From a virus, in the IMG/VR virus record IMGVR_UViG_3300005466_000007, positions 1-57,462 of that record: DNA of 57,462 nucleotides; one strand, given 5' to 3'. Of the stretch, positions 1 to 57,462 are shown piece by piece (within the stretch, counting starts at the first letter, position 1; every line of letters starts with the position of its first letter). Under the pieces are notes generated by a model that saw only the letters and a list, made by a program, of their open reading frames with translations, was not told the origin of the DNA and did not search any database. The translations under genes and the position numbers were made by a program.

Positions 1-100
1 GATGCTCAGTGCAAGACAACAAGCAAATACTTGAAGAACTCCACACGCTTCGTAAGCTGCAACAAGCCACAGAAGAACGTATCAATCAGCTAGAAAGGCA
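1..100. repeat. Terminal direct repeat, left copy (100 bp)
   Basis: Positions 1-100 are identical to 57363-57462. The copy contains the last codons of the dNMP kinase and the GTG start of the first gene, so the gene order is continuous across the join. The repeat may be a true terminal redundancy. It may also be the overlap left by assembling a circularly permuted or circular molecule; its round length of exactly 100 bp favours an assembly overlap. Confidence 0.95.
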
Positions 101-392
101 ACTGAGGTATAAGACTACAATGAAGGTAGCTAAGAACGGAAACATCTATAGAGGCGTTCTCTGCTCAGACCTGCGACCCTACGTTCAGGAGTGGGTAGAC
201 ATGGGACGAACGCTAGGTGCGCTAGCCGACAACGCAGGACTATCCGAGGGTGCTATCGTTCGCATCCTGAATAACAAGCAGGACATGGTTAGAACCGATA
301 CAGCAGACAAGCTGCTTACTGCGCTAGGTCTGCCGCACATCTTCAACGAGCTGGTACCCGAGCCACCGGAGAGTCAATACTATGAAGAGTAA
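9..392 (+). CDS. Small HTH-like DNA-binding protein with coiled-coil N-terminus
   Basis: The 127-residue product starts at GTG 9 and overlaps the end of the dNMP kinase across the circular join. Residues 1-35 are rich in Glu, Gln, Leu and Arg with heptad-like spacing, consistent with a coiled coil that could mediate dimerisation. Residues 68-110 (TLGALADNAGLSEGAIVRIL onward) have the spacing of an XRE-type helix-turn-helix. By inference it is a DNA-binding regulator or a small nucleoid-like protein. No operator was identified. It could instead be a structural helix bundle. Confidence 0.65.
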   Translation: MQDNKQILEELHTLRKLQQATEERINQLERQLRYKTTMKVAKNGNIYRGVLCSDLRPYVQEWVDMGRTLGALADNAGLSEGAIVRILNNKQDMVRTDTADKLLTALGLPHIFNELVPEPPESQYYEE

Positions 393-543
393 AAAGAGCG
401 TTCCGCAGAAGTTCATGCAAAGACCCACAGTGCAGGCTTTTCAGCGCATGGTTAAAGAGAGCCTTCCCGGTGAAGGCCGCGCTAAGAAGGCTAGTCGTAT
501 TCACAAGCGTAAGACCAACAAACACGGAAGGCAGCATCCATAA
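382..543 (+). CDS. Basic small protein, unknown function
   Basis: This is a 53-residue ORF whose ATG at 382 overlaps the end of the HTH-like gene and whose TAA overlaps the ATG of the next gene. It is very rich in Lys and Arg (C-terminus KRKTNKHGRQHP) with almost no acidic residues, suggesting nucleic-acid binding. No family was recognised. The tight coupling on both sides supports a real gene. Confidence 0.65.
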   Translation: MKSKKSVPQKFMQRPTVQAFQRMVKESLPGEGRAKKASRIHKRKTNKHGRQHP

Positions 544-767
544 TGGCTAGGGACGAACAACAGTTTGAGCGTAAGCCAGCACTCGTTACAAGCTCTAGGC
601 ACGAAGTCTACCTGAAGATTCCGCTCGACGCACCTAACTGGCGTATCGACTGGAATAGCGAACAGGCGTGTTGGACGTTTTACGGCTATTCGCAGGAAAG
701 TATCGAAGACGCGAAGGGTAAGCTCATGGGCCTCGCAACTACGATCATTCAGGAATTGAACAAGTGA
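543..767 (+). CDS. Hypothetical protein, 74 aa
   Basis: The ATG at 543 overlaps the preceding stop (taATG). The product is soluble, with aromatic residues in the middle (NWRIDWNSEQACWTFYGYS) and a predicted C-terminal helix. It is translationally coupled to the small membrane protein downstream. No family was recognised. Confidence 0.65.
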   Translation: MARDEQQFERKPALVTSSRHEVYLKIPLDAPNWRIDWNSEQACWTFYGYSQESIEDAKGKLMGLATTIIQELNK

Positions 768-949
768 TCCGTAAGCTGTTTAAGTACCAAATTTGGTACG
801 TAGTGTTTAGCGTATACTTCGTGTTTATGTCGTACTATAACCACAGTGTTACGTTCGGGATTCTAACAGGCGGTTATCTATCTATGGTTGGGCACCACGC
901 TTGGATGACTTATAAGGAAAGGAAAGTCAATGCCGCAAACGATGTTTGA
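764..949 (+). CDS. Small membrane protein, 61 aa
   Basis: The GTG start at 764 overlaps the previous stop (GTGA). Residues 8-24 (YQIWYVVFSVYFVFMSY) form a clear transmembrane segment, and a second, weaker hydrophobic stretch follows at residues 28-45. The ends are basic. It probably sits in the host inner membrane. Its role is unknown; a superinfection-exclusion or host-takeover role would only be a guess. Confidence 0.6.
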   Translation: MIRKLFKYQIWYVVFSVYFVFMSYYNHSVTFGILTGGYLSMVGHHAWMTYKERKVNAANDV

Positions 950-1340
950 AATGGTTAAAGAGTTCCATGAGAAGTTCGGGCTAGCGGTCGGACATGGGCC
1001 TATCCCGTTTCTGCACGAAGACCTCGATAACGAAGAACTGTACACGCTTAGAGATCGTCTACACAAAGAAGAATGGAAAGAGCTGCAAGACGCATGGGAA
1101 GACGAGAACCTCGTAGAGTACGCCGATGCGCTTTGTGACCTTATCTACGTGCTGTGTGGTACAGCAGTGTCGTTCGGTATTGACCTCGACAAGTGCTTCC
1201 GCGAGGTTCACCTTAGCAACATGAGCAAGCTAGACGAGGACGGTACCGTTCACAAGGACGAGTACGGTAAGGTCATTAAGGGCGACGGTTTCTTCCAGCC
1301 CAACCTACGCGATATCATCTACCCACAGCCTGCACCGTGA
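930..1340 (+). CDS. MazG-like / HisE-type nucleotide pyrophosphohydrolase
   Basis: The 136-residue product fits the all-alpha NTP pyrophosphohydrolase superfamily. Residues 47-75 carry the metal-binding pattern (KEEWKEL, then EYADALCDLIYVL) with Glu/Glu and Glu/Asp pairs on two helices. The C-terminal half has the 'NMSKL-DG...KV-KG-FF-P' block common in phage members related to HisE and DR2231. Such enzymes hydrolyse (d)NTPs to monophosphates and are thought to clean or rebalance the nucleotide pool. The ATG at 930 overlaps the previous gene by 20 nt. The dNMP kinase lies about 1 kb upstream across the circular join, consistent with a nucleotide-metabolism group. Confidence 0.85.
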   Translation: MPQTMFEMVKEFHEKFGLAVGHGPIPFLHEDLDNEELYTLRDRLHKEEWKELQDAWEDENLVEYADALCDLIYVLCGTAVSFGIDLDKCFREVHLSNMSKLDEDGTVHKDEYGKVIKGDGFFQPNLRDIIYPQPAP

Positions 1341-1639
1341 TTGTCAAGATCATACATAGGCCCGAAGCACTACGTTACGACGTTTACCTTTACAACGACG
1401 ACCATAGCTATTCCGGTTACGTTAACACGGATGGTATAGTCATTTGGGAACGCTATGAACCTGGCACTGCTCCAAAGGCTTTCAACGTGTTTGACGAACA
1501 AGTGTTCAACGCTCTCAGACAGGCCATGATCGGTGAAGCTATTGATAAGGACGATGCTCTCCATGATGCACGTAACATTCGTGATCGGTTGCTAACGATG
1601 GTCGAGAAAGAATGGGATGCGAAGGTGCAACATGGCTGA
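1337..1639 (+). CDS. Hypothetical protein, 100 aa
   Basis: The GTG start at 1337 overlaps the MazG-like stop (GTGA). The N-terminal half looks like a small beta-sheet (VKIIHRPEALRYDVYLYN), followed by a helical, acidic C-terminal half. It sits between the nucleotide pyrophosphohydrolase and the DNA polymerase in one transcription unit. No family was recognised. Confidence 0.65.
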   Translation: MIVKIIHRPEALRYDVYLYNDDHSYSGYVNTDGIVIWERYEPGTAPKAFNVFDEQVFNALRQAMIGEAIDKDDALHDARNIRDRLLTMVEKEWDAKVQHG

Positions 1640-1859
1640 GACAGTAGAAGCCGTACAGTGCTACCTAGAAGGTGTAGGGTGGGTACTGTGGCCTACGCCA
1701 ACAGGCAGACCTGCACCGCGAATTACCGATTACGAGGTTCAGGATCTTAAGCCGCGTATCTTCGAGAAGCCAAACGCGAAAGGCCAGAAGTTTTGGTACA
1801 AGCGAAATCCGTCTATGTACTGTTGGGACGTGACGTATGAAGAAGCACCCTTTAGCTGA
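1632..1859 (+). CDS. Hypothetical protein, 75 aa
   Basis: The start chosen is ATG 1632, which has a GGTG ribosome-binding sequence just upstream; an in-frame ATG at 1617 is possible. The product is rich in Trp, Tyr and Pro and looks like a small beta domain (CYLEGVGWVLWPTPTGRP). It overlaps both neighbours, and the DNA polymerase ATG lies inside its last codons. No family was recognised. Confidence 0.6.
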   Translation: MAETVEAVQCYLEGVGWVLWPTPTGRPAPRITDYEVQDLKPRIFEKPNAKGQKFWYKRNPSMYCWDVTYEEAPFS

Positions 1860-4170
1860 TTGTGACGGTTGCCCGTTGCAGAAACGGGACGCCGCTTACA
1901 CCACCGGCCCGGAGAACGCTTCGGTTGTGCTGGTTAGCCGTAGTCCAGGGCGTAAGGATGCCGAGAAAGGTAAGCCCTTTGCTGGCATGAGCGGCAAGGT
2001 TGTTGACTACCTACTGGAAGAGAACGGCTACAAGCGTGAACAGATCAAAACGACAAACATCGTCCTCTGCGAAACGGAAGACCCGCCGAAAGAAGCGATC
2101 CGACGGTGTAAGGCACGGTTGGATGCCGACATGGATAGCGCCGATACGATCATTGCTGCGGGTGCGGAACCGGCGCGAGAGATAGCGAAGACAAGTCTGC
2201 AAAAAGGACGGGGTATCGTACATGAGCGTGTTAGCTCTGATTTCAGGATTCAGCGAGTCATCGTCACCAACAATCCTGCTGCTGTCATTCGTGATAGCGA
2301 CAACTTCCCTAACTTGGTCAGTGATTTTCGTCTTGCACTCAATCCTCCTGCGAATCCAGTCCTCCCTACTGTTGACGTTTGTGATAGTCGAAAGTCTGTA
2401 CTGGCTGCTATCCGTGATATTGGTAGTAGAGGGTTTGTTGCTGCTGACCTTGAAGGTCACAGGCCACACATAGAGTGTGCTGGTTTCTCGTTTAACGAAG
2501 ACCACGCTTACGTCTTCACGCGCAAGGGTATTGAGTCTACATGGCAGGAGTTCAACGATCTACTAGTTAGACGAGATATCGAATGGCTGTGGCACAACGG
2601 CATCTACGATGTTAAGCTGCTTAAGGACAATGATATCAATGGGCACATCGACCACGACACCTTTGCTATGTCGTACGTTCTCGATGAAAGACCAGGTACA
2701 CATTCTTTGGGCTACTTACTTAGGCTTCATTGTGGTTGGCCGAATTATGAGCCTGAAGCGGTTGAAAAGTACAAGGAAACAGGAGTGCTACCTGATGATC
2801 CTTACGAACTTTACACGTACAACGGTAAAGACACAGGAGGAACGTTCCAGCTATATAATCTGCTGAAGTCGCGGGTAGTCGAAGAAGAAATGGATGACCT
2901 CGTTAAGAAGCACTACATTCCGTTCTTCAACAAACTGACGGATATCGAGCGACGGGGATTCGTTTACGATATCGAACGTGCTTGTGATCTTAACGAGGAA
3001 GTAGTCATTCCGCTGATTCGTGACCTTACAGATGAGCTAGGGAGTATCGCCGGTGCAGAACTATACAACCCTATGTCCACTAAGCAGACAAGAGCTATTG
3101 TCTACGATACGTGGGGACTTAAACACAAACTTCGTGATAGTGGTAAGAAGAAACGGCAGACCGGTTTCGATAAAGATGTGCGGCGCGAGATTAGAGAAGG
3201 ACGATTTGACAGCAATCCACGCGCGAGAGATAAGCTCGTTGAGTTCGCTACCGTATATGATCGTTTCAGAACTATTGAGACACAGCGGGGCACCTTTATC
3301 GAGGGACTCATTAAACGAGTTCAAACCGATGGAAGACTGTACTGTGAGTTTAACCCTTGTGGTACCGTCACAGGACGGACTTCATCCCGTAACCCAAACT
3401 TTCAGAATATCACCCGAGAAGCGCGGGACGTGGTTCCGGGGATTAGAACTCTATTCCTTCCTACCCCTGGAAACGTACTAGTTTCGGCAGACTTTTCTCA
3501 GGCAGAGCTACGAGCCATTGCAGTGCTGTCTGACTGTTCACCTCTTAAGAGCATATATACTGATAGCAGCCGTTCTCTGCACAAAGAGACAGCAGCACGG
3601 TTCTACGGTGAGAACTACACCAAAGAGGAATACGTCAAGTCTAAGAACATTAACTTCGGTGTCTGCTATCTACAGTCGGCGGAAGCGTTCTCACAGATGT
3701 ACACGATGCCAGTGCAGGAAGCGAGGGATTACATTGGAACGTGGTTTAACACTTTTCCTGAGATTGCTGAATGGATTGCTGAGGTTTCTGATCGGGTAGA
3801 GAAGGAGAACGAGCTAAGGAGTCCATTCGGTGCTAAGCGACGGTTCCACCTAATCACGCCTGAGAACCTTAAGGAGTGCATCCGTGAAGGTGTCAACTTC
3901 CTACCGCAGAATACAGCCGGTCTGCTCACTATGGCGGCTATCATCGAAATCGAGGACGCCGGTATCCCGGTCATTAACTCGGTTCACGATTCTATTGTGG
4001 TTGACGTACCTGAAGACGAGGTAAACGACGTTGCCGCCACCATGAAGACTATCATGGAACGACAGGCTTACGACAAGCTAGGGTGGGAACTGCCCTTTAA
4101 GGTCGATATCAGCGTTGGCGAGAATTGGGGCGAACTTGAAGAAATGGAGGTTATCCCTCTTGCCGCGTGA
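1837..4170 (+). CDS. DNA polymerase I (family A) with N-terminal uracil-DNA-glycosylase-like domain and 3'-5' exonuclease
   Basis: The 777-residue replicative polymerase has three domains. Residues 1-170 resemble family-4 uracil-DNA glycosylase: CDGC at 9-12 plus Cys at about 79 and 90 could ligate an Fe-S cluster, with SRSPGRKDAEKGKPFAG and a TNNPAAV motif. Residues 195-345 are a DnaQ-type exonuclease with DLE (ExoI), NGIYDVKLL (ExoII) and YNGKDTGGT (ExoIII). Residues 360-777 are the PolA fold, with motif A DFSQAELR near 551, motif B KNINFGVCY near 601 and motif C VHDS near 716. Motif B has Tyr where the usual Arg sits four residues before the catalytic Lys, and YL in place of YG. SPO1 polymerase is a known example of a UDG-like N-terminal fusion. 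Whether the glycosylase domain is active cannot be told. Confidence 0.95.
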   Translation: MKKHPLADCDGCPLQKRDAAYTTGPENASVVLVSRSPGRKDAEKGKPFAGMSGKVVDYLLEENGYKREQIKTTNIVLCETEDPPKEAIRRCKARLDADMDSADTIIAAGAEPAREIAKTSLQKGRGIVHERVSSDFRIQRVIVTNNPAAVIRDSDNFPNLVSDFRLALNPPANPVLPTVDVCDSRKSVLAAIRDIGSRGFVAADLEGHRPHIECAGFSFNEDHAYVFTRKGIESTWQEFNDLLVRRDIEWLWHNGIYDVKLLKDNDINGHIDHDTFAMSYVLDERPGTHSLGYLLRLHCGWPNYEPEAVEKYKETGVLPDDPYELYTYNGKDTGGTFQLYNLLKSRVVEEEMDDLVKKHYIPFFNKLTDIERRGFVYDIERACDLNEEVVIPLIRDLTDELGSIAGAELYNPMSTKQTRAIVYDTWGLKHKLRDSGKKKRQTGFDKDVRREIREGRFDSNPRARDKLVEFATVYDRFRTIETQRGTFIEGLIKRVQTDGRLYCEFNPCGTVTGRTSSRNPNFQNITREARDVVPGIRTLFLPTPGNVLVSADFSQAELRAIAVLSDCSPLKSIYTDSSRSLHKETAARFYGENYTKEEYVKSKNINFGVCYLQSAEAFSQMYTMPVQEARDYIGTWFNTFPEIAEWIAEVSDRVEKENELRSPFGAKRRFHLITPENLKECIREGVNFLPQNTAGLLTMAAIIEIEDAGIPVINSVHDSIVVDVPEDEVNDVAATMKTIMERQAYDKLGWELPFKVDISVGENWGELEEMEVIPLAA

Positions 4171-4378
4171 AACTGCGATACGCGGGAGGCTGATCCTGGG
4201 TAGGCTGTGGGGGTCTTGGGAACGGTACTGCGCTCACACCGCGATTCCCTGCACTGGTGGCTACGTGCGAGGCAGAGCCGGTCTACCCTTACCGACGACA
4301 TGGCCGAAACCGCAGATCGCCGCACAGCGCCTCGATACTTCACTTTGTAAAGTAATGCTAAGCACGAAAAGGAGGTAA
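4160..4378 (+). CDS. Possible small basic protein, 72 aa
   Basis: A TTG at 4160, nine bases after a GGAGG inside the end of the polymerase gene, opens a reading frame to 4378. It fills the otherwise empty 215-nt gap. The product is Arg-rich and contains three cysteines, with no recognised motif. The next gene has its own strong ribosome site. The gap may instead be a leader, so this is a tentative call. Confidence 0.35.
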   Translation: MPRETAIRGRLILGRLWGSWERYCAHTAIPCTGGYVRGRAGLPLPTTWPKPQIAAQRLDTSLCKVMLSTKRR

Positions 4379-4385
4379 GACAGGT

Positions 4386-4733
4386 ATGGCCGACGAAAAG
4401 ACCTTTAAGCCCAAGCAGCCGCCTACCAGCTTTTCGGCGTCTGCACTCGACAACGCGGTTAGGGATCTCTACGTCAAGGTGTTCGGTAAGCAGCCTCCGA
4501 CCGGTGTGTCCATTGCCGATTGGAAGCGGTACGTGGAGTCTAGTGGTCGTTGGGATGGTGCCGAAGCTGGCGGTCTTAGGGACACCTTCAACGCTGACAT
4601 GTACTTTGTGGATCAGGTGAAGGAACACCTCGATAACGTCGATGGACGCGAGAAGATTCATTACGAGGAACTTACGGACGAAATCGCTGTGCTGAGGTCG
4701 CAGATCACCACAGCCCCTTTCCCCACGCAATGA
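4386..4733 (+). CDS. Hypothetical protein, 115 aa
   Basis: It starts at ATG 4386 after a strong AAAAGGAGG ribosome site. The product is soluble and mixed alpha, with the block VGFGKQPP-like 'KVFGKQPPTGVSIADW' near residue 31 and an acidic C-terminal helical half. Its stop overlaps the start of the next gene. It directly precedes the two genes that end with the endolysin, but no lysis function can be claimed from sequence. Confidence 0.7.
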   Translation: MADEKTFKPKQPPTSFSASALDNAVRDLYVKVFGKQPPTGVSIADWKRYVESSGRWDGAEAGGLRDTFNADMYFVDQVKEHLDNVDGREKIHYEELTDEIAVLRSQITTAPFPTQ

Positions 4734-5308
4734 CCGCTTGGGGCTTTAGTAACGGTAGCCTCGGTGGAGTCGCTACATTCGCTACTAGAGCCGCCGCTCG
4801 CGGTTATAAGTGCGCGAGCCTAGAGTACGACGATTACGGCAATGACGCTCGTTGGCCTGCCTTCCGCGATGCTTGCCATCAACAGCAGCTTTGGGCAGGT
4901 GTTTGGTTCACTAACTCGATGAACCTGCAAGCGTGTCCTTTCGACGCCGACTTCGTTGTAGCAGAGCTAGAGGATGAAGACGACTATCGGGGTATCATTC
5001 AACACACCGATACCCTGCCTAGTGTGTCAAGGGCGGTTATTACCAACTTCGTTCCGCTCGTTGACAGTACGGGCTATAGGCCGGATAAGGCCAAGCCGAT
5101 CATCGACATGGGCTACGCATGTCTGACCGAATGTTACATGGGAGTGAGTGAAAACTTCTCTCCCCCGCGTATGGACTTTACCGCCAGAGTACAGCTCGGT
5201 TGGCCTCATACGCAGCCTGTCTTCGGTACATACGGTAAGCCACTAGCTGAATACGCTCAGTGGCAGAAAGGTGGATGGGGGGTTTATCTTGCAGAGTACG
5301 AGTATTGA
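4730..5308 (+). CDS. Hypothetical protein, 192 aa; TIM-barrel-like fragment
   Basis: The ATG at 4730 overlaps the previous stop. The sequence alternates short strands and helices in a way that recalls a glycoside-hydrolase-like (beta/alpha) barrel: LEYDDYG near residue 34, LWAGVWFTN near 55 and ADFVVAELED near 73. This resembles the strand ends of GH25 or DUF1906-type folds. The usual catalytic acid pair is not evident. It lies just upstream of the endolysin, so a cell-wall role is plausible but unproven. Confidence 0.65.
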   Translation: MTAWGFSNGSLGGVATFATRAAARGYKCASLEYDDYGNDARWPAFRDACHQQQLWAGVWFTNSMNLQACPFDADFVVAELEDEDDYRGIIQHTDTLPSVSRAVITNFVPLVDSTGYRPDKAKPIIDMGYACLTECYMGVSENFSPPRMDFTARVQLGWPHTQPVFGTYGKPLAEYAQWQKGGWGVYLAEYEY

Positions 5309-5459
5309 TAAGCGCGACCAGCGTGATCCTGAAAAACTGTATCAGCGCATTAAGCAGGTGCAGGAGAACAACAAGGACATGACGTTCTTGCAAGCCTGCG
5401 ATGCAGTGCAAGAGATGTATAACGCTCATACAAAGGGTAATGGTCATGCCACTCACTGA
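5289..5459 (+). CDS. Small helical protein, 56 aa
   Basis: The start chosen is TTG 5289, six bases after a GGGGGG stretch; an in-frame GTG at 5271 is an alternative. The product is polar and helical (DPEKLYQRIKQVQENNKDM). It overlaps the end of the upstream gene and the start of the endolysin, suggesting coupled translation. No function was recognised. Confidence 0.55.
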   Translation: MQSTSIDKRDQRDPEKLYQRIKQVQENNKDMTFLQACDAVQEMYNAHTKGNGHATH

Positions 5460-6297
5460 AGGGCAGTTTCCGTACACAGGGCCATATGGTTTGGCCGACG
5501 GGCCTCTTAAGTCCAAAGGCCCCACAGCAGAGGCACTCAAGCGTTACTTCGGTAGAGTAGGTCTACTCGATTGGGCAGACTACGACCAGCATTACAACAA
5601 GAAACTGTGGGAGCTGGTTGCCGACCTTAAGATCGCTCACAAGATCAGAAGCAAGAGCGATCCGCGAGATGGAAGTTACGGAAAAGAAGTGTGGGAAGTC
5701 GTTAGGAACCGTAGAGTTCCTGAAGGCCCGCATAAGGGTGAATGGGCACTAGACGAGTACAGCCGAAAGATCGTGCAGGACGAGGCTAAGCTAACTGCAA
5801 CATCGCAGGAAGTACAGAAGGTTCAGTTCTATATCCGCGAGTTCTGGATTAAGGCCATTAACGTGAACTATGCGTGGCACTACTCACAGAACCGTCCGTT
5901 CGATCCGACTGTTAACCCGAGTAGCGGAGGATTCAGCGATTGCTCCGCTATGGTCGTACAGTCGTTCAAGTACGCTGCCGACAAGTCCGGCTTCGCAGTA
6001 CCCGATCCTGCTAAGTGGCTATATCGTGGTTACGGCAACACCGACTACTACGAGGACGACTGGCATCATATCGGCGCTCCGTTCCGTATCGGTGATCTTG
6101 CACACTTCCACAGTGAAAGGCATGTGGTGGTCTGCATCAAGCCCGGTAACTTCAATACGGCGCAGTGGGGTTCTAACGGGTCTGAACGGGCACCTGAGCT
6201 TATTAACCCAATGAGCAGTTACTACCGGTTCCCGAACGAGTACATGTTCACAGTGCGACCCCCGCTAACCGCACAGGAGTTGAAGGATGGAGTGTAA
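5446..6297 (+). CDS. Endolysin, NlpC/P60-like cysteine peptidase with N-terminal wall-binding region
   Basis: The start chosen is ATG 5446 (283 aa), preceded by GGTAATGG; an earlier in-frame ATG at 5401 lacks a ribosome site. Residues 10-85 resemble a helical peptidoglycan-binding region. The C-terminal half carries the cysteine-peptidase signature: Cys in FSDCSAMVVQSF near residue 167, followed by GDLAHFHSERHVVVCI with the candidate catalytic His. Such enzymes cut peptide or amide bonds of peptidoglycan to release progeny. There is no signal peptide, so it should need a holin; the holin candidates are at the end of the opposite operon (7660-8697). This is the only endolysin candidate in the plus arm's tail, though a secreted transglycosylase-like protein lies at 45482. 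Confidence 0.8.
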   Translation: MPLTEGQFPYTGPYGLADGPLKSKGPTAEALKRYFGRVGLLDWADYDQHYNKKLWELVADLKIAHKIRSKSDPRDGSYGKEVWEVVRNRRVPEGPHKGEWALDEYSRKIVQDEAKLTATSQEVQKVQFYIREFWIKAINVNYAWHYSQNRPFDPTVNPSSGGFSDCSAMVVQSFKYAADKSGFAVPDPAKWLYRGYGNTDYYEDDWHHIGAPFRIGDLAHFHSERHVVVCIKPGNFNTAQWGSNGSERAPELINPMSSYYRFPNEYMFTVRPPLTAQELKDGV

Positions 6298-6481
6298 CAT
6301 CGTATTGCACGAAGGCAGAGATGTGGTCGATGTGTTCGTTAAGAACGAAGCAGAGCATTGGTTGCTTCCCGATGGTTTCTGGAATTTAGAGCCTAGACCC
6401 CTTCTTAGTGTTCCTAGAGAGATATGGGAACTCATGGTCGGTAGTGCGATAGAGCTTTCCTTCGACGAAAGGAAGGAATAG
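6287..6481 (+). CDS. Hypothetical protein, 64 aa
   Basis: The ATG at 6287 overlaps the endolysin stop and the TAG overlaps the next GTG. It is an acidic small protein with several Trp residues. No family was recognised; the overlaps support it as a coupled cistron. Confidence 0.6.
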   Translation: MECNIVLHEGRDVVDVFVKNEAEHWLLPDGFWNLEPRPLLSVPREIWELMVGSAIELSFDERKE

Positions 6482-6720
6482 TGGGATTTGAGAAGCGAGA
6501 TACCACAGAGATTGATAACATGCTTCAGCGCGAATTGCCTGACGAAGAGGGTGGTATTGTAGTGGGGTGGGTTATCGCGTATGAAGTTGCTGGCGTCGAT
6601 GGTCAGCGAGCAGCGGGGTTCCTCCGCGAAGGTAGCGCGTCAACGCCGTGGCAGGCTGTAGGGCTGCTACAGTGGGCCGGTGCCGCTATCATGTCTAACG
6701 CTATGGGTAGGGGCGAATGA
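6481..6720 (+). CDS. Hypothetical protein, 79 aa
   Basis: The GTG start at 6481 overlaps the preceding stop. The product has a beta-rich middle (GGIVVGWVIAYEVAG) followed by FLREGSASTPWQAVGLLQWA, a pattern seen in small actinophage proteins of unknown role. It is coupled on both sides. No function is assigned. Confidence 0.65.
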   Translation: MGFEKRDTTEIDNMLQRELPDEEGGIVVGWVIAYEVAGVDGQRAAGFLREGSASTPWQAVGLLQWAGAAIMSNAMGRGE

Positions 6721-6881
6721 AAGACGATAACGATTACTACTACAGGCAGACCATGCGTAGAGATGAAAACGACATAATCTTTAACACTCGCAACATGGTA
6801 CCTAAGTGGACAAGATTGTGTTGGTGGTTGTCGCGTAAGCTAGGTGGAATCAAAGTGTTCGGTAAGCAGGACTTGACGTAA
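6717..6881 (+). CDS. Small basic protein, 54 aa
   Basis: The ATG at 6717 overlaps the previous stop (ATGA) and the TAA overlaps the ATG of the resolvase. The N-terminus is acidic and Tyr-rich (KDDNDYYY); the C-terminal half is basic with a WTRLCWWLSRKLGG amphipathic segment that might touch a membrane. No family was recognised. Confidence 0.6.
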   Translation: MKDDNDYYYRQTMRRDENDIIFNTRNMVPKWTRLCWWLSRKLGGIKVFGKQDLT

Positions 6882-7333
6882 TGACGACCGTTGCATGCTT
6901 TGACCCTGGAATCACCACAGGGCATGCTGTCGGCGTAATGGAAGACGGTCTAATGAAGGTTAGGTGTGGTCAGACCGCTTTCGACCATATCATGCTGTAC
7001 GACCAGCTACAGCTACTTAAGCCGGACATGATCGTAGCAGAGGAATTCGAGTTTAGAGGCAGAGCGCGGAAAGGGCTAGAGCTATACCCGCGTGAGCTAT
7101 TAGGCGTGTTAGAGCTGTACTGCCAGCAAAACAAGATACGGCTGTTCAGACAAAAAGCCGCTACTGGCATGGCGTACTACTCTAACGAGAAGTTGCAGCG
7201 TGACGGGCTGTACATTCGCGGTAAGCCTCACGCGATGGATGCTCTACGTCACCTGCTCCACTGGTACACCTACGGTTATGGGTTCCAGTTCAATACTAGT
7301 GGTTACGAAGCTGAGAACAGGAGGAAGAAGTGA
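6881..7333 (+). CDS. RuvC-like Holliday junction resolvase (RNase H fold)
   Basis: The 150-residue product carries the RNase-H-fold resolvase pattern: ACFDPGITTGHAV at residues 5-17 with the first catalytic Asp, VAEEFEF near 54 with Glu, and HAMDALRHLLHW near 113 with the C-terminal His/Asp. This is the RuvC-type nuclease found in many phages, which resolves branched DNA before packaging. It starts at ATG 6881, overlapping the upstream stop, and lies near the end of the plus-strand arm. Confidence 0.8.
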   Translation: MTTVACFDPGITTGHAVGVMEDGLMKVRCGQTAFDHIMLYDQLQLLKPDMIVAEEFEFRGRARKGLELYPRELLGVLELYCQQNKIRLFRQKAATGMAYYSNEKLQRDGLYIRGKPHAMDALRHLLHWYTYGYGFQFNTSGYEAENRRKK

Positions 7334-7506
7334 TTATCGAGATTGTCGCACAAGAGGGTCTGTTTGCTGTTAAGCTTCCCGACGGTTGGGAAAACAACGA
7401 CATGCCGGATACGTTTGATACGCGAGGCGACGCGATTAACTGGGTTCTCGCCAACTACCCCGACGCAGTGATTGAGCACGTTCACGCTGACTACGAGCTA
7501 GAGTAA
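7330..7506 (+). CDS. Hypothetical protein, 58 aa
   Basis: The GTG at 7330 overlaps the resolvase stop. The product is small and acidic with a beta-hairpin-like start (MIIEIVAQEGLFAVKLPDGW) and an acidic C-terminus. It is the last clear gene of the plus arm before the convergent hairpins. No family was recognised. Confidence 0.6.
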   Translation: MIIEIVAQEGLFAVKLPDGWENNDMPDTFDTRGDAINWVLANYPDAVIEHVHADYELE

Positions 7507-7554
7507 GTTAGGAGGTGATGCCTTGTCTACTCCTGATACGGAGAACTCATAGCT

Positions 7555-7669
7555 AAGCCCCCTGCCTTACGGTAGGGGGCTTAACAAGGTAGAAGGGCCG
7601 GTAACGCCCGCAGGAGAGGTAACGGTACCGGCCCTTCTTTTGTGCCCTAGACCCTGTAGCTAGGGCACA
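7555..7669. terminator. Cluster of three terminator hairpins between convergent operons
   Basis: Three strong hairpins follow one another. The first (about 7556-7583) is a 12-bp stem with one wobble and a TTAC tetraloop. The second (about 7590-7637) has a perfect 12-bp stem (AGAAGGGCCGGT with its complement) followed by TTTTG, a good rho-independent terminator for plus-strand transcription. The third (7642-7668) has a 9-bp perfect stem (GTGCCCTAG) overlapping the holin stop and serves the minus arm. Together they stop the plus arm and the virion arm from running into each other. Confidence 0.8.
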
Positions 7670-8049
7670 GGTGTTGGCACGACAACAGGTGGTTCAGTCG
7701 TCGGCGGGTCTGGAATCTGATAGACCAGGGCCAACGCCGCGAAGAACGCACCAATTGCCGTAACCAATTCAAGCTGTGAAACAACGCGATCATCGAATGC
7801 TGGCACAAGCGCCGCAATGAACGCTCCTGCCGCTCCGATCAGTGACTTGATTGCTCCACCGTAAACACCCGGAACGTTGTCAACAAACGCTGTCAACGCG
7901 CCCGATGCAAGTACGGCCCCTAGAGCGATAAGCCACGTCTGCGTGTCAATATCGCCGAAGTCCGTATGACCGGTGAGAGCAGTAGTCAACGCTGCAATGA
8001 CCGCCATGATGAGAGCGATCAGTGCTTTGACGTTACCACTAGCTGTCAA
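7660..8049 (-). CDS. Holin candidate with multiple transmembrane segments
   Basis: The 129-residue product starts at TTG 8049, six bases after AAGGAGG. It has at least three hydrophobic helices (near residues 8-26, 38-57 and 66-84, with another near 95-110) and a proline-rich tail (PPTTEPPVVVPTPVP). Size and topology fit a phage holin, which would let the soluble endolysin (5446-6297) reach the wall. It is the last gene of the virion arm, so it should be expressed late. Confidence 0.75.
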   Translation of the reverse strand: MTASGNVKALIALIMAVIAALTTALTGHTDFGDIDTQTWLIALGAVLASGALTAFVDNVPGVYGGAIKSLIGAAGAFIAALVPAFDDRVVSQLELVTAIGAFFAALALVYQIPDPPTTEPPVVVPTPVP

Positions 8050-8094
8050 CTCTAACCTCCTTGTAGGGTGGATAACAGACTAACCCTGCGGTTG

Positions 8095-8475
8095 TCAGTC
8101 TGTACTGGTAGCCGCCTTTACGACCTCGCGGCAATTCTGTAGCGGAGCTAGCTTGTCAATGAACACGTAAACGTCGGGTCTTGCGTCCGGCGGAATACCT
8201 TGCTTTCGCAGGAAACGTGCAAGGTTCAGATGACGCTCGTTTTGTGATCTACAGGTAGTGTAGATTGTTTCGCGTCTTTGCTGCTGAATCTCCATGCTCA
8301 GCTTTAGACTCTGTGCAGCGAGTACTTGTGTTTGCTCAGCGACTTTCTGTGTATCATCGGCCTGTTGTTTATACAGGAAAAGCAGTACTCCAATCGCTAG
8401 CGCCATAGCGAAGACGATTACGATGTACGCACCGGCAAGGTGGTTACCAATGTACCTCGGTATTCTCTGCGGCAT
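8095..8475 (-). CDS. Single-span membrane protein with coiled coil; lysis-accessory candidate
   Basis: The 126-residue product has one transmembrane helix (IVIVFAMALAIGVLLFLY, residues 18-35) followed by a Gln-rich coiled coil and a cysteine-containing C-terminal region. Proteins of this shape are common beside actinophage holins and may modulate lysis. It lies between two other small membrane proteins. An alternative is a tail-associated membrane protein. Confidence 0.65.
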   Translation of the reverse strand: MPQRIPRYIGNHLAGAYIVIVFAMALAIGVLLFLYKQQADDTQKVAEQTQVLAAQSLKLSMEIQQQRRETIYTTCRSQNERHLNLARFLRKQGIPPDARPDVYVFIDKLAPLQNCREVVKAATSTD

Positions 8476-8478
8476 TAG

Positions 8479-8697
8479 TTACGATCCTCCGTTTCCGTTC
8501 TTTTTGAAACCGAACAAGAAGCCTGCGACAATCACCATCACCGGTGTAACTATCGTCAATCCGGTATAGTCCTTAAGAAACAAACTAACCAGTGACACGA
8601 TTGCCCACACCCCGGCGACGACGAGGGCAATGATGTAAACTAGCTCATCTCTGTTCACGACGCTTATGGTATCCATTTCTTTTATGACAGGACGCAT
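8479..8697 (-). CDS. Two-span membrane protein; possible second holin
   Basis: The 72-residue product has two hydrophobic segments (residues 20-40 and 46-64) and a short charged tail (FKKNGNGGS), the shape of a small holin. It precedes the coiled-coil membrane protein and the larger holin candidate in the same operon. Which of the three sets lysis timing cannot be decided from sequence. Confidence 0.65.
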   Translation of the reverse strand: MRPVIKEMDTISVVNRDELVYIIALVVAGVWAIVSLVSLFLKDYTGLTIVTPVMVIVAGFLFGFKKNGNGGS

Positions 8698-8754
8698 ACC
8701 CTAAACTATATCCGACAGCAAACAGCAACACACACGTTAGTACGAACGAAATAG

Positions 8755-9438
8755 TCAAACCAACTCACCGGCTTTCAATGAAGGCAACCATCGGTAGAAC
8801 TGTGTCCGTCTGATTACTTGCGCTCCAAAACAAGTCCAACCAACTTCATTGACTCCCCCTTGTTCTTCGGTTTCAAGACCGATATAGAACGTACCCCTGA
8901 TAGAAGTGTCATTGGAGTATTGGACGAGATGCCAGTCTTCGGTTGTGTCTCCGACAGCGGTATAGAAACCCCACTGCTCGACTGTTGAAGGTGTAATCCT
9001 GATACCGAGTTTAGAAGGTCTTTGAGGATCAAAGTCAACAATCACATCACCAGCTATATCATCCCACGTACCAGTCGAGCCACTGTACTTGCGAAAGAAG
9101 TATGACTCAGTGATACCGCCACCAAAGCCTGACGAGTAGCCAACGTAGCTAACCGGATCGGTCAGTGCAACGATCCTGTGGGATTCTAGCGCGGCACCTA
9201 GTCCCGACTCAGGCCGACAACCGTAAGCTTCGATAATGTTGCCATTGAACGTTTCAGCGACATACATGCTGCCATTGACGGCAAACTCCACAGTACCGAT
9301 AATCGCTGACCCGTCGCCTTTACTCTGCAATGGGAACCTCGCCCACGAATACCACTTGCCTCCATCGCTAAGAGGGTTCTCGCCAGGAGGGAAGTCATTA
9401 TCCGGGTAAATCTCGGTAGTGTTGTCGAAAGCAGCCAT
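8755..9438 (-). CDS. Putative virion surface protein with jelly-roll/LamG-like fold, 227 aa
   Basis: The product is strand-rich with a spacing like concanavalin/LamG domains (GKWYSWARFPLQ, GYSSGFGGG, LGIRITPSTVEQWGFY, LVQYSNDTSIRGTFYIGLE). It resembles the non-repeat N-terminal domain of the 1009-residue repeat protein (27377-30406), suggesting related carbohydrate-binding surface modules. It is the distal member of the tail-fibre gene group. No enzymatic residues were recognised. Confidence 0.65.
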   Translation of the reverse strand: MAAFDNTTEIYPDNDFPPGENPLSDGGKWYSWARFPLQSKGDGSAIIGTVEFAVNGSMYVAETFNGNIIEAYGCRPESGLGAALESHRIVALTDPVSYVGYSSGFGGGITESYFFRKYSGSTGTWDDIAGDVIVDFDPQRPSKLGIRITPSTVEQWGFYTAVGDTTEDWHLVQYSNDTSIRGTFYIGLETEEQGGVNEVGWTCFGAQVIRRTQFYRWLPSLKAGELV

Positions 9439-10361
9439 TACCAGATAAGGTCGATATCTACTTCTTCACGAATGTTAGAGATAGCAACTTCGACTGGCAT
9501 CTGAGTGACTCTCAGCTTGCCGTCAATCTTACGAGCAACGTCAATAGGCTCTTGCGTGACACGCAGCTTAGGGAACGTTTCGTGGAAAGCAGCATCGACA
9601 GGCAGTTGAGTGAGCCTAAAGTTCGGAGCGCCCTTGTAACCAACGTCAGCGGTTTCTGAGGTAATTCTCGCTGCTGGCGCACCACTGTAAGCGGTGTCAA
9701 CCGGTACTTGTGTGACACGGTATGGATTGATGGATACATCGGTTAGAACGAGTGTCCATGAGATAGTGGCAAACACGCTCCCTGTGAAAGAGAACGCTGG
9801 CGGGTCTTCGGACGTAACCGCGCTGATCTGCTTGGTAGCACCCATGACAGTACAGCTAGTACCATCTGTGGTGTTACCTGGCGTGATCGCGCTAACAGCG
9901 TTGGAATAGCCACTAGGCCCGGACGTGAGGGTGAGAGCGTTAGAACCACCCACAGCACTGAAAGCAAGAATGTCCCTGGTTCCTGTCCAAGATAGGTTAG
10001 GGCTGTCGAGGGCTGTAGTGCTGATAGCGTCCGTAGATATGACATAGCTACCGGCACCAGTGACACGCCAGCAGATAGCGGCAAGCCGTCTTGACGCCGC
10101 CATAGTGAAAGTGACGGTTGAACCCTCAGAACCTGTGGCGGTCTTAAGCCACATTTCCTGATGATCGTCGTCAGCGTCGGCCTGACTGGTAATGATCTTA
10201 GACCAGCCAGCAGGCATAGACGTAGTGCCCATGTTGTTAGGCGCACGTACCAAAAGCACAAGTAGATCGTCAGCCGCAATCGAACCCGGCAACGTGATGT
10301 TGTGAGGGTTAGTTGATGCTGAAGCATAAGTGGCTCTGCCTGCGTCTACTGGTGAGGACAT
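9438..10361 (-). CDS. Tail/fibre protein with C-terminal RVTQ-type tandem repeats
   Basis: The 307-residue product has an N-terminal beta-rich domain (residues 1-210) found in many virion decoration proteins (ITLPGSIAADDLLVLLV, MPAGWSKI). The C-terminal 95 residues hold five repeats of about 17-18 residues built on RVTQ-PVDVA (YRVTQVPVDTA, FRLTQLPVDAA, LRVTQEPIDVA, LRVTQMPVEVA and one diverged copy). These probably form a short fibrous stalk. Its ATG stop junction with the downstream gene suggests coupled expression. It is inferred to be a tail-tip adhesin. Confidence 0.65.
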   Translation of the reverse strand: MSSPVDAGRATYASASTNPHNITLPGSIAADDLLVLLVRAPNNMGTTSMPAGWSKIITSQADADDDHQEMWLKTATGSEGSTVTFTMAASRRLAAICWRVTGAGSYVISTDAISTTALDSPNLSWTGTRDILAFSAVGGSNALTLTSGPSGYSNAVSAITPGNTTDGTSCTVMGATKQISAVTSEDPPAFSFTGSVFATISWTLVLTDVSINPYRVTQVPVDTAYSGAPAARITSETADVGYKGAPNFRLTQLPVDAAFHETFPKLRVTQEPIDVARKIDGKLRVTQMPVEVAISNIREEVDIDLIW

Positions 10362-10362
10362 A

Positions 10363-11391
10363 TTACGTGGTTAGCTTAGCTCCGGCTTCCATCGCGTTCA
10401 CAGAACTGATATCCCACGGATTACCGCTAGGATCAGCTTCACGGATATCGTAGAAGTTCTGATACGAAAGCGAGAGAATCTTCTCAGGGCCAGTTTCGAT
10501 TTCAGTACCGCTGAACCTACTCAGCAGTTTAAACTTGCGAGTACCTGCATCCGTCTTACGCGCTCTAGCGTTGATCTGGATGCCGTAGACAAGTCCCGTA
10601 CCAGCAGAGAGCGAACCGTAGTTATAGGTGTCCTTGTTGCCGACGGTGAGAGTCTCGACGTAATCGGTATCGTCGTTCGGAGTAGCTTCGTCAACCAGCA
10701 GATAGTTGCTGGTGCTGTTACCGTCAGAACCAACCATCTGACTCGTAGTACCGTCAGCATTCGGGTAGAGCGCCTGAACGCGGATATCGCCGATGAAATC
10801 GTTGTTCGGGAAACCAGTGACACCCGAGTCAACGCCGTCCATAAGGATAAAGTCGGTGATTCGCACGTCCCTGGTTCCACCGGCGTTATGCCCGAGTCGG
10901 AACATATTGGCGGTAGCGTTAGAAGTGTTCTTGGTATCGAGGCCAGAGAGGTTCAGATCGGTCACGCCGTCAATCCGTGTAACAGCAATACCTGTGGAAT
11001 CGTGGATCGTTACCTTGAATTCGACGTAATACCAAATAGCCGTAGTCATTACGATAGAACCGGTACCGAGCGTCGTGCCGTTCCTAGTGACATACAGCTT
11101 GATAGTCGAACCAACGATCACAGGCCGTATATCTACCTGCGACGATGCTCCGTCGAATAGTGAGAACAACGGTGCATCACCGCTGTACGAGTTAAACTTC
11201 ATACGACAGCCCATGATGAAGGTAGGCCCGTAACTGGTAGGAAGGTTCTTCTGTGCGTTGTGGTCGGTATTGGTAAGAGCCAGCGCGCTATCACCGAAAG
11301 GCCCATCAGTGGTGATAGACGTGTTGAAGTTGAAATCGTACTTCTGCGCCATAGTTGAGATAGCGTCAAAAGAGTCCATCCACAGGATCAT
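10363..11391 (-). CDS. LamG/concanavalin-like tail protein, 342 aa
   Basis: Residues 1-190 match the pattern of a LamG-type beta sandwich (MDSFDAIST, ALALTN, FIMGCRMKFNSYSG, WYYVEFKVTIHDSTG, ITDFILMDG). This module occurs in many phage minor tail proteins and binds glycans or stabilises fibres. The C-terminal half is another beta-rich domain. Its gene overlaps the fibre gene upstream (ATGA-type junction). Function is inferred from fold-like pattern and context. Confidence 0.7.
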   Translation of the reverse strand: MILWMDSFDAISTMAQKYDFNFNTSITTDGPFGDSALALTNTDHNAQKNLPTSYGPTFIMGCRMKFNSYSGDAPLFSLFDGASSQVDIRPVIVGSTIKLYVTRNGTTLGTGSIVMTTAIWYYVEFKVTIHDSTGIAVTRIDGVTDLNLSGLDTKNTSNATANMFRLGHNAGGTRDVRITDFILMDGVDSGVTGFPNNDFIGDIRVQALYPNADGTTSQMVGSDGNSTSNYLLVDEATPNDDTDYVETLTVGNKDTYNYGSLSAGTGLVYGIQINARARKTDAGTRKFKLLSRFSGTEIETGPEKILSLSYQNFYDIREADPSGNPWDISSVNAMEAGAKLTT

Positions 11392-12569
11392 GTCCGGTCA
11401 ACCTCCAAACTGACTGTAATACGGCTAATGATGTTGACACTGTTCAACTTGAAGATCAGGTAGTCGTCTTTAGCGAATCCTGTAGTCCAGCCAGTAAGAG
11501 TGCTGTTGGTAGTCTTGATAGCACCGGAAAGCGTAAGAGGGTTACTACCGACTATACTCGTCATCGTAGGCCATGTCGAGTATGTAGACTTAAGGATTTC
11601 AACTTCGATATCGCCTGCGAAGTCTGCTACCAGCTCAGCCGATGTTATCTCGCCTGCGAAGGGCATTTTCTTTGCGCCCTTTATGCCTGGTATCAACGCA
11701 TAACTGCCTGCATGAAGTGTCATGCTGACACTGCCAGTTTTGGTGTTACCTGCGATGAGCTGGTAAACTGCCTCCCAACCGGGATCGACGCCAGGTTCGA
11801 CGTTAGTGACATTGGTGATGACGATGTAAGACGAGCCACCATTGGTAACGATCTGTCCAGGCTCATAAGTCGTCCCAGGAGTGTAGTTACCGACAGGAAC
11901 GCCTACAGGCCCAGGATCACCCTTATAGCCCTGAAGCAGTACACCACCGACACCGGCACCGACAGCAAGCACCCACACTCCTAGACCCATACCGCTAGCA
12001 GCAATGGTATTGATGCTAAGCTGGTCACCACCCCAAGCCATTTCATGCTCAGCTTGTGGCGTTCTTCCGGCCCTGGACGATTTCTCACCGGCAGGGATGG
12101 TAATGGTATTATCGAGGATTGATCCACCACCATCCACAGCAATGTCAATCTCCTGATCGCCGCCAGCGGTCGTAACGAAAGCACCGGCCTTCATAACGAC
12201 AGCGCCGTCAAGGTCTTCAGGAAACTCCCACACGAAAGCACGGTCTTTGACGATGTTCTCTTCGTCATCCTCAAAAACCTTGATTTCGTAGACAGCAGCG
12301 TTAGAGCCTAGAGCGCGCCACTTCTGATCGTGGAAGTAAACAGCAGGATCGTACCGTCTAGCCTCACGATGTACACCAGGCCAGTTAACGTTAACGTCAC
12401 CGATATTGATGTTTGCGGGATCATCCTCGTAATCTTCAATGTCGATGAGTTGGAGCGAAACAGGGCCAGTCTTCTCTAGGGATGCTAGCCGAGCTTCGGC
12501 TGCCTCAAGCCGTCGTAGCAGCGCACTATCGGTAGTCTGCGGTTGTGGTCGTCTATCGCGCCAAGACAT
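11388..12569 (-). CDS. Tail fibre with coiled coil, collagen-like patch and carbohydrate-binding module
   Basis: The 393-residue product begins with a coiled coil (ALLRRLEAAEARLASLEK, residues 17-34), typical of trimeric fibres. A short Gly-X-Y patch (GYKGDPGPVG, near residue 213) leads into a CBM5/12-like module (YTPGTTYEPGQIVTNGGSSY, near residue 230) that in other proteins binds chitin-like glycans. It lies directly after the tail hub gene, as expected of a receptor-binding protein. Confidence 0.75.
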   Translation of the reverse strand: MSWRDRRPQPQTTDSALLRRLEAAEARLASLEKTGPVSLQLIDIEDYEDDPANINIGDVNVNWPGVHREARRYDPAVYFHDQKWRALGSNAAVYEIKVFEDDEENIVKDRAFVWEFPEDLDGAVVMKAGAFVTTAGGDQEIDIAVDGGGSILDNTITIPAGEKSSRAGRTPQAEHEMAWGGDQLSINTIAASGMGLGVWVLAVGAGVGGVLLQGYKGDPGPVGVPVGNYTPGTTYEPGQIVTNGGSSYIVITNVTNVEPGVDPGWEAVYQLIAGNTKTGSVSMTLHAGSYALIPGIKGAKKMPFAGEITSAELVADFAGDIEVEILKSTYSTWPTMTSIVGSNPLTLSGAIKTTNSTLTGWTTGFAKDDYLIFKLNSVNIISRITVSLEVDRT

Positions 12570-13693
12570 TACGCCAACCTCGGTGGGATCATTTCAAGCT
12601 CAAACTCTATTTCTTCGTTACCGCTGTTGTCGATGTTGAAGTTGAGAGCTTGCACAAGGAAGTAAGCATCGACGTGCCGGTACTCAAAGTCGTACTCAGC
12701 GTGGATACGGTCACCGATCATACCGCGTGGGCCAGCGCCCGAATAGAAGTTAGGCACCTGAAACTGTGGATTGAGTACAGCGAGGCTAAGCGAGCGTTCC
12801 GGCCCAAGGTTCGTAGACCCCTGAAAGTCCGTCATCGCGTCAAGCGCCTTCTGATCCTGTACTGATCCAAAATCCTCCACAGTGTCCAAGCGGCTGAACT
12901 GCGCTTTGTTGTCAACGTCGGTCTTAGTGGCTCCCATCTTCTTACCGTTCAACTGACTGGTACCGAGGCCAAGTGTCCATGTACCCTTCGGGCCGATGTT
13001 ATTCCAGTCAAAGTCGATTAGAGCGCCACCAGCTTCAGTCCAACGCGGAGCGTAGTCATACGGTGTAAAGCCAGAGTCCCTGCCGCCGGGGTACATAAAG
13101 AACTCAAGCGTGACAGGAGAGATAGCGAACTCAAAGCCGTCGTCCGGCCCCATCTCGCTAAGCGCCTTGATATGGTCGTAGATGGTAGTCGGGTCAGCAG
13201 GGTAAATCTTGTAGCTAGTGTGAAAGCCTGTGCCAACACCGCTATGAGGGAAGATAGGCCAGCTATACGCGGGATCGGCGTCGTACATCTTATTGATGAG
13301 CCGACGTGCAATCTCGCACGTATCGAGGTTGCGGTACCTAATAGGCCAATCTACCCAACCACCGTTAACGTACAGCTTAGGATCGAAAGGATATATACGG
13401 CGCTTAAGGTAATGAAGAAAGTCAGCACCACCAACAAGCAGACTATCCCTATCCTTGTTAAGGTTGATTGAGTTGACAATCCCACCAGTAATGATAGTAC
13501 CATTACGATATATAGTGTAACTGGTACGATAAGGCCCGATAAGGTTCGGAGTGAGGTCAGGATGCCCAAGCGGGATTTCACAGCTCATCGGCCCTTCGTC
13601 GCTATTGACGAGTGAGAACGTTAGATCATTAACGCGGAAAAACCCCGTAGGGTTTACCATGCTCTCTACAAAGGCAACTTGCCAATCTGCCAT
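12569..13693 (-). CDS. Minor tail / baseplate hub protein, ReqiPepy6 Gp37-like
   Basis: The 374-residue product resembles the actinophage Siphovirus ReqiPepy6 Gp37-like family: an N-terminal LTFSLVN strand, TSYTIYRNGTIITGGIVNSI near residue 57, then a long domain with LLVGGADFLHYLKRRIY. Position supports a tail-hub role, since it follows the distal-tail-like protein and tape measure and precedes the fibre. It would anchor the fibre and help open the tail tip. Confidence 0.8.
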   Translation of the reverse strand: MADWQVAFVESMVNPTGFFRVNDLTFSLVNSDEGPMSCEIPLGHPDLTPNLIGPYRTSYTIYRNGTIITGGIVNSINLNKDRDSLLVGGADFLHYLKRRIYPFDPKLYVNGGWVDWPIRYRNLDTCEIARRLINKMYDADPAYSWPIFPHSGVGTGFHTSYKIYPADPTTIYDHIKALSEMGPDDGFEFAISPVTLEFFMYPGGRDSGFTPYDYAPRWTEAGGALIDFDWNNIGPKGTWTLGLGTSQLNGKKMGATKTDVDNKAQFSRLDTVEDFGSVQDQKALDAMTDFQGSTNLGPERSLSLAVLNPQFQVPNFYSGAGPRGMIGDRIHAEYDFEYRHVDAYFLVQALNFNIDNSGNEEIEFELEMIPPRLA

Positions 13694-14166
13694 TAGGCCA
13701 GGTAGTACCGAGTGCTTCCGTTCACGAAGTACGGGATCGGAAACTTCAGGGTTATATGGAACGAACTGACGCTAACGAAATCGGTTGTCATAGGAATGCT
13801 CTTAGACGTGACAACGTAATCCTGCGTAGCGACAGCAGCCCATCCGGTCAACTGCAAGGCGAGAGTACCGTGGTTGCGATTGACAGGCTTATCGTCTATG
13901 TCGTACAGAGGGGTAAGCGCCAACGTGAGAGCGTCGCGCTTACTAGTGTAATCGGCCCCCAGGTTCCCAACCACGTCGCCATTGATAGTGACGTACAGCG
14001 CACCTTCAGGATGGTACGCAGGCCACTCGCCCATAACAATGGCTTTCTTGTACTTATGCTCTTCAATCTCGATTTCAGGTTCAAACGAGTCAACGATAGG
14101 ATAGCTCAGAGTATTGAGTTCCAGTGTCGATCGTCCGAACGGTCTTAGCTCGATAAAGTCGATCAT
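13693..14166 (-). CDS. Distal-tail-like minor tail protein
   Basis: The 157-residue product lies between the tape measure and the hub protein, the usual place of a distal tail (Dit) protein. The sequence is a single beta-rich domain (LELNTLSYPIVDSFEPEIEI; FHITLKFPIPYF at the C-terminus). The stop and start codons of neighbours overlap. The assignment rests on position and secondary-structure pattern. Confidence 0.65.
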   Translation of the reverse strand: MIDFIELRPFGRSTLELNTLSYPIVDSFEPEIEIEEHKYKKAIVMGEWPAYHPEGALYVTINGDVVGNLGADYTSKRDALTLALTPLYDIDDKPVNRNHGTLALQLTGWAAVATQDYVVTSKSIPMTTDFVSVSSFHITLKFPIPYFVNGSTRYYLA

Positions 14167-17100
14167 ACCCGTTTACTCTTCTGCGCGATGATCCACGCTG
14201 CTTGACGAGCCTGCACGACAGTAGGCTCTCCCTTGCTATACAGGTTAACCTGAATCTGCTGTGGGCTAGAAGGCGTATTCTGATAACTGCTCATTCCGGT
14301 GTTCTGAGTGGTGGTAGAAGTGCCCGAGTTAGCAGTAGCCGTAAGCTTCTTACGACGCCTACGCTCACGACGCACCCTACGCTCAAGCAGAGTACGCTTA
14401 CGCATAAGTTCGCGGATATGCGCCTTTTCAGCGTCGGTCTGTCTAGTACCACCCGCGCTTTGTGGATTCGTCGTATAGGCAGCGTACGAAATCAGTTCGC
14501 TGTTAGCATCACGCAGGCGAGGAACGTCACGCTTGAGTGCCTTATTGACCTGAGCTAGCGTCATCTGGCTGATAGGCGTCGCAGTGCGTCTTGTGGTGGT
14601 TGTACCGCCTGTACGTGTACCAGTAGGACGTTCAGGTAGATCGTTGTTAGCCTTGAAATCGCGGATAGCCTCGGCTACGATCTGACTCAGCAGATCACCG
14701 TTAAAGCTATTCTTGAGGATTTTCCGCATTGTATTCTCAAGAGCGCCGCCTTCCGACTCAAGACCGGCAATGATCTTAAGACCCATGTTCTTACCGTGGC
14801 TCTGCCATATCTTGAGTTGGTCGTTAAAGTCGCGCTTAGTCTCGCGCTCGATAGCAGCGTTCTTCTGCTTCCACAGACGGATGAAGTTGTTGAACATCTT
14901 AGGCGAAGCTTTGCGGAGAACCTCGATCTTATCGGCGGCATCAGGGCCAAGATCGGTAAGCTCCTGAACGAGCTTCTTCGGAGCGCCACGACCGGCGATA
15001 GCGCGCAGATCACCTTGCCACTTGTTAAAGGCGTTGATCTGCTGCGACAGGTCTTTATTGATGATACCGATGGTAGGCGTGACACCCCATTCTTCAGCGG
15101 TCTGGAAGGATTCACCGGTAAGCAGTGGCCCTTGGAACAGACTACCGAAAGCAGCAGTATTGGCGTCACGAAGCTCGTTATACTTGGCGATCATGTTATC
15201 GACGGCCTGATCGACAATCTGCTCGTACTGAGTATGGGCGTTTTTAACCGCATCCATCATACCCTTGTTGTACTGCTTCATGTCTTCGTTGTACTGCTTC
15301 AGCTTAGCATCTGTACCGTCAAGCTGAGCGCCATACTTCTTCATAATGTCAGACATGAGGGTATTGGCCTTCAGGTTCTTAATGTAGGCTTGCGTGGCTT
15401 CGTTGACCTTCTTCGTTAGCGGGTCAACCTTGCGAGCGTTGGCATTTTTACTTTGGGTGCCATGCTCGTCAGGATCGCCACCGATACCAATGCTGTGGAG
15501 AAGGTCACGACCGCTAAAGCCAAGAACCTTCACAAGCCCACCGCCACCAGGAATATTCTTCTTCATCCAGTTACGGAGGTCTTCCAACTGCGAACTGTCC
15601 ACAACTACTTTGACAGCAAGTAGGATCGTACCGAGTGCTGTAAGTCTACCGAGGATACCGAGTAGAAGTCCTAGACGACCAATAACACCAGCAGTGCCGG
15701 TAGTACCGAGCGTGATACTCAGAAGCTTGAGCATTCCGATCAGGCTCAAAAGCGAGCCAGTGATGATACCGATGGGAGCGGCCAGAAGTGCGATGACGCC
15801 AGTGATTGCGGTAAAGTAAACAATGCTGTGACGTAGCTCAGGCGAGAGGCTATGCCACCTATCGACCAACCCTTTGATAAACGCCTGAAGCCGGATGATC
15901 GCGGGTAGAGCGTCTTTACCGATTTCTAGTGCAAGCACTCTCATCTGATTGATGAAGATAGCCCACTGAGTACCAGGGCTTTTCAGCATAGCCTGGAAAC
16001 GCTGGTTAAATTCGCCTTGCGAGTCGTTCACGTCAAGCTGCGCTCTATGCAACATCTGATAATGCCTGACAAGCTGCACAAGCGCGCGACGTGCGTTAGC
16101 CTGACCAGTAATGCCCTGACCACGGCCACGGCCACTAGCGGTCATAATCTGAATGAAGTTCTGAAGCCCCTGACCCTCTGGATGCAGGCTAGCGATGCGA
16201 CGGATGATTTCCTCAAAGCCAAGCAGATTACCCGAAACATCGGTGATAGAGACACCAGCCTTAGCCATACCCTTCTGGAAGTCTCTATTGCCGAAGATAT
16301 CAATAAGGCGAGCAAGCCCTGTGGCGGCTCTTTCCTGAGAAGGAATCAAACGGGTGATAACAGCCATTGCTCCACCCATCTGCTTAAGGTTGTAACCAGC
16401 GGCACCCGCAGCAGGAGCCACAGAGTTCATCATGGAGTCGAAGTCGCTAAGCTCCAATCTACCAATACGCACGATAGCCGCCAAGTCGTCAAGCGTTTGG
16501 TTAACACCACCAGCAGACGCTCCAAAGTTATTGAGCGTAGTGATAAGAACATTGGTAGCTGTAGGTAGATCGCTACCAAACGCGACAGACACCTTGTTGG
16601 TAGTAGCGAGCAGTTTAACACCCTGCTGCTCCGTAAGATCCATAGACGAATAAAGCTGATAGAGGGCATCAGCCATTTCGTTCTGCGACGCAGGAAATAT
16701 CTTCATCTGACGCTGGATAGCCGGTTCAAGCCTGTTTACAGACGCAAGGATAGCGTCGATGCCTTTACCGGCGTTATTAGCGATCTGCGTCGAAGCCTTG
16801 GTAACAAGGGTGCTGAAGTCTGCATAGTCCTTGCTAACGGCGGCGAAGCCTGCTGTGGCTAGCAAGCCTCCGAAGCCTGCCGCTCGGCTTACTTGCGATA
16901 CTCCCCTGCCGACAGTAGTAAACCGATTCGCTCGCTGCATAGCAGCCATGAGCTTCTGTTCCTCAACCATACGAGCTAGTATGGCTTCCTGCCCTTTCAT
17001 GGCAGCGGTATGTTCGGCAGTAGCCGCTACCATACCTTGCTCTAGCTTAAGTCCTCTCTGACGGAGGATATCGTCTTCCATCAGCGACTCGTTAATAGCC

Positions 17101-17423
17101 CGCTGAAGCATCAATCGCCGCGTAGGATCGGCAGTACGGTTTAATCGCTGATACAGACCGATACGCTTAGTAAGCTGTGCGCTGGTCTGCTTGTCGATCT
17201 GCGACATGTTAATCGCATGCTGACGCCTACGCTGATCGAACTGGTTTAGAAGGCGAGCGGAGCGAAGTCGCTGCGTATCCATAGCAGCACTCATTTCGGC
17301 CATACGGTTAGCAGCTTTCGCTGCACCACCCATAGCCATGATATCGCGTGAGAGGCGTCGAGCCTGACCCGAAGCCTGGTTCGACAACCTAACCGCGATA
17401 ATGATTTCAGACCCGCGAATCAC
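14163..17423 (-). CDS. Tail tape measure protein
   Basis: This is the longest gene of the window (1086 residues, GTG start at 17423). It has an N-terminal helical Gln/Arg-rich segment, a TP901-type (PhageMin_Tail) domain around residues 190-400 (QNEMADALYQLYSSMDLTEQ; FDSMMNSVAPAAGAAG), a hydrophobic region at about 535-620 with several membrane-spanning helices, and a Thr/Arg-rich C-terminus. The protein sets tail length and is ejected before the DNA. At roughly 0.15 nm per residue the tail would be near 160 nm. Its start overlaps the frameshifted chaperone extension. Confidence 0.95.
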   Translation of the reverse strand: MIRGSEIIIAVRLSNQASGQARRLSRDIMAMGGAAKAANRMAEMSAAMDTQRLRSARLLNQFDQRRRQHAINMSQIDKQTSAQLTKRIGLYQRLNRTADPTRRLMLQRAINESLMEDDILRQRGLKLEQGMVAATAEHTAAMKGQEAILARMVEEQKLMAAMQRANRFTTVGRGVSQVSRAAGFGGLLATAGFAAVSKDYADFSTLVTKASTQIANNAGKGIDAILASVNRLEPAIQRQMKIFPASQNEMADALYQLYSSMDLTEQQGVKLLATTNKVSVAFGSDLPTATNVLITTLNNFGASAGGVNQTLDDLAAIVRIGRLELSDFDSMMNSVAPAAGAAGYNLKQMGGAMAVITRLIPSQERAATGLARLIDIFGNRDFQKGMAKAGVSITDVSGNLLGFEEIIRRIASLHPEGQGLQNFIQIMTASGRGRGQGITGQANARRALVQLVRHYQMLHRAQLDVNDSQGEFNQRFQAMLKSPGTQWAIFINQMRVLALEIGKDALPAIIRLQAFIKGLVDRWHSLSPELRHSIVYFTAITGVIALLAAPIGIITGSLLSLIGMLKLLSITLGTTGTAGVIGRLGLLLGILGRLTALGTILLAVKVVVDSSQLEDLRNWMKKNIPGGGGLVKVLGFSGRDLLHSIGIGGDPDEHGTQSKNANARKVDPLTKKVNEATQAYIKNLKANTLMSDIMKKYGAQLDGTDAKLKQYNEDMKQYNKGMMDAVKNAHTQYEQIVDQAVDNMIAKYNELRDANTAAFGSLFQGPLLTGESFQTAEEWGVTPTIGIINKDLSQQINAFNKWQGDLRAIAGRGAPKKLVQELTDLGPDAADKIEVLRKASPKMFNNFIRLWKQKNAAIERETKRDFNDQLKIWQSHGKNMGLKIIAGLESEGGALENTMRKILKNSFNGDLLSQIVAEAIRDFKANNDLPERPTGTRTGGTTTTRRTATPISQMTLAQVNKALKRDVPRLRDANSELISYAAYTTNPQSAGGTRQTDAEKAHIRELMRKRTLLERRVRRERRRRKKLTATANSGTSTTTQNTGMSSYQNTPSSPQQIQVNLYSKGEPTVVQARQAAWIIAQKSKRV

Positions 17424-17735
17424 GTCTAGCTCTCTGCTCTCTCTGCTCTCTCGCTTGCGGTGTCCTTAACTGTTCGCGCTCGTCCTTAAGCCTTTGTACT
17501 TCCGCCTCAGCTTCTAGCACGGCTTTTATGCGAGAAACGTATTGTCCCGGTTGTTGAAACAACCCGCCTGAAACCGGTAACACATGAAACTCTCGGCACA
17601 GGCGGGTCGTATCAATCCACTTGACAACTTCGGTTATTAAGTCTCTACCGAATGCCTTTATAGCTCGTTTGTGGTATCCGGATCGCTGAGCGGGGTACTC
17701 GCTTCCAAGGAGGACAAGGACGGCGCAGGAGTAAA
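17407..17735 (-). CDS. Frameshift extension of the tail assembly chaperone (gpGT-type)
   Basis: In the -1 frame relative to the chaperone gene, an open frame with no ATG runs from just after a TGA (near 17746) to a TGA at 17407, inside the tape measure start. It encodes about 96 residues (RAIKAFGRDLITEVVKWIDT, then a Lys/Glu/Arg-rich helical tail). This is the standard gpG/gpGT arrangement of long-tailed phages, in which a -1 ribosomal frameshift makes the long form that loads onto the tape measure. A canonical X-XXY-YYZ slippery heptamer was not found; a TTTT run near 17733 is one candidate site. Confidence 0.7.
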
Positions 17736-18107
17736 ATCCTCGCTTTCCTCAGCTTCCCCGTTAAGCTCGTCAATGAGCATTTCGATTTCATGCCCAATAG
17801 ACGGATTGAGCTTACGAAGTGTCTCAGGCTTAGTGAAGTCAAGAGGCGTACCATCCTTGTCGGTAAGGTTATGACCGACAATACACTTCTTAAACTCAAA
17901 AGCGCGAGAGTGCTGTTGCATGGACTCCATGAACAGCTTACCGTCAGTTTCGCCGTCTTCAGTAGCCTGAGCGTAAAGACGCGAAGCACCGTCACGACGT
18001 TCAAGCATGTCGTAGTACGGCAGTTGGAGCAAAAGCACGTAACCGTCAGGGGGAGCACTTTTAAGCTCCCTCCTGACGGGTTCGTGACTAACTGTTGCGT
18101 CGGGCAT
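17658..18107 (-). CDS. Tail assembly chaperone (gpG-type short form)
   Basis: The 149-residue product is encoded between the tail tube and tape measure genes, the fixed position for tail assembly chaperones. Its N-terminal domain has PDGYVLLLQLPYYDMLERRD and its C-terminus is acidic and low in complexity (EESEDFTPAPSLSS). The open -1 frame that follows its 3' end supports a longer frameshift product. The chaperone coats the tape measure during tail assembly and is absent from the mature virion. Confidence 0.85.
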   Translation of the reverse strand: MPDATVSHEPVRRELKSAPPDGYVLLLQLPYYDMLERRDGASRLYAQATEDGETDGKLFMESMQQHSRAFEFKKCIVGHNLTDKDGTPLDFTKPETLRKLNPSIGHEIEMLIDELNGEAEESEDFTPAPSLSSLEASTPLSDPDTTNEL

Positions 18108-18135
18108 CTTAGCCTCTCCTTTCCCGACTTAGACG

Positions 18136-19131
18136 TTAACTGATGCTGGTCGGAGACTTGACGGAAATCGCGTAAGCATCGCCACCGACGATATTGAGTC
18201 CGTGACCCGTAAAGCCTGCGGCCACGATATCGCCGATACCAGGGAGCGTAACGTCGTATGCGTCGTATGCTACGCGGTTAGCGTCAATCTGAACACCCTC
18301 TGTAGCGGCTGCAAGCGTCGAGCCACCATTGAGGGAAGTAAGGCGGAACGCCTTGGTAGTAGCGGCCTTGAAGTTATCGTGTTCCGTCTTGTCAACGAAG
18401 TCAAGCTCGGACTCGATTTCAAAGTCGGTCTTACCGAACTTAACGTAGCTAGCAGACCTCTGCGGCCTAATGCGGTTCTGAGCCTCAGCATTGTGGTTGG
18501 CTCGGAACGTGTAGCCGTTGAAGTCGTTAACTGGGGTAGCGAACGTCGGAGCCGTACCAGCGGTATCGACGTAGATGGTATGAGCATCTGCACCGAGAAG
18601 GCTAGGTGCGACCCAGGCAGGAGTACCGCTACCAGTCTGCTCACCAAGACCGATGATGTTAAGCGTAACCATGAGAACACCGTTGTCGATGGTGAACTCA
18701 TAACCACCCACAGTGCATCCTGTGTAGCCGAACGTGCCAGTGCCCGGATTACGGATAACACTGAGAGACATGGTACGCTGCACAGCACCGCTAGCTGCCG
18801 TGGAGGTTCCCCCGACAGCGGTAGGCGTGTACTTATAGACGTACGGGCCAGCACCCGTCTTAGTGATAGCGTGACGGGAGCAGTACATGAAGTACGGAAG
18901 GAAGCGACAGTCAACCTCCATCCGAATGTCACCCTCGATATGGTAGTAAGAGGGCTTAACGTCTGAGTCAGTGGCCTGCTGCCTTAGCTGCTGCGAGTAG
19001 TATTTATCCTCGGTATAGGCCAAAGACTCCTCAAGGATGGGAACCCACGTAGTCGGAGCGACATAGGTGCCCATCGTGCTTTCAAGTGCAAGACCCAATG
19101 CACCGGAAGCACCAATAGCAAAGGTACTCAA
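18136..19131 (-). CDS. Major tail tube protein
   Basis: The 331-residue product has the pattern of actinophage tail tube proteins: an N-terminal GALGLALESTMGTYVAPTTW, then beta-rich segments including IEGDIRMEVDCRFLPYFMYC. It lies just upstream of the tail assembly chaperone. The start is TTG 19131, overlapping the end of the preceding gene. It should polymerise into the inner tube through which DNA passes. Confidence 0.85.
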   Translation of the reverse strand: MSTFAIGASGALGLALESTMGTYVAPTTWVPILEESLAYTEDKYYSQQLRQQATDSDVKPSYYHIEGDIRMEVDCRFLPYFMYCSRHAITKTGAGPYVYKYTPTAVGGTSTAASGAVQRTMSLSVIRNPGTGTFGYTGCTVGGYEFTIDNGVLMVTLNIIGLGEQTGSGTPAWVAPSLLGADAHTIYVDTAGTAPTFATPVNDFNGYTFRANHNAEAQNRIRPQRSASYVKFGKTDFEIESELDFVDKTEHDNFKAATTKAFRLTSLNGGSTLAAATEGVQIDANRVAYDAYDVTLPGIGDIVAAGFTGHGLNIVGGDAYAISVKSPTSIS

Positions 19132-19442
19132 CTATCGTCCTCCGTTTCTGCGATAGGCACGTCAACCTGTTCAGGGTCTTCCTGAACAGCGGGTTCTTCG
19201 CTAACCTTCGTGCCACTGTGGGCTTCCATCTGAGCCTTAGACAGTTCCGACTTGCCGCTGACCTTAACAAGCTTATCATCGGCAAAGAAGTCACTAACGC
19301 TCATCTGCTTCTTGGCGAAGAAGTCCAGTTCGGCCTCTTCGTCTAGATCGACGCTATCCCCGTTAGGAATAGCAATACCGCCAACATCAAAGATGATCCC
19401 ATCTTCCATGTCAGGGTTGTGGTACGCAACGGTCTTAGCCAT
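19128..19442 (-). CDS. Hypothetical virion-arm protein, 104 aa
   Basis: This acidic protein is encoded between the tail terminator candidate and the tail tube gene. It has a beta-strand N-terminus (IIFDVGGIAIPNGDSVDLDE) and a low-complexity acidic C-terminus. It may be a minor connector or chaperone. Both ends overlap neighbouring genes, supporting coupled translation. No family was recognised. Confidence 0.65.
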   Translation of the reverse strand: MAKTVAYHNPDMEDGIIFDVGGIAIPNGDSVDLDEEAELDFFAKKQMSVSDFFADDKLVKVSGKSELSKAQMEAHSGTKVSEEPAVQEDPEQVDVPIAETEDDS

Positions 19443-19881
19443 TCATCAACCTCCTAGACGTTCCTACCCATCGCATGAGCGTTCCGGCGATGATATCCTG
19501 GTTCTGGCTGCCACCGTGGAAACGACCGGGAGCATGCTCTGTGATGAATCCGAACACAACTTGGTTACCGAAAGTGTAGTCGGACTCTAGCAATGCTTCG
19601 ATCTTATCTACGAGTAGCAGGTCTTCCCTGTTTCTCATGGCATGAGGAATTGTCATGTCGCCGTGGTACACGTAGATATCTACGAGAAAGTCGATAGCGA
19701 AGTAGCTAACGCCTGGTAGTGCTTTCGTGCGCGGCCCAGGTACAACCACCACAGCGGGGTATTGCGGCAAACGCTTCTCATCGTAGCTGCCAACGAACTG
19801 AAGACCTAACTCACCCTTAACCTCCTGTAGCTTCTCTACGATGATATCTGTTACTTCGACGATCTTAGAAGCGTAAGCCAT
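19435..19881 (-). CDS. Tail terminator-like protein
   Basis: The 148-residue product sits between the virion morphogenesis protein and the tail tube, as tail terminators usually do. Sequence features fit the alpha/beta fold: an N-terminal helix (IVEVTDIIVEKLQEVKG), a strand block (YPAVVVVPGPRTK), FAIDFLVDIYVYHG, and a helix (LLVDKIEALLE). It would cap the tail tube and join it to the head connector. The assignment rests on position and pattern. Confidence 0.65.
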   Translation of the reverse strand: MAYASKIVEVTDIIVEKLQEVKGELGLQFVGSYDEKRLPQYPAVVVVPGPRTKALPGVSYFAIDFLVDIYVYHGDMTIPHAMRNREDLLLVDKIEALLESDYTFGNQVVFGFITEHAPGRFHGGSQNQDIIAGTLMRWVGTSRRLMNG

Positions 19882-20588
19882 TATGCCCTCGGAAACAGTC
19901 TAGCACCAAACTTGCCACCGACCCGGCTCTGAGCGACACCGGTGCGAGGATGGATAAAGAGGTCAACACCCTCATCGTACCAAGCATCGAAGACTTCTAC
20001 GACTTCAAGCTCAGCTTCGGCGTCAAGACCGATAAAGGCTCTTTGGGGCGTAGACTTGCCTCGCCCCTCTACATCGGCAAAGGTAGCTTTGCGGCCTGTA
20101 TCTACAACCTCACCGTGTTCGTTGGCAGCGTGGATAGCCACGGAAGTACGAGTACCACTCCCGTACTGGTGGACTCCCCAATAAGAAGGCATGAACTCGC
20201 TAGACCACAAAAGCTGGTCACCAACGATAGTGAACGATTCGTCAGCAGTAGCCCTCTTTTCCATCGTACCACTCAGAGTGAGAATATCCTCTGGAAAGGT
20301 ACGAAGCCTGGGATCGCGCGCTTTCCTCTGAACGGTAGTATCGGCTAGATCAAGCCAAGGCTCTCCATCAGGAGCGTCGTGATCCCTAAACCGTCTATGG
20401 ATACTAGCCTTCGCAATCTCTTCAGACGCCTTAAGAGGCGGAGCAGAGTTTTCTAGGTAACCGGCTAGTTTGACGAAACCTAGTGCAAGCTCGTCGTCAC
20501 CAAGAACATTGATATGTAGAATACCGCCGCGAGCGCCGTAAGCGCCAGCGCCACGACCTTCAAAGGTCATCGGAGATGGAATCGCCAC
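19881..20588 (-). CDS. Phage virion morphogenesis protein (Mu gpG / gpS-like)
   Basis: The 235-residue product (GTG start at 20588) matches the virion morphogenesis pattern: WLDLADTTVQRKARD near residue 78, ILTLSGTMEKR near 101, and SEFMPSYWGVHQYGSGT near 128. In Mu-like phages this family acts in head-tail joining. It follows the head-tail adaptor gene. Its presence alongside gpI-like protease and DUF935-type portal shows a Mu-like head module in a siphovirus. Confidence 0.75.
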   Translation of the reverse strand: MAIPSPMTFEGRGAGAYGARGGILHINVLGDDELALGFVKLAGYLENSAPPLKASEEIAKASIHRRFRDHDAPDGEPWLDLADTTVQRKARDPRLRTFPEDILTLSGTMEKRATADESFTIVGDQLLWSSEFMPSYWGVHQYGSGTRTSVAIHAANEHGEVVDTGRKATFADVEGRGKSTPQRAFIGLDAEAELEVVEVFDAWYDEGVDLFIHPRTGVAQSRVGGKFGARLFPRA

Positions 20589-21040
20589 TAAGCAAATTCC
20601 TTCCCCATTGTGAAGACAGGCGGTACAGTATCGTTCGGATAAAAGTCATCGCTGCTAAGTGAACTAGTGTCAACAAGCGGTTCGCCGGTATCGTCCGTAA
20701 TCACGATGAGTCCCGCAGCAATCTGATTTAGCAAGTCCATCGCTTGCAGATACAGGTTGTTGGCAAAGGTCGCATCCGCGTCACTGTCTTCGGCATAAAG
20801 CTCGGCATACCACTTAGCAGCGATCACCATACCCGCAACGGTACGGATGATATCAGGTGTACTGTCTGGATCAGCCCACGTATTGAGAGTGGTAGTGGCG
20901 AACGTTGTTGACAACTTAGCACGAATAAGACGCCAAGCCTCGACTTGAAGCAGGTCGTCATCAGCGTCACTGATAGCTGCCTTATTCTCAGGCAGATGTG
21001 CGTTGATATCGTCTACAGTTGCAAACAGTTCGTTCGCCAC
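20588..21040 (-). CDS. Head-tail connector / adaptor protein
   Basis: The 150-residue product starts at GTG 21040 and is mainly helical (VDDINAHLPENKAAIS, DIIRTVAGMVIAAKWYAELYAE), as expected of gp6-like adaptor proteins that sit below the portal. Gene order (capsid, small protein, adaptor, morphogenesis protein) supports this. The assignment comes from pattern and position. Confidence 0.7.
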   Translation of the reverse strand: MANELFATVDDINAHLPENKAAISDADDDLLQVEAWRLIRAKLSTTFATTTLNTWADPDSTPDIIRTVAGMVIAAKWYAELYAEDSDADATFANNLYLQAMDLLNQIAAGLIVITDDTGEPLVDTSSLSSDDFYPNDTVPPVFTMGKEFA

Positions 21041-21057
21041 TACCAGTTATCTCCCTA

Positions 21058-21360
21058 CTACTTGACTTCCTCGACGGTAGCCTTGGGAGCCATGTCAGGC
21101 GACATAGCGAAGTCAGTCACGGCCTGATCGGTACCGGCCATAGCTTCCTCCATCTGCAACCTAAGCTCCCTAAGCCTGAAATCGACGGGAGAGTCAGGAG
21201 AACCGAGAGGCGCGGGATACTCCGAAGAACGGATAACACCCTCAGCCTTCAAACGCTCCAACTCATCCTTCCCACCAACGTCAGCGGCAGTAACCGTATC
21301 GCCGAGCTTGATGACCTTACCCTCGTCACCGAGGATTTCAGTCCATGCGTAGTTAGCCAT
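21058..21360 (-). CDS. Small head-associated protein, 100 aa
   Basis: This soluble protein, immediately after the major capsid gene, has a short strand region (GDEGKVIKLGDTVTAADVGG) and a helical, Met-rich C-terminal half. Position suggests a head-completion or connector accessory protein. No family was recognised. Confidence 0.65.
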   Translation of the reverse strand: MANYAWTEILGDEGKVIKLGDTVTAADVGGKDELERLKAEGVIRSSEYPAPLGSPDSPVDFRLRELRLQMEEAMAGTDQAVTDFAMSPDMAPKATVEEVK

Positions 21361-21379
21361 TTGCTTCTATCCTCCCTTC

Positions 21380-22387
21380 TTAGACGAGAGCGTTAACAGC
21401 GGTCTTGATGATGTAACCGGCAGCAGCCGAAACGATCTTCACGTCGTAGCGGTAGCTGGTACGGACAACATCGGCCTTGCGCGGTTCCTCGCGCCACTTC
21501 TCCGTCGGACGCATGCCACCGGCGTAAGCCTTCGCAAACGTCTTAGCGAACGTCTTAGTGCGCTGACCAGGCTGAGGATCGACAATACCGATCCACACGT
21601 CCTGACCCCAAAACGACGTAATTGCTTCCGTCGCGTTGATGTTCTGTGCAGCGTTATACACAGAGTCAACGATAAAGAAGTTCTCGGGAGCCGGAACGTT
21701 CAAGAGCTGCTTCCACGCCTCCGGGTTGGTAAGCGCGAAGTTCTTGAAACGATCCACAACACGCGGATGACCCTCAACAACGCCAAGGGCGTCCATCGGG
21801 AAGATCACCGTGTTGGGCCAACGACCGGTATCGAGGCGAACCCGCATAACAGCGGTCTTGATATTCGCAACGGGATCGGACGTAGAAGAGGTACCACCGG
21901 TGTAGTCGTCCCACCGTGAAGCACCCGACAGCGTGACCGCGTGGTTACCGGCGTAGTTCGCCGTATTGCGGAACGTGTCGGCAACGAGCTTCTCATGCTT
22001 AAGGAGAATCGACCGGGTGATAAGCTCGGTAGCGTCACGCTCCGGGCTAATGTCCAGATCGCCTGCATTCTCGTCAGCGGTGAGAGCACCGTCAGAGGCG
22101 AGAACTTCCCTTTCCTCGTCAAAGATCGGAGACTGGAGAGCATGCTCGGCAACCTTGTAGGTGTCCTCACTCCACTTCCGACCAACGACCTCGTTAGCAA
22201 CCGTTCCCGGTGCGCGAGTGTCGGGGAAGATCAGCCAGTTACTTCTATCGAACACCCGGTAACGACCACTAAGGGCGCTAACGGGAGTCTCAGGCGCAAG
22301 CCTGTGTCCGTACAACTGCTGGTCTTGATAACCGACGCTGAACCCTGAGAGGATAGGGTCAACGTATAGACCACTAGGATCATACAT
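21380..22387 (-). CDS. Major capsid protein (HK97-fold)
   Basis: The 335-residue product has the gene position (after protease and decoration protein) and sequence pattern of a HK97-fold capsid protein: an N-terminal arm, the ESxD-type segment RDATELITRSILLKHEKLVA near residue 137, and a beta-rich P domain with PNTVIFPMDALGVVEGHP near 195. There is no long cleavable delta domain, consistent with a separate scaffold encoded in the protease gene. It forms the icosahedral shell. Confidence 0.9.
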   Translation of the reverse strand: MYDPSGLYVDPILSGFSVGYQDQQLYGHRLAPETPVSALSGRYRVFDRSNWLIFPDTRAPGTVANEVVGRKWSEDTYKVAEHALQSPIFDEEREVLASDGALTADENAGDLDISPERDATELITRSILLKHEKLVADTFRNTANYAGNHAVTLSGASRWDDYTGGTSSTSDPVANIKTAVMRVRLDTGRWPNTVIFPMDALGVVEGHPRVVDRFKNFALTNPEAWKQLLNVPAPENFFIVDSVYNAAQNINATEAITSFWGQDVWIGIVDPQPGQRTKTFAKTFAKAYAGGMRPTEKWREEPRKADVVRTSYRYDVKIVSAAAGYIIKTAVNALV

Positions 22388-22400
22388 CTATCTACCCTCC

Positions 22401-22784
22401 TTAGACGATCTGCGCGTTACGCATGAGTTCAACACCGATTACGTCACCGCTTGCTCCGGCGGCGTAAAGGGCACGACCATGAACACGCTTACCAGTCGTC
22501 GCAGCGATACAACGACCGCTAGCGTCGATAGTGAGAAGCGCGCCCTTTGTAACAGCCGCGCCAGCTTCCCAGGGGGTGATACCCTCCATACGGACGCTAG
22601 CGCGCTTACCCTTCGTCAACTCACCTGCGGAAACGCCAAACTGCACGACGCCTTCAAGCAGGTCAGTATCAGCCGTAACAGCGGTAACACTTTCCTCAGC
22701 GGTACCGGCCTTCACTGCACGATAGATCGTAAGTGCAGACTCGGGAACACGGCCCTTATCGAGAACATAGTTACCGACGGACAT
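22401..22784 (-). CDS. Capsid decoration/cement protein, DUF2190-like
   Basis: The 127-residue product is a small beta-rich protein with the repeated-strand pattern of DUF2190 proteins (GVVQFGVSAGELTKGKRASV, AGAAVTKGALLTIDASGRCI). These are encoded beside the capsid gene in many Mu-like heads and stabilise the shell. The tight spacing between protease and capsid genes supports the role. Confidence 0.75.
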   Translation of the reverse strand: MSVGNYVLDKGRVPESALTIYRAVKAGTAEESVTAVTADTDLLEGVVQFGVSAGELTKGKRASVRMEGITPWEAGAAVTKGALLTIDASGRCIAATTGKRVHGRALYAAGASGDVIGVELMRNAQIV

Positions 22785-22790
22785 GCTCTG

Positions 22791-24278
22791 CTAACCCTCC
22801 TTTCCGCTTCTATCACGATACAGCTTCGCAAGCTCGGGATTCTGATTAGAAGCCTGAGCAAGCGCATCGCCCCAACTCAGCTTATCGGGGCCACCAGCCT
22901 CGTTCTGAAGCTTGGTAGCAATCTCGCTAAGCTTGATTGCGGCCTCCTGCGGGTTAGCAGCCTGAGTCTCGTCCGTATCCTCCGTACGAGAACCACGCTC
23001 GCCATACTCCACGATGCCGTCACCGGCAACGATCTTCTCAAGGATGGGCTTAAGATCGTCAGGGGTAGCCACACCCTCCGAGAACTTCTTATGAAGCTCA
23101 GTGAGCTGATCGCACACAAGCGCCGAAAAGCCCTTACGAACTTCAACCTCGTCGCCACCGTCGTCACCGTCATCGCCGTCAGTCTCGCCCTTGACCTTGA
23201 TAACGAACTCGGAGAACGACTTACCGAACAACTCGGCATCCCGCTCAGCATCCTTCTTACGAAGCCTCTCAAGCTCAGTGGCCTGTTCGGTCATAATGCG
23301 GTGCTGCTCGGGGAAACGCTCGCTAAATAGCTTAGCTGCTTCCTCGTCGGCCTGAGTGGAGGTAAGCGCCGCAGCCGCCGTAGTAATGGCAGCCTCGACC
23401 TGCTCTTCCGTAGCATCTTCAGGCAAACCGAGTGCAGTAAGCATAGCAGCGGTAATCTCCACGCTAGCCTCCTGTTCTTCGTCTGCTTCCTTCTGCACCG
23501 GAAGGGGGTTAGGATGGAAACGATCATCCCCTCCTTGTGGGTCTTCCGGCTTAGGCTGCTGGTCAGGGTCTTGGTCAGGATCGTGGTGTTCCTGCCAAGC
23601 AACCTCACCAGTCTGTTCGTCCCTGTTAAGCACCCCCTTATCCACAAGCACTTCTGACAGGTTAATGGGCATCATGCCCTTGATCCACGGTTTATTGGTA
23701 AGAGCGCCGCCAGTAGCAACGTCGGCGTGAATCTCACCATTCATGTGGTTCTCGTAGACTTCGTAGTATTCGGGACTAAAGTAGTTCCACTCACCATCCT
23801 CGATTTCCTTGGTAGCGGTAGGAGTGAACTCAACGAGCCACCACATACCATCTTCCCTAACGTCCATATCGAGAATGTTACCCGAAGACTTCGTACCCTT
23901 CGAGATATCCATACCATGCTCAAAGTCAGTAGTAAGGATATCTTTACCGTGAACCCGCTCACTGAAGTTCATCTTCATGGTTTCCGCGTTATGCTTACTA
24001 AAGTAGGTCATGCCCCAAATGGGGTGATCCCACTGTCCGTACGGAAACGCCTGAATCCACTTGACTAGCTTATCGCCCTTAACCTCAGCTTCCGAAAAGC
24101 GGAGAGGACGAAGCATAGTAAGCAGACCTTCAGCAACTTCAGAGAATTCTTTGCTGTTAGCGTACAAAGCACGCATCTGCTGCGTAGCTTCCTTGCGCGT
24201 CTTATGGCAGGCGACTTTGCCGCCACCCTTCTTAAACACGCAATACTCGCTACCTTCCTTTTTAACGATCCAGGGCAT
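22791..24278 (-). CDS. Capsid maturation protease fused to scaffold (Mu gpI-like)
   Basis: The 495-residue product combines three parts. Residues 1-38 are a basic Cys/His segment (EYCVFKKGGGKVACHKTRKE) seen at the N-terminus of many actinophage proteases. Residues 60-225 are a Mu gpI-like serine protease with TTDFEHGMD near 116 and WNYFSPEYYEV near 163. Residues 240-495 are acidic and helical, as expected of a scaffold, with Asp/Gly-rich linkers. It should guide shell assembly and then cleave itself and the capsid. It lies between portal and decoration genes. Confidence 0.85.
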   Translation of the reverse strand: MPWIVKKEGSEYCVFKKGGGKVACHKTRKEATQQMRALYANSKEFSEVAEGLLTMLRPLRFSEAEVKGDKLVKWIQAFPYGQWDHPIWGMTYFSKHNAETMKMNFSERVHGKDILTTDFEHGMDISKGTKSSGNILDMDVREDGMWWLVEFTPTATKEIEDGEWNYFSPEYYEVYENHMNGEIHADVATGGALTNKPWIKGMMPINLSEVLVDKGVLNRDEQTGEVAWQEHHDPDQDPDQQPKPEDPQGGDDRFHPNPLPVQKEADEEQEASVEITAAMLTALGLPEDATEEQVEAAITTAAAALTSTQADEEAAKLFSERFPEQHRIMTEQATELERLRKKDAERDAELFGKSFSEFVIKVKGETDGDDGDDGGDEVEVRKGFSALVCDQLTELHKKFSEGVATPDDLKPILEKIVAGDGIVEYGERGSRTEDTDETQAANPQEAAIKLSEIATKLQNEAGGPDKLSWGDALAQASNQNPELAKLYRDRSGKEG

Positions 24279-25675
24279 TAAGTCGCTCCTGACGTATCGG
24301 ACTTGCCCACGTTGCCACTAGTCTCTCCGCTGCCAGGGATATTACCTGTACCCTGGGTGATCGACAGTTCTTCGGCGCTAACGGGGCTAAGGCGAGCAGG
24401 CATGTCAGCCACACCGCGCACGTATTGCTCGGTTTCGTGGCTGTACGTGATAATGCCAGCATCCACGAGATTGCGGATACCAGCACTCCACATCTGGAAG
24501 TCTTTAGTCTCGCCGATGTTCTTAACGGACAACTTCGGGAACTTATCGGTCTGGAAGTTATACGCGATAAGGCGAGGAATGAGATAAAGGTTGAGAGCCT
24601 GACACCAACTGTTCGCAATGTACGACATGGCCTTAAGGAAGATATCCGCCGCTGTGGCGCTTGTGGCTCTACCGCCTCCACCGCCGCCGAGTCCCATGTT
24701 GAGGAACTGAACGAGGATATTCTTCATAATCATGTCGTCGTGGTGTGAGACTGATTCCAGGGCGTTAACCAGGTTTCCTTCGGGCTTAGCGAATCCGACC
24801 TTAAGAGAAGGTGGACGCACAATGTAGCTGTACTCGTTGGTGCGGAGGTTACGCGCCATTTCATGTGCGAGCTTCTTATCGGTCGTACTGGCTCCTGCCT
24901 GGATTTCAACGTCGGGGATACCGATACCGTGACGTTCTTTCTGAATAGCGTCAATCTTATAGAGAGTGGTCTTATAGAACCAGTTTTGGTAAGCAGAGCG
25001 AAGAATGCTCTCGCCCTCCAAACCAGTATCCTCACCGTCGAACGTAAAGATGACAAGCTTCTCAATTGGGATCTTAACCTCTTTGACGTTACCAGTCTTG
25101 TTAATCGCATTCTGTGTGATACCAACTGGCCCACCATTGTCGTCATAGTCAAACGACTTGATGGTACTCGCTGGACGGAAACCGAGCTTACGAAGCATCG
25201 TGAACTTCTTGCGGTTAGCTGTGGGCTGTGTCTGCTTAGGTGCCCATTCCCGCAATTCGTACACAGGCTCGAAAACACTGGCTCCGTATTCCAACGCTGT
25301 CAAAGCATTAGCGAGGTTAACGAGCCACGGAACTGTCGGAGCTTCAAACAGGTTAAACGCTGCGAACTCCGAAGCGATCATTGCTTCCGGCGATTCATCG
25401 AACGGTTGGATAAAGAACTCGGCACCGAGGACAGGTGCCTTACCCGCTCTAAGAGATGAACGCACTGAAGCGTCGCTACGCTTCATCTTCTTGTAAGTCT
25501 GAGTACGCTGAGTAGCGGTCGCTAGCTCAGGTACGATCTCTCTAATCGCTGAGGCGGTCTGCGATCCTATCTCGCTATACGAATTAGGCGCAGGAGGAAC
25601 AGCAGGCTTGCTTTCGTAGGAAGTACCCGTAACCTGCTTACGGGGTTCTTTTGAAAGTGTAGGTGTAAGCGCCAC
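24278..25675 (-). CDS. Portal protein (DUF935 / Mu gp29-like)
   Basis: The 465-residue product (GTG start at 25675) follows the large terminase and has the portal pattern: helices around KKMKRSDASVRSSLRAGKAP (residues 62-81), WLVNLANALTALEYGASVFE, EKLVIFTFDGEDTGLEG and WFYKTTLYKIDAIQKERHG. It should form the twelve-subunit ring through which DNA is packaged. The Gly-rich stretch GLGGGGGGRATSATAAD near residue 335 is typical of DUF935 portals. Confidence 0.9.
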   Translation of the reverse strand: MALTPTLSKEPRKQVTGTSYESKPAVPPAPNSYSEIGSQTASAIREIVPELATATQRTQTYKKMKRSDASVRSSLRAGKAPVLGAEFFIQPFDESPEAMIASEFAAFNLFEAPTVPWLVNLANALTALEYGASVFEPVYELREWAPKQTQPTANRKKFTMLRKLGFRPASTIKSFDYDDNGGPVGITQNAINKTGNVKEVKIPIEKLVIFTFDGEDTGLEGESILRSAYQNWFYKTTLYKIDAIQKERHGIGIPDVEIQAGASTTDKKLAHEMARNLRTNEYSYIVRPPSLKVGFAKPEGNLVNALESVSHHDDMIMKNILVQFLNMGLGGGGGGRATSATAADIFLKAMSYIANSWCQALNLYLIPRLIAYNFQTDKFPKLSVKNIGETKDFQMWSAGIRNLVDAGIITYSHETEQYVRGVADMPARLSPVSAEELSITQGTGNIPGSGETSGNVGKSDTSGAT

Positions 25676-27057
25676 TAAAAGCCTATCCTGTTCCCGAGAG
25701 AGATACCGGTGTTATACGTGAAGAAGCCTGCGGCCTCTGTCTTCGCATACTCGCCAGAATATACGGACTCTAGTGTCATACCTTGGCCCATCACGACAAA
25801 GTGGTTAAAGAAGTAACGCAGTGCATCAGGGCCGTGGTCGTCATAGTCGTGTTGACCCGGACGCTCGTTACGACCCTCGATCATTTCCTTAGCGCGAAGA
25901 GTGGTCATCTGCCGGATAAGGTGGATACAGCTCGGATCAATGAACAGTTTAGGCAATCCGCCGTCTTGTGGCTTAAGCCAACGCTTGATCGCTTCGACGC
26001 CTGCGCTCCATCCTCCCTCTACGTCCTGAGCGTAAAGATGACCGAGAACGAGCTTAAGCGTTTCGATCTGATCCTTACCGCGAGGATCGGCAAACATGGC
26101 GTTAATGTGGTAGCCGTCAGGATTCTCTCTATTCTTGATAATCCAGCCATGCTCCCATGTACTCTTACCGCTGACTTGGTACTCACGCCACACGTACACG
26201 TTATCGGCAGGATCGACCATGATATCGAGTACGACTGTGGGGTCGTTGTATCCGAAGTCCCATGCCTGGTAGTTGCGCCAAGCTGGATTAAACTCGATAG
26301 GCCGGACATGCACCATTTCGTTGAATTCGGGGTAAATCTGTCCAGCAAACGTAGTGAACTCAGCAGCGTACTCTTGCAGCCAATACTGCTCAGAGACTTG
26401 CGAGTGAATACGGACGATTTCAGGGTCTTCCAGTCCGTCAGGGAAGACAGCCTTGTTAGACCAAGTAGGAAAGCGCCACGACTGATACATCGGAAAGTCG
26501 GGATGCTGCCCCATGTCGTAAAGACCCTTGTACCAGTTGAACCCCTGTGGAGTACTTGGGAAGTCAGCACTGCCGCGCTTGTCTGCCAGCGCAGGCTCAA
26601 TGTACATCTGCCAAGTACTCATCTTGTGCTTAGCAGCCTCAGACATGATTACGTGGGCCAGACCCTCACCAACCAGTGACTCCTGCTTCTCAGCAGATAC
26701 GACCTCAAGCAGTGCGTTCCACGGAGTCCGAATGTACATGTTGCCTTGGACTTTGTTGTATGCCTTCTTGCACTTGTCAAGCAGCTTGAGCTTTTTAAAG
26801 TCGTCCCACACGACACGGAACTCTTTTTCTCCTAGTTTGTAGGTTGGCCCAACAATCCAGTTAACGGTATCAGGCACAAACATCTTCTGAGTCATCTTAT
26901 GACCAGCAGACTGGCTTTTACCCCAACGGCGTCCACAGCAGGGGATACAGAACCTAGCGGTAGTAGTGTGGATTTCCCACTGACCTTCGCTATGGGGTTC
27001 GTACCCGATACGCTCGAAAAGAACGTCCTGCTGGATTCCTGCGTCAAGAATGCTCAT
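25675..27057 (-). CDS. terL: Terminase large subunit
   Basis: The 460-residue product has the ATPase motif CCGRRWGKS (residues 39-47) and HVIMSEAAKHK (Walker-B region) near 135. The RNase-H-fold nuclease carries AWDFGYNDP near 245, MFADPRGKDQ near 318 and YDDHGPDALRYFF near 410. It pumps and cuts DNA at the portal. The putative small subunit is encoded about 9 kb upstream (35943-36281) with adhesin genes in between, an uncommon arrangement. Confidence 0.97.
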   Translation of the reverse strand: MSILDAGIQQDVLFERIGYEPHSEGQWEIHTTTARFCIPCCGRRWGKSQSAGHKMTQKMFVPDTVNWIVGPTYKLGEKEFRVVWDDFKKLKLLDKCKKAYNKVQGNMYIRTPWNALLEVVSAEKQESLVGEGLAHVIMSEAAKHKMSTWQMYIEPALADKRGSADFPSTPQGFNWYKGLYDMGQHPDFPMYQSWRFPTWSNKAVFPDGLEDPEIVRIHSQVSEQYWLQEYAAEFTTFAGQIYPEFNEMVHVRPIEFNPAWRNYQAWDFGYNDPTVVLDIMVDPADNVYVWREYQVSGKSTWEHGWIIKNRENPDGYHINAMFADPRGKDQIETLKLVLGHLYAQDVEGGWSAGVEAIKRWLKPQDGGLPKLFIDPSCIHLIRQMTTLRAKEMIEGRNERPGQHDYDDHGPDALRYFFNHFVVMGQGMTLESVYSGEYAKTEAAGFFTYNTGISLGNRIGF

Positions 27058-27380
27058 GGGTTGACCGAGAACTCAAACGGGCCGACGATCGGCGTGTCGA
27101 GGTTAGAGGTAAAACGCAAGCGAATCTCGTATCGACCTGTAGCCCAGTTACCAGGCATACTAGTATCAACAAGGCAACCAGCTCTCATAGGCTTGTCAAG
27201 ATAGGTCTGGATCGCAGACCAGTTCTGCATGAGAGTACCGGTGCGCTTCGCGTTCACTTTGAATTCAGCGCCAGCCAAACTAAGATCAGAGAGATTATTA
27301 AGAGCATCGTCCAGGTCAATTAGCAGTGTCTCCTTACTGCCGACGAGAACGTCGATGACCATTCCGGTGTTAACTGTCAT
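27054..27380 (-). CDS. Small beta-sandwich protein, paralogue of 33677-33982
   Basis: The 108-residue product has a beta-sandwich pattern (VLVGSKETLLIDLDDALNNL, YEIRLRFTSNLDTPIVGPFE). It resembles the 101-residue product at 33677-33982, which shares the VGS-E-LL start and the YxxxxxF...VxxGPxxxxV end. Such small domains are often tail or baseplate accessories that assist neighbouring fibre proteins. It is coupled to the repeat protein upstream and terL downstream. Confidence 0.65.
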   Translation of the reverse strand: MTVNTGMVIDVLVGSKETLLIDLDDALNNLSDLSLAGAEFKVNAKRTGTLMQNWSAIQTYLDKPMRAGCLVDTSMPGNWATGRYEIRLRFTSNLDTPIVGPFEFSVNP

Positions 27381-30300
27381 ACGTGCATCAACTCCTCGTA
27401 AGGCATTGTGATGACACCTTCGTACCTGCCAAAGACACTAGCATACCAGCGGCGCGTCATACTAACCGTAGTCCACCGTTTGAACATAACGCCTGTGACC
27501 GAGAACAGGATGACCACTCGGATATCGACGTACACGGTAGCTGCGTCCTGTTGAAGCGAAGTTTGGTACTCGTCACCACTAGGAATGATACCGAAGTTAA
27601 CTGTACTTGCATCAGTCCAAACGGCGTTCTCGTTGCTAGTCGGCGTTAGAACAATACCAACTGTTCCAGTGTCTCCGACGGCTGTTTGGATTTCTGTACC
27701 TGAAGGTACGATATCGACGTAGGCTGTGTCGCTGTCAACACTCGTTCTAGCCTCTGTAGCACTTGGGGCGATGAGAACGCTAACAGTGTCGCTGTCGGTA
27801 TACGCTGCGATATCCGTTGTTGTCGGAGTGATTCGTAGAACAACGGTAGCTGCATCAACTGCCTCCTGAACTTCTATGGTGGTGATCGGAGTGATAAGGA
27901 CACGTACCGTGTCGGAGTCGGTGTACCCGACAGCCGGAATATACACGTCACTTCCGCTTGGCTGGATATCGACGTAGATGCTGTCGCTATCGTCACTTGT
28001 CCGTTGCTCAGTACCGCTAGGTGAGAGCGAGACTGTGACCGTAGCACTATCAACGAAGATAGCAACATCGGTTGCGCTAGGCGTAATAAGTACGTAGACT
28101 GTATTACTATCGACCCATTGCGCCGTGTCAGTTGCTGACGGAGTAAGAAGGATATAGACCTCTGCGTTGTCACCTGGCTGAGCCTGACTCTCCTGCGCCG
28201 ATGCATCAATATCGACGTAAACAGTTGCAGAGTCAACAAACACCGCAACATCGCTGCTAGACGGTGTAATCAGTACGTACACGGTATTGCTGTCAACGTA
28301 CTGAGCCGTGTCTGTACTAGATACAGTGATAAGCACAGGGACGGTCGCGCTCTCAGTGAAAGCTGCGATATCGCTGGTAGACGGGGAAATCCCAACGATA
28401 ACCGTCCCTGTGTCTGTGTACTGAGCAATGTCTGACGTAGCCACACTGATATCGACATACACCGTGTTTGCGTCAGTATGCTCAATGAACTCTGTACCGC
28501 TAGGGATGATATCAACGTAGACTGTCGCGCTCTCAACGGCGACGATGATATCGCTGCCGGAAGGCGTAATCAGCACGTACACCGTATTGGCTTCAACAGC
28601 TTGGATTGTGTCGGAGCCGGAAGGCGTGATATCGACGTAGGGTGTGTTGGCGTCAGTAAACTGTGCGGTGTCGCTGCCAGAAGGTGTAAGGGTAACCAGT
28701 ACGGTAGCGGCGTCAACGAACTGAGCAATGTCGGAGCCGCTTGGTGTAATCAAAACCGCCACAGTGTTGCTATCTGTGATTTCGCGGTGTTCGTCGGTAG
28801 TGATCGGTTGAATGTCTACATACACCGTAGCACTCTCTACCGCCTGTATCGTGTCAGTAGCAGAGGGGGTCACCACGACCGTCACAGTGCCGCTATCCGT
28901 GAATATCGCAACATCAGTGGATGACGTGGTGATATCCACATAGACGCTATTCGTATCGGATGACTCCCTCTGCTCTGTTCCAGACGGCGTAATCAACACA
29001 GGCACCGTAGCACTGTCAACGAACTGTGCTGTGTCAGTCGCCGAAGCAAGGATTAGCACTGTAATGGTTGCAGCGTCGAAACTCTCTCTAATGTCACTAC
29101 CACTAACGTCGAGGTCAACGTACACAGTCGCGCTGTCTACAAACTGCGCGATATCTGTGCCGCTGGCCTGCAAGTCCACCAAAACGGTGTCAGCGTCCGA
29201 AGACTCTCTATTCTCGGTACCGGAAGCCTGAAGATCGACATACACAGTATTACTGTCTACGAAGTCAGCAACGTCAGTACCACTAGGTGTGATATCGACG
29301 ATTACTGTGGCGCTCTCGACCGCCTGGATGGTATCTGAGCCGCTTGGCTGGATATCGACGTAAACGGTACTACTGTCTACAAACTGTGCAATGTCGCTAC
29401 CGCTCGGAGTGATATCAACAGTCACAGTGTCGCTATCGACGAACTGTGCGATATCACTGCTACTGACCTGAATATCAATATATACAGTAGCACTGTCAGT
29501 GCTCTCACGCTGCTCAGTACCACTACCTTGCAAATCGACCAGCACTGTGGCTGAGTCGGTATAAGCGATACCACCAGCGGTGTAGGTGTCAGAGCCAGAT
29601 GGAGTGATGAGAACATAGGGCGTATTACTGTCAACGAATTCCGCAGATTCGGTAAGCTCATCTATACGGAAGTTGTCGATTAGAGCAGAAAAGCCCTTAT
29701 TCTCGATACCTGCATATCCTCCTGCATAGGTGCTATCTACAACGGTGCCTAGCAACGTAGGTGTGCCACTACGTACTCTCCATATTTGGAAAGTATTATC
29801 GTGGGCTACGACCCTAACAGTATCGCCAGAGGTATAGTCACCAGCACCACCACTGATAAGTGTATTAATGACGCTGTTGGTAACAGACCCGAATAGCCAA
29901 CTACCGCCAGGACTGACTCTTAATCCGTAACCGTCCCATGAACCTGTGGGTGGGCCGCTACCACCTGTAGCTCTAGCTCTGACGTTAAGCCATGATTCAT
30001 CAGTACCTGTTGGAACAGCGAAAAGAAGAAACTCAGAACTGTAGTCGTAGAGAAAACCAGGCGTATCCCAATAACCGCCTTCGTAACCAGAGATAGCACC
30101 AGCAATCTGTCCTGACGTGATAGAAAGCTGTGGATCACCAAAAGCTGCGGGCCACGTAGTACCAATCGGGTTACGGTTGAAATCGTCCGTGTATACGACC
30201 GTAGGTGTGACAACCGTAATGTCGATGGTAACCGTCGCAGCGTCGGTACTCTCTGCACCAGCAGGTGTCGGCGCGATTTCAAAGTACGGAAGGAGTCGGT

Positions 30301-30406
30301 AGTCATCGCTGATAAACCGCAAACGCGGCTGTTCACGAGACAGACCAGTAAAACCACCACGAGGAAAGTCGCGGCGTTCTTCCGTTAGGACTAACCCTAC
30401 TGGCAT
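27377..30406 (-). CDS. Giant repeat adhesin, about 35 copies of a 20-residue beta repeat
   Basis: The 1009-residue product has an N-terminal segment, a LamG/ConA-like domain at about residues 70-250 (TDDFNRNPIGTTWPAAFGD; IENKGFSALIDNFRIDEL), and then about 35 tandem repeats of roughly 20 residues from 255 to 960, consensus DSATVYVDITPSGTDIAQFV. Alternating hydrophobic residues and a turn (PSG-D) indicate two strands per repeat, so a long fibrous or solenoid shaft is likely. A basic, non-repeat tail of about 45 residues ends the protein. By inference it is an extended virion fibre or head fibre. The repeats are diverged at codon level, arguing against a recent expansion. Confidence 0.8.
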   Translation of the reverse strand: MPVGLVLTEERRDFPRGGFTGLSREQPRLRFISDDYRLLPYFEIAPTPAGAESTDAATVTIDITVVTPTVVYTDDFNRNPIGTTWPAAFGDPQLSITSGQIAGAISGYEGGYWDTPGFLYDYSSEFLLFAVPTGTDESWLNVRARATGGSGPPTGSWDGYGLRVSPGGSWLFGSVTNSVINTLISGGAGDYTSGDTVRVVAHDNTFQIWRVRSGTPTLLGTVVDSTYAGGYAGIENKGFSALIDNFRIDELTESAEFVDSNTPYVLITPSGSDTYTAGGIAYTDSATVLVDLQGSGTEQRESTDSATVYIDIQVSSSDIAQFVDSDTVTVDITPSGSDIAQFVDSSTVYVDIQPSGSDTIQAVESATVIVDITPSGTDVADFVDSNTVYVDLQASGTENRESSDADTVLVDLQASGTDIAQFVDSATVYVDLDVSGSDIRESFDAATITVLILASATDTAQFVDSATVPVLITPSGTEQRESSDTNSVYVDITTSSTDVAIFTDSGTVTVVVTPSATDTIQAVESATVYVDIQPITTDEHREITDSNTVAVLITPSGSDIAQFVDAATVLVTLTPSGSDTAQFTDANTPYVDITPSGSDTIQAVEANTVYVLITPSGSDIIVAVESATVYVDIIPSGTEFIEHTDANTVYVDISVATSDIAQYTDTGTVIVGISPSTSDIAAFTESATVPVLITVSSTDTAQYVDSNTVYVLITPSSSDVAVFVDSATVYVDIDASAQESQAQPGDNAEVYILLTPSATDTAQWVDSNTVYVLITPSATDVAIFVDSATVTVSLSPSGTEQRTSDDSDSIYVDIQPSGSDVYIPAVGYTDSDTVRVLITPITTIEVQEAVDAATVVLRITPTTTDIAAYTDSDTVSVLIAPSATEARTSVDSDTAYVDIVPSGTEIQTAVGDTGTVGIVLTPTSNENAVWTDASTVNFGIIPSGDEYQTSLQQDAATVYVDIRVVILFSVTGVMFKRWTTVSMTRRWYASVFGRYEGVITMPYEELMHV

Positions 30407-31266
30407 TAGTTAAGCGATTCCAACCTGTACATATGGCACTGAATGGAATACGCCGTAGCGAGCGACCACTGTGCTGTAAACTGGAAGTACTGGTCAACAG
30501 TCATATCCCAGGTAACAGCGGCAGGAGTGGCTGAGCCTGCTGACCCTGCAAATGCAAGAGCGACGTTCGCAGCGGTAAACGCTGAATGCCACGCAAGCCC
30601 CGCACGACCCATACCGAACACTGTACCAGCAGAACCGAAAGTACGGCTGTTAATACCCGAATCCCACTCCCACATCGTAGCGGTCTGAGCGGTAGCATCA
30701 GCAGCCATTGCACCAGTAGCCATGATCGCGGTACCAGTGATAACATCGGTCGTAGCGATCCTGTGGCGGAAGACCATCGTAGCACCGGTAGTGAGTGTAG
30801 TGCCACGGCCTCTGGCCTTAGCGGTAATGAACCTTGAGTTACCGTAAGGCTGCATGTAGTTCGCAGGGATTAGAATGGCAGGCTGCAAACGTGTTTCTGA
30901 CGACGAAGACGCGATAGCCGAACCATCGGTGATAGTCGCTGAAAGCAGCTCTTCAAAACCGAGTCCTGCCTTCATCATCTGAATCTTGCCTTCACGCGCA
31001 AGACGAGCCTTCTCCAAGTTATTGACGATCTTGTCGGGAAGGATCTTAAGCAGCTCTGCGTAGCGAACCGTCTCGATCATAGGATCAGGACTGTTAGCCG
31101 TCGTATCGTCACCGTCACGCACAAAGTTGGCAAGCACTCTAGGAGTGCCAATCGGATCAACTTCGTCCCTAGCAAGCTTAGGCGTGAACCACCGCTTGTC
31201 TTTCCAATCAACGGCAAGCATGTCGTTGATCCTAATAGTGCTTTTACGTGTACGTGCTGTAATCAC
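30406..31266 (-). CDS. Virion-associated protein, 286 aa
   Basis: The 286-residue product (GTG start at 31266) has a mixed N-terminal half with charged helices (LLKILPDKIVNNLEKARLAR) and an Ala/Thr/Gly-rich C-terminal half that looks beta-rich (TTLTTGATMVFRHRIATTD). It lies between the LamG protein and the giant repeat adhesin in the adhesin block. The C-terminal pattern is like phage tail fibre head domains. The role is inferred from context. Confidence 0.6.
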   Translation of the reverse strand: MITARTRKSTIRINDMLAVDWKDKRWFTPKLARDEVDPIGTPRVLANFVRDGDDTTANSPDPMIETVRYAELLKILPDKIVNNLEKARLAREGKIQMMKAGLGFEELLSATITDGSAIASSSSETRLQPAILIPANYMQPYGNSRFITAKARGRGTTLTTGATMVFRHRIATTDVITGTAIMATGAMAADATAQTATMWEWDSGINSRTFGSAGTVFGMGRAGLAWHSAFTAANVALAFAGSAGSATPAAVTWDMTVDQYFQFTAQWSLATAYSIQCHMYRLESLN

Positions 31267-31278
31267 TACACTTCCTCC

Positions 31279-32046
31279 TTAATACGGGCCAATCCGTCTA
31301 CGTGTCTCAAAGCGCGCGTCTGCCGGTACTAGCCCGCTAGAGTAGTTCGGAGTACTCCACGATATACCAGCTTGGTAGTGAGCGAGGATACGTGCATCAG
31401 ATAGCAACCCGTCGTATACTGCTACCTCGTCTATCCATCCTGCAAAGTTGTCTCCACCTGGCGAAGCCCTCGCAATCCTCAAGTTCGCAGAGAATGACAC
31501 TATCGCTGTTGTATCTGCAAGAGCTGGCATTGCTTCCAAACCATTTAGAAAGAGGCGAAGCTGAGTCCCGTCGTACTTGCCTACCAAGTGGTACGTCGTG
31601 TTGTAGCGTGGGGCAGGCACAAGGTGCTGAAGCTGGAAAGCACCGCTCCTAAGCCTGCCAAAACCTATCCCGTCTGTAATCTGCGCGTAGAGCAACCATC
31701 CGTCTGTGGCTGATTCGTGCGATAGCAACCTAACGAAGTCGGTATCGCTGTACACCATACGAAACCACAATTCTGCGGTAAACGATGCTGTGCCTGTGTA
31801 GTTGAAATCGTCTGCTGCACCCGCACCCGCTGCTAACGTATAGAAGTTGGTTGAACCCGCTACCTGTGGATCAATGAATTGAACCGATGGATCGGTGTCT
31901 TCCACGATCAACGGCATTGCGTTGGTGACAGGACTACCGCTTACAGTGAGCGTGTACCCGTTACCTGACGAATCAACAGTAGGCGATGCCCCTAGACGCC
32001 AGTAACCTCTAGGGGCATCCGCCAGTACTTCAGAGCTATACGACAC
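31279..32046 (-). CDS. LamG-domain surface protein
   Basis: The 255-residue product (GTG at 32046) is a clear LamG/concanavalin-like domain: PRGYWRLGASPTVDSSGNGY at the N-terminus, FTAELWFRMVYSD, NTTYHLVGKYDGTQLRLFLN and WIDEVAVYDGLLSDARILAH. It ends with a short tail (ARFETRRRIGPY). LamG domains in phages usually bind carbohydrate on the host surface or on the virion. It is encoded in the adhesin block between the two terminase genes. Confidence 0.8.
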   Translation of the reverse strand: MSYSSEVLADAPRGYWRLGASPTVDSSGNGYTLTVSGSPVTNAMPLIVEDTDPSVQFIDPQVAGSTNFYTLAAGAGAADDFNYTGTASFTAELWFRMVYSDTDFVRLLSHESATDGWLLYAQITDGIGFGRLRSGAFQLQHLVPAPRYNTTYHLVGKYDGTQLRLFLNGLEAMPALADTTAIVSFSANLRIARASPGGDNFAGWIDEVAVYDGLLSDARILAHYQAGISWSTPNYSSGLVPADARFETRRRIGPY

Positions 32047-32149
32047 TAATGCCGATCCAGCTCAGTATGACTAGTAGTATCAGACCTGTCTCCACTACCA
32101 GCGTACATAGCAATACGATGATAGTTCTCGATGTATGCGCTCTACGCAT
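32036..32149 (-). CDS. Possible single-span membrane microprotein, 37 aa
   Basis: An ATG-started frame of 37 residues fills the gap between the beta-helix protein and the LamG gene and overlaps the latter's start. It has a basic start (MRRAHTSR) and one strongly hydrophobic helix. No convincing ribosome site precedes it, so it would depend on coupling. The call is tentative. Confidence 0.4.
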   Translation of the reverse strand: MRRAHTSRTIIVLLCTLVVETGLILLVILSWIGISVV

Positions 32150-32155
32150 AGCATA

Positions 32156-33403
32156 CTAGGCGTAGCCAGGACTCACATAACTAAGGCCGGGATTGTTTGC
32201 TGCACCGACGTAAGGCGGAACATCGGCCAGAGAGTTGTAAAGCCAGATACCACCATCGCCCCGAACACCACAGTCACCTGCTGCCTGACCGCTATACACG
32301 CCAGTCGGGATAACATCGCTCGGCGTAGAGAACTTGACGAACTGGTACGTCTTACCGTTGTAAGGATGCACCTTGTTGATAAGGTAGTTACCCTGCTTGA
32401 TGTTGCTTCCGTCCCAACCCTTCCAGCTTGCAGACGGGAACACCTTGTACTGCGGAGCAACAGCAGCAGGCATCCAAACGTCGTACATGTCCACTTGACC
32501 GATAAGCTGCGCTGTCGGCCTTGGCGGGAACGCCTTGAAGAAGTACGTGGCCGGAGCACCGTGAGCGCCTGGAAGGAACAGAACGCGCTTAATGATTACG
32601 TGGCTGACTCTGCTGTCTTCCGGGCCTTGATTACGAGGTTCGTTGCTAAGGAAGATACCCTGATAGTCGGTCTTGATCGTACACTTATCGAACCGAAGCT
32701 CGTCGTGGATAGCTTCCTGCGTTTGGTAACCGTCAGAGTGGTGAGTCGTTCCAGCGGTCGTAACCTCGATGTAGCAGTTCTGAAGCTGAAGGATTTTAGT
32801 GCGCCAGCGAGCAGTGAAGGCGTCAGCAGCGCCATTAAGCTGAACCTTCCAACCTTCGATATGGACGGTAGCGCCAACGTTCTCTCTCGGAATGATGTGA
32901 CCCTCGTTCTGCTCACTTGAGACAATCTCACCAGCGATAGCAACGAGGCCACCGTTGTAACCCTTCCATTCGCCGCTTCCTCCAGTAAGGCGCTCACCGC
33001 ACTTAACGATGACAGAGCCACCATTACCAGTAGGCAGTGCACGTGACGAGTTAACCAGCGTTCGTGTGGCAGGCGCGCTTAGCGTTGGCGGTGCCCACGA
33101 AAGCTTGTCACCGGACGAAGGCGGCGGAGGTGTTCCACCACCGGGATCGGTCGGATTGGTCTTATCCTTACCATTGACTCTAACGCGCATGCGACTCCCT
33201 ACGTCAGCAGCCTTAAGCTGATAGGTCTTCTGTGTCTCGCCAGTGATATCCACGCAAGCGCCCCCACCAGCGTTACAACGCATCCACTGGTACTCGTACT
33301 CGATGTAATCCTCCGTACCAGTCCATGCACCAGGGCTAGCGGTAAGAACGTCGCCTTCCTTAGTGATACCACCGATTGTCGGTCTACTAGTGTTAGTTGC
33401 CAT
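32156..33403 (-). CDS. Ig-like plus beta-helix tail spike candidate
   Basis: The 415-residue product begins with an Ig-like module of a type frequent in actinobacterial proteins (LTASPGAWTG, YEYQWMRCNAGGG, DVGSRMRVRV), then a proline-rich linker (GGGTPPPPSSGD), then a domain with the pattern of a right-handed beta-helix (residues 120-330; GGSVIVKCGERLTG, LQLQNCYIEVT, LRFDKCTIKTDYQGIF). Beta-helix virion proteins often bind or cleave surface polysaccharide, but no catalytic residues can be assigned. It is encoded in the adhesin block. Confidence 0.7.
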   Translation of the reverse strand: MATNTSRPTIGGITKEGDVLTASPGAWTGTEDYIEYEYQWMRCNAGGGACVDITGETQKTYQLKAADVGSRMRVRVNGKDKTNPTDPGGGTPPPPSSGDKLSWAPPTLSAPATRTLVNSSRALPTGNGGSVIVKCGERLTGGSGEWKGYNGGLVAIAGEIVSSEQNEGHIIPRENVGATVHIEGWKVQLNGAADAFTARWRTKILQLQNCYIEVTTAGTTHHSDGYQTQEAIHDELRFDKCTIKTDYQGIFLSNEPRNQGPEDSRVSHVIIKRVLFLPGAHGAPATYFFKAFPPRPTAQLIGQVDMYDVWMPAAVAPQYKVFPSASWKGWDGSNIKQGNYLINKVHPYNGKTYQFVKFSTPSDVIPTGVYSGQAAGDCGVRGDGGIWLYNSLADVPPYVGAANNPGLSYVSPGYA

Positions 33404-33675
33404 TACGCAACCACCCCCGTTGCAGCAGAGATACCGACACTCTCGGGATAACGTCCGATATCGGTATCGAACTTAGAGTACTTCACGCACACGACTTCGT
33501 AAGGTTCAGCACCCTTACTGAAGGTAATGCTCTTCTTCACTACACCGTTCTTATCCACCGCCGGCGCGTTACTGACCCTAACACCCTCTGCGTAGAAGAT
33601 ATAGTAATCGGCGTCTGCGGGTGGAGTCCAGCTAATCTCGATGTTCGTGCCAAGGTCTTTTGCTGTCAGTTGCAC
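33403..33675 (-). CDS. Fibronectin type III-like protein, 90 aa
   Basis: The start chosen is GTG 33675, preceded by AAGGTGG and lying directly after the previous stop; a longer frame to 33774 would overlap that gene. The product is one beta sandwich with the fibronectin type III pattern (IEISWTPPADADYYIFYAEG, YEVVCVKYSKFDTD). Such modules decorate phage virions and can bind cell-surface glycans weakly. Confidence 0.7.
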   Translation of the reverse strand: MQLTAKDLGTNIEISWTPPADADYYIFYAEGVRVSNAPAVDKNGVVKKSITFSKGAEPYEVVCVKYSKFDTDIGRYPESVGISAATGVVA

Positions 33676-33676
33676 T

Positions 33677-33982
33677 TTACACCACCTTATACCAGTGTGG
33701 GCCTCTCCTGACGTTCTGCGACCCATCTTGGAACCAAACGTACAGAGCGTACATACCAGGCGTAAACCCGGCATGGTCGATTAGTGCTGCAATGACCATA
33801 CCGCTAGCTGTGGCGGCTTCCGCGTTAGCGTAAGTACCATCGCCCAAGATGTAGTTAGCCGGTTCAGCGTCGTCGGTCAGATCGAACTTAGGGCCGTTGC
33901 CTGACAGATCGGTAAGCTGACCACGGTAGTCCGTTATCTCTACGAGCAGTTCTTCGTTGCTTCCGACCGGAACAGCAATCAT
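33677..33982 (-). CDS. Small beta-sandwich protein, paralogue of 27054-27380
   Basis: The 101-residue product has an N-terminal VPVGSNEELLVEITDYRG and a C-terminal YALYVWFQDGSQNVRRGPHW. It resembles the protein at 27054-27380 in length and in the arrangement of its conserved start and end blocks. Each copy lies next to a gene containing the DxATVxVxI repeat, so the pair may assist repeat-containing fibres. Its start overlaps the upstream stop. Confidence 0.65.
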   Translation of the reverse strand: MIAVPVGSNEELLVEITDYRGQLTDLSGNGPKFDLTDDAEPANYILGDGTYANAEAATASGMVIAALIDHAGFTPGMYALYVWFQDGSQNVRRGPHWYKVV

Positions 33983-34335
33983 TGGTGAGTCACCAACCTA
34001 CTACTGAACCTACTGGTCAGAAGCGTGTTAATTCGCAAAAAGGCTTCTGAGCTTGCTTTGTTCTTTCTCAACAGTCCTTCTCCAATGAAGTTAGCCCTGT
34101 AGACCGTATTGACGTTCTCATCGGGCGGGGGAGGACTTTCAGGATCGCTAGGTGCCGAAGCGTCAGCAGCGACGATAATGGCAGTAGCGTCTGATATGGC
34201 AAAGTCTCCCTCGTAGCCATACGGTACGAGGGAGACTCTGACCGTTGCTGCATCTACGCCAGAACCGGTTTTACTGTCTACGCCTGACGGCGTGATTTTG
34301 ATTCTGACTACAGCATTATCTTCATATACAGCCAC
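33979..34335 (-). CDS. Short relative of the giant repeat adhesin, 118 aa
   Basis: The 118-residue product (GTG at 34335) opens with three degenerate copies of the same strand repeat as the 1009-residue adhesin (NAVVRIKITPSGVD, DAATVRVSLVPYG, DATAIIVAAD), then a proline-rich linker (PSDPESPPPPDE) and a basic helical end. It may be a cap, an anchor or a remnant of a duplicated fibre gene. Placement beside a paralogue of the adhesin's neighbour suggests duplication of a two-gene unit. Confidence 0.65.
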   Translation of the reverse strand: MAVYEDNAVVRIKITPSGVDSKTGSGVDAATVRVSLVPYGYEGDFAISDATAIIVAADASAPSDPESPPPPDENVNTVYRANFIGEGLLRKNKASSEAFLRINTLLTSRFSSRLVTHQ

Positions 34336-34940
34336 TAACCAGCCTTGATCGTGGCCGTGACCTTCTCCGTGTCACCCACAGCGAACGTGCGCGTAGCAGC
34401 CGTATCTGCTGCGACGTACAACTGACCGGCGTTAAGCGTAGTACCGTCAGTGATGACCCAAGAGTTAGCACCGTTGGGCGACGGGCCGGAACCAGTGAAG
34501 GCACCGAACGTGACCTGATCCGCCGTAGAGGACTGACCACCGGTAGAGAACGTAGAGTCGAAAGTGCTCGTACCCCAGTCAATACCGGCCTGGTTGATCG
34601 ACTTGGCGATATCCTGCCTAGCGTAACCAGCAGCCGTAGTCGAGCCAATCTCGTTAACGTTGGAACCGGACACGGTTGCCGACCAAACGGAACCGCGAGC
34701 CATGTTGGAACCCGTACCAACAACCGTGGTGCTTAGTGCGACTTTCCACGTTGCAGGCGGGGTAATCGAACCTGACGCACCAAGCACGTAGTCCGTGACA
34801 AGCTGCGACATGCGCTGGAACACGATAACTGCGTTGCACTCCCTGAGCGGGTCTTCGTTATCAAACAGCCCCACAGGGGTATCATCGGCGAAATGCAGGT
34901 GGCCGAATTCAACTCCGAAGTCGTCAATCACGCCGCCCAC
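34335..34940 (-). CDS. Virion structural protein, 201 aa
   Basis: The 201-residue product (GTG at 34940) is Ser/Thr/Gly-rich and beta-prone after a short helix (FQRMSQLVTDYVLGASGSI), with ITPPATWKVALSTTVVG and TFGAFTGSGPSPNGANSW. Phage tail fibre and head decoration proteins in actinophages share this composition. It lies early in the virion arm. No specific family is claimed. Confidence 0.65.
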   Translation of the reverse strand: MGGVIDDFGVEFGHLHFADDTPVGLFDNEDPLRECNAVIVFQRMSQLVTDYVLGASGSITPPATWKVALSTTVVGTGSNMARGSVWSATVSGSNVNEIGSTTAAGYARQDIAKSINQAGIDWGTSTFDSTFSTGGQSSTADQVTFGAFTGSGPSPNGANSWVITDGTTLNAGQLYVAADTAATRTFAVGDTEKVTATIKAG

Positions 34941-35329
34941 TCCTTTTCATCCAGTTCTCCGTCAGCTTCCATCTGATACTTAGACTCATGCGGAGCAGGG
35001 TTATCGACTGTTGCACTGGAAAGGCTACGAGTCATCTCAACCATCAAGCGACTGTCAACCCGACCATTCTTGCTGAGCGCCTTAACTGCTTCGGAAAGCT
35101 CCTTGTCACTAACCATGAAGTCTTCTCCGAACGAGCCAGGATGCTCCTTGTACTTGAGAACTCGCTTAACACGAACAGCAGGCGGAGAAGCAGGATCAGC
35201 CTGCAAAGACTTCTCGCCAGCCGTAGCGCGCCTGTGAGCCTCTCGGATGCCGCTAAGGGCTTCCTCGTCCGAGTCGGCGCACATAACGCTACTGTCGCCG
35301 TTCTCGTAGATCAGCTCGTAATACATCAA
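34928..35329 (-). CDS. Hypothetical protein, 133 aa
   Basis: The N-terminus (MMYYELIYENGDSSVMCADS) is a short sheet, followed by helices (SDEEALSGIREAHRRATAGE) and a charged C-terminus with KELSEAVKALSKNGRVDSRL. It overlaps both neighbours. It could be a small accessory of packaging given its position near the small terminase candidate, but there is no direct evidence. Confidence 0.65.
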   Translation of the reverse strand: MMYYELIYENGDSSVMCADSDEEALSGIREAHRRATAGEKSLQADPASPPAVRVKRVLKYKEHPGSFGEDFMVSDKELSEAVKALSKNGRVDSRLMVEMTRSLSSATVDNPAPHESKYQMEADGELDEKEWAA

Positions 35330-35574
35330 GCCTCCTTTTTGACACCTACGACGAACTCTGTATCAGTACACGAGATAGCGACGTTGAACGGGCCTTCGCC
35401 GAATTTGCCCCTTAACATCGTTTCGTATGTTAGATACATGAGTTCCTTTACTTGCCGCTTATGGTTTTTAGCAACCGTGGCAAGTTCTTCGCGGAACATA
35501 CGCTCTGCCTGATCGACAAAGACCCGTTCCAGTTCTACGACTGTTACTGCGTTTTCTTCACGTACCTTCGGCAT
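35326..35574 (-). CDS. Hypothetical protein, 82 aa
   Basis: The start chosen is ATG 35574, which gives a shorter overlap with the upstream gene than the ATG at 35610. The product begins with a helical segment (VVELERVFVDQAERMFREEL) and ends in a strand block (FNVAISCTDTEFVVGVKK). No family was recognised; both ends overlap adjacent genes. Confidence 0.6.
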   Translation of the reverse strand: MPKVREENAVTVVELERVFVDQAERMFREELATVAKNHKRQVKELMYLTYETMLRGKFGEGPFNVAISCTDTEFVVGVKKEA

Positions 35575-35950
35575 CGTCCGTAGGCGCGCGTGAAGCAGCG
35601 AGAAGGGCACTATTAACCTCTTCGTGCTTCACGGTGTCAGTCAGTGGGATAATACCGAAGGCGGCGAGTTTCTCGGTAGCCTCCGGCAAGGCGAATAAAC
35701 CACTCTCCTGCAACTGACGGTGCTGAGCTTCGCTATGCGTTCTAGCATGCCTCAGCCGCCAATCAGTACGCATACGCAGTGCTTCAACCTGTTGATAGGG
35801 TTCAGGGTGTAGAACCCGGTCAAGATCAGACTGAAACACTTTACCACAGATACCGCATCCAGCGTAGTTACATGTCGGATCGAACTGAAGGTTCGTAAGG
35901 TCGTCCCGACCCGGCATGTTCGTTACCAGCACTAGGTGCGGTCTAGTCAC
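35558..35950 (-). CDS. Zinc-finger-like protein, 130 aa
   Basis: The 130-residue product (GTG at 35950) contains CNYAGCGICGKVFQSDLDRV with CxxC followed by His residues (VLH and RLRHARTH), the layout of a treble-clef or C2H2-type zinc site. The remainder is helical. It directly follows the small terminase candidate, so a role in DNA recognition during packaging is possible but unproven. Confidence 0.6.
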   Translation of the reverse strand: MTRPHLVLVTNMPGRDDLTNLQFDPTCNYAGCGICGKVFQSDLDRVLHPEPYQQVEALRMRTDWRLRHARTHSEAQHRQLQESGLFALPEATEKLAAFGIIPLTDTVKHEEVNSALLAASRAPTDDAEGT

Positions 35951-36281
35951 TAACAGCGCCCTCGGTCTTAATCAGGTCACGAAGGAGCCTATCCATGTCA
36001 TCGCTTTCCTTCGTGGTCTTGAGGACGTTGTTGTCGTGGACGTACTTCGCAACGTTAAAGCGGATCGCATCGGTATCAGCATGCTCCATGAGATACGCGA
36101 GCGTTTCGACCGCTGCGGCTTCTAGCTGCTGAAACCGCTTCTTAGCGTTGTCGAGGATCGTCTGCGTTTGTGCGTCGGTCAAAGAGAACTCAGCACGCCT
36201 AGCGGAGTAATACTCCTTAGCCGCCTCTTCAAGCGTAAGAGTCTTCTCGCCGTCGCCGGTGTCTTCCGGTGCGTTGTTCAT
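35943..36281 (-). CDS. Terminase small subunit candidate
   Basis: This is the first gene of the virion arm (112 residues, ATG 36281). It is highly charged and helical, with EYYSARRAEFSLTDAQTQTI followed by a long helix and a basic/acidic C-terminus, resembling small terminases that bind the packaging site. Position at the head of the structural operon supports the role. terL lies 9 kb downstream, which weakens the inference. There is no strong Shine-Dalgarno before its ATG. Confidence 0.5.
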   Translation of the reverse strand: MNNAPEDTGDGEKTLTLEEAAKEYYSARRAEFSLTDAQTQTILDNAKKRFQQLEAAAVETLAYLMEHADTDAIRFNVAKYVHDNNVLKTTKESDDMDRLLRDLIKTEGAVSD

Positions 36282-36464
36282 AGTGGGGAGAGTACACGGC
36301 CTGTACCGGCTTGTCGGTTAAAGTGGATATGGTACCTAAGATGGATAAGAAACTCCAAAATCCCCCTGGATAGATAGTTGGGGCTAAAACCACATGTACG
36401 CTCTTGACGGGCATATAGTTCCTCTTGTTGGTTGAGTGTTAGTTAGTAGATAGGAGGTAGGTTG
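36282..36464. promoter_or_regulatory. Divergent intergenic region between virion arm and early arm
   Basis: This 183-bp region separates the minus-strand virion operon from the plus-strand arm. No element of the TTGACA/TAnnnT family occurs on either strand. On the plus strand there is a clear TAGGAGG ribosome site at 36451-36457 for the next gene. A promoter for the late genes is expected here but cannot be pointed to; a phage-modified or activator-dependent promoter is possible. Confidence 0.5.
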
Positions 36465-36785
36465 ATGGATGGGAAGGGACATAGGATCGACACGGACGCC
36501 AGGGGCATCCCCGCTGTAACGGCGACGCGCACCCTAGTCACCCAATCGTGGACTAGCAGCCGAACTAAGGCTAGGCGCGAGCGAGCCGCAAAGCAGGCGA
36601 TCATGGATAAGGTCGGCCTAACGTCCGATATCGTCTACATGGCTAAGCCGATGGTGCCGAAGGCTAACCCGCGACCACGAATGAAGACTAACGCGGTCAA
36701 GGTCTACATCGACCCTAACATCGTCAAGCGGGATATCGCCCAATCCGGCTCCGACACCTTCCGACACGATTACACGCAGGGCTAA
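36465..36785 (+). CDS. Basic hypothetical protein, 106 aa
   Basis: The start chosen is ATG 36465, seven bases after GGAGG. The product is very rich in Arg, Lys, Thr and Pro (TSSRTKARRERAAKQAIMDK; KANPRPRMKTNAVKVYID), suggesting nucleic-acid binding. It is the first gene of the plus arm after the divergent region. No family was recognised. Confidence 0.65.
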   Translation: MDGKGHRIDTDARGIPAVTATRTLVTQSWTSSRTKARRERAAKQAIMDKVGLTSDIVYMAKPMVPKANPRPRMKTNAVKVYIDPNIVKRDIAQSGSDTFRHDYTQG

Positions 36786-36815
36786 CGTCACCCACCCACA
36801 GGAGGCATAGCGACC

Positions 36816-36890
36816 ATGAGCGCGACAACCATCGTACACGCGATCCTCGGGCTACTCGCGGTAGCATCGGCAATCTACCTGTACACGTAG
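36816..36890 (+). CDS. Membrane microprotein, 24 aa
   Basis: A strong GGAGG (36801-36805) precedes ATG 36816 and a 24-residue frame that is one continuous hydrophobic helix (IVHAILGLLAVASAIYLY). A single-span microprotein of this kind could target a host membrane complex. The stop is followed within a few bases by the structured RNA segment at 36894. Existence rests on the ribosome site and composition. Confidence 0.55.
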   Translation: MSATTIVHAILGLLAVASAIYLYT

Positions 36891-36893
36891 GCG

Positions 36894-36995
36894 CTGGTTG
36901 GCCTACTAAGCGGATCGACCCACTGCGGCTGGCACGTAGGTACATAGCCCCGGCAACGCAGGCATACAGCGCGATCCGCTTAGTTGACCAACCAG
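36894..36995 (+). ncRNA. Structured RNA candidate, 102 nt, closed by 8 + 13 bp helix
   Basis: CTGGTTGG (36894-36901) pairs with 36988-36995, and ACTAAGCGGATCG (36905-36917) pairs perfectly with 36972-36984. Only a 3x3 internal loop separates the two. Inside, CTGC/GCAG and GGCT/AGCC can form a smaller arm. There is no gene on either strand here and no U-tract after it. The apical part contains CCCCGGCAA (36948-36956), complementary to the small RNA candidate at 45363-45457. Confidence 0.65.
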
Positions 36996-37006
36996 GCAAC
37001 TGGAAA

Positions 37007-37024
37007 TGTAAGGCGACCCTTACA
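37007..37024 (+). other. Short perfect hairpin
   Basis: TGTAAGG (37007-37013) pairs perfectly with CCTTACA (37018-37024) around the loop CGAC. It is followed by GGAGGTG but no reading frame of more than a few codons. The rest of 37025-37190 is AT-richer, holds no gene, and contains complementary AGCTAGG/CCTAGCT and CTAGGGA/TCCCTAG words around 37048-37115. Confidence 0.45.
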
Positions 37025-37216
37025 GGAGGTGCAAGGCATACCTCAAAGCTAGGAACTTAGAGTAACTAGGGAATATATCTGTAATCCCAATCCCTTAGAA
37101 CTACATATCTACTCCCTAGCTCTACTAGTACTAGCTAAGTGTTAACATGCTTAACGAAGTTAGCCAATGTAACGTGATTGCGAGCAATACCACTCCAAAC
37201 GGTAGGAGGGCTGCTA

Positions 37217-37450
37217 ATGCCTAGTTGGGAAATCCACCACGAGACATACCACCCTAACGAGGGTATCCCCATCATCGACGCAGAGACAGCCCACGCAGCA
37301 GCGTGTCAGTACGCCGCGCGTTACGCTCCCTGCAAGATTCGCCGAGTGGAACCCGATAAGCCAGGTGACACGTTCGTTATCACGTCAACCGATGGTCACG
37401 GAACTGGCCTGGTAGTGGAAGTCTACGAGTACGAGGGGGAACAGTGCTAA
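37217..37450 (+). CDS. Hypothetical protein, 77 aa
   Basis: The start chosen is ATG 37217, preceded by TAGGAGGG (37203-37210); an in-frame TTG at 37178 has no ribosome site. The product combines a helix (AETAHAAACQYAARYAPCKI) with strands (DTFVITSTDGHGTGLVVEVY). It overlaps the next gene. No family was recognised. Confidence 0.65.
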   Translation: MPSWEIHHETYHPNEGIPIIDAETAHAAACQYAARYAPCKIRRVEPDKPGDTFVITSTDGHGTGLVVEVYEYEGEQC

Positions 37451-37659
37451 ACACGCAACCACGCGAGGTCTACGCAACCACCGAACAGCTACAGCGCCTA
37501 GCCGCGCTAAGCCTGGACGCGCTGGTAGGTATTCAGTTCGCTACTAGCGTAGCCGACAACGATAACGTAACCGGATGCTATGTCCCTATTGACAATCCTA
37601 ACGGGGCTATGGTATTCTTCGAGATAGAACCAGACGGCAGCTACAGGAAGGAAACGTAA
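37444..37659 (+). CDS. Hypothetical protein, 71 aa
   Basis: The GTG start at 37444 overlaps the previous stop. The N-terminal helix (TTEQLQRLAALSLDALVGIQ) is followed by a beta-rich second half (CYVPIDNPNGAMVFFEIEPD). Close packing within a run of small genes supports it. No function was recognised. Confidence 0.6.
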   Translation: MLNTQPREVYATTEQLQRLAALSLDALVGIQFATSVADNDNVTGCYVPIDNPNGAMVFFEIEPDGSYRKET

Positions 37660-37660
37660 C

Positions 37661-37924
37661 ATGGTCACGGAGCCTAACGTACACTTCGCACTTGACGAGA
37701 CAACCTACAACCGAATCGTCAAGCACCTTGCATCCATCGGCGCGGAAGTCAAGACGCAGCGCCATAACGGAGAAGTGCTGTACACCACGGTTACCGCAAC
37801 ACTCTTCCTTAGCCCTAGCAAGGATCGACCCTTTGAGTCAGTCGCAATCCACGATAAGACATACAGCAAGGGTGTGTTCCGCATCGAGCGCGACACCAAG
37901 AACGACGATCCCTACCAGATTTAG
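37661..37924 (+). CDS. Hypothetical protein, 87 aa
   Basis: The 87-residue product starts at ATG 37661, two bases after the previous stop. It has an N-terminal helix (TTYNRIVKHLASIGAEVKTQ) and several strands (FESVAIHDKTYSKGVFRIER). No family was recognised. The next gene follows after a GGAGG site. Confidence 0.65.
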   Translation: MVTEPNVHFALDETTYNRIVKHLASIGAEVKTQRHNGEVLYTTVTATLFLSPSKDRPFESVAIHDKTYSKGVFRIERDTKNDDPYQI

Positions 37925-37933
37925 GAGGCAGAC

Positions 37934-38200
37934 ATGGAGATGATGCCAAGCTACGTTTACAACGACAGCCCTGACAATCCGCACAAGGTGCAAGCGCCTA
38001 AGCCGGTTCCCGAGGGTATGGAGAAGTGCGACGGCTGTAACGGCAGCGGTACCTACTACGGACGCGGAGCCGTGGTAAACGGTAAGTGGGTAGGGTTCTC
38101 CGGTAAGTGCTACCGATGCCAGGGTAAGGGGCATCAGACTCCCGCCGATCGTAAGCGCAACGCCTACTACGACAACCACGTCAGGAGGTACACGCTATGA
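37934..38200 (+). CDS. DnaJ-type zinc-finger protein, 88 aa
   Basis: Two CxxCxGxG-like motifs (CDGCNGSGTYYG near residue 34 and CYRCQGKGHQTP near 59) form the layout of a DnaJ central zinc domain, without a J domain. Small phage proteins of this type may act in protein-protein or RNA contacts. It overlaps the next gene by four bases. The exact partner is unknown. Confidence 0.75.
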   Translation: MEMMPSYVYNDSPDNPHKVQAPKPVPEGMEKCDGCNGSGTYYGRGAVVNGKWVGFSGKCYRCQGKGHQTPADRKRNAYYDNHVRRYTL

Positions 38201-38415
38201 GCCTAACGCTTGAAGAGGCTAAGCAGCTAGAGTACGGTGACTACCTGATCGCCGACAACGGTAAGCGTTGGAAGGTGAACGGTAAAGTCCAGCGTTGGAA
38301 GCGTAGCCCTGATCGTATCCGTGTCCCTCTTAAGCACGGACTCTACGCTTACGACGCTATCACCGAAACAGACTTCCCCCTCGGTACCTGTCATCTTCTC
38401 ACTAAGGAGGCATAA
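38197..38415 (+). CDS. Hypothetical protein, 72 aa
   Basis: The ATG at 38197 overlaps the previous stop. The product is basic and strand-rich (DYLIADNGKRWKVNGKVQRW; RIRVPLKHGLYAYDAI), compatible with a small SH3-like barrel. No family was recognised. Confidence 0.65.
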   Translation: MSLTLEEAKQLEYGDYLIADNGKRWKVNGKVQRWKRSPDRIRVPLKHGLYAYDAITETDFPLGTCHLLTKEA

Positions 38416-38418
38416 CCC

Positions 38419-38628
38419 ATGAACCCCGATAGCCCACGCGGAACACGCCGTATCGGTAAGCAGACAGTGCGACGCCGCTACCGCGTCACCTTCCTGTCAG
38501 GTCTGGAAGGGTTGAAGGCTGAGTTTACCGTCCTCGCGGTTAGCGAGGGTAACGCAGCTATCGCATGCGCGGGTATGCTCGCTAAGCCTGACCAGTGGAA
38601 CTGCGTTAGCATCGAGAACGCACGATGA
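38419..38628 (+). CDS. Hypothetical protein, 69 aa
   Basis: It starts at ATG 38419 after AAGGAGG. The N-terminus is very basic (RGTRRIGKQTVRRRYRVTFL), followed by an Ala-rich segment and a short strand. It overlaps the next gene. No family was recognised. Confidence 0.65.
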   Translation: MNPDSPRGTRRIGKQTVRRRYRVTFLSGLEGLKAEFTVLAVSEGNAAIACAGMLAKPDQWNCVSIENAR

Positions 38629-38846
38629 TCCACGTAGACGTGAGACAACCGAACGAAGAACAGATCACAGTGCAAACCAGTGTTGACGGTAGCGACTGGT
38701 TCACACACTACACACTGGAGGTAGCAGCGTTTAACAACCTACAGCATGCGAAGGACGAAGCCATGTATACAGCGCGAGTGTTCGTTAACGGATGCCGATT
38801 CGCTGGTGCTTCGGTTAGGTCAACCGCATTCGGCTACAACAACTAA
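38625..38846 (+). CDS. Hypothetical protein, 73 aa
   Basis: The ATG at 38625 overlaps the previous stop. The sequence suggests strands at the N-terminus (MIHVDVRQPNEEQITVQTSV) and a helix (FNNLQHAKDEAMYTARVFVN). No family was recognised. A GGAGG for the next gene lies directly after its stop. Confidence 0.65.
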   Translation: MIHVDVRQPNEEQITVQTSVDGSDWFTHYTLEVAAFNNLQHAKDEAMYTARVFVNGCRFAGASVRSTAFGYNN

Positions 38847-38855
38847 GGAGGGAAC

Positions 38856-39122
38856 GTGGTCACGCATAGCTACGAAGTCTGCGAGACAGGGTGGGAACAC
38901 GGTACTCCGCATACCAAGTTTGAACCCTTCATCATGGAGGTTCCCGCTCCTGACCACACTACGGTTAGTGAAGCGCGTAGCGCGAGGCGAGCGTACTTCT
39001 CCGCTATGTCGCTGCTCCGTAACTTGGAACCTGAAGAGTGGCAACTGTTCGACTGGACTGAAAGCTTTGGTAGGGGTGCTGAACGTGACATGAGCGGTAA
39101 GGTCAAGGTACCCGCTATCTAA
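38856..39122 (+). CDS. Hypothetical protein, 88 aa
   Basis: The GTG start at 38856 follows AAGGAGG. The product has a polar N-terminal half and a helical middle (ARSARRAYFSAMSLLRNLEP). It is the last gene before two structured non-coding segments. No family was recognised. Confidence 0.6.
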   Translation: MVTHSYEVCETGWEHGTPHTKFEPFIMEVPAPDHTTVSEARSARRAYFSAMSLLRNLEPEEWQLFDWTESFGRGAERDMSGKVKVPAI

Positions 39123-39129
39123 CCACAGT

Positions 39130-39201
39130 GCAGCTAGCGAATCCTGTTACTACACACCGCGCAATGCAGAGCGCCAGGGCTAAGAGTGTGTAGCTAGCTG
39201 C
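39130..39201 (+). ncRNA. Structured RNA candidate, 72 nt
   Basis: GCAGCTAGC (39130-39138) pairs with GCTAGCTGC (39193-39201), and CTACACAC (39150-39157) pairs with GTGTGTAG (39186-39193). GCGC/GCGC closes an inner loop (39159-39174). CCTG in the 5' bulge (39143-39146) could pair with CAGG (39175-39178), giving a pseudoknot. No gene lies here on either strand. Confidence 0.6.
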
Positions 39202-39214
39202 CGAATGTAAGTAG

Positions 39215-39282
39215 TGTGAGCGTATCGGACGAAGGTAGGCAGATACTAGATTAGCCGACACCGGGTGGCTGATACGCTCACA
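39215..39282 (+). ncRNA. Structured leader of the 100-aa gene, 12-bp closing helix
   Basis: TGTGAGCGTATC (39215-39226) pairs perfectly with GATACGCTCACA (39271-39282). The interior can form AGCC/GGCT. The helix ends 16 bases before the GGAGGTG of the next gene (39312), and a small CAGT/ACTG hairpin lies between. It is therefore positioned to act as a 5' leader element or as a processed small RNA. Confidence 0.6.
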
Positions 39283-39311
39283 GTGCTAACGACTGAAAGG
39301 AGGTGAACACA

Positions 39312-39614
39312 ATGACAGCACTCACACCCGATAAGATCGCCGAGCTGCTTAGCAAGGGTCGCGCTCGCGGAGCGTATGATCCCGTCATGGAGTCTTTCCT
39401 CACTTCCGGTGAGGCAGGCATTCAGGTCGAGGCTACCGGCGCGTTGGCTGGTAAGACTGGTAAGCAGATCAAGTCCGGTCTTGAGGCCGCTAAGAAGCGC
39501 ACCAACGATAACGGCGTCCTCGTCCATGAGGGAGCGCAGAACGTCCGTGTCATCGAAGCCGACGATAACGTGTACCTCATCAACACGGCAGCGGTTACCG
39601 ACGACAGCGAGTAG
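39312..39614 (+). CDS. Paralogous small protein A, 100 aa
   Basis: The start chosen is ATG 39312 with GGAGGTG at 39299-39305; an in-frame GTG at 39303 overlaps the ribosome site. The product is closely similar to that at 44029-44337: LTPDKIAELLSKGRARGAY versus LDAAKIQELLQAGRTRGAY, SGEAGIQVE versus SGEAGIEVD, and a shared QNVRVIE...VYLINT end. The N-terminal helix could be a docking segment and the C-terminus a small sheet. No family was recognised. It is flanked on both sides by structured non-coding segments. Confidence 0.75.
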   Translation: MTALTPDKIAELLSKGRARGAYDPVMESFLTSGEAGIQVEATGALAGKTGKQIKSGLEAAKKRTNDNGVLVHEGAQNVRVIEADDNVYLINTAAVTDDSE

Positions 39615-39629
39615 CAAGACTAGATACAC

Positions 39630-39658
39630 TTGACAAACCCCGGCAAGTGTGCTAGACT
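39630..39658 (+). promoter_or_regulatory. Sigma70-type promoter P1
   Basis: TTGACA (39630-39635), a 17-nt spacer ending TGC, and TAGACT (39653-39658). The expected start near 39665 falls at the first base of the 13-bp helix of the following structured leader. It is one of seven promoters in this arm with the same layout. Confidence 0.8.
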
Positions 39659-39666
39659 TCTCAAGT

Positions 39667-39791
39667 GTGGGGGATACGCACTAAGCCCTAGTGAGCTAGC
39701 TAGCCTGGACACACGGTTAGCGTGAACACACCGCTATGCAAGCCAGTAACAGACATAGGTGGCTACAGTAGCTAGGCAGCGTATCCCTCAC
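39667..39791 (+). ncRNA. Structured leader RNA candidate, 125 nt
   Basis: GTGGGGGATACGC (39667-39679) pairs with GCGTATCCCTCAC (39779-39791) with a single G-U wobble. Inside are CACTA/TAGTG (39679-39693), CTAGCTA/TAGCTAG, TAGCG/CGCTA and GCCA/TGGC helices. It begins at the predicted start of P1 and ends four bases before CCCCGGCAAGGAGG, the ribosome site region of gene 39814. It could be a cis-regulatory leader or a stable small RNA. Confidence 0.65.
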
Positions 39792-39813
39792 TAACCCCGG
39801 CAAGGAGGTTAAC

Positions 39814-40179
39814 GTGGCAAGTACACACCAACTTCTCGCACAGACTTTTGGTGTCGATCCCTACCGAGCGGAAGCTTTCGAGCGTTTGCTTAGTAGCGCG
39901 ACTGAACACCGTACCGACAGACAACGTGCTGTCATTGCTTTTCAGGCTACGCAGAATCGCGGCGAGTGGCTGTTCGTACGCCGCCTGTGGCTGTTGAAGC
40001 GTGAAGCCTGGGTTAACGGGCTTTGCAGTAACCAGCGCCGTTGGCAAGTTAGGGTGTCTAAGAACCCTCGCAAGGGTAACCACCACGATTCATGGGCACT
40101 GCGTGAACAGTACATGCGATGCCAGGGTAGCTACCGTGACTACATGCCATACGCGCAGGAGGTACGCAATGAAGGCTAA
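39814..40179 (+). CDS. Basic hypothetical protein, 121 aa
   Basis: The GTG start at 39814 follows AAGGAGG (39802-39808). The product is rich in Arg, Gln and Trp (SATEHRTDRQRAVIAFQATQ; LWLLKREAWVNGLCSNQRRW) and probably binds nucleic acid. It is the first gene downstream of promoter P1 and its structured leader. Its ribosome site lies inside the CCCCGGCAAGG word complementary to the small RNA candidate at 45363-45457. No family was recognised. Confidence 0.7.
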   Translation: MASTHQLLAQTFGVDPYRAEAFERLLSSATEHRTDRQRAVIAFQATQNRGEWLFVRRLWLLKREAWVNGLCSNQRRWQVRVSKNPRKGNHHDSWALREQYMRCQGSYRDYMPYAQEVRNEG

Positions 40180-40249
40180 ATGGTACGTCAAGATCGGTAA
40201 CAAGTTCGTGCCTCTTAAGCACAAGCCGAAGGGATGGAAACATGGGTAA
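40169..40249 (+). CDS. Basic microprotein, 26 aa
   Basis: ATG 40169 is preceded by CAGGAGG. The 26-residue product is basic and aromatic (KAKWYVKIGNKFVPLKHKPK) and overlaps both neighbours. Existence is supported by the ribosome site and the coupled overlaps. Its function is unknown. Confidence 0.55.
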   Translation: MKAKWYVKIGNKFVPLKHKPKGWKHG

Positions 40250-40499
40250 GCGCAGATTCGCAGTGACGGGTTCCGGCGACCTGAGTGTTACCGATGTATC
40301 CCGTTACGACAGTAAGGGTGTCGAGTCACACACCCGAGGTTGGGACTTGGGTATCAAGGTAGTGGCCGACGTAGACGAGAACAACCGCGACCGATTCACT
40401 ATCACCGTTACTGGTGGTAGCCACGATCCCGGTAGTAAGGAAGGTTTGCTGATCGTGACTGACTTCGGCGACGGTGACTACACGGTGCAGCATGCCTAA
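40242..40499 (+). CDS. Hypothetical protein, 85 aa
   Basis: The ATG at 40242 overlaps the preceding microprotein. The sequence is beta-rich (RRFAVTGSGDLSVTDVSRYD; RFTITVTGGSHDPGSKEGLL) with a GDGDYTVQHA end. No family was recognised. Translation is coupled to the next gene by overlap. Confidence 0.65.
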   Translation: MGKRRFAVTGSGDLSVTDVSRYDSKGVESHTRGWDLGIKVVADVDENNRDRFTITVTGGSHDPGSKEGLLIVTDFGDGDYTVQHA

Positions 40500-40710
40500 C
40501 CACCCTAACATCTACTGGATCGACATTCGCACCGGTACGTGGGGTCACACCGATGACCTGCGTATCGTAGACCTAGACCGTATCGTCAACAACAGCACTA
40601 GTGAACCACCGCCTGTTGCCAGTGATTACGTCAAGTACTGGCAGGAGTACGCTACCGACGCTGAGATTGCAGTGTTCGGAGAACAACACGGTAAGAAGGT
40701 AGACGAGTGA
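40492..40710 (+). CDS. Hypothetical protein, 72 aa
   Basis: The start chosen is ATG 40492, overlapping the upstream stop. The product is acidic (DLRIVDLDRIVNNSTSEPPP; YWQEYATDAEIAVFGEQHGK). No family was recognised. Confidence 0.65.
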   Translation: MPNHPNIYWIDIRTGTWGHTDDLRIVDLDRIVNNSTSEPPPVASDYVKYWQEYATDAEIAVFGEQHGKKVDE

Positions 40711-40790
40711 AGCAGCTAGCAGTAGTAAAGCACCTGAAGTCTGGTTGGGTAATCATCAAGCCGCCAGTGAAGAAGGAGGAAAAGAAGTAA
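40707..40790 (+). CDS. Basic microprotein, 27 aa
   Basis: The GTG at 40707 overlaps the previous stop and its TAA overlaps the ATG of the next gene. The 27-residue product has a hydrophobic middle (HLKSGWVIIKPPVK) and a KKEEKK tail. The end-to-end overlaps make it a plausible gene. Confidence 0.5.
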   Translation: MKQLAVVKHLKSGWVIIKPPVKKEEKK

Positions 40791-41077
40791 TGGAACTTCA
40801 AGCCCCGGCAGGAACCATTGCTGTCACGCATATGCGTAACGGCATAGCTAAGGTTCTTAGGGAGAACTGGCCTGCTCACCATGAGAACAACGCTCAGGTT
40901 AGAGCGGCTACCACAGTGCATGTCCGTATCGCACTGGACTTTGCTAAGTGGTTCGTGAAGCATAACCCAGATTGGGAGCCTTACCAGTGGCTCGACGCTT
41001 GTACACCCTACCCCGAAGTCTACCCGCTATCGGAACTTTGGGACGCAGAGAAGGAGGTAAGTGGCGATGTACGTTAG
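40790..41077 (+). CDS. Hypothetical protein, 95 aa
   Basis: The start chosen is ATG 40790 (taATG), with AAGGAGG about 10 bases upstream. The product has an Ala/His-rich helical stretch (ATTVHVRIALDFAKWFVKHN) and an aromatic C-terminus. No family was recognised. Confidence 0.65.
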   Translation: MELQAPAGTIAVTHMRNGIAKVLRENWPAHHENNAQVRAATTVHVRIALDFAKWFVKHNPDWEPYQWLDACTPYPEVYPLSELWDAEKEVSGDVR

Positions 41078-41318
41078 CGCGACTGAAGGTGACAACCACG
41101 GTACTTACAGTAACGGACTTGGTGATGATTGCGAAGTCCTCGTCAGGTGGGATAGGTACAAGACTTCCACGCTTGGCGGTACTACGTGGCCCATCGACGT
41201 TGAAGTGAACGGTAACAAGGCTGAGGTTCATATGGCCTTTACGCTACGTGAGGCCGAAGAGATTGCTAGGGGTATCCTAGCCCTACTGGAACAGGAGGCA
41301 ACGGAGCATGTCGCTTAG
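41067..41318 (+). CDS. Hypothetical protein, 83 aa
   Basis: The start chosen is ATG 41067, nine bases after GGAGG; GTG 41061 is an alternative with only three bases of spacing. The product has a beta-rich first half and a C-terminal helix (FTLREAEEIARGILALLEQE). It overlaps the genes on both sides. No family was recognised. Confidence 0.65.
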   Translation: MYVSATEGDNHGTYSNGLGDDCEVLVRWDRYKTSTLGGTTWPIDVEVNGNKAEVHMAFTLREAEEIARGILALLEQEATEHVA

Positions 41319-41580
41319 CCCGCAACAGATCGCTGACCTGACCCGTAAGGATGATATCCGGCTTGGGTCGCATAAGAGCAGGTGGCTGTCGCCTAGCGAT
41401 GCCGAGCATTTGCTTGGTGCGATGGACGCCGGTAAGAAGCAAGTGATCCTCGCCGGAAAGAAGTTCACGGTTAAGTACGAAACGCGCGATAAGGTGTTTG
41501 TCAAGCCAGCCACAGGGCCGATGGTTCCTTGCGGTTGGTACACGACCCCGCTCCTGCGTTCCATTGCAGCCAACGATTAA
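41308..41580 (+). CDS. Hypothetical protein with SLSPQQIADL start, 90 aa
   Basis: The ATG at 41308 overlaps the previous stop. The N-terminus (SLSPQQIADLTRKDDIRLGS) resembles the short helical start of four other small proteins in this arm. The rest contains SDAEHLLGAMDAGKKQVILA and a strand block (KFTVKYETRDKVFVKPATGP). No function was recognised. Confidence 0.65.
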   Translation: MSLSPQQIADLTRKDDIRLGSHKSRWLSPSDAEHLLGAMDAGKKQVILAGKKFTVKYETRDKVFVKPATGPMVPCGWYTTPLLRSIAAND

Positions 41581-41626
41581 CATAGCGGAACGCATAAGAG
41601 AGTTAGTCGGGGATACAACCTTAGAC

Positions 41627-41655
41627 TTGACAACAGCCGTCGTATCCTATACACT
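41627..41655 (+). promoter_or_regulatory. Sigma70-type promoter P2
   Basis: TTGACA (41627-41632), a 17-nt spacer, and TACACT (41650-41655; TATACA overlaps with a 15-nt spacer). It lies in a 94-bp gap and would drive the short gene at 41675 and the DUF2786 gene. Confidence 0.65.
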
Positions 41656-41674
41656 GACGGGAGGATATGAACGG

Positions 41675-41794
41675 TTGAACGTGATAGACGGGAACGGAAC
41701 AGAGATACGACATGAGACAGTTATCCACCCTAACGGAGAGTGCGAGGGTATGGGTATCTGCCGCTACTGTGGAAAGGAGGTGAAGCATGGCTAA
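41675..41794 (+). CDS. Small zinc-site protein, 39 aa
   Basis: The start chosen is TTG 41675, about ten bases after GGAGG, just downstream of promoter P2. A longer frame to 41498 would overlap the upstream gene heavily. The C-terminus has CEGMGICRYCGKEVKHG, a plausible metal site. The start is uncertain, and a GTG at 41681 is possible. Confidence 0.5.
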   Translation: MNVIDGNGTEIRHETVIHPNGECEGMGICRYCGKEVKHG

Positions 41795-42530
41795 CGAGGC
41801 ACTACATGAGAAGATTCGTGGTTTGCTCCGTAAGGCTGAGCAGACACCGTTTGAAGAGGAAGCAGCACTGTTCTTCCAGAAGGCGCAAGAGCTGGTAGTG
41901 AAGTACGCGATTGACGAGGAAGCTCTGTGGGCTAACGATCCTAGCCGACGTGAGCAGATTCACACCGAACACGTTGAGATTAAGGATAAGCAGGCTGGCT
42001 CGCATTACCGCCGCATGATCCTTAGTCAGATCGCTGTCAACAACAACTGCCGTATGTGGTACACGCCTGGTAAGGATGAGTCCACTGTGGCGGGGTATCC
42101 TAGTGACACCGTGTTCGTCATCATGCTTTACAGCAGCGTTATCTCGCATATGAACTTTAGCATGGCTAAGGCTATGGCGAGGTACACCGCCGAAGGTCGG
42201 TCAACCCGTACCTTCCGTAAGGACTTTACGGCTGGCTACTCCGATAGAATCGTTCAGCGGCTAGTCGAGATGCGACGTGAGCAACTGGCTTACCTCCGCA
42301 TGCAGGTTACGGATACCGGCAAGTCTACTGACCTCGTACTGCGGGATCGCTCGGCTAAGGTTGACGATTGGGTCAACGACAACTTCCACCTTAGCACCGG
42401 TAGCTACCGAGATAGCGGTACCCGCGATCACACAGCTAGAGGCGCAGGCAACCTCGCTGGTGCTACCGCCGATCTTTCAGGTGGTAGGGGTCAGGGTGTC
42501 TCCGATGGTAGAAAGGCTATCGGGCGATGA
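41787..42530 (+). CDS. DUF2786-domain protein, 247 aa
   Basis: Residues 5-45 (KIRGLLRKAEQTPFEEEAAL, then FFQKAQELVVKYAI) match the DUF2786 helical domain common in phage and plasmid proteins of unknown role. The middle is a larger alpha/beta region, and the C-terminus is Gly/Arg-rich (ARGAGNLAGATADLSGGRGQ), as in nucleic-acid-binding tails. The ATG at 41787 follows AAGGAGG. A DNA-transaction role is suspected from other members' neighbourhoods. Confidence 0.75.
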   Translation: MANEALHEKIRGLLRKAEQTPFEEEAALFFQKAQELVVKYAIDEEALWANDPSRREQIHTEHVEIKDKQAGSHYRRMILSQIAVNNNCRMWYTPGKDESTVAGYPSDTVFVIMLYSSVISHMNFSMAKAMARYTAEGRSTRTFRKDFTAGYSDRIVQRLVEMRREQLAYLRMQVTDTGKSTDLVLRDRSAKVDDWVNDNFHLSTGSYRDSGTRDHTARGAGNLAGATADLSGGRGQGVSDGRKAIGR

Positions 42531-42748
42531 TCGGTGATGAGTCTTATCTAGTCATCATGGAGACAACCGAGAAGACACACGTTGTCAAGCCACAGCCAGC
42601 TATGGATGGTGGCATGGTTGAAATGTACGACTTGGTTACAGGGGTGTTCGTCGGTTCATGCGGTATTAACTGGTTCCGCGTAAACGCTGTTCGTTTCGAT
42701 CCACTCGGTAATCAGGATTTACCGAAGTGGCCGACGGTGAAGCCATGA
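42527..42748 (+). CDS. Hypothetical protein, 73 aa
   Basis: The ATG at 42527 overlaps the previous stop, and its end overlaps the next start. The sequence suggests a small beta-sheet protein (EKTHVVKPQPAMDGGMVEMY; GVFVGSCGINWFRVNAVRFD). No family was recognised. Confidence 0.65.
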   Translation: MIGDESYLVIMETTEKTHVVKPQPAMDGGMVEMYDLVTGVFVGSCGINWFRVNAVRFDPLGNQDLPKWPTVKP

Positions 42749-43038
42749 AGCTCGACCCTGAAACTATCAAGGCTCTACTTGCTAAGCCCGAACGACAGCC
42801 GAGTACGCGAACACGCAAGACTACCGACTACAACAGTGAAAGGACTATCGACAACTGGTTCGATATGAACCGTAAACTTGGTTCAGACATTAGCGGCGAG
42901 TGTACGGTTGAGGACTGTGTGAACCTTGAGGTTAAAGGGACACGCCACGCTGTCACGGTTGACGTGCCTATCAGTCCTATCCTCACTGTCAAGATGTGCC
43001 GAAGATGTTACTGCGCTGGCCGAAGGAGGGATGGCTAG
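42745..43038 (+). CDS. Small zinc-site protein with KLDPETIKALLAK start, 97 aa
   Basis: The start chosen is ATG 42745, overlapping the previous stop. Residues 1-13 (MKLDPETIKALLA) match the start of the 52-aa protein at 51840 (MTKLDSATIAALLK). Cysteines near residues 54, 59, 86 and 90 (GECTVEDCVN, MCRRCYCAG) could bind zinc. No function was recognised. The short shared N-terminal helix may be a docking tag. Confidence 0.65.
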   Translation: MKLDPETIKALLAKPERQPSTRTRKTTDYNSERTIDNWFDMNRKLGSDISGECTVEDCVNLEVKGTRHAVTVDVPISPILTVKMCRRCYCAGRRRDG

Positions 43039-43039
43039 C

Positions 43040-43522
43040 ATGGATAGCGGTCTTAACGATAAAAGTGTTAAAATCGCTCTCCATGATAATCGCGGTTTTA
43101 CGATAGTGGATTCTGACGTGGAGTTTTTTGTCTCGCAGTATAGTTGGACGTTAGCTAAGGGTCGTAAAACTTTCTACGCTAGAGCTTACGTTCACGGCGG
43201 TAGTACACCTACATACCTGCATCACTTTATTCTCGGCACTGTACCGCCTAGAGGATACGTCGTTGACCACATTAACGGTGACGGCCTAGATAACCGCAGA
43301 GAGAATCTCAGAGTCGTTAAGAACGGTGAGAACATACGACGTGCCGCTCGCAGGGGATCAGGTGTTTACTACATTAAGCGGCTTAAGTCGAAGCCGTGGC
43401 GAGCAGAAGCTAAAGTGGATGACGTGGCTTACTTCATCGGCTACTTCGCAACAGAGGAAGAAGCGATAGAAGCACGAAGAGTCTTCCTCATCAATAAGGG
43501 GGTTAGTGGCCTTGACAAGTGA
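43040..43522 (+). CDS. HNH endonuclease with AP2-like DNA-binding domain
   Basis: The start chosen is ATG 43040, nine bases after AAGGAGGG; ATG 43031 abuts the ribosome site. The 160-residue product has an HNH core (YLHHFILG, VVDHINGDGLDNRRENLRVV) and a C-terminal AP2-like domain (GVYYIKRLKSKPWRAEAKVD; FATEEEAIEARRVF). This is the common free-standing homing-type HNH architecture of phages. It probably cuts or nicks DNA and may be a mobile gene. Its removal would leave the neighbours adjacent. Confidence 0.85.
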   Translation: MDSGLNDKSVKIALHDNRGFTIVDSDVEFFVSQYSWTLAKGRKTFYARAYVHGGSTPTYLHHFILGTVPPRGYVVDHINGDGLDNRRENLRVVKNGENIRRAARRGSGVYYIKRLKSKPWRAEAKVDDVAYFIGYFATEEEAIEARRVFLINKGVSGLDK

Positions 43523-43970
43523 CTCGGAATCTGCTAGAGTTCCGTCTACTTCACCGCACGAAGGAGCCGCACGTAAGTACTACGAAGTCCTCTTAACGGG
43601 TGCTAACGAAGAAGACATAGCTGGCACTCGTCTACAGGTTTTCAGGGGGTACTACGGAGAACAGTTCAAGCTAACGGGTCTACCGCAATCACAGTATCAT
43701 CCCGCTAAGCAGCTTCTTGAGTATAACGGGGTTATCGAAGTGATAGAGCGGTCGTGGCGTCGGACTCCGGGTGCAGTGGTCTTGCATCCAATGGCAGCAA
43801 TGTTAAGGCCAGTCCCGAAACGAGCGAGAGACTTGACAGCTACGGAAGAGTTTGCTACTCTTCAGGAACGGATAGAGAGACTTGAAAATTTGGTAGGTGG
43901 CGTTCATCTGCCAAGTGTGCTACAAGAGATAGCACACCGCCTAGACGAGAGGGAGGCACCCAATGGCTAG
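43506..43970 (+). CDS. Winged-helix-like protein with coiled-coil end, 154 aa
   Basis: The GTG at 43506, preceded by AAGGGGG, overlaps the HNH gene. The middle (GAARKYYEVLLTGANEEDIA; SQYHPAKQLLEYNGVIEVIE) has winged-helix-like spacing and the C-terminus has a coiled coil (FATLQERIERLENLVGG). A promoter of the recurring family lies at its very start (P3), and another (P4) lies in its 3' third. It is inferred to be a DNA-binding regulator. Confidence 0.6.
   Translation: MALTSDSESARVPSTSPHEGAARKYYEVLLTGANEEDIAGTRLQVFRGYYGEQFKLTGLPQSQYHPAKQLLEYNGVIEVIERSWRRTPGAVVLHPMAAMLRPVPKRARDLTATEEFATLQERIERLENLVGGVHLPSVLQEIAHRLDEREAPNG
43511..43539 (+). promoter_or_regulatory. Sigma70-type promoter P3
   Basis: TTGACA, 17-nt spacer ending TGC, and TAGAGT. 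It overlaps the first codons of the gene at 43506, so a transcript from it would start inside that gene. It may serve the downstream genes rather than this one. Confidence 0.6.
43833..43861 (+). promoter_or_regulatory. Sigma70-type promoter P4
   Basis: TTGACA (43833-43838), 17-nt spacer ending TGC, and TACTCT (43856-43861). It is internal to the gene at 43506 and placed to drive the 44029 gene and the large structured region beyond it. Confidence 0.65.
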
Positions 43971-44337
43971 GCAACGTAAGTCCACTACAACTACTACTGA
44001 GCCAAACAACGGAAGGGAGGGAAACAAAATGGCAGGAGTTCTCGACGCTGCAAAGATTCAGGAGCTGCTTCAGGCTGGTCGTACGCGGGGTGCGTACGGT
44101 ACGGTGCTTAGCGACTTCCTGAGTTCGGGTGAGGCTGGTATCGAGGTCGATCTTACTAGTGGCCCTATCGCTGGTAAGTCGTCCAAGCAGGCGAAGACCG
44201 GTCTTGACTCTGCGCGCAAGCGCACGGACGAGAAGGGGAAGCTCGTCTACGACGGTTCGCAGAACGTTCGGGTTATTGAGCAGGACGGACACGTCTACCT
44301 CATTAACACCGGCGCTGCAACGGAAGACGAGGAGTAA
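43963..44337 (+). CDS. Paralogous small protein B, 102-124 aa
   Basis: Two starts are possible: ATG 43963 after GGGAGG (124 aa with a basic, Thr-rich extension) and ATG 44029 after GGGAGGG (102 aa). The shorter form aligns end to end with protein A at 39312 (shared RGAY, SGEAGIxV, GKxxKQxKxGLxxAxKR and QNVRVIE...VYLINT). Both may be made. The two paralogues bracket a run of 4.4 kb. No family was recognised. The large structured non-coding region follows its stop. Confidence 0.75.
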   Translation: MARQRKSTTTTTEPNNGREGNKMAGVLDAAKIQELLQAGRTRGAYGTVLSDFLSSGEAGIEVDLTSGPIAGKSSKQAKTGLDSARKRTDEKGKLVYDGSQNVRVIEQDGHVYLINTGAATEDEE

Positions 44338-44343
44338 CACAGT

Positions 44344-44371
44344 TAAGGGGTAGTCTTCGGGCTACCCCTTA
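44344..44371 (+). terminator. Terminator-like hairpin with UUCG tetraloop
   Basis: TAAGGGGTAG (44344-44353) pairs perfectly with CTACCCCTTA (44362-44371). Adding the T-G and C-G pairs gives a 12-bp stem capped by C(UUCG)G. It lies seven bases after the stop of protein B. No U-tract follows, so it may protect the transcript end or stall transcription rather than fully terminate. Confidence 0.6.
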
Positions 44372-45007
44372 CTGTTGTGCTTACGGTAGTAGGCCAAGGT
44401 ACAGGCGCTAGTTGCTGTAAGCACAACAGTAGGGAGAACCTTGACAAGACACGTAGAGAGCGGGGCTGTGAGCGGGAGGCTCTAACTAACCTAGTCCGGT
44501 TAGCAGCGTCACTACTAAAGGGGGCAACGGTAGCGCCCGACACGTCGTAACCGACCCCCGGCTAAGGTAAACACTACATCGCTCAACCTTAGCCAATACA
44601 ACGCAGTTGAATGCAGTAACGTGAGGAACACTATATGAGGCCAAGGAGCGCATCGTTTAGGCCCGATGGTCAAGCTCGCCAATCGTTACTGCATTGAGCT
44701 ACGTTATCTAACCGTATTCTGCCCCAACGTCCGTTAAGGACGAGAGCAACGTGCCGCACGTTGTCAGGGATACGGACGGTAGCGTAGCTCAATAGTCTCC
44801 GTACCAGCCATATCTCAGGGGTGAGCTGGTCAAGCCGGGTGTCGGCGTTTAAGGCGGTTCGACAGAACGGAACCGACTGGCGACGAAAAATAGGCACGGA
44901 TGCCCTGACGCCACATAGGGATGGTAGTCATGCTGACTCCGGTACCTAACCTATGGGTGATAACGCAAACCCGGACGCGCAGGGGGGCATGGCGACAAAG
45001 ATGCCCC
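44370..45007 (+). ncRNA. Large structured non-coding RNA candidate (about 0.64 kb)
   Basis: No convincing gene occupies 44338-45029. The stretch is packed with perfect complementary words: 15 bp (44370-44384 with 44417-44431), 9 bp (44560-44568 with 44586-44594), 12 bp (44610-44621 with 44684-44695), 11 bp (44693-44703 with 44783-44793), 7 bp hairpin (44747-44763), CGTCC/GGACG (44728-44742), TGGCG/CGCCA (44878-44913), CATAGG/CCTATG (44914-44955) and 7 bp (44984-45007). Size, density and phage setting recall giant ornate RNAs such as GOLLD and ROOL, but no similarity to their consensus can be shown here. Confidence 0.6.
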
Positions 45008-45029
45008 ATAACCAACGCAGGAGGTAACA

Positions 45030-45191
45030 GTGGACAAACTCTTTCCGCTGGTATGGGAAGGCAGTATCGACCACAAGCTAGGCTGGCTTATCGAGCTTGG
45101 CATCGTTGTGTTCGCTAACTGTCTCATCCTAGCAATGTACGTGTTTACCGCTTGTTTCATCGTATGGCTGTGGTTCGGTGGTGTACTGTGA
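45030..45191 (+). CDS. Small membrane protein, 53 aa
   Basis: The GTG at 45030 follows GCAGGAGG. Residues 20-50 are hydrophobic (IELGIVVFANCLILAMYVFT, then CFIVWLWFGG), giving one long or two short membrane spans. Its stop overlaps the next GTG. It is the first gene after the large structured region. Confidence 0.6.
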   Translation: MDKLFPLVWEGSIDHKLGWLIELGIVVFANCLILAMYVFTACFIVWLWFGGVL

Positions 45192-45343
45192 GAGCCGCCA
45201 AGATAACCGCCGTCATCCTAGCAGCACTCTTGTACGTGCAAGCCTGGTTCAACGTGGCAACCGAGAACTACGCACAAGCAGTGGTAGCAGGTCTTCTCAT
45301 GTTTACCCTGCTTATCGGTGCTAGTCACCTTGACAGCGAGTGA
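45188..45343 (+). CDS. Two-span membrane protein, 51 aa
   Basis: The GTG at 45188 overlaps the previous stop (GTGA). The product has two hydrophobic helices (ITAVILAALLYVQAWFNV and AVVAGLLMFTLLIGA) separated by a short polar loop. Coupled to the preceding membrane protein, it may act as a pair with it. Promoter P5 begins in its last codons. Confidence 0.6.
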   Translation: MRAAKITAVILAALLYVQAWFNVATENYAQAVVAGLLMFTLLIGASHLDSE

Positions 45344-45358
45344 GGTTTGTGCTAGCTT
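45330..45358 (+). promoter_or_regulatory. Sigma70-type promoter P5
   Basis: TTGACA (45330-45335), 17-nt spacer ending TGC, and TAGCTT (45353-45358). The expected start is near 45365, at the foot of the first hairpin of the small RNA candidate. Confidence 0.8.
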
Positions 45359-45362
45359 GAGT

Positions 45363-45457
45363 AGGCGTCCCTTGCCGGGGGTGCCTGCGAGAATAGGGCT
45401 TATCCGACGAAACGATCTGTGCGGGTCGTATACCGGGTAAGCCCTTTTCTCTTTTTT
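45363..45457 (+). ncRNA. Promoter-terminator small RNA candidate, about 90 nt
   Basis: Promoter P5 is followed by a hairpin (45363-45371 with 45378-45386, loop TTGCCG), then an 11-bp stem (AGGGCTTATCC at 45395-45405 with 45435-45445, one wobble) and TTTCTCTTTTTT, a classic rho-independent terminator. No reading frame lies in the transcript. The first hairpin exposes CCTTGCCGGGG (45370-45380), the exact complement of CCCCGGCAAGG over the ribosome site of gene 39814. It is either a trans-acting small RNA or a terminator-attenuator for the downstream secreted protein. Confidence 0.7.
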
Positions 45458-45481
45458 GTCAGCTAACAGGAGGTAACAGTC

Positions 45482-46108
45482 CTGATTGTCCTAGCTGCCA
45501 TACTAGCGGCGCTGGTGCTAATACCATCAGCGAGCGCGGAGCAACAGACGAAGACGCAGGAGCAAGTGAAGAAAGTAGATACAGTTAAAAAGGTAGCATG
45601 TCCAAGCCTTAGAACTGCTATCAGCTTTTACAGAGGTAGAGTGTGGTTCTATCAGACGAAGCTCGGTTACCACAGAAGTCCTACCTACTACCCTGAACGT
45701 AAGAAGTACGCTTGTGCCTATAAGCGATTCGTAATGACTAGCTGGCGAGGCCAAGCGAAAGAGTACCGTAACGAGTACAAGAAGTACCAGCGTGAACATC
45801 GCCACCCTAAGTGGATTGCGCTTGATCTACTTAACGGTAACAGGGAAGAGTGGAGTTGTCTCATGTACATCGTTAGCAAGGAAAACGCTACGATGGATCC
45901 AACGCTCGATTTCGGGCATGGGCACGGTAACGTGTATGAGGCGTATGGTATCCCTCAAGCCTATCCAGGCACTAAGATGGCTAGTGCTGGCCCTGACTGG
46001 CGTACCAACCCTAAGACCCAGTTGCGCTGGATGATCGGTTACTGCCGTGGTAGGTATGGCTCGCTTTGCGGTGCCGCCTACAATCGGCGAGTGTACGGAA
46101 CGTACTAA
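45482..46108 (+). CDS. Secreted lytic-transglycosylase-like protein, CTG start
   Basis: AGGAGGT (45468-45474) is placed seven bases before CTG 45482. Starting there gives a signal peptide (hydrophobic stretch ending ...PSASA, cleavage before EQQTK), which the first GTG (45515) would destroy. The mature part is basic, and the C-terminal 85 residues carry YGIPQAYPGTKMASAGPDW and RTNPKTQLRWMIGYCRGRYG, a block typical of actinobacterial secreted transglycosylase-like proteins, with Glu in WSCLMYIVSKENA as the likely catalytic acid. Cysteine pairs suggest disulfides. It is exported early rather than at lysis, so wall modification or exclusion is possible. Confidence 0.75.
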   Translation: MIVLAAILAALVLIPSASAEQQTKTQEQVKKVDTVKKVACPSLRTAISFYRGRVWFYQTKLGYHRSPTYYPERKKYACAYKRFVMTSWRGQAKEYRNEYKKYQREHRHPKWIALDLLNGNREEWSCLMYIVSKENATMDPTLDFGHGHGNVYEAYGIPQAYPGTKMASAGPDWRTNPKTQLRWMIGYCRGRYGSLCGAAYNRRVYGTY

Positions 46109-46121
46109 AGGAGTTCTCCCC

Positions 46122-46301
46122 ATGTTTGGCAGGCTGTTATGTACAGTCGGTTTGCACAGACTAGAGTGGCGCAGCAAACTAACGCACGATGCCCACGATA
46201 ACTCGGTCGTACTAGACCAGTACCGTTGTCGTCGTAGTGAGTGTGACCTGCATAAGCACTGGATCAGTGCAAACAAGGAGAGGGTGCGGCAGCCCTGGTA
46301 G
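46122..46301 (+). CDS. Small zinc-site protein, 59 aa
   Basis: The start chosen is ATG 46122 after AAAGGAG; a longer frame to 46047 overlaps the transglycosylase-like gene. The product is basic with CRRSECDLHKHW, a possible metal site. Its stop overlaps the presumed start of the next gene, which lies in the -1 frame. No family was recognised. Confidence 0.6.
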   Translation: MFGRLLCTVGLHRLEWRSKLTHDAHDNSVVLDQYRCRRSECDLHKHWISANKERVRQPW

Positions 46302-46684
46302 AGTTCTGCCCATCGTGCGGTGACGAGGTTGAGCGACTTAACCCGTTTACCGGGTGGTGTGCAGCATGCTCCGCGTTAGAAGGTTACGACGATGACCAAC
46401 CTAACAGCAGAACAGCTTGGTTAGAGCGTAACGCAGATAAGATCGAAGAGTACATGCTTCGTGGTATACCGCTCTCGGATGCCATGAAGATGGTTAGGCA
46501 AGATAACCGGCCTGTCTGCCTGTGCTGTGGGGACGTTATTCTCTACGGCACAGGCGGCAGGCATCTTTTTTGCAATAAGCGGGTTGAGTGTCGTAAGATG
46601 CGTAGGCGCTACAAGTACCTAGTGTACGATAAGGGCTTGGACAAAGATACCGCCCTTAACGTCGTGCTTGACAAAGCCGCCTGA
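46295..46684 (+). CDS. Double zinc-ribbon protein, probable CTG start
   Basis: From 46295 the frame encodes CPSCGDEVERLNPFTGWCAA (CxxC...CxxC) and later CLCCGDVILYG and CNKRVECRK, a second Cys set. No ATG, GTG or TTG exists in frame before ATG 46454, which would remove the first ribbon. CTG 46295, with GGAGAGG 12-14 bases upstream, is the simplest start. A -1 frameshift from the upstream gene is the alternative. It is likely a DNA- or RNA-binding protein. Promoter P6 overlaps its last codons. Confidence 0.6.
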   Translation: MVEFCPSCGDEVERLNPFTGWCAACSALEGYDDDQPNSRTAWLERNADKIEEYMLRGIPLSDAMKMVRQDNRPVCLCCGDVILYGTGGRHLFCNKRVECRKMRRRYKYLVYDKGLDKDTALNVVLDKAA

Positions 46685-46696
46685 ACCTGCTACTCT
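46668..46696 (+). promoter_or_regulatory. Sigma70-type promoter P6
   Basis: TTGACA (46668-46673), 17-nt spacer ending TGC, and TACTCT (46691-46696). It drives 46746 with a leader of about 40 nt containing ACCCGGCAAAGG just before the start. Confidence 0.75.
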
Positions 46697-46745
46697 GCCC
46701 CAACAATGAGGGCACCAGTTCTCTTTACCCGGCAAAGGGGTTAAC

Positions 46746-46988
46746 ATGTTTACGCGCAATACCGCCATTATCTACACTGTGGACTATGACTTCCGCAGGC
46801 GCGAGTGCGAAGTTACGGCGAGTGGTCACGCTACGGAGGTTATGCAGGCTGTGCATGATCTTTGCACCCATATCTTCCGAGGCCACGTTCGCTGGTGGTT
46901 TCAAGAGGTCAAAGGTGAATTGTCAGCTACCGACGCTGAGCAGGTTAGCGACATGGACTGGCAGTTCGTGATCGGCCTGGGTGATTAA
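46746..46988 (+). CDS. Hypothetical protein, 80 aa
   Basis: The ATG at 46746 follows AAAGGGG in the ACCCGGCAAAGGGGTTAAC leader, which matches that of gene 39814. The product has a beta-rich N-terminus (TAIIYTVDYDFRRRECEVTA) and a helix with Trp pair (RGHVRWWFQEVKGELS). It is the first gene of promoter P6 and precedes the SNF2 helicase. No family was recognised. Confidence 0.65.
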   Translation: MFTRNTAIIYTVDYDFRRRECEVTASGHATEVMQAVHDLCTHIFRGHVRWWFQEVKGELSATDAEQVSDMDWQFVIGLGD

Positions 46989-46989
46989 C

Positions 46990-47238
46990 ATGCCAAAAAC
47001 ATCAGACGGTATAAACTATCTTACCGTGGGTGAGTTGATCGAAGAACTCAGTAAGCACGATAAGAACCTTCCAGTGATGACTGAGGGTTGTGACTGTTAC
47101 GGCGAAGCCGACCACGTTTCGACTTTCGAGCGGTATCACGGTAACGGCGAGTACGAAACATTCGTGCTGATTAACCGGCAGGAAGCCGTAAGCCTCGCCG
47201 CCGATCCGAAACCACTGCTTAGCGAGGACATGCTGTGA
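46990..47238 (+). CDS. Hypothetical protein, 82 aa
   Basis: The start chosen is ATG 46990, with GTG 46981 in frame as an alternative. The product begins with a helix (LTVGELIEELSKHDKNLPVM) and contains CDCYGEADHV, a possible metal site, and a strand block (YETFVLINRQEAVSL). The pattern is that of small proteins of the 'ELI-LL-...D.PV.I' type seen in phages. It overlaps the helicase gene. Confidence 0.7.
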   Translation: MPKTSDGINYLTVGELIEELSKHDKNLPVMTEGCDCYGEADHVSTFERYHGNGEYETFVLINRQEAVSLAADPKPLLSEDML

Positions 47239-48878
47239 CCAAGACCGTTGACAAGCTTACACCTGCCGACTGGCAGCGTATGGACATTGCGGAGCTTATC
47301 GACCGCAACGAGTCTGCGAACTGGTCGGACATGGGTTGCTACAAAACCTCCACAGCACTGTGGACGCATGACTACAAGGTGAAGCGCGATAAGATCGCAA
47401 CCCCTAGCATACTGGTTATCACGAACAGATCAGGTAAGGGTGCGTTCTTCCGCGATATCCCTAAGACCACTGACGGCTACACGATCCTGAACGTTGACAC
47501 CAATAAGGTGTCTATGGTTATCGGCGGTCGTAGCCTGAAGATCGGCAAGGATTACCCCGCCGAAGTGAAGGTGCCGCATATCACAGTTACGCACTACCAC
47601 GTCTTCCAGAAGTGTAACACCGGTAAGACTCAGGAGTGCCCGGACTGTAAGGGTATCGGCCTACAGGAGTTTAGGTGGGTACGCAACAAAGAGGGCAAGA
47701 TGGACAAAGTGGGTATCCCCTGCGATACCTGCAATATGAAGGGTAACCTGCCTCTGCCCGATACTCAGGGTGATCGCCTGCTTAAGAAGCATTGGGACGT
47801 TGTTATCGTAGACGAAGCCCACAGGATGAAGAACCCTGATACCCACTGGACTAAGAACATCAAGAAACTGAAGTGTACCTATAAGCACATTATGACAGGA
47901 ACGGGCTTTATTAACCGTCCTGACGAAATCTTCAGTCTGTTGCAGTTTCTCGATCCTCAGAAGTATACATCGTTTTGGGACTTCCGAGGGTACTTCTGCG
48001 AGATTGACGATTGGAGCGGTTGGGCCGTCGTTAAGGGTGTCTTGCCTCACCGCAAGGACGAGTTCCGTAAGCTCGTTAGAGAGTTTGGCCCTCGGCGCGA
48101 GAAGACTGAGGTACTTAAGCACCTTACCGAACCTGTCTACGAAGAGAAGGTTGTGGCGCTTTCACCGACACAGCGCCGCATGTACAACGATATCAAGCAC
48201 GAACTGGAAACGCTCGACCAACAGGGTTATCCGATTACCAGCCCGAACGTGTTGTCTCAGCTTAACAGGCTCAGGCAGGTCTGTGTGGCTACGCCGGAAG
48301 TCGTAAGCGAGTATTACGACGAGAAGGAAGAACGGCGCGTTATCGAGATTAGGCTGGTAGAACCGTCATCTAAGCTCGACGCCTTTATGGAGGTCTTGGA
48401 CGGTTTGCGGTGGGACGACGAATCTCGCCAACAGATCGTTGTCTTCTCTAACTTCAACGATCCGCTGGAACTGCTGACTAAGAGACTTGAGACAGCTAAG
48501 GTACCGTACATCTGGATGCAGGCTAAGGACAACGACGATACCCGCTTCCGCAAGTGGTATCAGGATTGGCCGACGAAGGAACATCAGGTCTTCCTTAGTA
48601 CTGTTAGCCTGGGTGGTGAGTCTATCGACCTTACCTCCGCTCAGTACGTTTGCTTCCTTGACCAGTCTTGGAGTCCGAAGGACAACAACCAGGCGCGTGA
48701 CCGTATCTGGCGTCCGGGGCAGGTTAACACTCCGGTCGTTATCAACCTCTTCGCCGAAGACACGGTTGACTACTACGTGCTGGATAAGCTCAAGACGAAG
48801 CAGAACTGGTTTAACGAAATCTTCGGTCGTGATGAAAGCGCAATCCCGCCCGAACTGCTGAAAGGTCTAGCAGCATGA
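47235..48878 (+). CDS. SNF2-type helicase with inserted zinc region
   Basis: The 547-residue product (GTG 47235) has DMGCYKTSTALW (Walker A, residues 31-42), VIVDEAHRMKNP (motif II, near 189) and MTGTGFINRPDEIF (motif III) in the first RecA-like domain. The second has FLSTVSLGGESIDLTSA (motif V, near 455) and QARDRIWRPGQ (motif VI, near 485). Between motifs I and II, residues 126-170 form a CxxC...CxxC insertion of DnaJ type (CPDCKGIG, CDTCNMKG). SNF2-type phage proteins remodel or unwind DNA in replication or recombination. The insertion is unusual. Confidence 0.9.
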   Translation: MTKTVDKLTPADWQRMDIAELIDRNESANWSDMGCYKTSTALWTHDYKVKRDKIATPSILVITNRSGKGAFFRDIPKTTDGYTILNVDTNKVSMVIGGRSLKIGKDYPAEVKVPHITVTHYHVFQKCNTGKTQECPDCKGIGLQEFRWVRNKEGKMDKVGIPCDTCNMKGNLPLPDTQGDRLLKKHWDVVIVDEAHRMKNPDTHWTKNIKKLKCTYKHIMTGTGFINRPDEIFSLLQFLDPQKYTSFWDFRGYFCEIDDWSGWAVVKGVLPHRKDEFRKLVREFGPRREKTEVLKHLTEPVYEEKVVALSPTQRRMYNDIKHELETLDQQGYPITSPNVLSQLNRLRQVCVATPEVVSEYYDEKEERRVIEIRLVEPSSKLDAFMEVLDGLRWDDESRQQIVVFSNFNDPLELLTKRLETAKVPYIWMQAKDNDDTRFRKWYQDWPTKEHQVFLSTVSLGGESIDLTSAQYVCFLDQSWSPKDNNQARDRIWRPGQVNTPVVINLFAEDTVDYYVLDKLKTKQNWFNEIFGRDESAIPPELLKGLAA

Positions 48879-49087
48879 AGCGTGATTACCCTCACCTGTT
48901 TACGGAGGAAGAGGAAGAAGCGTTGCTCTACGGTTTAGACGAGTTACTCGCGGTAGATCAGACGATACTGGAACGGAAGTTTAAAGACCTCGATACTCTC
49001 ATGGGTATCCTTAAGGATGAATGGGAGAACGACATGCTTATCGGTGACGCAGGCGACTTGCTCAAGAAACTAGGTGTAGTCACGTGA
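48875..49087 (+). CDS. Acidic small protein, 70 aa
   Basis: The ATG at 48875 overlaps the helicase stop. The product is very acidic and helical (FTEEEEEALLYGLDELLAVD) and overlaps the next gene. It could be an inhibitor, adaptor or DNA mimic, but no family was recognised. Confidence 0.65.
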   Translation: MKRDYPHLFTEEEEEALLYGLDELLAVDQTILERKFKDLDTLMGILKDEWENDMLIGDAGDLLKKLGVVT

Positions 49088-49284
49088 GTACACTGGCTAT
49101 CGGTGATTGGGCGGTTCTTCCACTTTCGGTGGCTCTGCGCGATCTTAAGGATGCCGACCATCTAACCATTACACGCCGACGTAACGGGCCGCGTGTAGAG
49201 ATGCTTCTTATAGAGGCGGTCATGCCTGACGGGTCTACTAAAGAAATCGGAGTCTACGAACCGGAAGTCGAGGTATCGCAATGA
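49084..49284 (+). CDS. Hypothetical protein, 66 aa
   Basis: The GTG start at 49084 overlaps the previous stop. It is a small beta-rich protein (AIGDWAVLPLSVALRDLKDA; HLTITRRRNGPRVEMLLIEA). It is coupled on both sides. No family was recognised. Confidence 0.65.
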   Translation: MSTLAIGDWAVLPLSVALRDLKDADHLTITRRRNGPRVEMLLIEAVMPDGSTKEIGVYEPEVEVSQ

Positions 49285-49478
49285 GAACGATACAAACGGT
49301 AGTTGAGGATGATCGCAGTAACTTCCAGAAGGCGGAAGAGTGCCTCATTAAGCTAGACGAGGCAGGTCTACCGGAACGTCAGCTAGCTAACCTCCGTACA
49401 GCGGCTATCACGTTTGCAGTGCTCGCTGTGGTAGAACAGTTGCAAGACCTGCGAGGCTGGCCGGTACCACGAACATGA
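49281..49478 (+). CDS. Hypothetical protein, 65 aa
   Basis: The ATG at 49281 overlaps the previous stop. The product is helical (FQKAEECLIKLDEAGLPERQ; ITFAVLAVVEQLQDLRG). Its last codons overlap the start of the next membrane microprotein. No family was recognised. Confidence 0.65.
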   Translation: MRTIQTVVEDDRSNFQKAEECLIKLDEAGLPERQLANLRTAAITFAVLAVVEQLQDLRGWPVPRT

Positions 49479-49561
49479 CCCTTCTTGCCATTTTTTGGGT
49501 TGTGTGTGTTATCATCATGGTTTGCCAGTTTATATGGTGGGTAACCCGTGGCCGACACTGA
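49475..49561 (+). CDS. Membrane microprotein, 28 aa
   Basis: The ATG at 49475 overlaps the previous stop. The 28-residue product is a single hydrophobic helix (LLAIFWVVCVIIMVCQFIWW) with a basic tail (TRGRH). It overlaps the next gene's GTG. This is the second membrane microprotein of this arm. Confidence 0.5.
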   Translation: MTLLAIFWVVCVIIMVCQFIWWVTRGRH

Positions 49562-49733
49562 CCGCCATAAGGAAGAGCGTAGGGTTCGTAGGAACACTGC
49601 CATGCATAAGCTGATTAAGACCCAGACCGAGCGTGGACACACCTGTTGCCTGGATAAGCCCGATGTACCGGATAACTTCCGTAGGTGCATCGACTGTACT
49701 AAGCCACTTGACAACAGCGAAGATTCATGCTAA
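49548..49733 (+). CDS. Small zinc-site protein, 61 aa
   Basis: The GTG start at 49548 overlaps the microprotein. It is basic in its N-terminal half (RHKEERRVRRNTAMHKLIKT) and has CC (residues 33-34), CIDC (47-50) and a C-terminal Cys, a possible zinc site. Its end overlaps promoter P7. No family was recognised. Confidence 0.65.
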   Translation: MADTDRHKEERRVRRNTAMHKLIKTQTERGHTCCLDKPDVPDNFRRCIDCTKPLDNSEDSC

Positions 49734-49736
49734 GGT
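49708..49736 (+). promoter_or_regulatory. Sigma70-type promoter P7
   Basis: TTGACA (49708-49713), 17-nt spacer ending TGC, and TAAGGT (49731-49736). It drives the Cas4/RecB-like nuclease and the recombination genes after it. Confidence 0.75.
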
Positions 49737-49739
49737 GCT

Positions 49740-49861
49740 GTCTTCCCCCCTCCCCCTGTCGCACAGGGACGCACAGGCGGGCCAAGCGTTATCAGCGGCC
49801 CGAGCTACATAAACCGCACTAGACCGCTAAGACGGTCAGGCCAAGGTCAGGAGCAGAACCA
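49740..49861 (+). other. Leader with three hairpins
   Basis: The leader after P7 has CCCTGT/ACAGGG (loop CGC), CGGGCC/GGCCCG and GACCG/CGGTC (loop CTAAGA) hairpins, then AGGCCAAGGTCAGGAG before the TTG start. AGGCCAAGG also occurs inside the large structured region (44391 and 44638). This may be a regulatory leader; no riboswitch class is recognised. Confidence 0.45.
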
Positions 49862-51166
49862 TTGGCTAGCACGACAACAGCAGAGCCTCTCGCACCGCCG
49901 GTAGTCCCTAGTAAGTGGGATATCATCCCCATTCACACTAGCGACCGTGGTGCCTTTAAGGAGTGTCGGCGCAGGTGGGCTTGGTCTTCACCGAGTCGCC
50001 GCAACCTTTATCCTCGCATCGCTGCTATGGGTGTCTACATGCCGTTTTGGTTCGGTACGGGCATCCACAAGGGTATTCAGCATTACTACAGTAAGCTGAG
50101 TGAGAACCCGGCAGACGTGTTTCTCGCGTGGTTCGATCTTGAGTGGAACGGTGGGCTTGTCCACGAAACCGAGCTTCCTAGTGGTTACGCCGATAGGAAC
50201 CCTGTTCCGCAAGAGAACGGTTACTACCACGTCGCAGGCATTAAAGACCTGATGCCTTCCGCCGATGAGCGTTACGACGAGTTCATGGAGCATAAGGAGC
50301 TTGGCGTCGGTATGCTCAACTACTTCGTTGAGTACGCCGAAAGGCACGACGACTTCCGTATAGTCGCTAACGAGCATCTGTTCTCTGTGCCTATTCTCGG
50401 TGAGAACGGCAGGCCCATGTACGCGGAGGATAACCGCGTTATGCCGGAAGATTGGGAACCTTCGGAAGAAGAGAACATCTACGGCAGGATTAACATGGGT
50501 AAGAGAGGTCGTATCTTTAAGCAGGTTCACGCTCGCGGTCGCATGGATCAGATCGTCCAGATGAACGAGAGTGGACGTTACAAGATTCGTGACTACAAGA
50601 CCGCTGGTAAGCTCGATGACGATTACTTCGCGCATCTTGAGCTAGACGAGCAATGCACCACTTATCTGTGGGCAGGGCCGTTGGAAGCACAGATGTACGG
50701 TTTGGAGTATACGGACATTACGACGATTGACTACGTTGCAATCCGTAAAGCGTTTCCAAGGCCGCCTACTCCGCTAAAGAATAGTATGCCGAGTATGGAC
50801 AGGCAGAAGGAAAGCACCACAGCAGAAATGTTTGCTCAGTACATTAAGGATAACAACCTTAAGGTCGTGTACGACGGCAGCGTGAAGATGCAGGAATACT
50901 ACGCTTATCTGCTAGAGCGTGGAGAGAAGCAGTTTGTATGGGTTGAGTCTACGCACCGTAATTCAGCGCAGATCGCTAACGCAGGTTTGCGGCTTTACTA
51001 CGAGGCCAAGGACATGCTCGACCCCGACCTCATTCTGTATCCTAATCCCTCTAAGAACTATAGCTGCACTCGTTGTCGGTTCCGCTCTCCCTGCATCGCA
51101 GCAGAAGACGGTTCCGATTGGGAAGCTATGCTTAGGGGCAACTACATCGAGAACCATGATAGATAA
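49862..51166 (+). CDS. PD-(D/E)XK nuclease, Cas4/RecB-like
   Basis: The 434-residue product starts at TTG 49862. It has SDRGAFKECRRRW near residue 27, GTGIHKGIQHYY near 62, the catalytic GRMDQIVQ (about 225) and IRDYKTAGK (about 241), and QCTTYLWA with the QxxxY motif near 263. The C-terminus has CTRCRFRSPC near 401 that, with the Cys near 39, may ligate an Fe-S cluster, as in Cas4 and AddB. It would resect DNA ends in recombination. The adjacent RecA-like ATPase supports this. Confidence 0.9.
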   Translation: MASTTTAEPLAPPVVPSKWDIIPIHTSDRGAFKECRRRWAWSSPSRRNLYPRIAAMGVYMPFWFGTGIHKGIQHYYSKLSENPADVFLAWFDLEWNGGLVHETELPSGYADRNPVPQENGYYHVAGIKDLMPSADERYDEFMEHKELGVGMLNYFVEYAERHDDFRIVANEHLFSVPILGENGRPMYAEDNRVMPEDWEPSEEENIYGRINMGKRGRIFKQVHARGRMDQIVQMNESGRYKIRDYKTAGKLDDDYFAHLELDEQCTTYLWAGPLEAQMYGLEYTDITTIDYVAIRKAFPRPPTPLKNSMPSMDRQKESTTAEMFAQYIKDNNLKVVYDGSVKMQEYYAYLLERGEKQFVWVESTHRNSAQIANAGLRLYYEAKDMLDPDLILYPNPSKNYSCTRCRFRSPCIAAEDGSDWEAMLRGNYIENHDR

Positions 51167-51464
51167 CGTAATCACAGGTGGCAGGCAATCAGGCCGTACT
51201 ACGAGGCTGATTGAGCTTTGCGCCGAAGCTGAGGCTAAAGGTGAAGTGTCCTACATCGTGTGCCAGTCCCATAGCGAGTGTTATCGCATTGCTAAGCTCG
51301 CTGAGACTATGGAACTGAGGATTGCGTTTCCTATCTCTTACGACGAGTTTCGCAGCATTGGGCAGGGTCACTTCATTAAGAACTTCTACATCGACAACGC
51401 GGATACGTTGCTTGAATGGCTCGCTGGCCCTGTTAGCGTTAAGGCCATAACGGTGCAAACGTAA
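51156..51464 (+). CDS. Small P-loop protein, 102 aa
   Basis: The start chosen is ATG 51156, overlapping the nuclease stop. The N-terminus is a Walker A motif (TGGRQSGRTTRLIELC) and FYIDNADTLLEW near residue 78 looks like Walker B. The whole protein is about half the size of a normal P-loop domain, with no sensor or arginine finger recognised. It may be a minimal DNA-dependent ATPase. Confidence 0.7.
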   Translation: MIDNVITGGRQSGRTTRLIELCAEAEAKGEVSYIVCQSHSECYRIAKLAETMELRIAFPISYDEFRSIGQGHFIKNFYIDNADTLLEWLAGPVSVKAITVQT

Positions 51465-51847
51465 TGGACGTTATCATCGTAACAGACCCGAGCCAGCTTC
51501 CGGCTCCGCTTCGGGAGCTTATGGGCGATCTAATGGAAGACGAGATTAGTCGCCTTAAGTCCGAAGACGACCTTAACTACGAAGGCTGGTACTGCATCAA
51601 CGTTCAGCCTCGTAAGTGTCAGCACTGCGGTACGATGATGACGTACGTTGAGCCGCCGAACCTTCACCTTATCATCGTTTGGGAAGAGAAGGATGATCCC
51701 CACATGCTTGAAATGGCTCAGAGACTTAAGGATGGTAGACCGGAGATTGATCCTGATATCCGTGAGTATCATCCTATGATGGGTCACTGCATTTCGTGGG
51801 AAGACGTGATTAGTTTCCTTGACGACATTCCCGACGAAGATGACTAA
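51464..51847 (+). CDS. Hypothetical protein with zinc-site, 127 aa
   Basis: The ATG at 51464 immediately follows the previous stop. The product has an N-terminal strand (DVIIVTDPSQLPAPLRELMG), a CQHCGTMM site near residue 47 and an acidic C-terminus (VISFLDDIPDEDD). No family was recognised. Confidence 0.65.
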   Translation: MDVIIVTDPSQLPAPLRELMGDLMEDEISRLKSEDDLNYEGWYCINVQPRKCQHCGTMMTYVEPPNLHLIIVWEEKDDPHMLEMAQRLKDGRPEIDPDIREYHPMMGHCISWEDVISFLDDIPDEDD

Positions 51848-51998
51848 GCTCGACTCCGCTACAATCGCAGCATTGCTTAAGAAGGCCGACGAGCCTAAGT
51901 CGGTTAACCAGGCACCTTCACGCGAAGGTCTTGTATGGTGTGAGTTCTGCAAGGGCTACTACAACGAACACCATTACGGACGGGAGGTAGACGAGTAA
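51840..51998 (+). CDS. Small zinc-site protein with KLDSATIAALLKK start, 52 aa
   Basis: The ATG at 51840 overlaps the previous stop. Its N-terminus matches that of the 97-aa protein at 42745, and it has CEFC followed by His residues (CEFCKGYYNEHHYG), a possible zinc site. The shared N-terminal helix also occurs in the paralogue pair at 39312 and 44029. Confidence 0.6.
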   Translation: MTKLDSATIAALLKKADEPKSVNQAPSREGLVWCEFCKGYYNEHHYGREVDE

Positions 51999-52138
51999 TG
52001 CTAGGTAAACTCGTAGGCAAGGTTCTCGGAGAAGTCATCGCTGCTCCGCTTACTATCCCTGCTGAAGCTATCAAGCAGGCTGAGAAGGCAATGGACGAAG
52101 CCTTCTCCGACGAGGACGATAAGAAGGAAAAGAAGTAA
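51998..52138 (+). CDS. Small helical protein, 46 aa
   Basis: The ATG at 51998 overlaps the previous stop and the TAA overlaps the next ATG. The product is helical with an acidic, Lys-rich tail (FSDEDDKKEKK) and a hydrophobic patch (VIAAPLTIPAEAIKQA). Its composition resembles a small membrane-associated or amphipathic peptide. No family was recognised. Confidence 0.55.
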   Translation: MLGKLVGKVLGEVIAAPLTIPAEAIKQAEKAMDEAFSDEDDKKEKK

Positions 52139-52338
52139 TGGCTACGGTATATCGTTGTGACGGGTGCGATAAGGAGTCCAAGAACTACAACCCCTTTACT
52201 GGTGTTACTGTCAGTTACGACAGTAGAGTTCCTGACCATGAGGAACCTAAGACATACGACTTCTGCACTACTTGTCTCGGCAGCTTCAGAAGGAGCATTG
52301 AAGTGCTTACGACGGTTAGAGCAGACAAAGCAGCCTGA
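52138..52338 (+). CDS. Small zinc-finger protein, 66 aa
   Basis: The ATG at 52138 overlaps the previous stop. CDGCDKES (residues 6-13) and CTTCLGSF (near 43) form two CxxC pairs, typical of a zinc ribbon. The rest is mixed. It lies just before the RecA-like gene and may act in DNA transactions. Confidence 0.65.
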   Translation: MATVYRCDGCDKESKNYNPFTGVTVSYDSRVPDHEEPKTYDFCTTCLGSFRRSIEVLTTVRADKAA

Positions 52339-52351
52339 AAGGAGGTGAATC

Positions 52352-53152
52352 ATAGCTACTGCCGTTAAGACCAAGCCGACTGTTAACTCGGCTTTGCGAG
52401 ATACGCTTGGTGTGAAGCCTCCTGCTGAAAGCGTCGAGTTCCTTAATCTGCTCATCTACGGTGAGCCTGGTGTTGGGAAGACTCGTCTTGCTGGAAGTGC
52501 TGCTGACCACGAAGATACTTCTCCTGTGCTTATCCTCGATATTGAAGGTGGGGTTATCTCTTTGCGCGAAAGCCCTACCATCGACGTTATTCAGCTACGA
52601 GATATCGACAAGCTTGTTGACGTGTATAACAAGCTGGAAGAGCATAAGGGTGGAGGCTACAAGACCGTCGTTATCGACTCTCTTAGCGAGCTTCAGAAGC
52701 TAGACATGAAGACAGTGATGGAGCAAGAGTACAACGCTAATCCACAGAGAGTTGACAAGGACGTTCCCACACAGCGAGCATGGGGTAAGTCGCAGGAACG
52801 TCTACGCCGCATCATTCGCGGGTTCAAGGACTTGCCTGTGCATACCATTATGACCGCTAAGGTTACGTCCGTGACCGACGAGCAGACCAACGTTACGCAC
52901 TACTACCCGGCATTTCCTGGTAAGATGCGTGGCGATGCTCCGGGGTTCTTCGACGTTGTGGGATACATGCGTATCAGGGAGGAACAGAATGGCAAAGTAA
53001 GGAACCGCGTGTTGCAGATCGCAGCTAGCAGTAAGGTAGTTGCGAAGGATCGTACGGATAGTCTCGGTATCGTGGACGGGGAACATACCGGCGTTGTTAT
53101 CAATCCGACTATCCCCGACATGTGGCAAGTCATCAACAGTACCAACAAGTAA
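52352..53152 (+). CDS. RecA-like ATPase (AAA_24 / Sak4-type), apparent ATA start
   Basis: GGAGGTG (52341-52347) is spaced six bases from ATA 52352, which would give MATAVKTKPTVNSALRD as the start. An in-frame TGA lies just upstream, and the first standard start is TTG 52394 with no ribosome site. The 266-aa product has GEPGVGKTRLAG (Walker A, near residue 36), PVLILDIEGG and VVIDSLSELQKL (Walker B, near 105), matching AAA_24 and Sak4 single-strand annealing/recombination ATPases. The following gene is a single-strand-binding candidate, a pairing typical of Sak4. Confidence 0.85.
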   Translation: MATAVKTKPTVNSALRDTLGVKPPAESVEFLNLLIYGEPGVGKTRLAGSAADHEDTSPVLILDIEGGVISLRESPTIDVIQLRDIDKLVDVYNKLEEHKGGGYKTVVIDSLSELQKLDMKTVMEQEYNANPQRVDKDVPTQRAWGKSQERLRRIIRGFKDLPVHTIMTAKVTSVTDEQTNVTHYYPAFPGKMRGDAPGFFDVVGYMRIREEQNGKVRNRVLQIAASSKVVAKDRTDSLGIVDGEHTGVVINPTIPDMWQVINSTNK

Positions 53153-53165
53153 AAGGAGAGGAATA

Positions 53166-53648
53166 GTGGGTCTTAACCTGAATATGTCCGAGGCGGATCT
53201 TAAGGGCTTTGAGCCTCTTCCCGCTGGTACCTACGACGCTACGGTCTACGAGGTTACGATGCGTCAGACCAAGGGTGGCGAGGGTGCGAAGCTTCCCGCC
53301 GGTACGGACATGCTCAACGTGCAGTTCAAGATCGACGGTGGCGAGTACGATAACCGCCGTGTCTTCCGTAGCTTCATCATCGCCCCTGCTAAGGTCGATG
53401 GGAAGAAGTACGAGAAGAAGGCCATGTTCGACGGTATGCTCGCTAAGTTCTTCATGGCTATCGGCTATGAAGAGAGCGAGGTTATCTCGGACAGCTTCGA
53501 GCCAGAGTTCGATGAGCTGGCTGGTCGTGAGTGCCGCGTTACTCTCAGTGTCGTCCCTGGTGACGATGAGAAGGGTTACGAGCCTCGCAACGATGTTAAG
53601 GCAGTTCGTCCTCGGGCAGAGGCAACGGCTGGTTCGGCACTGATCTAA
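53166..53648 (+). CDS. DUF669-type single-strand DNA binding candidate
   Basis: The start chosen is GTG 53166 after AGGAGAGG, giving 160 aa; a longer frame runs into the ATPase gene. The pattern FEPLPAGTYDATVYEVTMRQ, FKIDGGEYDNRRVFRSFII and CRVTLSVVPGDDEKGYEPRN is that of the DUF669 oligonucleotide-binding-like proteins, commonly paired with Sak4-type ATPases. It would coat single-stranded DNA during replication and recombination. Confidence 0.8.
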   Translation: MGLNLNMSEADLKGFEPLPAGTYDATVYEVTMRQTKGGEGAKLPAGTDMLNVQFKIDGGEYDNRRVFRSFIIAPAKVDGKKYEKKAMFDGMLAKFFMAIGYEESEVISDSFEPEFDELAGRECRVTLSVVPGDDEKGYEPRNDVKAVRPRAEATAGSALI

Positions 53649-53665
53649 GGATCGGTAGATGCGCT

Positions 53666-53693
53666 AAAGGGGTTGTCTTACGGCAGCCCCTTT
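53666..53693 (+). terminator. Terminator-like hairpin with TTAC tetraloop
   Basis: AAAGGGGTTGTC (53666-53677) pairs with GGCAGCCCCTTT (53682-53693), including wobbles, around TTAC, giving a 12-bp stem. It follows the DUF669 stop. It matches the hairpins at 44344 and 7556 in stem and loop type. No T-run follows. Confidence 0.6.
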
Positions 53694-53709
53694 GGTGCGT
53701 CAATCGCTC

Positions 53710-55884
53710 ATGCCGACCGCTAAGTCAGAAATCCGTAGCACGTTCTTTGACTACCTCTTTGGGGATAGTCCAGGCTACCTTTGTATCGGTCTGATCGACC
53801 CGAAGAAGGCTGAGCGGAAACTGAAGCAGCGATTCTTCTCATGGCCCACCGAAAAGGAATTCGTGCTGGACTATATCGAGAAGAACTATAGCGGTAATAA
53901 CGTTTACTTCTGTACTTCGCTGTTGGACGGTAAGCAGCGTCGTAAAGAGAACTGTCTACCTGGCCGCTTGGTCTGGGCAGACTTGGATACTTGCAAGCCT
54001 GAAGAGGTTAGCCCGTATCCGTCCGTTGTTATCGAGTCTAGCCCTTCGCGGTACCAAGCACTGTGGAGGTTGGTAGAGTCAGTACCGCCCGACGTAGCTG
54101 AGGACTACAGTAAGCGCATTGCGTACGCTTACAACAGTAACGGGGCTGATCCGTCGGGTTGGGACTTGACACAGCTTCTCCGTGTTCCGCTCACGTACAA
54201 CTACAACCACGGTGATCCTGCTGAAGTGTTGCTCGTATCGGCCAAGGAGGATATGGTCGATATCAACACGTTTGAGCAGATGGAGCTTGACGCGCTCAGA
54301 GAAGAGAGTGGTGATCCGGCTCTAGACGAACCACTGCCTACCGATCTACCCGACGTTTCGCAGGTTATCTACAAGTATTCGCAGGAACTCGGTAAGACAG
54401 CTTTTCAGGGTTTGTACACTAGACCGCCTGATCCTGACGAGAACTGGTCAGGGTTGCTATGGCGGCTTATCTCAATTTGCGTTGAGAGCGGTATGACCAA
54501 CGTAGAGGCTTACGCTATCGCTAGCACCGCCGCTTGCAATAAGTACGCTAGGGATCGTAGGCATCCTGCCCACCTGTGGCGCGACGTTCTCAAGTGTGAC
54601 CTTGAGCATCGTAAGCTCGTTACGATCATGGAGGTCAAGAATGCTCTCAACATGCCACAGTTGGTTAGCGAAGATGCAGGTACGGAATGCTTCATCGACA
54701 CGTACCGAGAGTGGGCTAGTAACAGTACGGACGCACCGCCACAGTACCACGAACTCGGTGCTGCAATCCTGCTTAGCTCCATCCTGGCAGACACCATCAA
54801 GATACCGACTAACTCAGCTACGCTGGTTCCTAACCTGTGGGGGCTTATCCTAGGTGACTCAAGCCTAGCCCGTAAGTCCACCAGCATGCGTATGGTTACT
54901 GACATCATTCACGATGTAGACGAGGACAGCATGCTTGCGACAGGTGGTACGGCTGAAGGTATTATGAGTGGTCTGGCGGCTAGACCTTACAAGGTCAGTC
55001 TCATGTATATGGATGAAGTCTCACGTTTGTTCGATGAGATCAATAGGAAGGATTACCTTGCAGGCTTTCCTGAAACGCTTACTCTGCTGTATGACAGTCC
55101 GGCGTTTCTTGCACGTATGTTGCGTAAGGACACGATCACTGTCACGCATCCTGTGTTCCTCTTCTTCGGAGGTGGTATCCGCGATAGGGTGTACGAACTC
55201 GTTAATGAGTCGTACGTCCTAAGCGGATTCTTACCACGTTTCCTCGTAGTGTCAGGTGAAGCCGACCTGTCACGTATGAGGCTTACAGGCCCACCGACCA
55301 CAGAGAACCTCGCAGGAAGGAATGACATAGTAGAGAAGCTAACGGAACTGCACAACGAGTACGTCAAGTACGGCAACATGCTTGGTAACACGTTGACTGT
55401 TCCGATTAAGCAGGAAGCTCACCTAACGACGAAAGCCTGGGAACTCTTCAACATGATCGAGACAACGCTTACGCATGAAGCCAACAACTCAGCTATTAAA
55501 GAGCTGGCCGTGCCTACCTTCATTCGTATGGCGTTTAGCTGTCTCAAGCTCGGGGTACTGCTCGCAGCAGTTCGCCAGGTGCCGTCGAAGGATAACACGA
55601 TTAAGGTGGAAGCCGATGACTTGGCTAACGCGGCACGTTATGTCCAACAGTGGGGTCACTACTCCGTAGAACTGCTCCACAATGCTGGCCGCACTCAGAG
55701 CGAACATCAGCTTCAGCGCATCTTGCGTGCTATCAAGTCTAAGCCTGGTATCAGCAAGTCCGAAATCATGCAGAACTACAAGCTGTGGGCTAGGGACGTA
55801 GACCCGATACTTGAGACTTTGATGCAACGCGGGGAAGTCCACGTTAAAAAGGAAGGAAGGGGTATTAGAGTATGGCCGGTGTAG
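53710..55884 (+). CDS. AEP primase-helicase fusion
   Basis: The start chosen is ATG 53710 (724 aa), as the frame opens inside the hairpin. Residues 1-200 look like an archaeo-eukaryotic-type primase: LVWADLD (metal-binding DxD near 88), VVIESSPSRYQALWRLV and WDLTQLLRVPLTYNYNH. A helical linker follows. Residues 345-560 are a helicase-type ATPase (GDSSLARKST near 381; VSLMYMDEVSRLFDEI near 430; LFFGGGIRD). The C-terminus is a winged helix (KPGISKSEIMQNYKL). It would prime and unwind the replication fork, served by the polymerase at 1837. Confidence 0.85.
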   Translation: MPTAKSEIRSTFFDYLFGDSPGYLCIGLIDPKKAERKLKQRFFSWPTEKEFVLDYIEKNYSGNNVYFCTSLLDGKQRRKENCLPGRLVWADLDTCKPEEVSPYPSVVIESSPSRYQALWRLVESVPPDVAEDYSKRIAYAYNSNGADPSGWDLTQLLRVPLTYNYNHGDPAEVLLVSAKEDMVDINTFEQMELDALREESGDPALDEPLPTDLPDVSQVIYKYSQELGKTAFQGLYTRPPDPDENWSGLLWRLISICVESGMTNVEAYAIASTAACNKYARDRRHPAHLWRDVLKCDLEHRKLVTIMEVKNALNMPQLVSEDAGTECFIDTYREWASNSTDAPPQYHELGAAILLSSILADTIKIPTNSATLVPNLWGLILGDSSLARKSTSMRMVTDIIHDVDEDSMLATGGTAEGIMSGLAARPYKVSLMYMDEVSRLFDEINRKDYLAGFPETLTLLYDSPAFLARMLRKDTITVTHPVFLFFGGGIRDRVYELVNESYVLSGFLPRFLVVSGEADLSRMRLTGPPTTENLAGRNDIVEKLTELHNEYVKYGNMLGNTLTVPIKQEAHLTTKAWELFNMIETTLTHEANNSAIKELAVPTFIRMAFSCLKLGVLLAAVRQVPSKDNTIKVEADDLANAARYVQQWGHYSVELLHNAGRTQSEHQLQRILRAIKSKPGISKSEIMQNYKLWARDVDPILETLMQRGEVHVKKEGRGIRVWPV

Positions 55885-56237
55885 ACAAGGTGCCTGGTAT
55901 GCGTAAGAACGGCCCACCTGTTATCGAAGAAGACGAGATTGAGAAGCTTTCAGGCCAAGAACTGATCGACGCTCTTAACGCTGAGATTGGTAACTGGAAC
56001 CAGTCGGGCATGCATCCTCAAGCCGTCGATCACGATTTCTTCGCTATGGACGTTCAGCTCGGTACGGTGGTTCAGACGATGATCGACCTTGAATTGATCG
56101 ACGTGGACGACTTCAACGATCGCTACCGGCGTAGGTTCCTTCGCAAGCTTACCACCATTCGTAGTGATACTGTCAAGCAGCGCATTACGGCTGGTGTGCC
56201 TGGTGTCGGCGACAGCGGTATTGTCATTGCGCGTTAG
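55872..56237 (+). CDS. Hypothetical protein, 121 aa
   Basis: The ATG at 55872 overlaps the primase-helicase stop. The product is helical with an acidic N-terminus (EEDEIEKLSGQELIDALNAE) and a basic C-terminal half (RYRRRFLRKLTTIRSDTVKQ). It might be a helicase loader or accessory, but this is a positional inference only. No family was recognised. Confidence 0.7.
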   Translation: MAGVDKVPGMRKNGPPVIEEDEIEKLSGQELIDALNAEIGNWNQSGMHPQAVDHDFFAMDVQLGTVVQTMIDLELIDVDDFNDRYRRRFLRKLTTIRSDTVKQRITAGVPGVGDSGIVIAR

Positions 56238-56265
56238 GCTAACACCCAATCAGGAGGCATTCACT

Positions 56266-56481
56266 ATGCGTATCGAGATTCGCAGAAACAAGAGCTTGAA
56301 TCCGTTTAACAGGTACTACTACGTTATCGTTGCTGCCAACGAGGAAGACCTATCAGTGAGCGAGCCTTACTTCAGCAAGTCTAATGCCATGCGCGCTGCT
56401 AACAGGGTTGCTAACGAACTTGGCATGCGAGTGAAGGATACCACCAAGAAGGAATACACTAAGCACGGTGGGTTCAAGTAG
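56266..56481 (+). CDS. Hypothetical protein, 71 aa
   Basis: The start chosen is ATG 56266 after CAGGAGG; a longer frame runs back into the upstream gene. The product has YYYVIVAANEEDLSVSEPYF then SNAMRAANRVANELG, resembling the YegP/DUF1508 layout of two strands and a helix. It is basic at the C-terminus. The function is unknown. Confidence 0.65.
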   Translation: MRIEIRRNKSLNPFNRYYYVIVAANEEDLSVSEPYFSKSNAMRAANRVANELGMRVKDTTKKEYTKHGGFK

Positions 56482-56687
56482 TGAGACACTGGCAAATTGC
56501 GCTTGGTCGTATCCGTCTTCGTGGCCCTGACGAGCCTCATTTCAACAAGGACGTTAAGTACGTGTACAACCATATAGCTCAGCTAGAGGCGAAACTGCGG
56601 GAAATCAGACAGGCATGTCGTGAGGGTCACGGCGACGATCTGATTGCAGAGAAGACTGTGGCCGCATTACAGGAAGAAGGCGATTAA
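56481..56687 (+). CDS. Hypothetical helical protein, 68 aa
   Basis: The GTG start at 56481 overlaps the previous stop. The C-terminal half is helical and charged (AQLEAKLREIRQACREGHGD). Its TAA overlaps the next ATG. No family was recognised. Confidence 0.6.
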   Translation: MRHWQIALGRIRLRGPDEPHFNKDVKYVYNHIAQLEAKLREIRQACREGHGDDLIAEKTVAALQEEGD

Positions 56688-56809
56688 TGTCTAAAAGCTA
56701 CGATAGAGATAGTTGGCAGGGTATCCTGCTCATTACCGTACGTGACTTGATCTTCGCAATTCTGATCGGTGCTGCTGTTTTTGCAATTCTCTACTTCGGA
56801 GACTTGTAA
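56687..56809 (+). CDS. Membrane microprotein, 40 aa
   Basis: The ATG at 56687 overlaps the previous stop and its TAA overlaps the ATG of the dNMP kinase. It has a polar start (SKSYDRDSWQG) and one hydrophobic helix (DLIFAILIGAAVFAILYFG). Its role is unknown. Confidence 0.55.
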   Translation: MSKSYDRDSWQGILLITVRDLIFAILIGAAVFAILYFGDL

Positions 56810-57396
56810 TGGTCATCGGATTTACAGGTCGTAAAGGCACAGGCAAGGACACCGCCGCTCAGTACTTCGTAGGCAAGTACGGGTTTACTAAGGTTGCCTA
56901 CGCCGACGTGCTTAAGGAAGCTGCTGCTGAGTTGTTCGACGTTCCTGTGGAATACATGGATAAGTACAAGAACAACGTTAATGCTCGCGTTAAGTTCCTT
57001 GTCGGTTATGAAGCGATCATGGGCGCATACCACGTTCACGAAGATATGTCTCTCAGAGAGTTTCTACAGCGTTTCGGCACTGAAATGGGTAGAGAAGTCT
57101 TCGGGCCTAGCTTCTGGGTTGACCAGCTTAAGCGTCGGATGGACGAAGGCACCATGCGTGACAACTACGTCATTTCGGACGTTCGTTTCAACAACGAGGT
57201 TACGCTGTGTGACTACGTTATTGAGATTGTACGCGACACAGTTCAAGGGCCAGATGTACATGTCAGCGAGCAAGGACTAGACGAGGAACTCATCCATTTC
57301 ATCGTCGTTAACAACAGTACAGTCGCAGAACTCCACAAGCGTTTGGAAGCATGCTTTACGGAGATGCTCAGTGCAAGACAACAAGCAAATACTTGA
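56809..57396 (+). CDS. Deoxynucleoside monophosphate kinase
   Basis: The 195-residue product has the P-loop GFTGRKGTGKDTAAQY (residues 4-19), an LID/NMP-binding region (REFLQRFGTEMGREVFGP near 84) and VISDVRFNNEV near 122, matching phage dNMP kinases of the T4 gp1 type. It makes dNDPs from dNMPs for phage DNA synthesis. Its last codons cross into the 100-bp repeat, and the next gene starts inside it, showing that the genome continues at position 1. It works in the same pathway as the MazG-like enzyme. Confidence 0.9.
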   Translation: MVIGFTGRKGTGKDTAAQYFVGKYGFTKVAYADVLKEAAAELFDVPVEYMDKYKNNVNARVKFLVGYEAIMGAYHVHEDMSLREFLQRFGTEMGREVFGPSFWVDQLKRRMDEGTMRDNYVISDVRFNNEVTLCDYVIEIVRDTVQGPDVHVSEQGLDEELIHFIVVNNSTVAELHKRLEACFTEMLSARQQANT

Positions 57397-57462
57397 AGAA
57401 CTCCACACGCTTCGTAAGCTGCAACAAGCCACAGAAGAACGTATCAATCAGCTAGAAAGGCA
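57363..57462. repeat. Terminal direct repeat, right copy (100 bp)
   Basis: Identical to positions 1-100. It holds the last 34 bases of the dNMP kinase and the first codons of the HTH-like gene (GTG 57371), which is therefore partial here and complete at 9-392. Confidence 0.95.

Follow-up and report, generated by a model that had tools for sequence, protein, structure and literature searches.

Genomic setting of the segment

The window, by which we mean the whole stretch of DNA analysed here, is a 57,462-base virus record of IMG/VR, whose terminase has its nearest counterparts in phages of Arthrobacter, Microbacterium and Curtobacterium (32-37% identity); this affinity makes an actinobacterial host likely. 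Between two of its early genes lies a plus-strand non-coding segment of 0.69 kb (44338-45029). The gene upstream (44029..44337, plus strand) codes for a small protein of 102 aa, or of 124 aa from the alternative start at 43963, which we leave unassigned to any family: 18 homologues were aligned, and no significant match was recovered in Pfam, PHROG, PDB or fold searches, including a fold search with its model, which predicts the order helix-helix-strand-helix-strand-strand. Next after the RNA, a GGAGG ribosome-binding site (RBS) and a 53-aa membrane-type ORF starting with the GTG at 45030 are found on the same strand (45020..45191), while the close relative L004 has a different ORF, of 93 aa, directly 3' of the RNA. 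The segment is better delimited as running from 44338, directly 3' of the stop codon of the upstream gene, to about 45018, right before the GGAGG that serves this GTG.

A TTGACA-N17-TACTCT site with a TG before the -10 element (43833..43861, plus strand), conserved in the relatives L004 and L031, is one of a consistent set of plus-strand TTGACA..TGCTANNNT sites and is the likely promoter of the transcript carrying the RNA. The uniform set (TTGACA-N17-TA..T with the same TG) comprises window positions 39630, 43512, 43833, 45330, 46668 and 49708, all on the plus strand, and also occurs in relatives. The promoter at 45330 is followed by a structured leader (45360-45455, plus strand) with a final stem GGGCTTA/TAAGCCC and TTTTCTCTTTTTT, which looks like an attenuator or terminator; in relatives, other structured stretches follow the same type of promoter.

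Four IMG/VR contigs are identical in this region and a fifth, L004, is the sole relative close enough for full-length comparison. Scanning viral contigs with 18-mers of the core recovered solely near-identical contigs and L004, and BLAST against 50,697 cultured-phage records returned no match either to the DNA of the region or to the upstream small protein, queried from four sources. Helicase alignment added 23 further relatives (42-50% identical in the helicase), 16 of which carry a homologue of the upstream gene before the helicase in the same order. Nearly all relatives display a strongly folding stretch around the stop codon that ends the upstream gene, or immediately 3' of it. Following that gene, 11 of 19 phages possess a strand of at least 8 nt that pairs both backwards and forwards, against less than 1% of shuffled or random windows; a general scan for such shared-strand triples found little beyond this site.

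Coding potential and folding of the segment

The original prediction of a non-coding segment dense with helices is borne out. We found no gene-like ORF in the segment, and indels of 8, 4 and 115 nt relative to L004 break every frame, which makes it very unlikely to be a gene. The minimum free energy of the plus strand is -289 kcal/mol, lower than the -235 +/- 6 kcal/mol of shuffled controls (z -9.2), as compared with a z of -4.4 for the minus strand (20 shuffles each). The segment holds four perfect helices of at least 10 bp, whereas windows of the same size across this genome have a mean of 0.12 and a maximum of one. The count of at least ten perfect pairs that had been put forward holds only if short helices are included; at a length of at least 8 bp with arms within 120 nt the number is five. 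Very low folding z-scores (12 shuffles each) were also observed at 7576-7725 (minus strand, -12.9), 15376-15525 (plus, -8.9), 34126-34275 (minus, -7.4) and 46426-46575 (plus, -7.4).

The predicted fold opens with hairpin H1 (44344..44371), which has a UUCG loop, lies right after the stop codon and is identical in L004. Next comes H2 (44367..44435), whose 15-bp core, 44370-44384 with 44417-44431, is perfect, as had been claimed; the 3' arm of H1 shares nucleotides with the 5' strand of H2, forming a shared-strand double hairpin. Many relatives show this topology at the corresponding site, though it is weak in the window copy (overlap of 6). Domain II (44441..44597) has predicted hairpins including CTAACC/GGTTAG, GGGGGC.../...CCCCC and GGCTAAGG/CCTTAGCC; L004 retains most of it, with some pairs broken and a few altered on one side or both. 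The center of the RNA is built around three strands: X1, CGCAGTTGAAT (44602..44612), near-invariant across the copies described below; X2, ATTGAGCTACG (44693..44703), which pairs with either X1 or X3; and X3, CGTAGCTCAAT (44783..44793), which competes with X1 for X2. A variable arm (44610..44695) separates X1 from X2, and the X2:X3 pairing closes an inner domain (44704..44782) with hairpins CGTCC/GGACG and CAACGTG/CACGTTG under CCGTAT/ATACGG, where a T-A pair at 44730/44740 is changed to C-G in L004. The 3' domain (44794..45013) has several predicted hairpins, the last of them GGGGCAT/ATGCCCC. All these elements are on the plus strand. The 12-bp helix 44610-44621/44684-44695 and the 11-bp helix 44693-44703/44783-44793 are likewise perfect. 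The proposal that these two share three bases and may switch captured the edge of a larger competition, in which the whole of X2 is contested by X1 and X3.

The window and L004 differ at 1-11% of four-fold sites, and we accordingly dropped the identity of their cores as a sign of constraint. At this distance the window arm (44613-44692) is wholly replaced relative to that of L004 (1713-1770), with the ends and the pairing kept. Three further parts are wholly different as well: the H2 tip, an additional domain of 115 nt and, in the 3' domain, about 41 nt that L004 cleanly lacks.

A recurrent three-strand module

The order X1 CGUAGUUGAAU, variable arm, X2 AUUGAGCUACG, inner domain, X3 CGUAGCUCAAU recurs in about a dozen copies across six phage lineages, the sample being those contigs reachable by pattern scans. 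The loci are those of the window and L004, L050, L061, L066/L075, L058 and L060. The last two have two arms each, and L060 has another copy ahead of the helicase. L066/L075, a 77-kb contig with two copies, was found by the module pattern alone, and a homologue of the upstream protein precedes its module. In L060 (7330-7399) the layout of the inner domain is comparable to that of the window, with different helices. X3 lies downstream of X2 in 9/9 complete modules, and the modules are on the same strand as the surrounding genes. X2 is complementary to each of the near-identical strands X1 and X3, such that the two pairings are mutually exclusive.

A relaxed module search of the collected loci recovered the known copies and one marginal site, and none in shuffled sequence; it missed the second L060 copy, ahead of the helicase, in which X1 is degenerate. 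A linker 16-mer scan found L058 and L060, its remaining matches (L070-L074) being chance or coding. X2 (window 44693-44703) is antisense to the common start of the tRNA D-arm, GUAGCUCAAU, possibly by chance, so that pattern scans also return antisense tRNAs: L063 was rejected as such, as was L069, the sole match to the module pattern in genome contigs, while L065 was set aside as a chance match. Integron attC sites, considered for the GTTGAAT end, do not fit in orientation.

The nine complete modules were aligned manually about the motif, with loops left out of the skeleton. Conserved columns are partly due to the way instances were selected; the arm and extension columns were unused in finding the copies. 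In the first state, X1:X2 with the arm, 97% of cells are paired and seven pairs show two-sided changes; in the second, X2:X3 with its extension, the figures are 95% and ten. Controls in which the partner was slid by 1-3 columns have 24-44% of cells paired. Covariation is carried by the arm pairs (e.g. AAU/AUU to ACG/CGU) and the X2:X3 extension, and here the expected compensatory changes are indeed observed. The seven X1:X2 core pairs, in contrast, are nearly invariant, so X1:X2 rests on kept complementarity rather than covariation. Exceptions are seen in L060b, where X1 retains just four pairs, and in L058 and L050, where outer X2:X3 pairs are lost. G-U cells number 19 against three A-C cells, an excess that favours a plus-strand RNA over a DNA palindrome or hairpin. 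Taken together, the folding statistics, the helix conservation across phages and the strand asymmetry support the view that the segment is a large, multi-branched, probably switching, non-coding phage RNA.

RNA genes beside the module

In several relatives other RNA genes are found next to the module or within this interval. L060 encodes a tmRNA at 6795-7091 (79 bits with Rfam, E 6e-29), just before its first module. In L061 (IMGVR_UViG_3300012231_000050; 760-1590) about eight tandem Y-RNA-like repeats, GATGCGYAG..GGGTTACTTC..TTAGTTCTCT, lie just before the module; two of them score against the YrlA model of Rfam, short of its cut-off, and one of these has a near-complete tRNA-like domain. A Y RNA array in a phage would be notable, if true. 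At the syntenic place in L031 (9059-9345) we observed a structured RNA (z -7.6), which ARAGORN did not call. Its end resembles a tRNA cloverleaf, having a perfect T-arm, GCGGGTTCGACTCCCGC, and perhaps a UUAAGC/GCUUAA pseudoknot.

Comparison with known RNA families

Scanning the window with Rfam 15 gave no gathering match, with HEARO, OLE, raiA, self-splicing introns and riboswitches included, and at E<=10 the interval 44300-45100 yielded two weak, chance-like matches, neither of them GOLLD or ROOL. The GOLLD covariance model (RF02032) had no match at E<=10 in the window or its relatives. The ROOL model (RF03087) had none either; its control genomes were also silent, so the absence of ROOL rests mainly on the Rfam scans. 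GOLLD and ROOL are phage or prophage RNAs, often near tRNA islands, that form RNA-only cages, and ROOL is 659 nt in length (PMC12286853). The window RNA resembles GOLLD in being large, multi-branched, phage-encoded and unassigned in function, and ROOL in its length, phage setting and complex fold. However, GOLLD often lies near tRNA islands (PMC12286853), whereas ARAGORN called no tRNA or tmRNA in the 57-kb window, and no sequence resemblance to ROOL was found. Thus, of the possible giant ornate RNA of the original prediction, the large multi-branched non-coding RNA is supported, and kinship with GOLLD or ROOL is not supported. Genes for phage tmRNA and Y-RNA-like RNAs (YrlA, RF02553) lie near the module, in L060 and L061 respectively, but differ from it in sequence and structure, and the window RNA matches neither Rfam model.

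In attenuators of the trp-leader type the helices are mutually exclusive, and in the course of transcription a middle strand pairs either with a strand before it or with one after it. The module shares with these an X2 complementary to two other strands and kept so in evolution. It differs in that the window RNA has no U-run terminator after X3, no sensor or leader peptide was found for it, and unrelated genes follow the module; nor was its state found to alter a terminator or an RBS. The literature searched held no description of such an element, which looks like an RNA class new to Rfam.

Two folding states and the probable role of the RNA

When the two states are forced, their predicted energies differ by about 2-9 kcal/mol, with some copies favouring X1:X2 and others X2:X3. 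Before X3 is made, the predicted probability of X1:X2 is 0.89-1.00 in all nine modules. With X3 present, the window, L060b and L050 are predicted to change over to the X3 pairing, L060a2, L061 and L075a to be mixed, and L004, L058 and L075b to stay with X1:X2. These predictions suggest a refolding step set by transcription. We posit that transcription from the early promoter at 43833 probably covers the RNA along with the upstream small gene, and that X1:X2 would form first, closing the variable arm; the emerging X3 could then displace X1 via a strand-exchange junction, which would leave X1 free and the inner domain closed.

We favour the reading of the segment as a structured plus-strand RNA with a conserved three-strand core, functioning as an intergenic element of the early transcript, and give it a probability of roughly 0.5. 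Our best guess for its role is that it sets the folding, cutting or protection of the early transcript between genes, and that it has been enlarged here by extra domains. A more tentative proposal, to which we give somewhat less weight, is that it represents a new class of phage RNA with exchangeable arms, occurring alongside tmRNA and Y-RNA-like genes, in which the competition of X1 and X3 for X2 and refolding during transcription would act as a folding timer or two-state device.

The distance to the next gene varies: X3 ends 7-15 nt before the RBS in L058, L060 (twice) and L075, and the core lies 226 nt before it in the window and 284 nt in L061. Hence, in the former phages the core may not be a giant RNA particle but a leader or intergenic element, while in the window and L061, at about 0.6-0.7 kb, it could be a stand-alone RNA. 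The latter possibility ranks second and strikes us as rather unlikely in its general form: a trans-acting large RNA, ornate in the broad sense, cut from the early transcript or made from its own promoter and perhaps multimeric or protein-bound, whose pairings would be folding stages or inter-molecular contacts. It accords with the size and complexity of the RNA, with a non-coding block of about 620 nt in L061 that has the module in its midst (z -5.3), with a promoter-like TTGACA-N17-TACGCT whose end lies about 40 nt upstream of the first module in L075, and with the tmRNA, Y-RNA-like and tRNA-like genes of the relatives. Nevertheless, there is no match to GOLLD, ROOL or any other Rfam family, the core abuts the RBS in L058, L060 and L075, and we found no dedicated promoter or terminator flanking the window copy.

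An improbable alternative places the constraint in the DNA, as palindromic cassettes that swap arms by recombining at the conserved X1/X2 ends, with pairing as a by-product. Conserved ends with unrelated interiors are what recombination cassettes display, and the arms of the window and L004 are wholly replaced despite the 1-11% four-fold differences of their flanks; yet the 19 to 3 ratio of G-U to A-C cells, the strand bias of the fold and the placement of modules on the strand of the surrounding genes argue against it, and a third strand with a covarying extension would be needless for a cassette. Least probable is a leader switch by which the following gene is translated or silenced, depending on whether its RBS is accessible, for although X3 lies within 15 nt of the RBS in four copies and the two states are close in energy, predicted exposure of the RBS changes little or in differing directions, with no consistent difference between the states, different genes follow the module in different phages, and no terminator-like site was found near X3 on the plus strand.

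Conclusions

Large structured RNAs of phages are scarce, and a function is known for few of them. The RNA described here adds a family missing from Rfam, the precise conserved feature of which is a pair of mutually exclusive pairings of one strand, testable by mutation. Moreover, the findings point to the replacement of hairpin arms without loss of their ends or pairing, and to an interval in uncultured phages that collects RNA genes.
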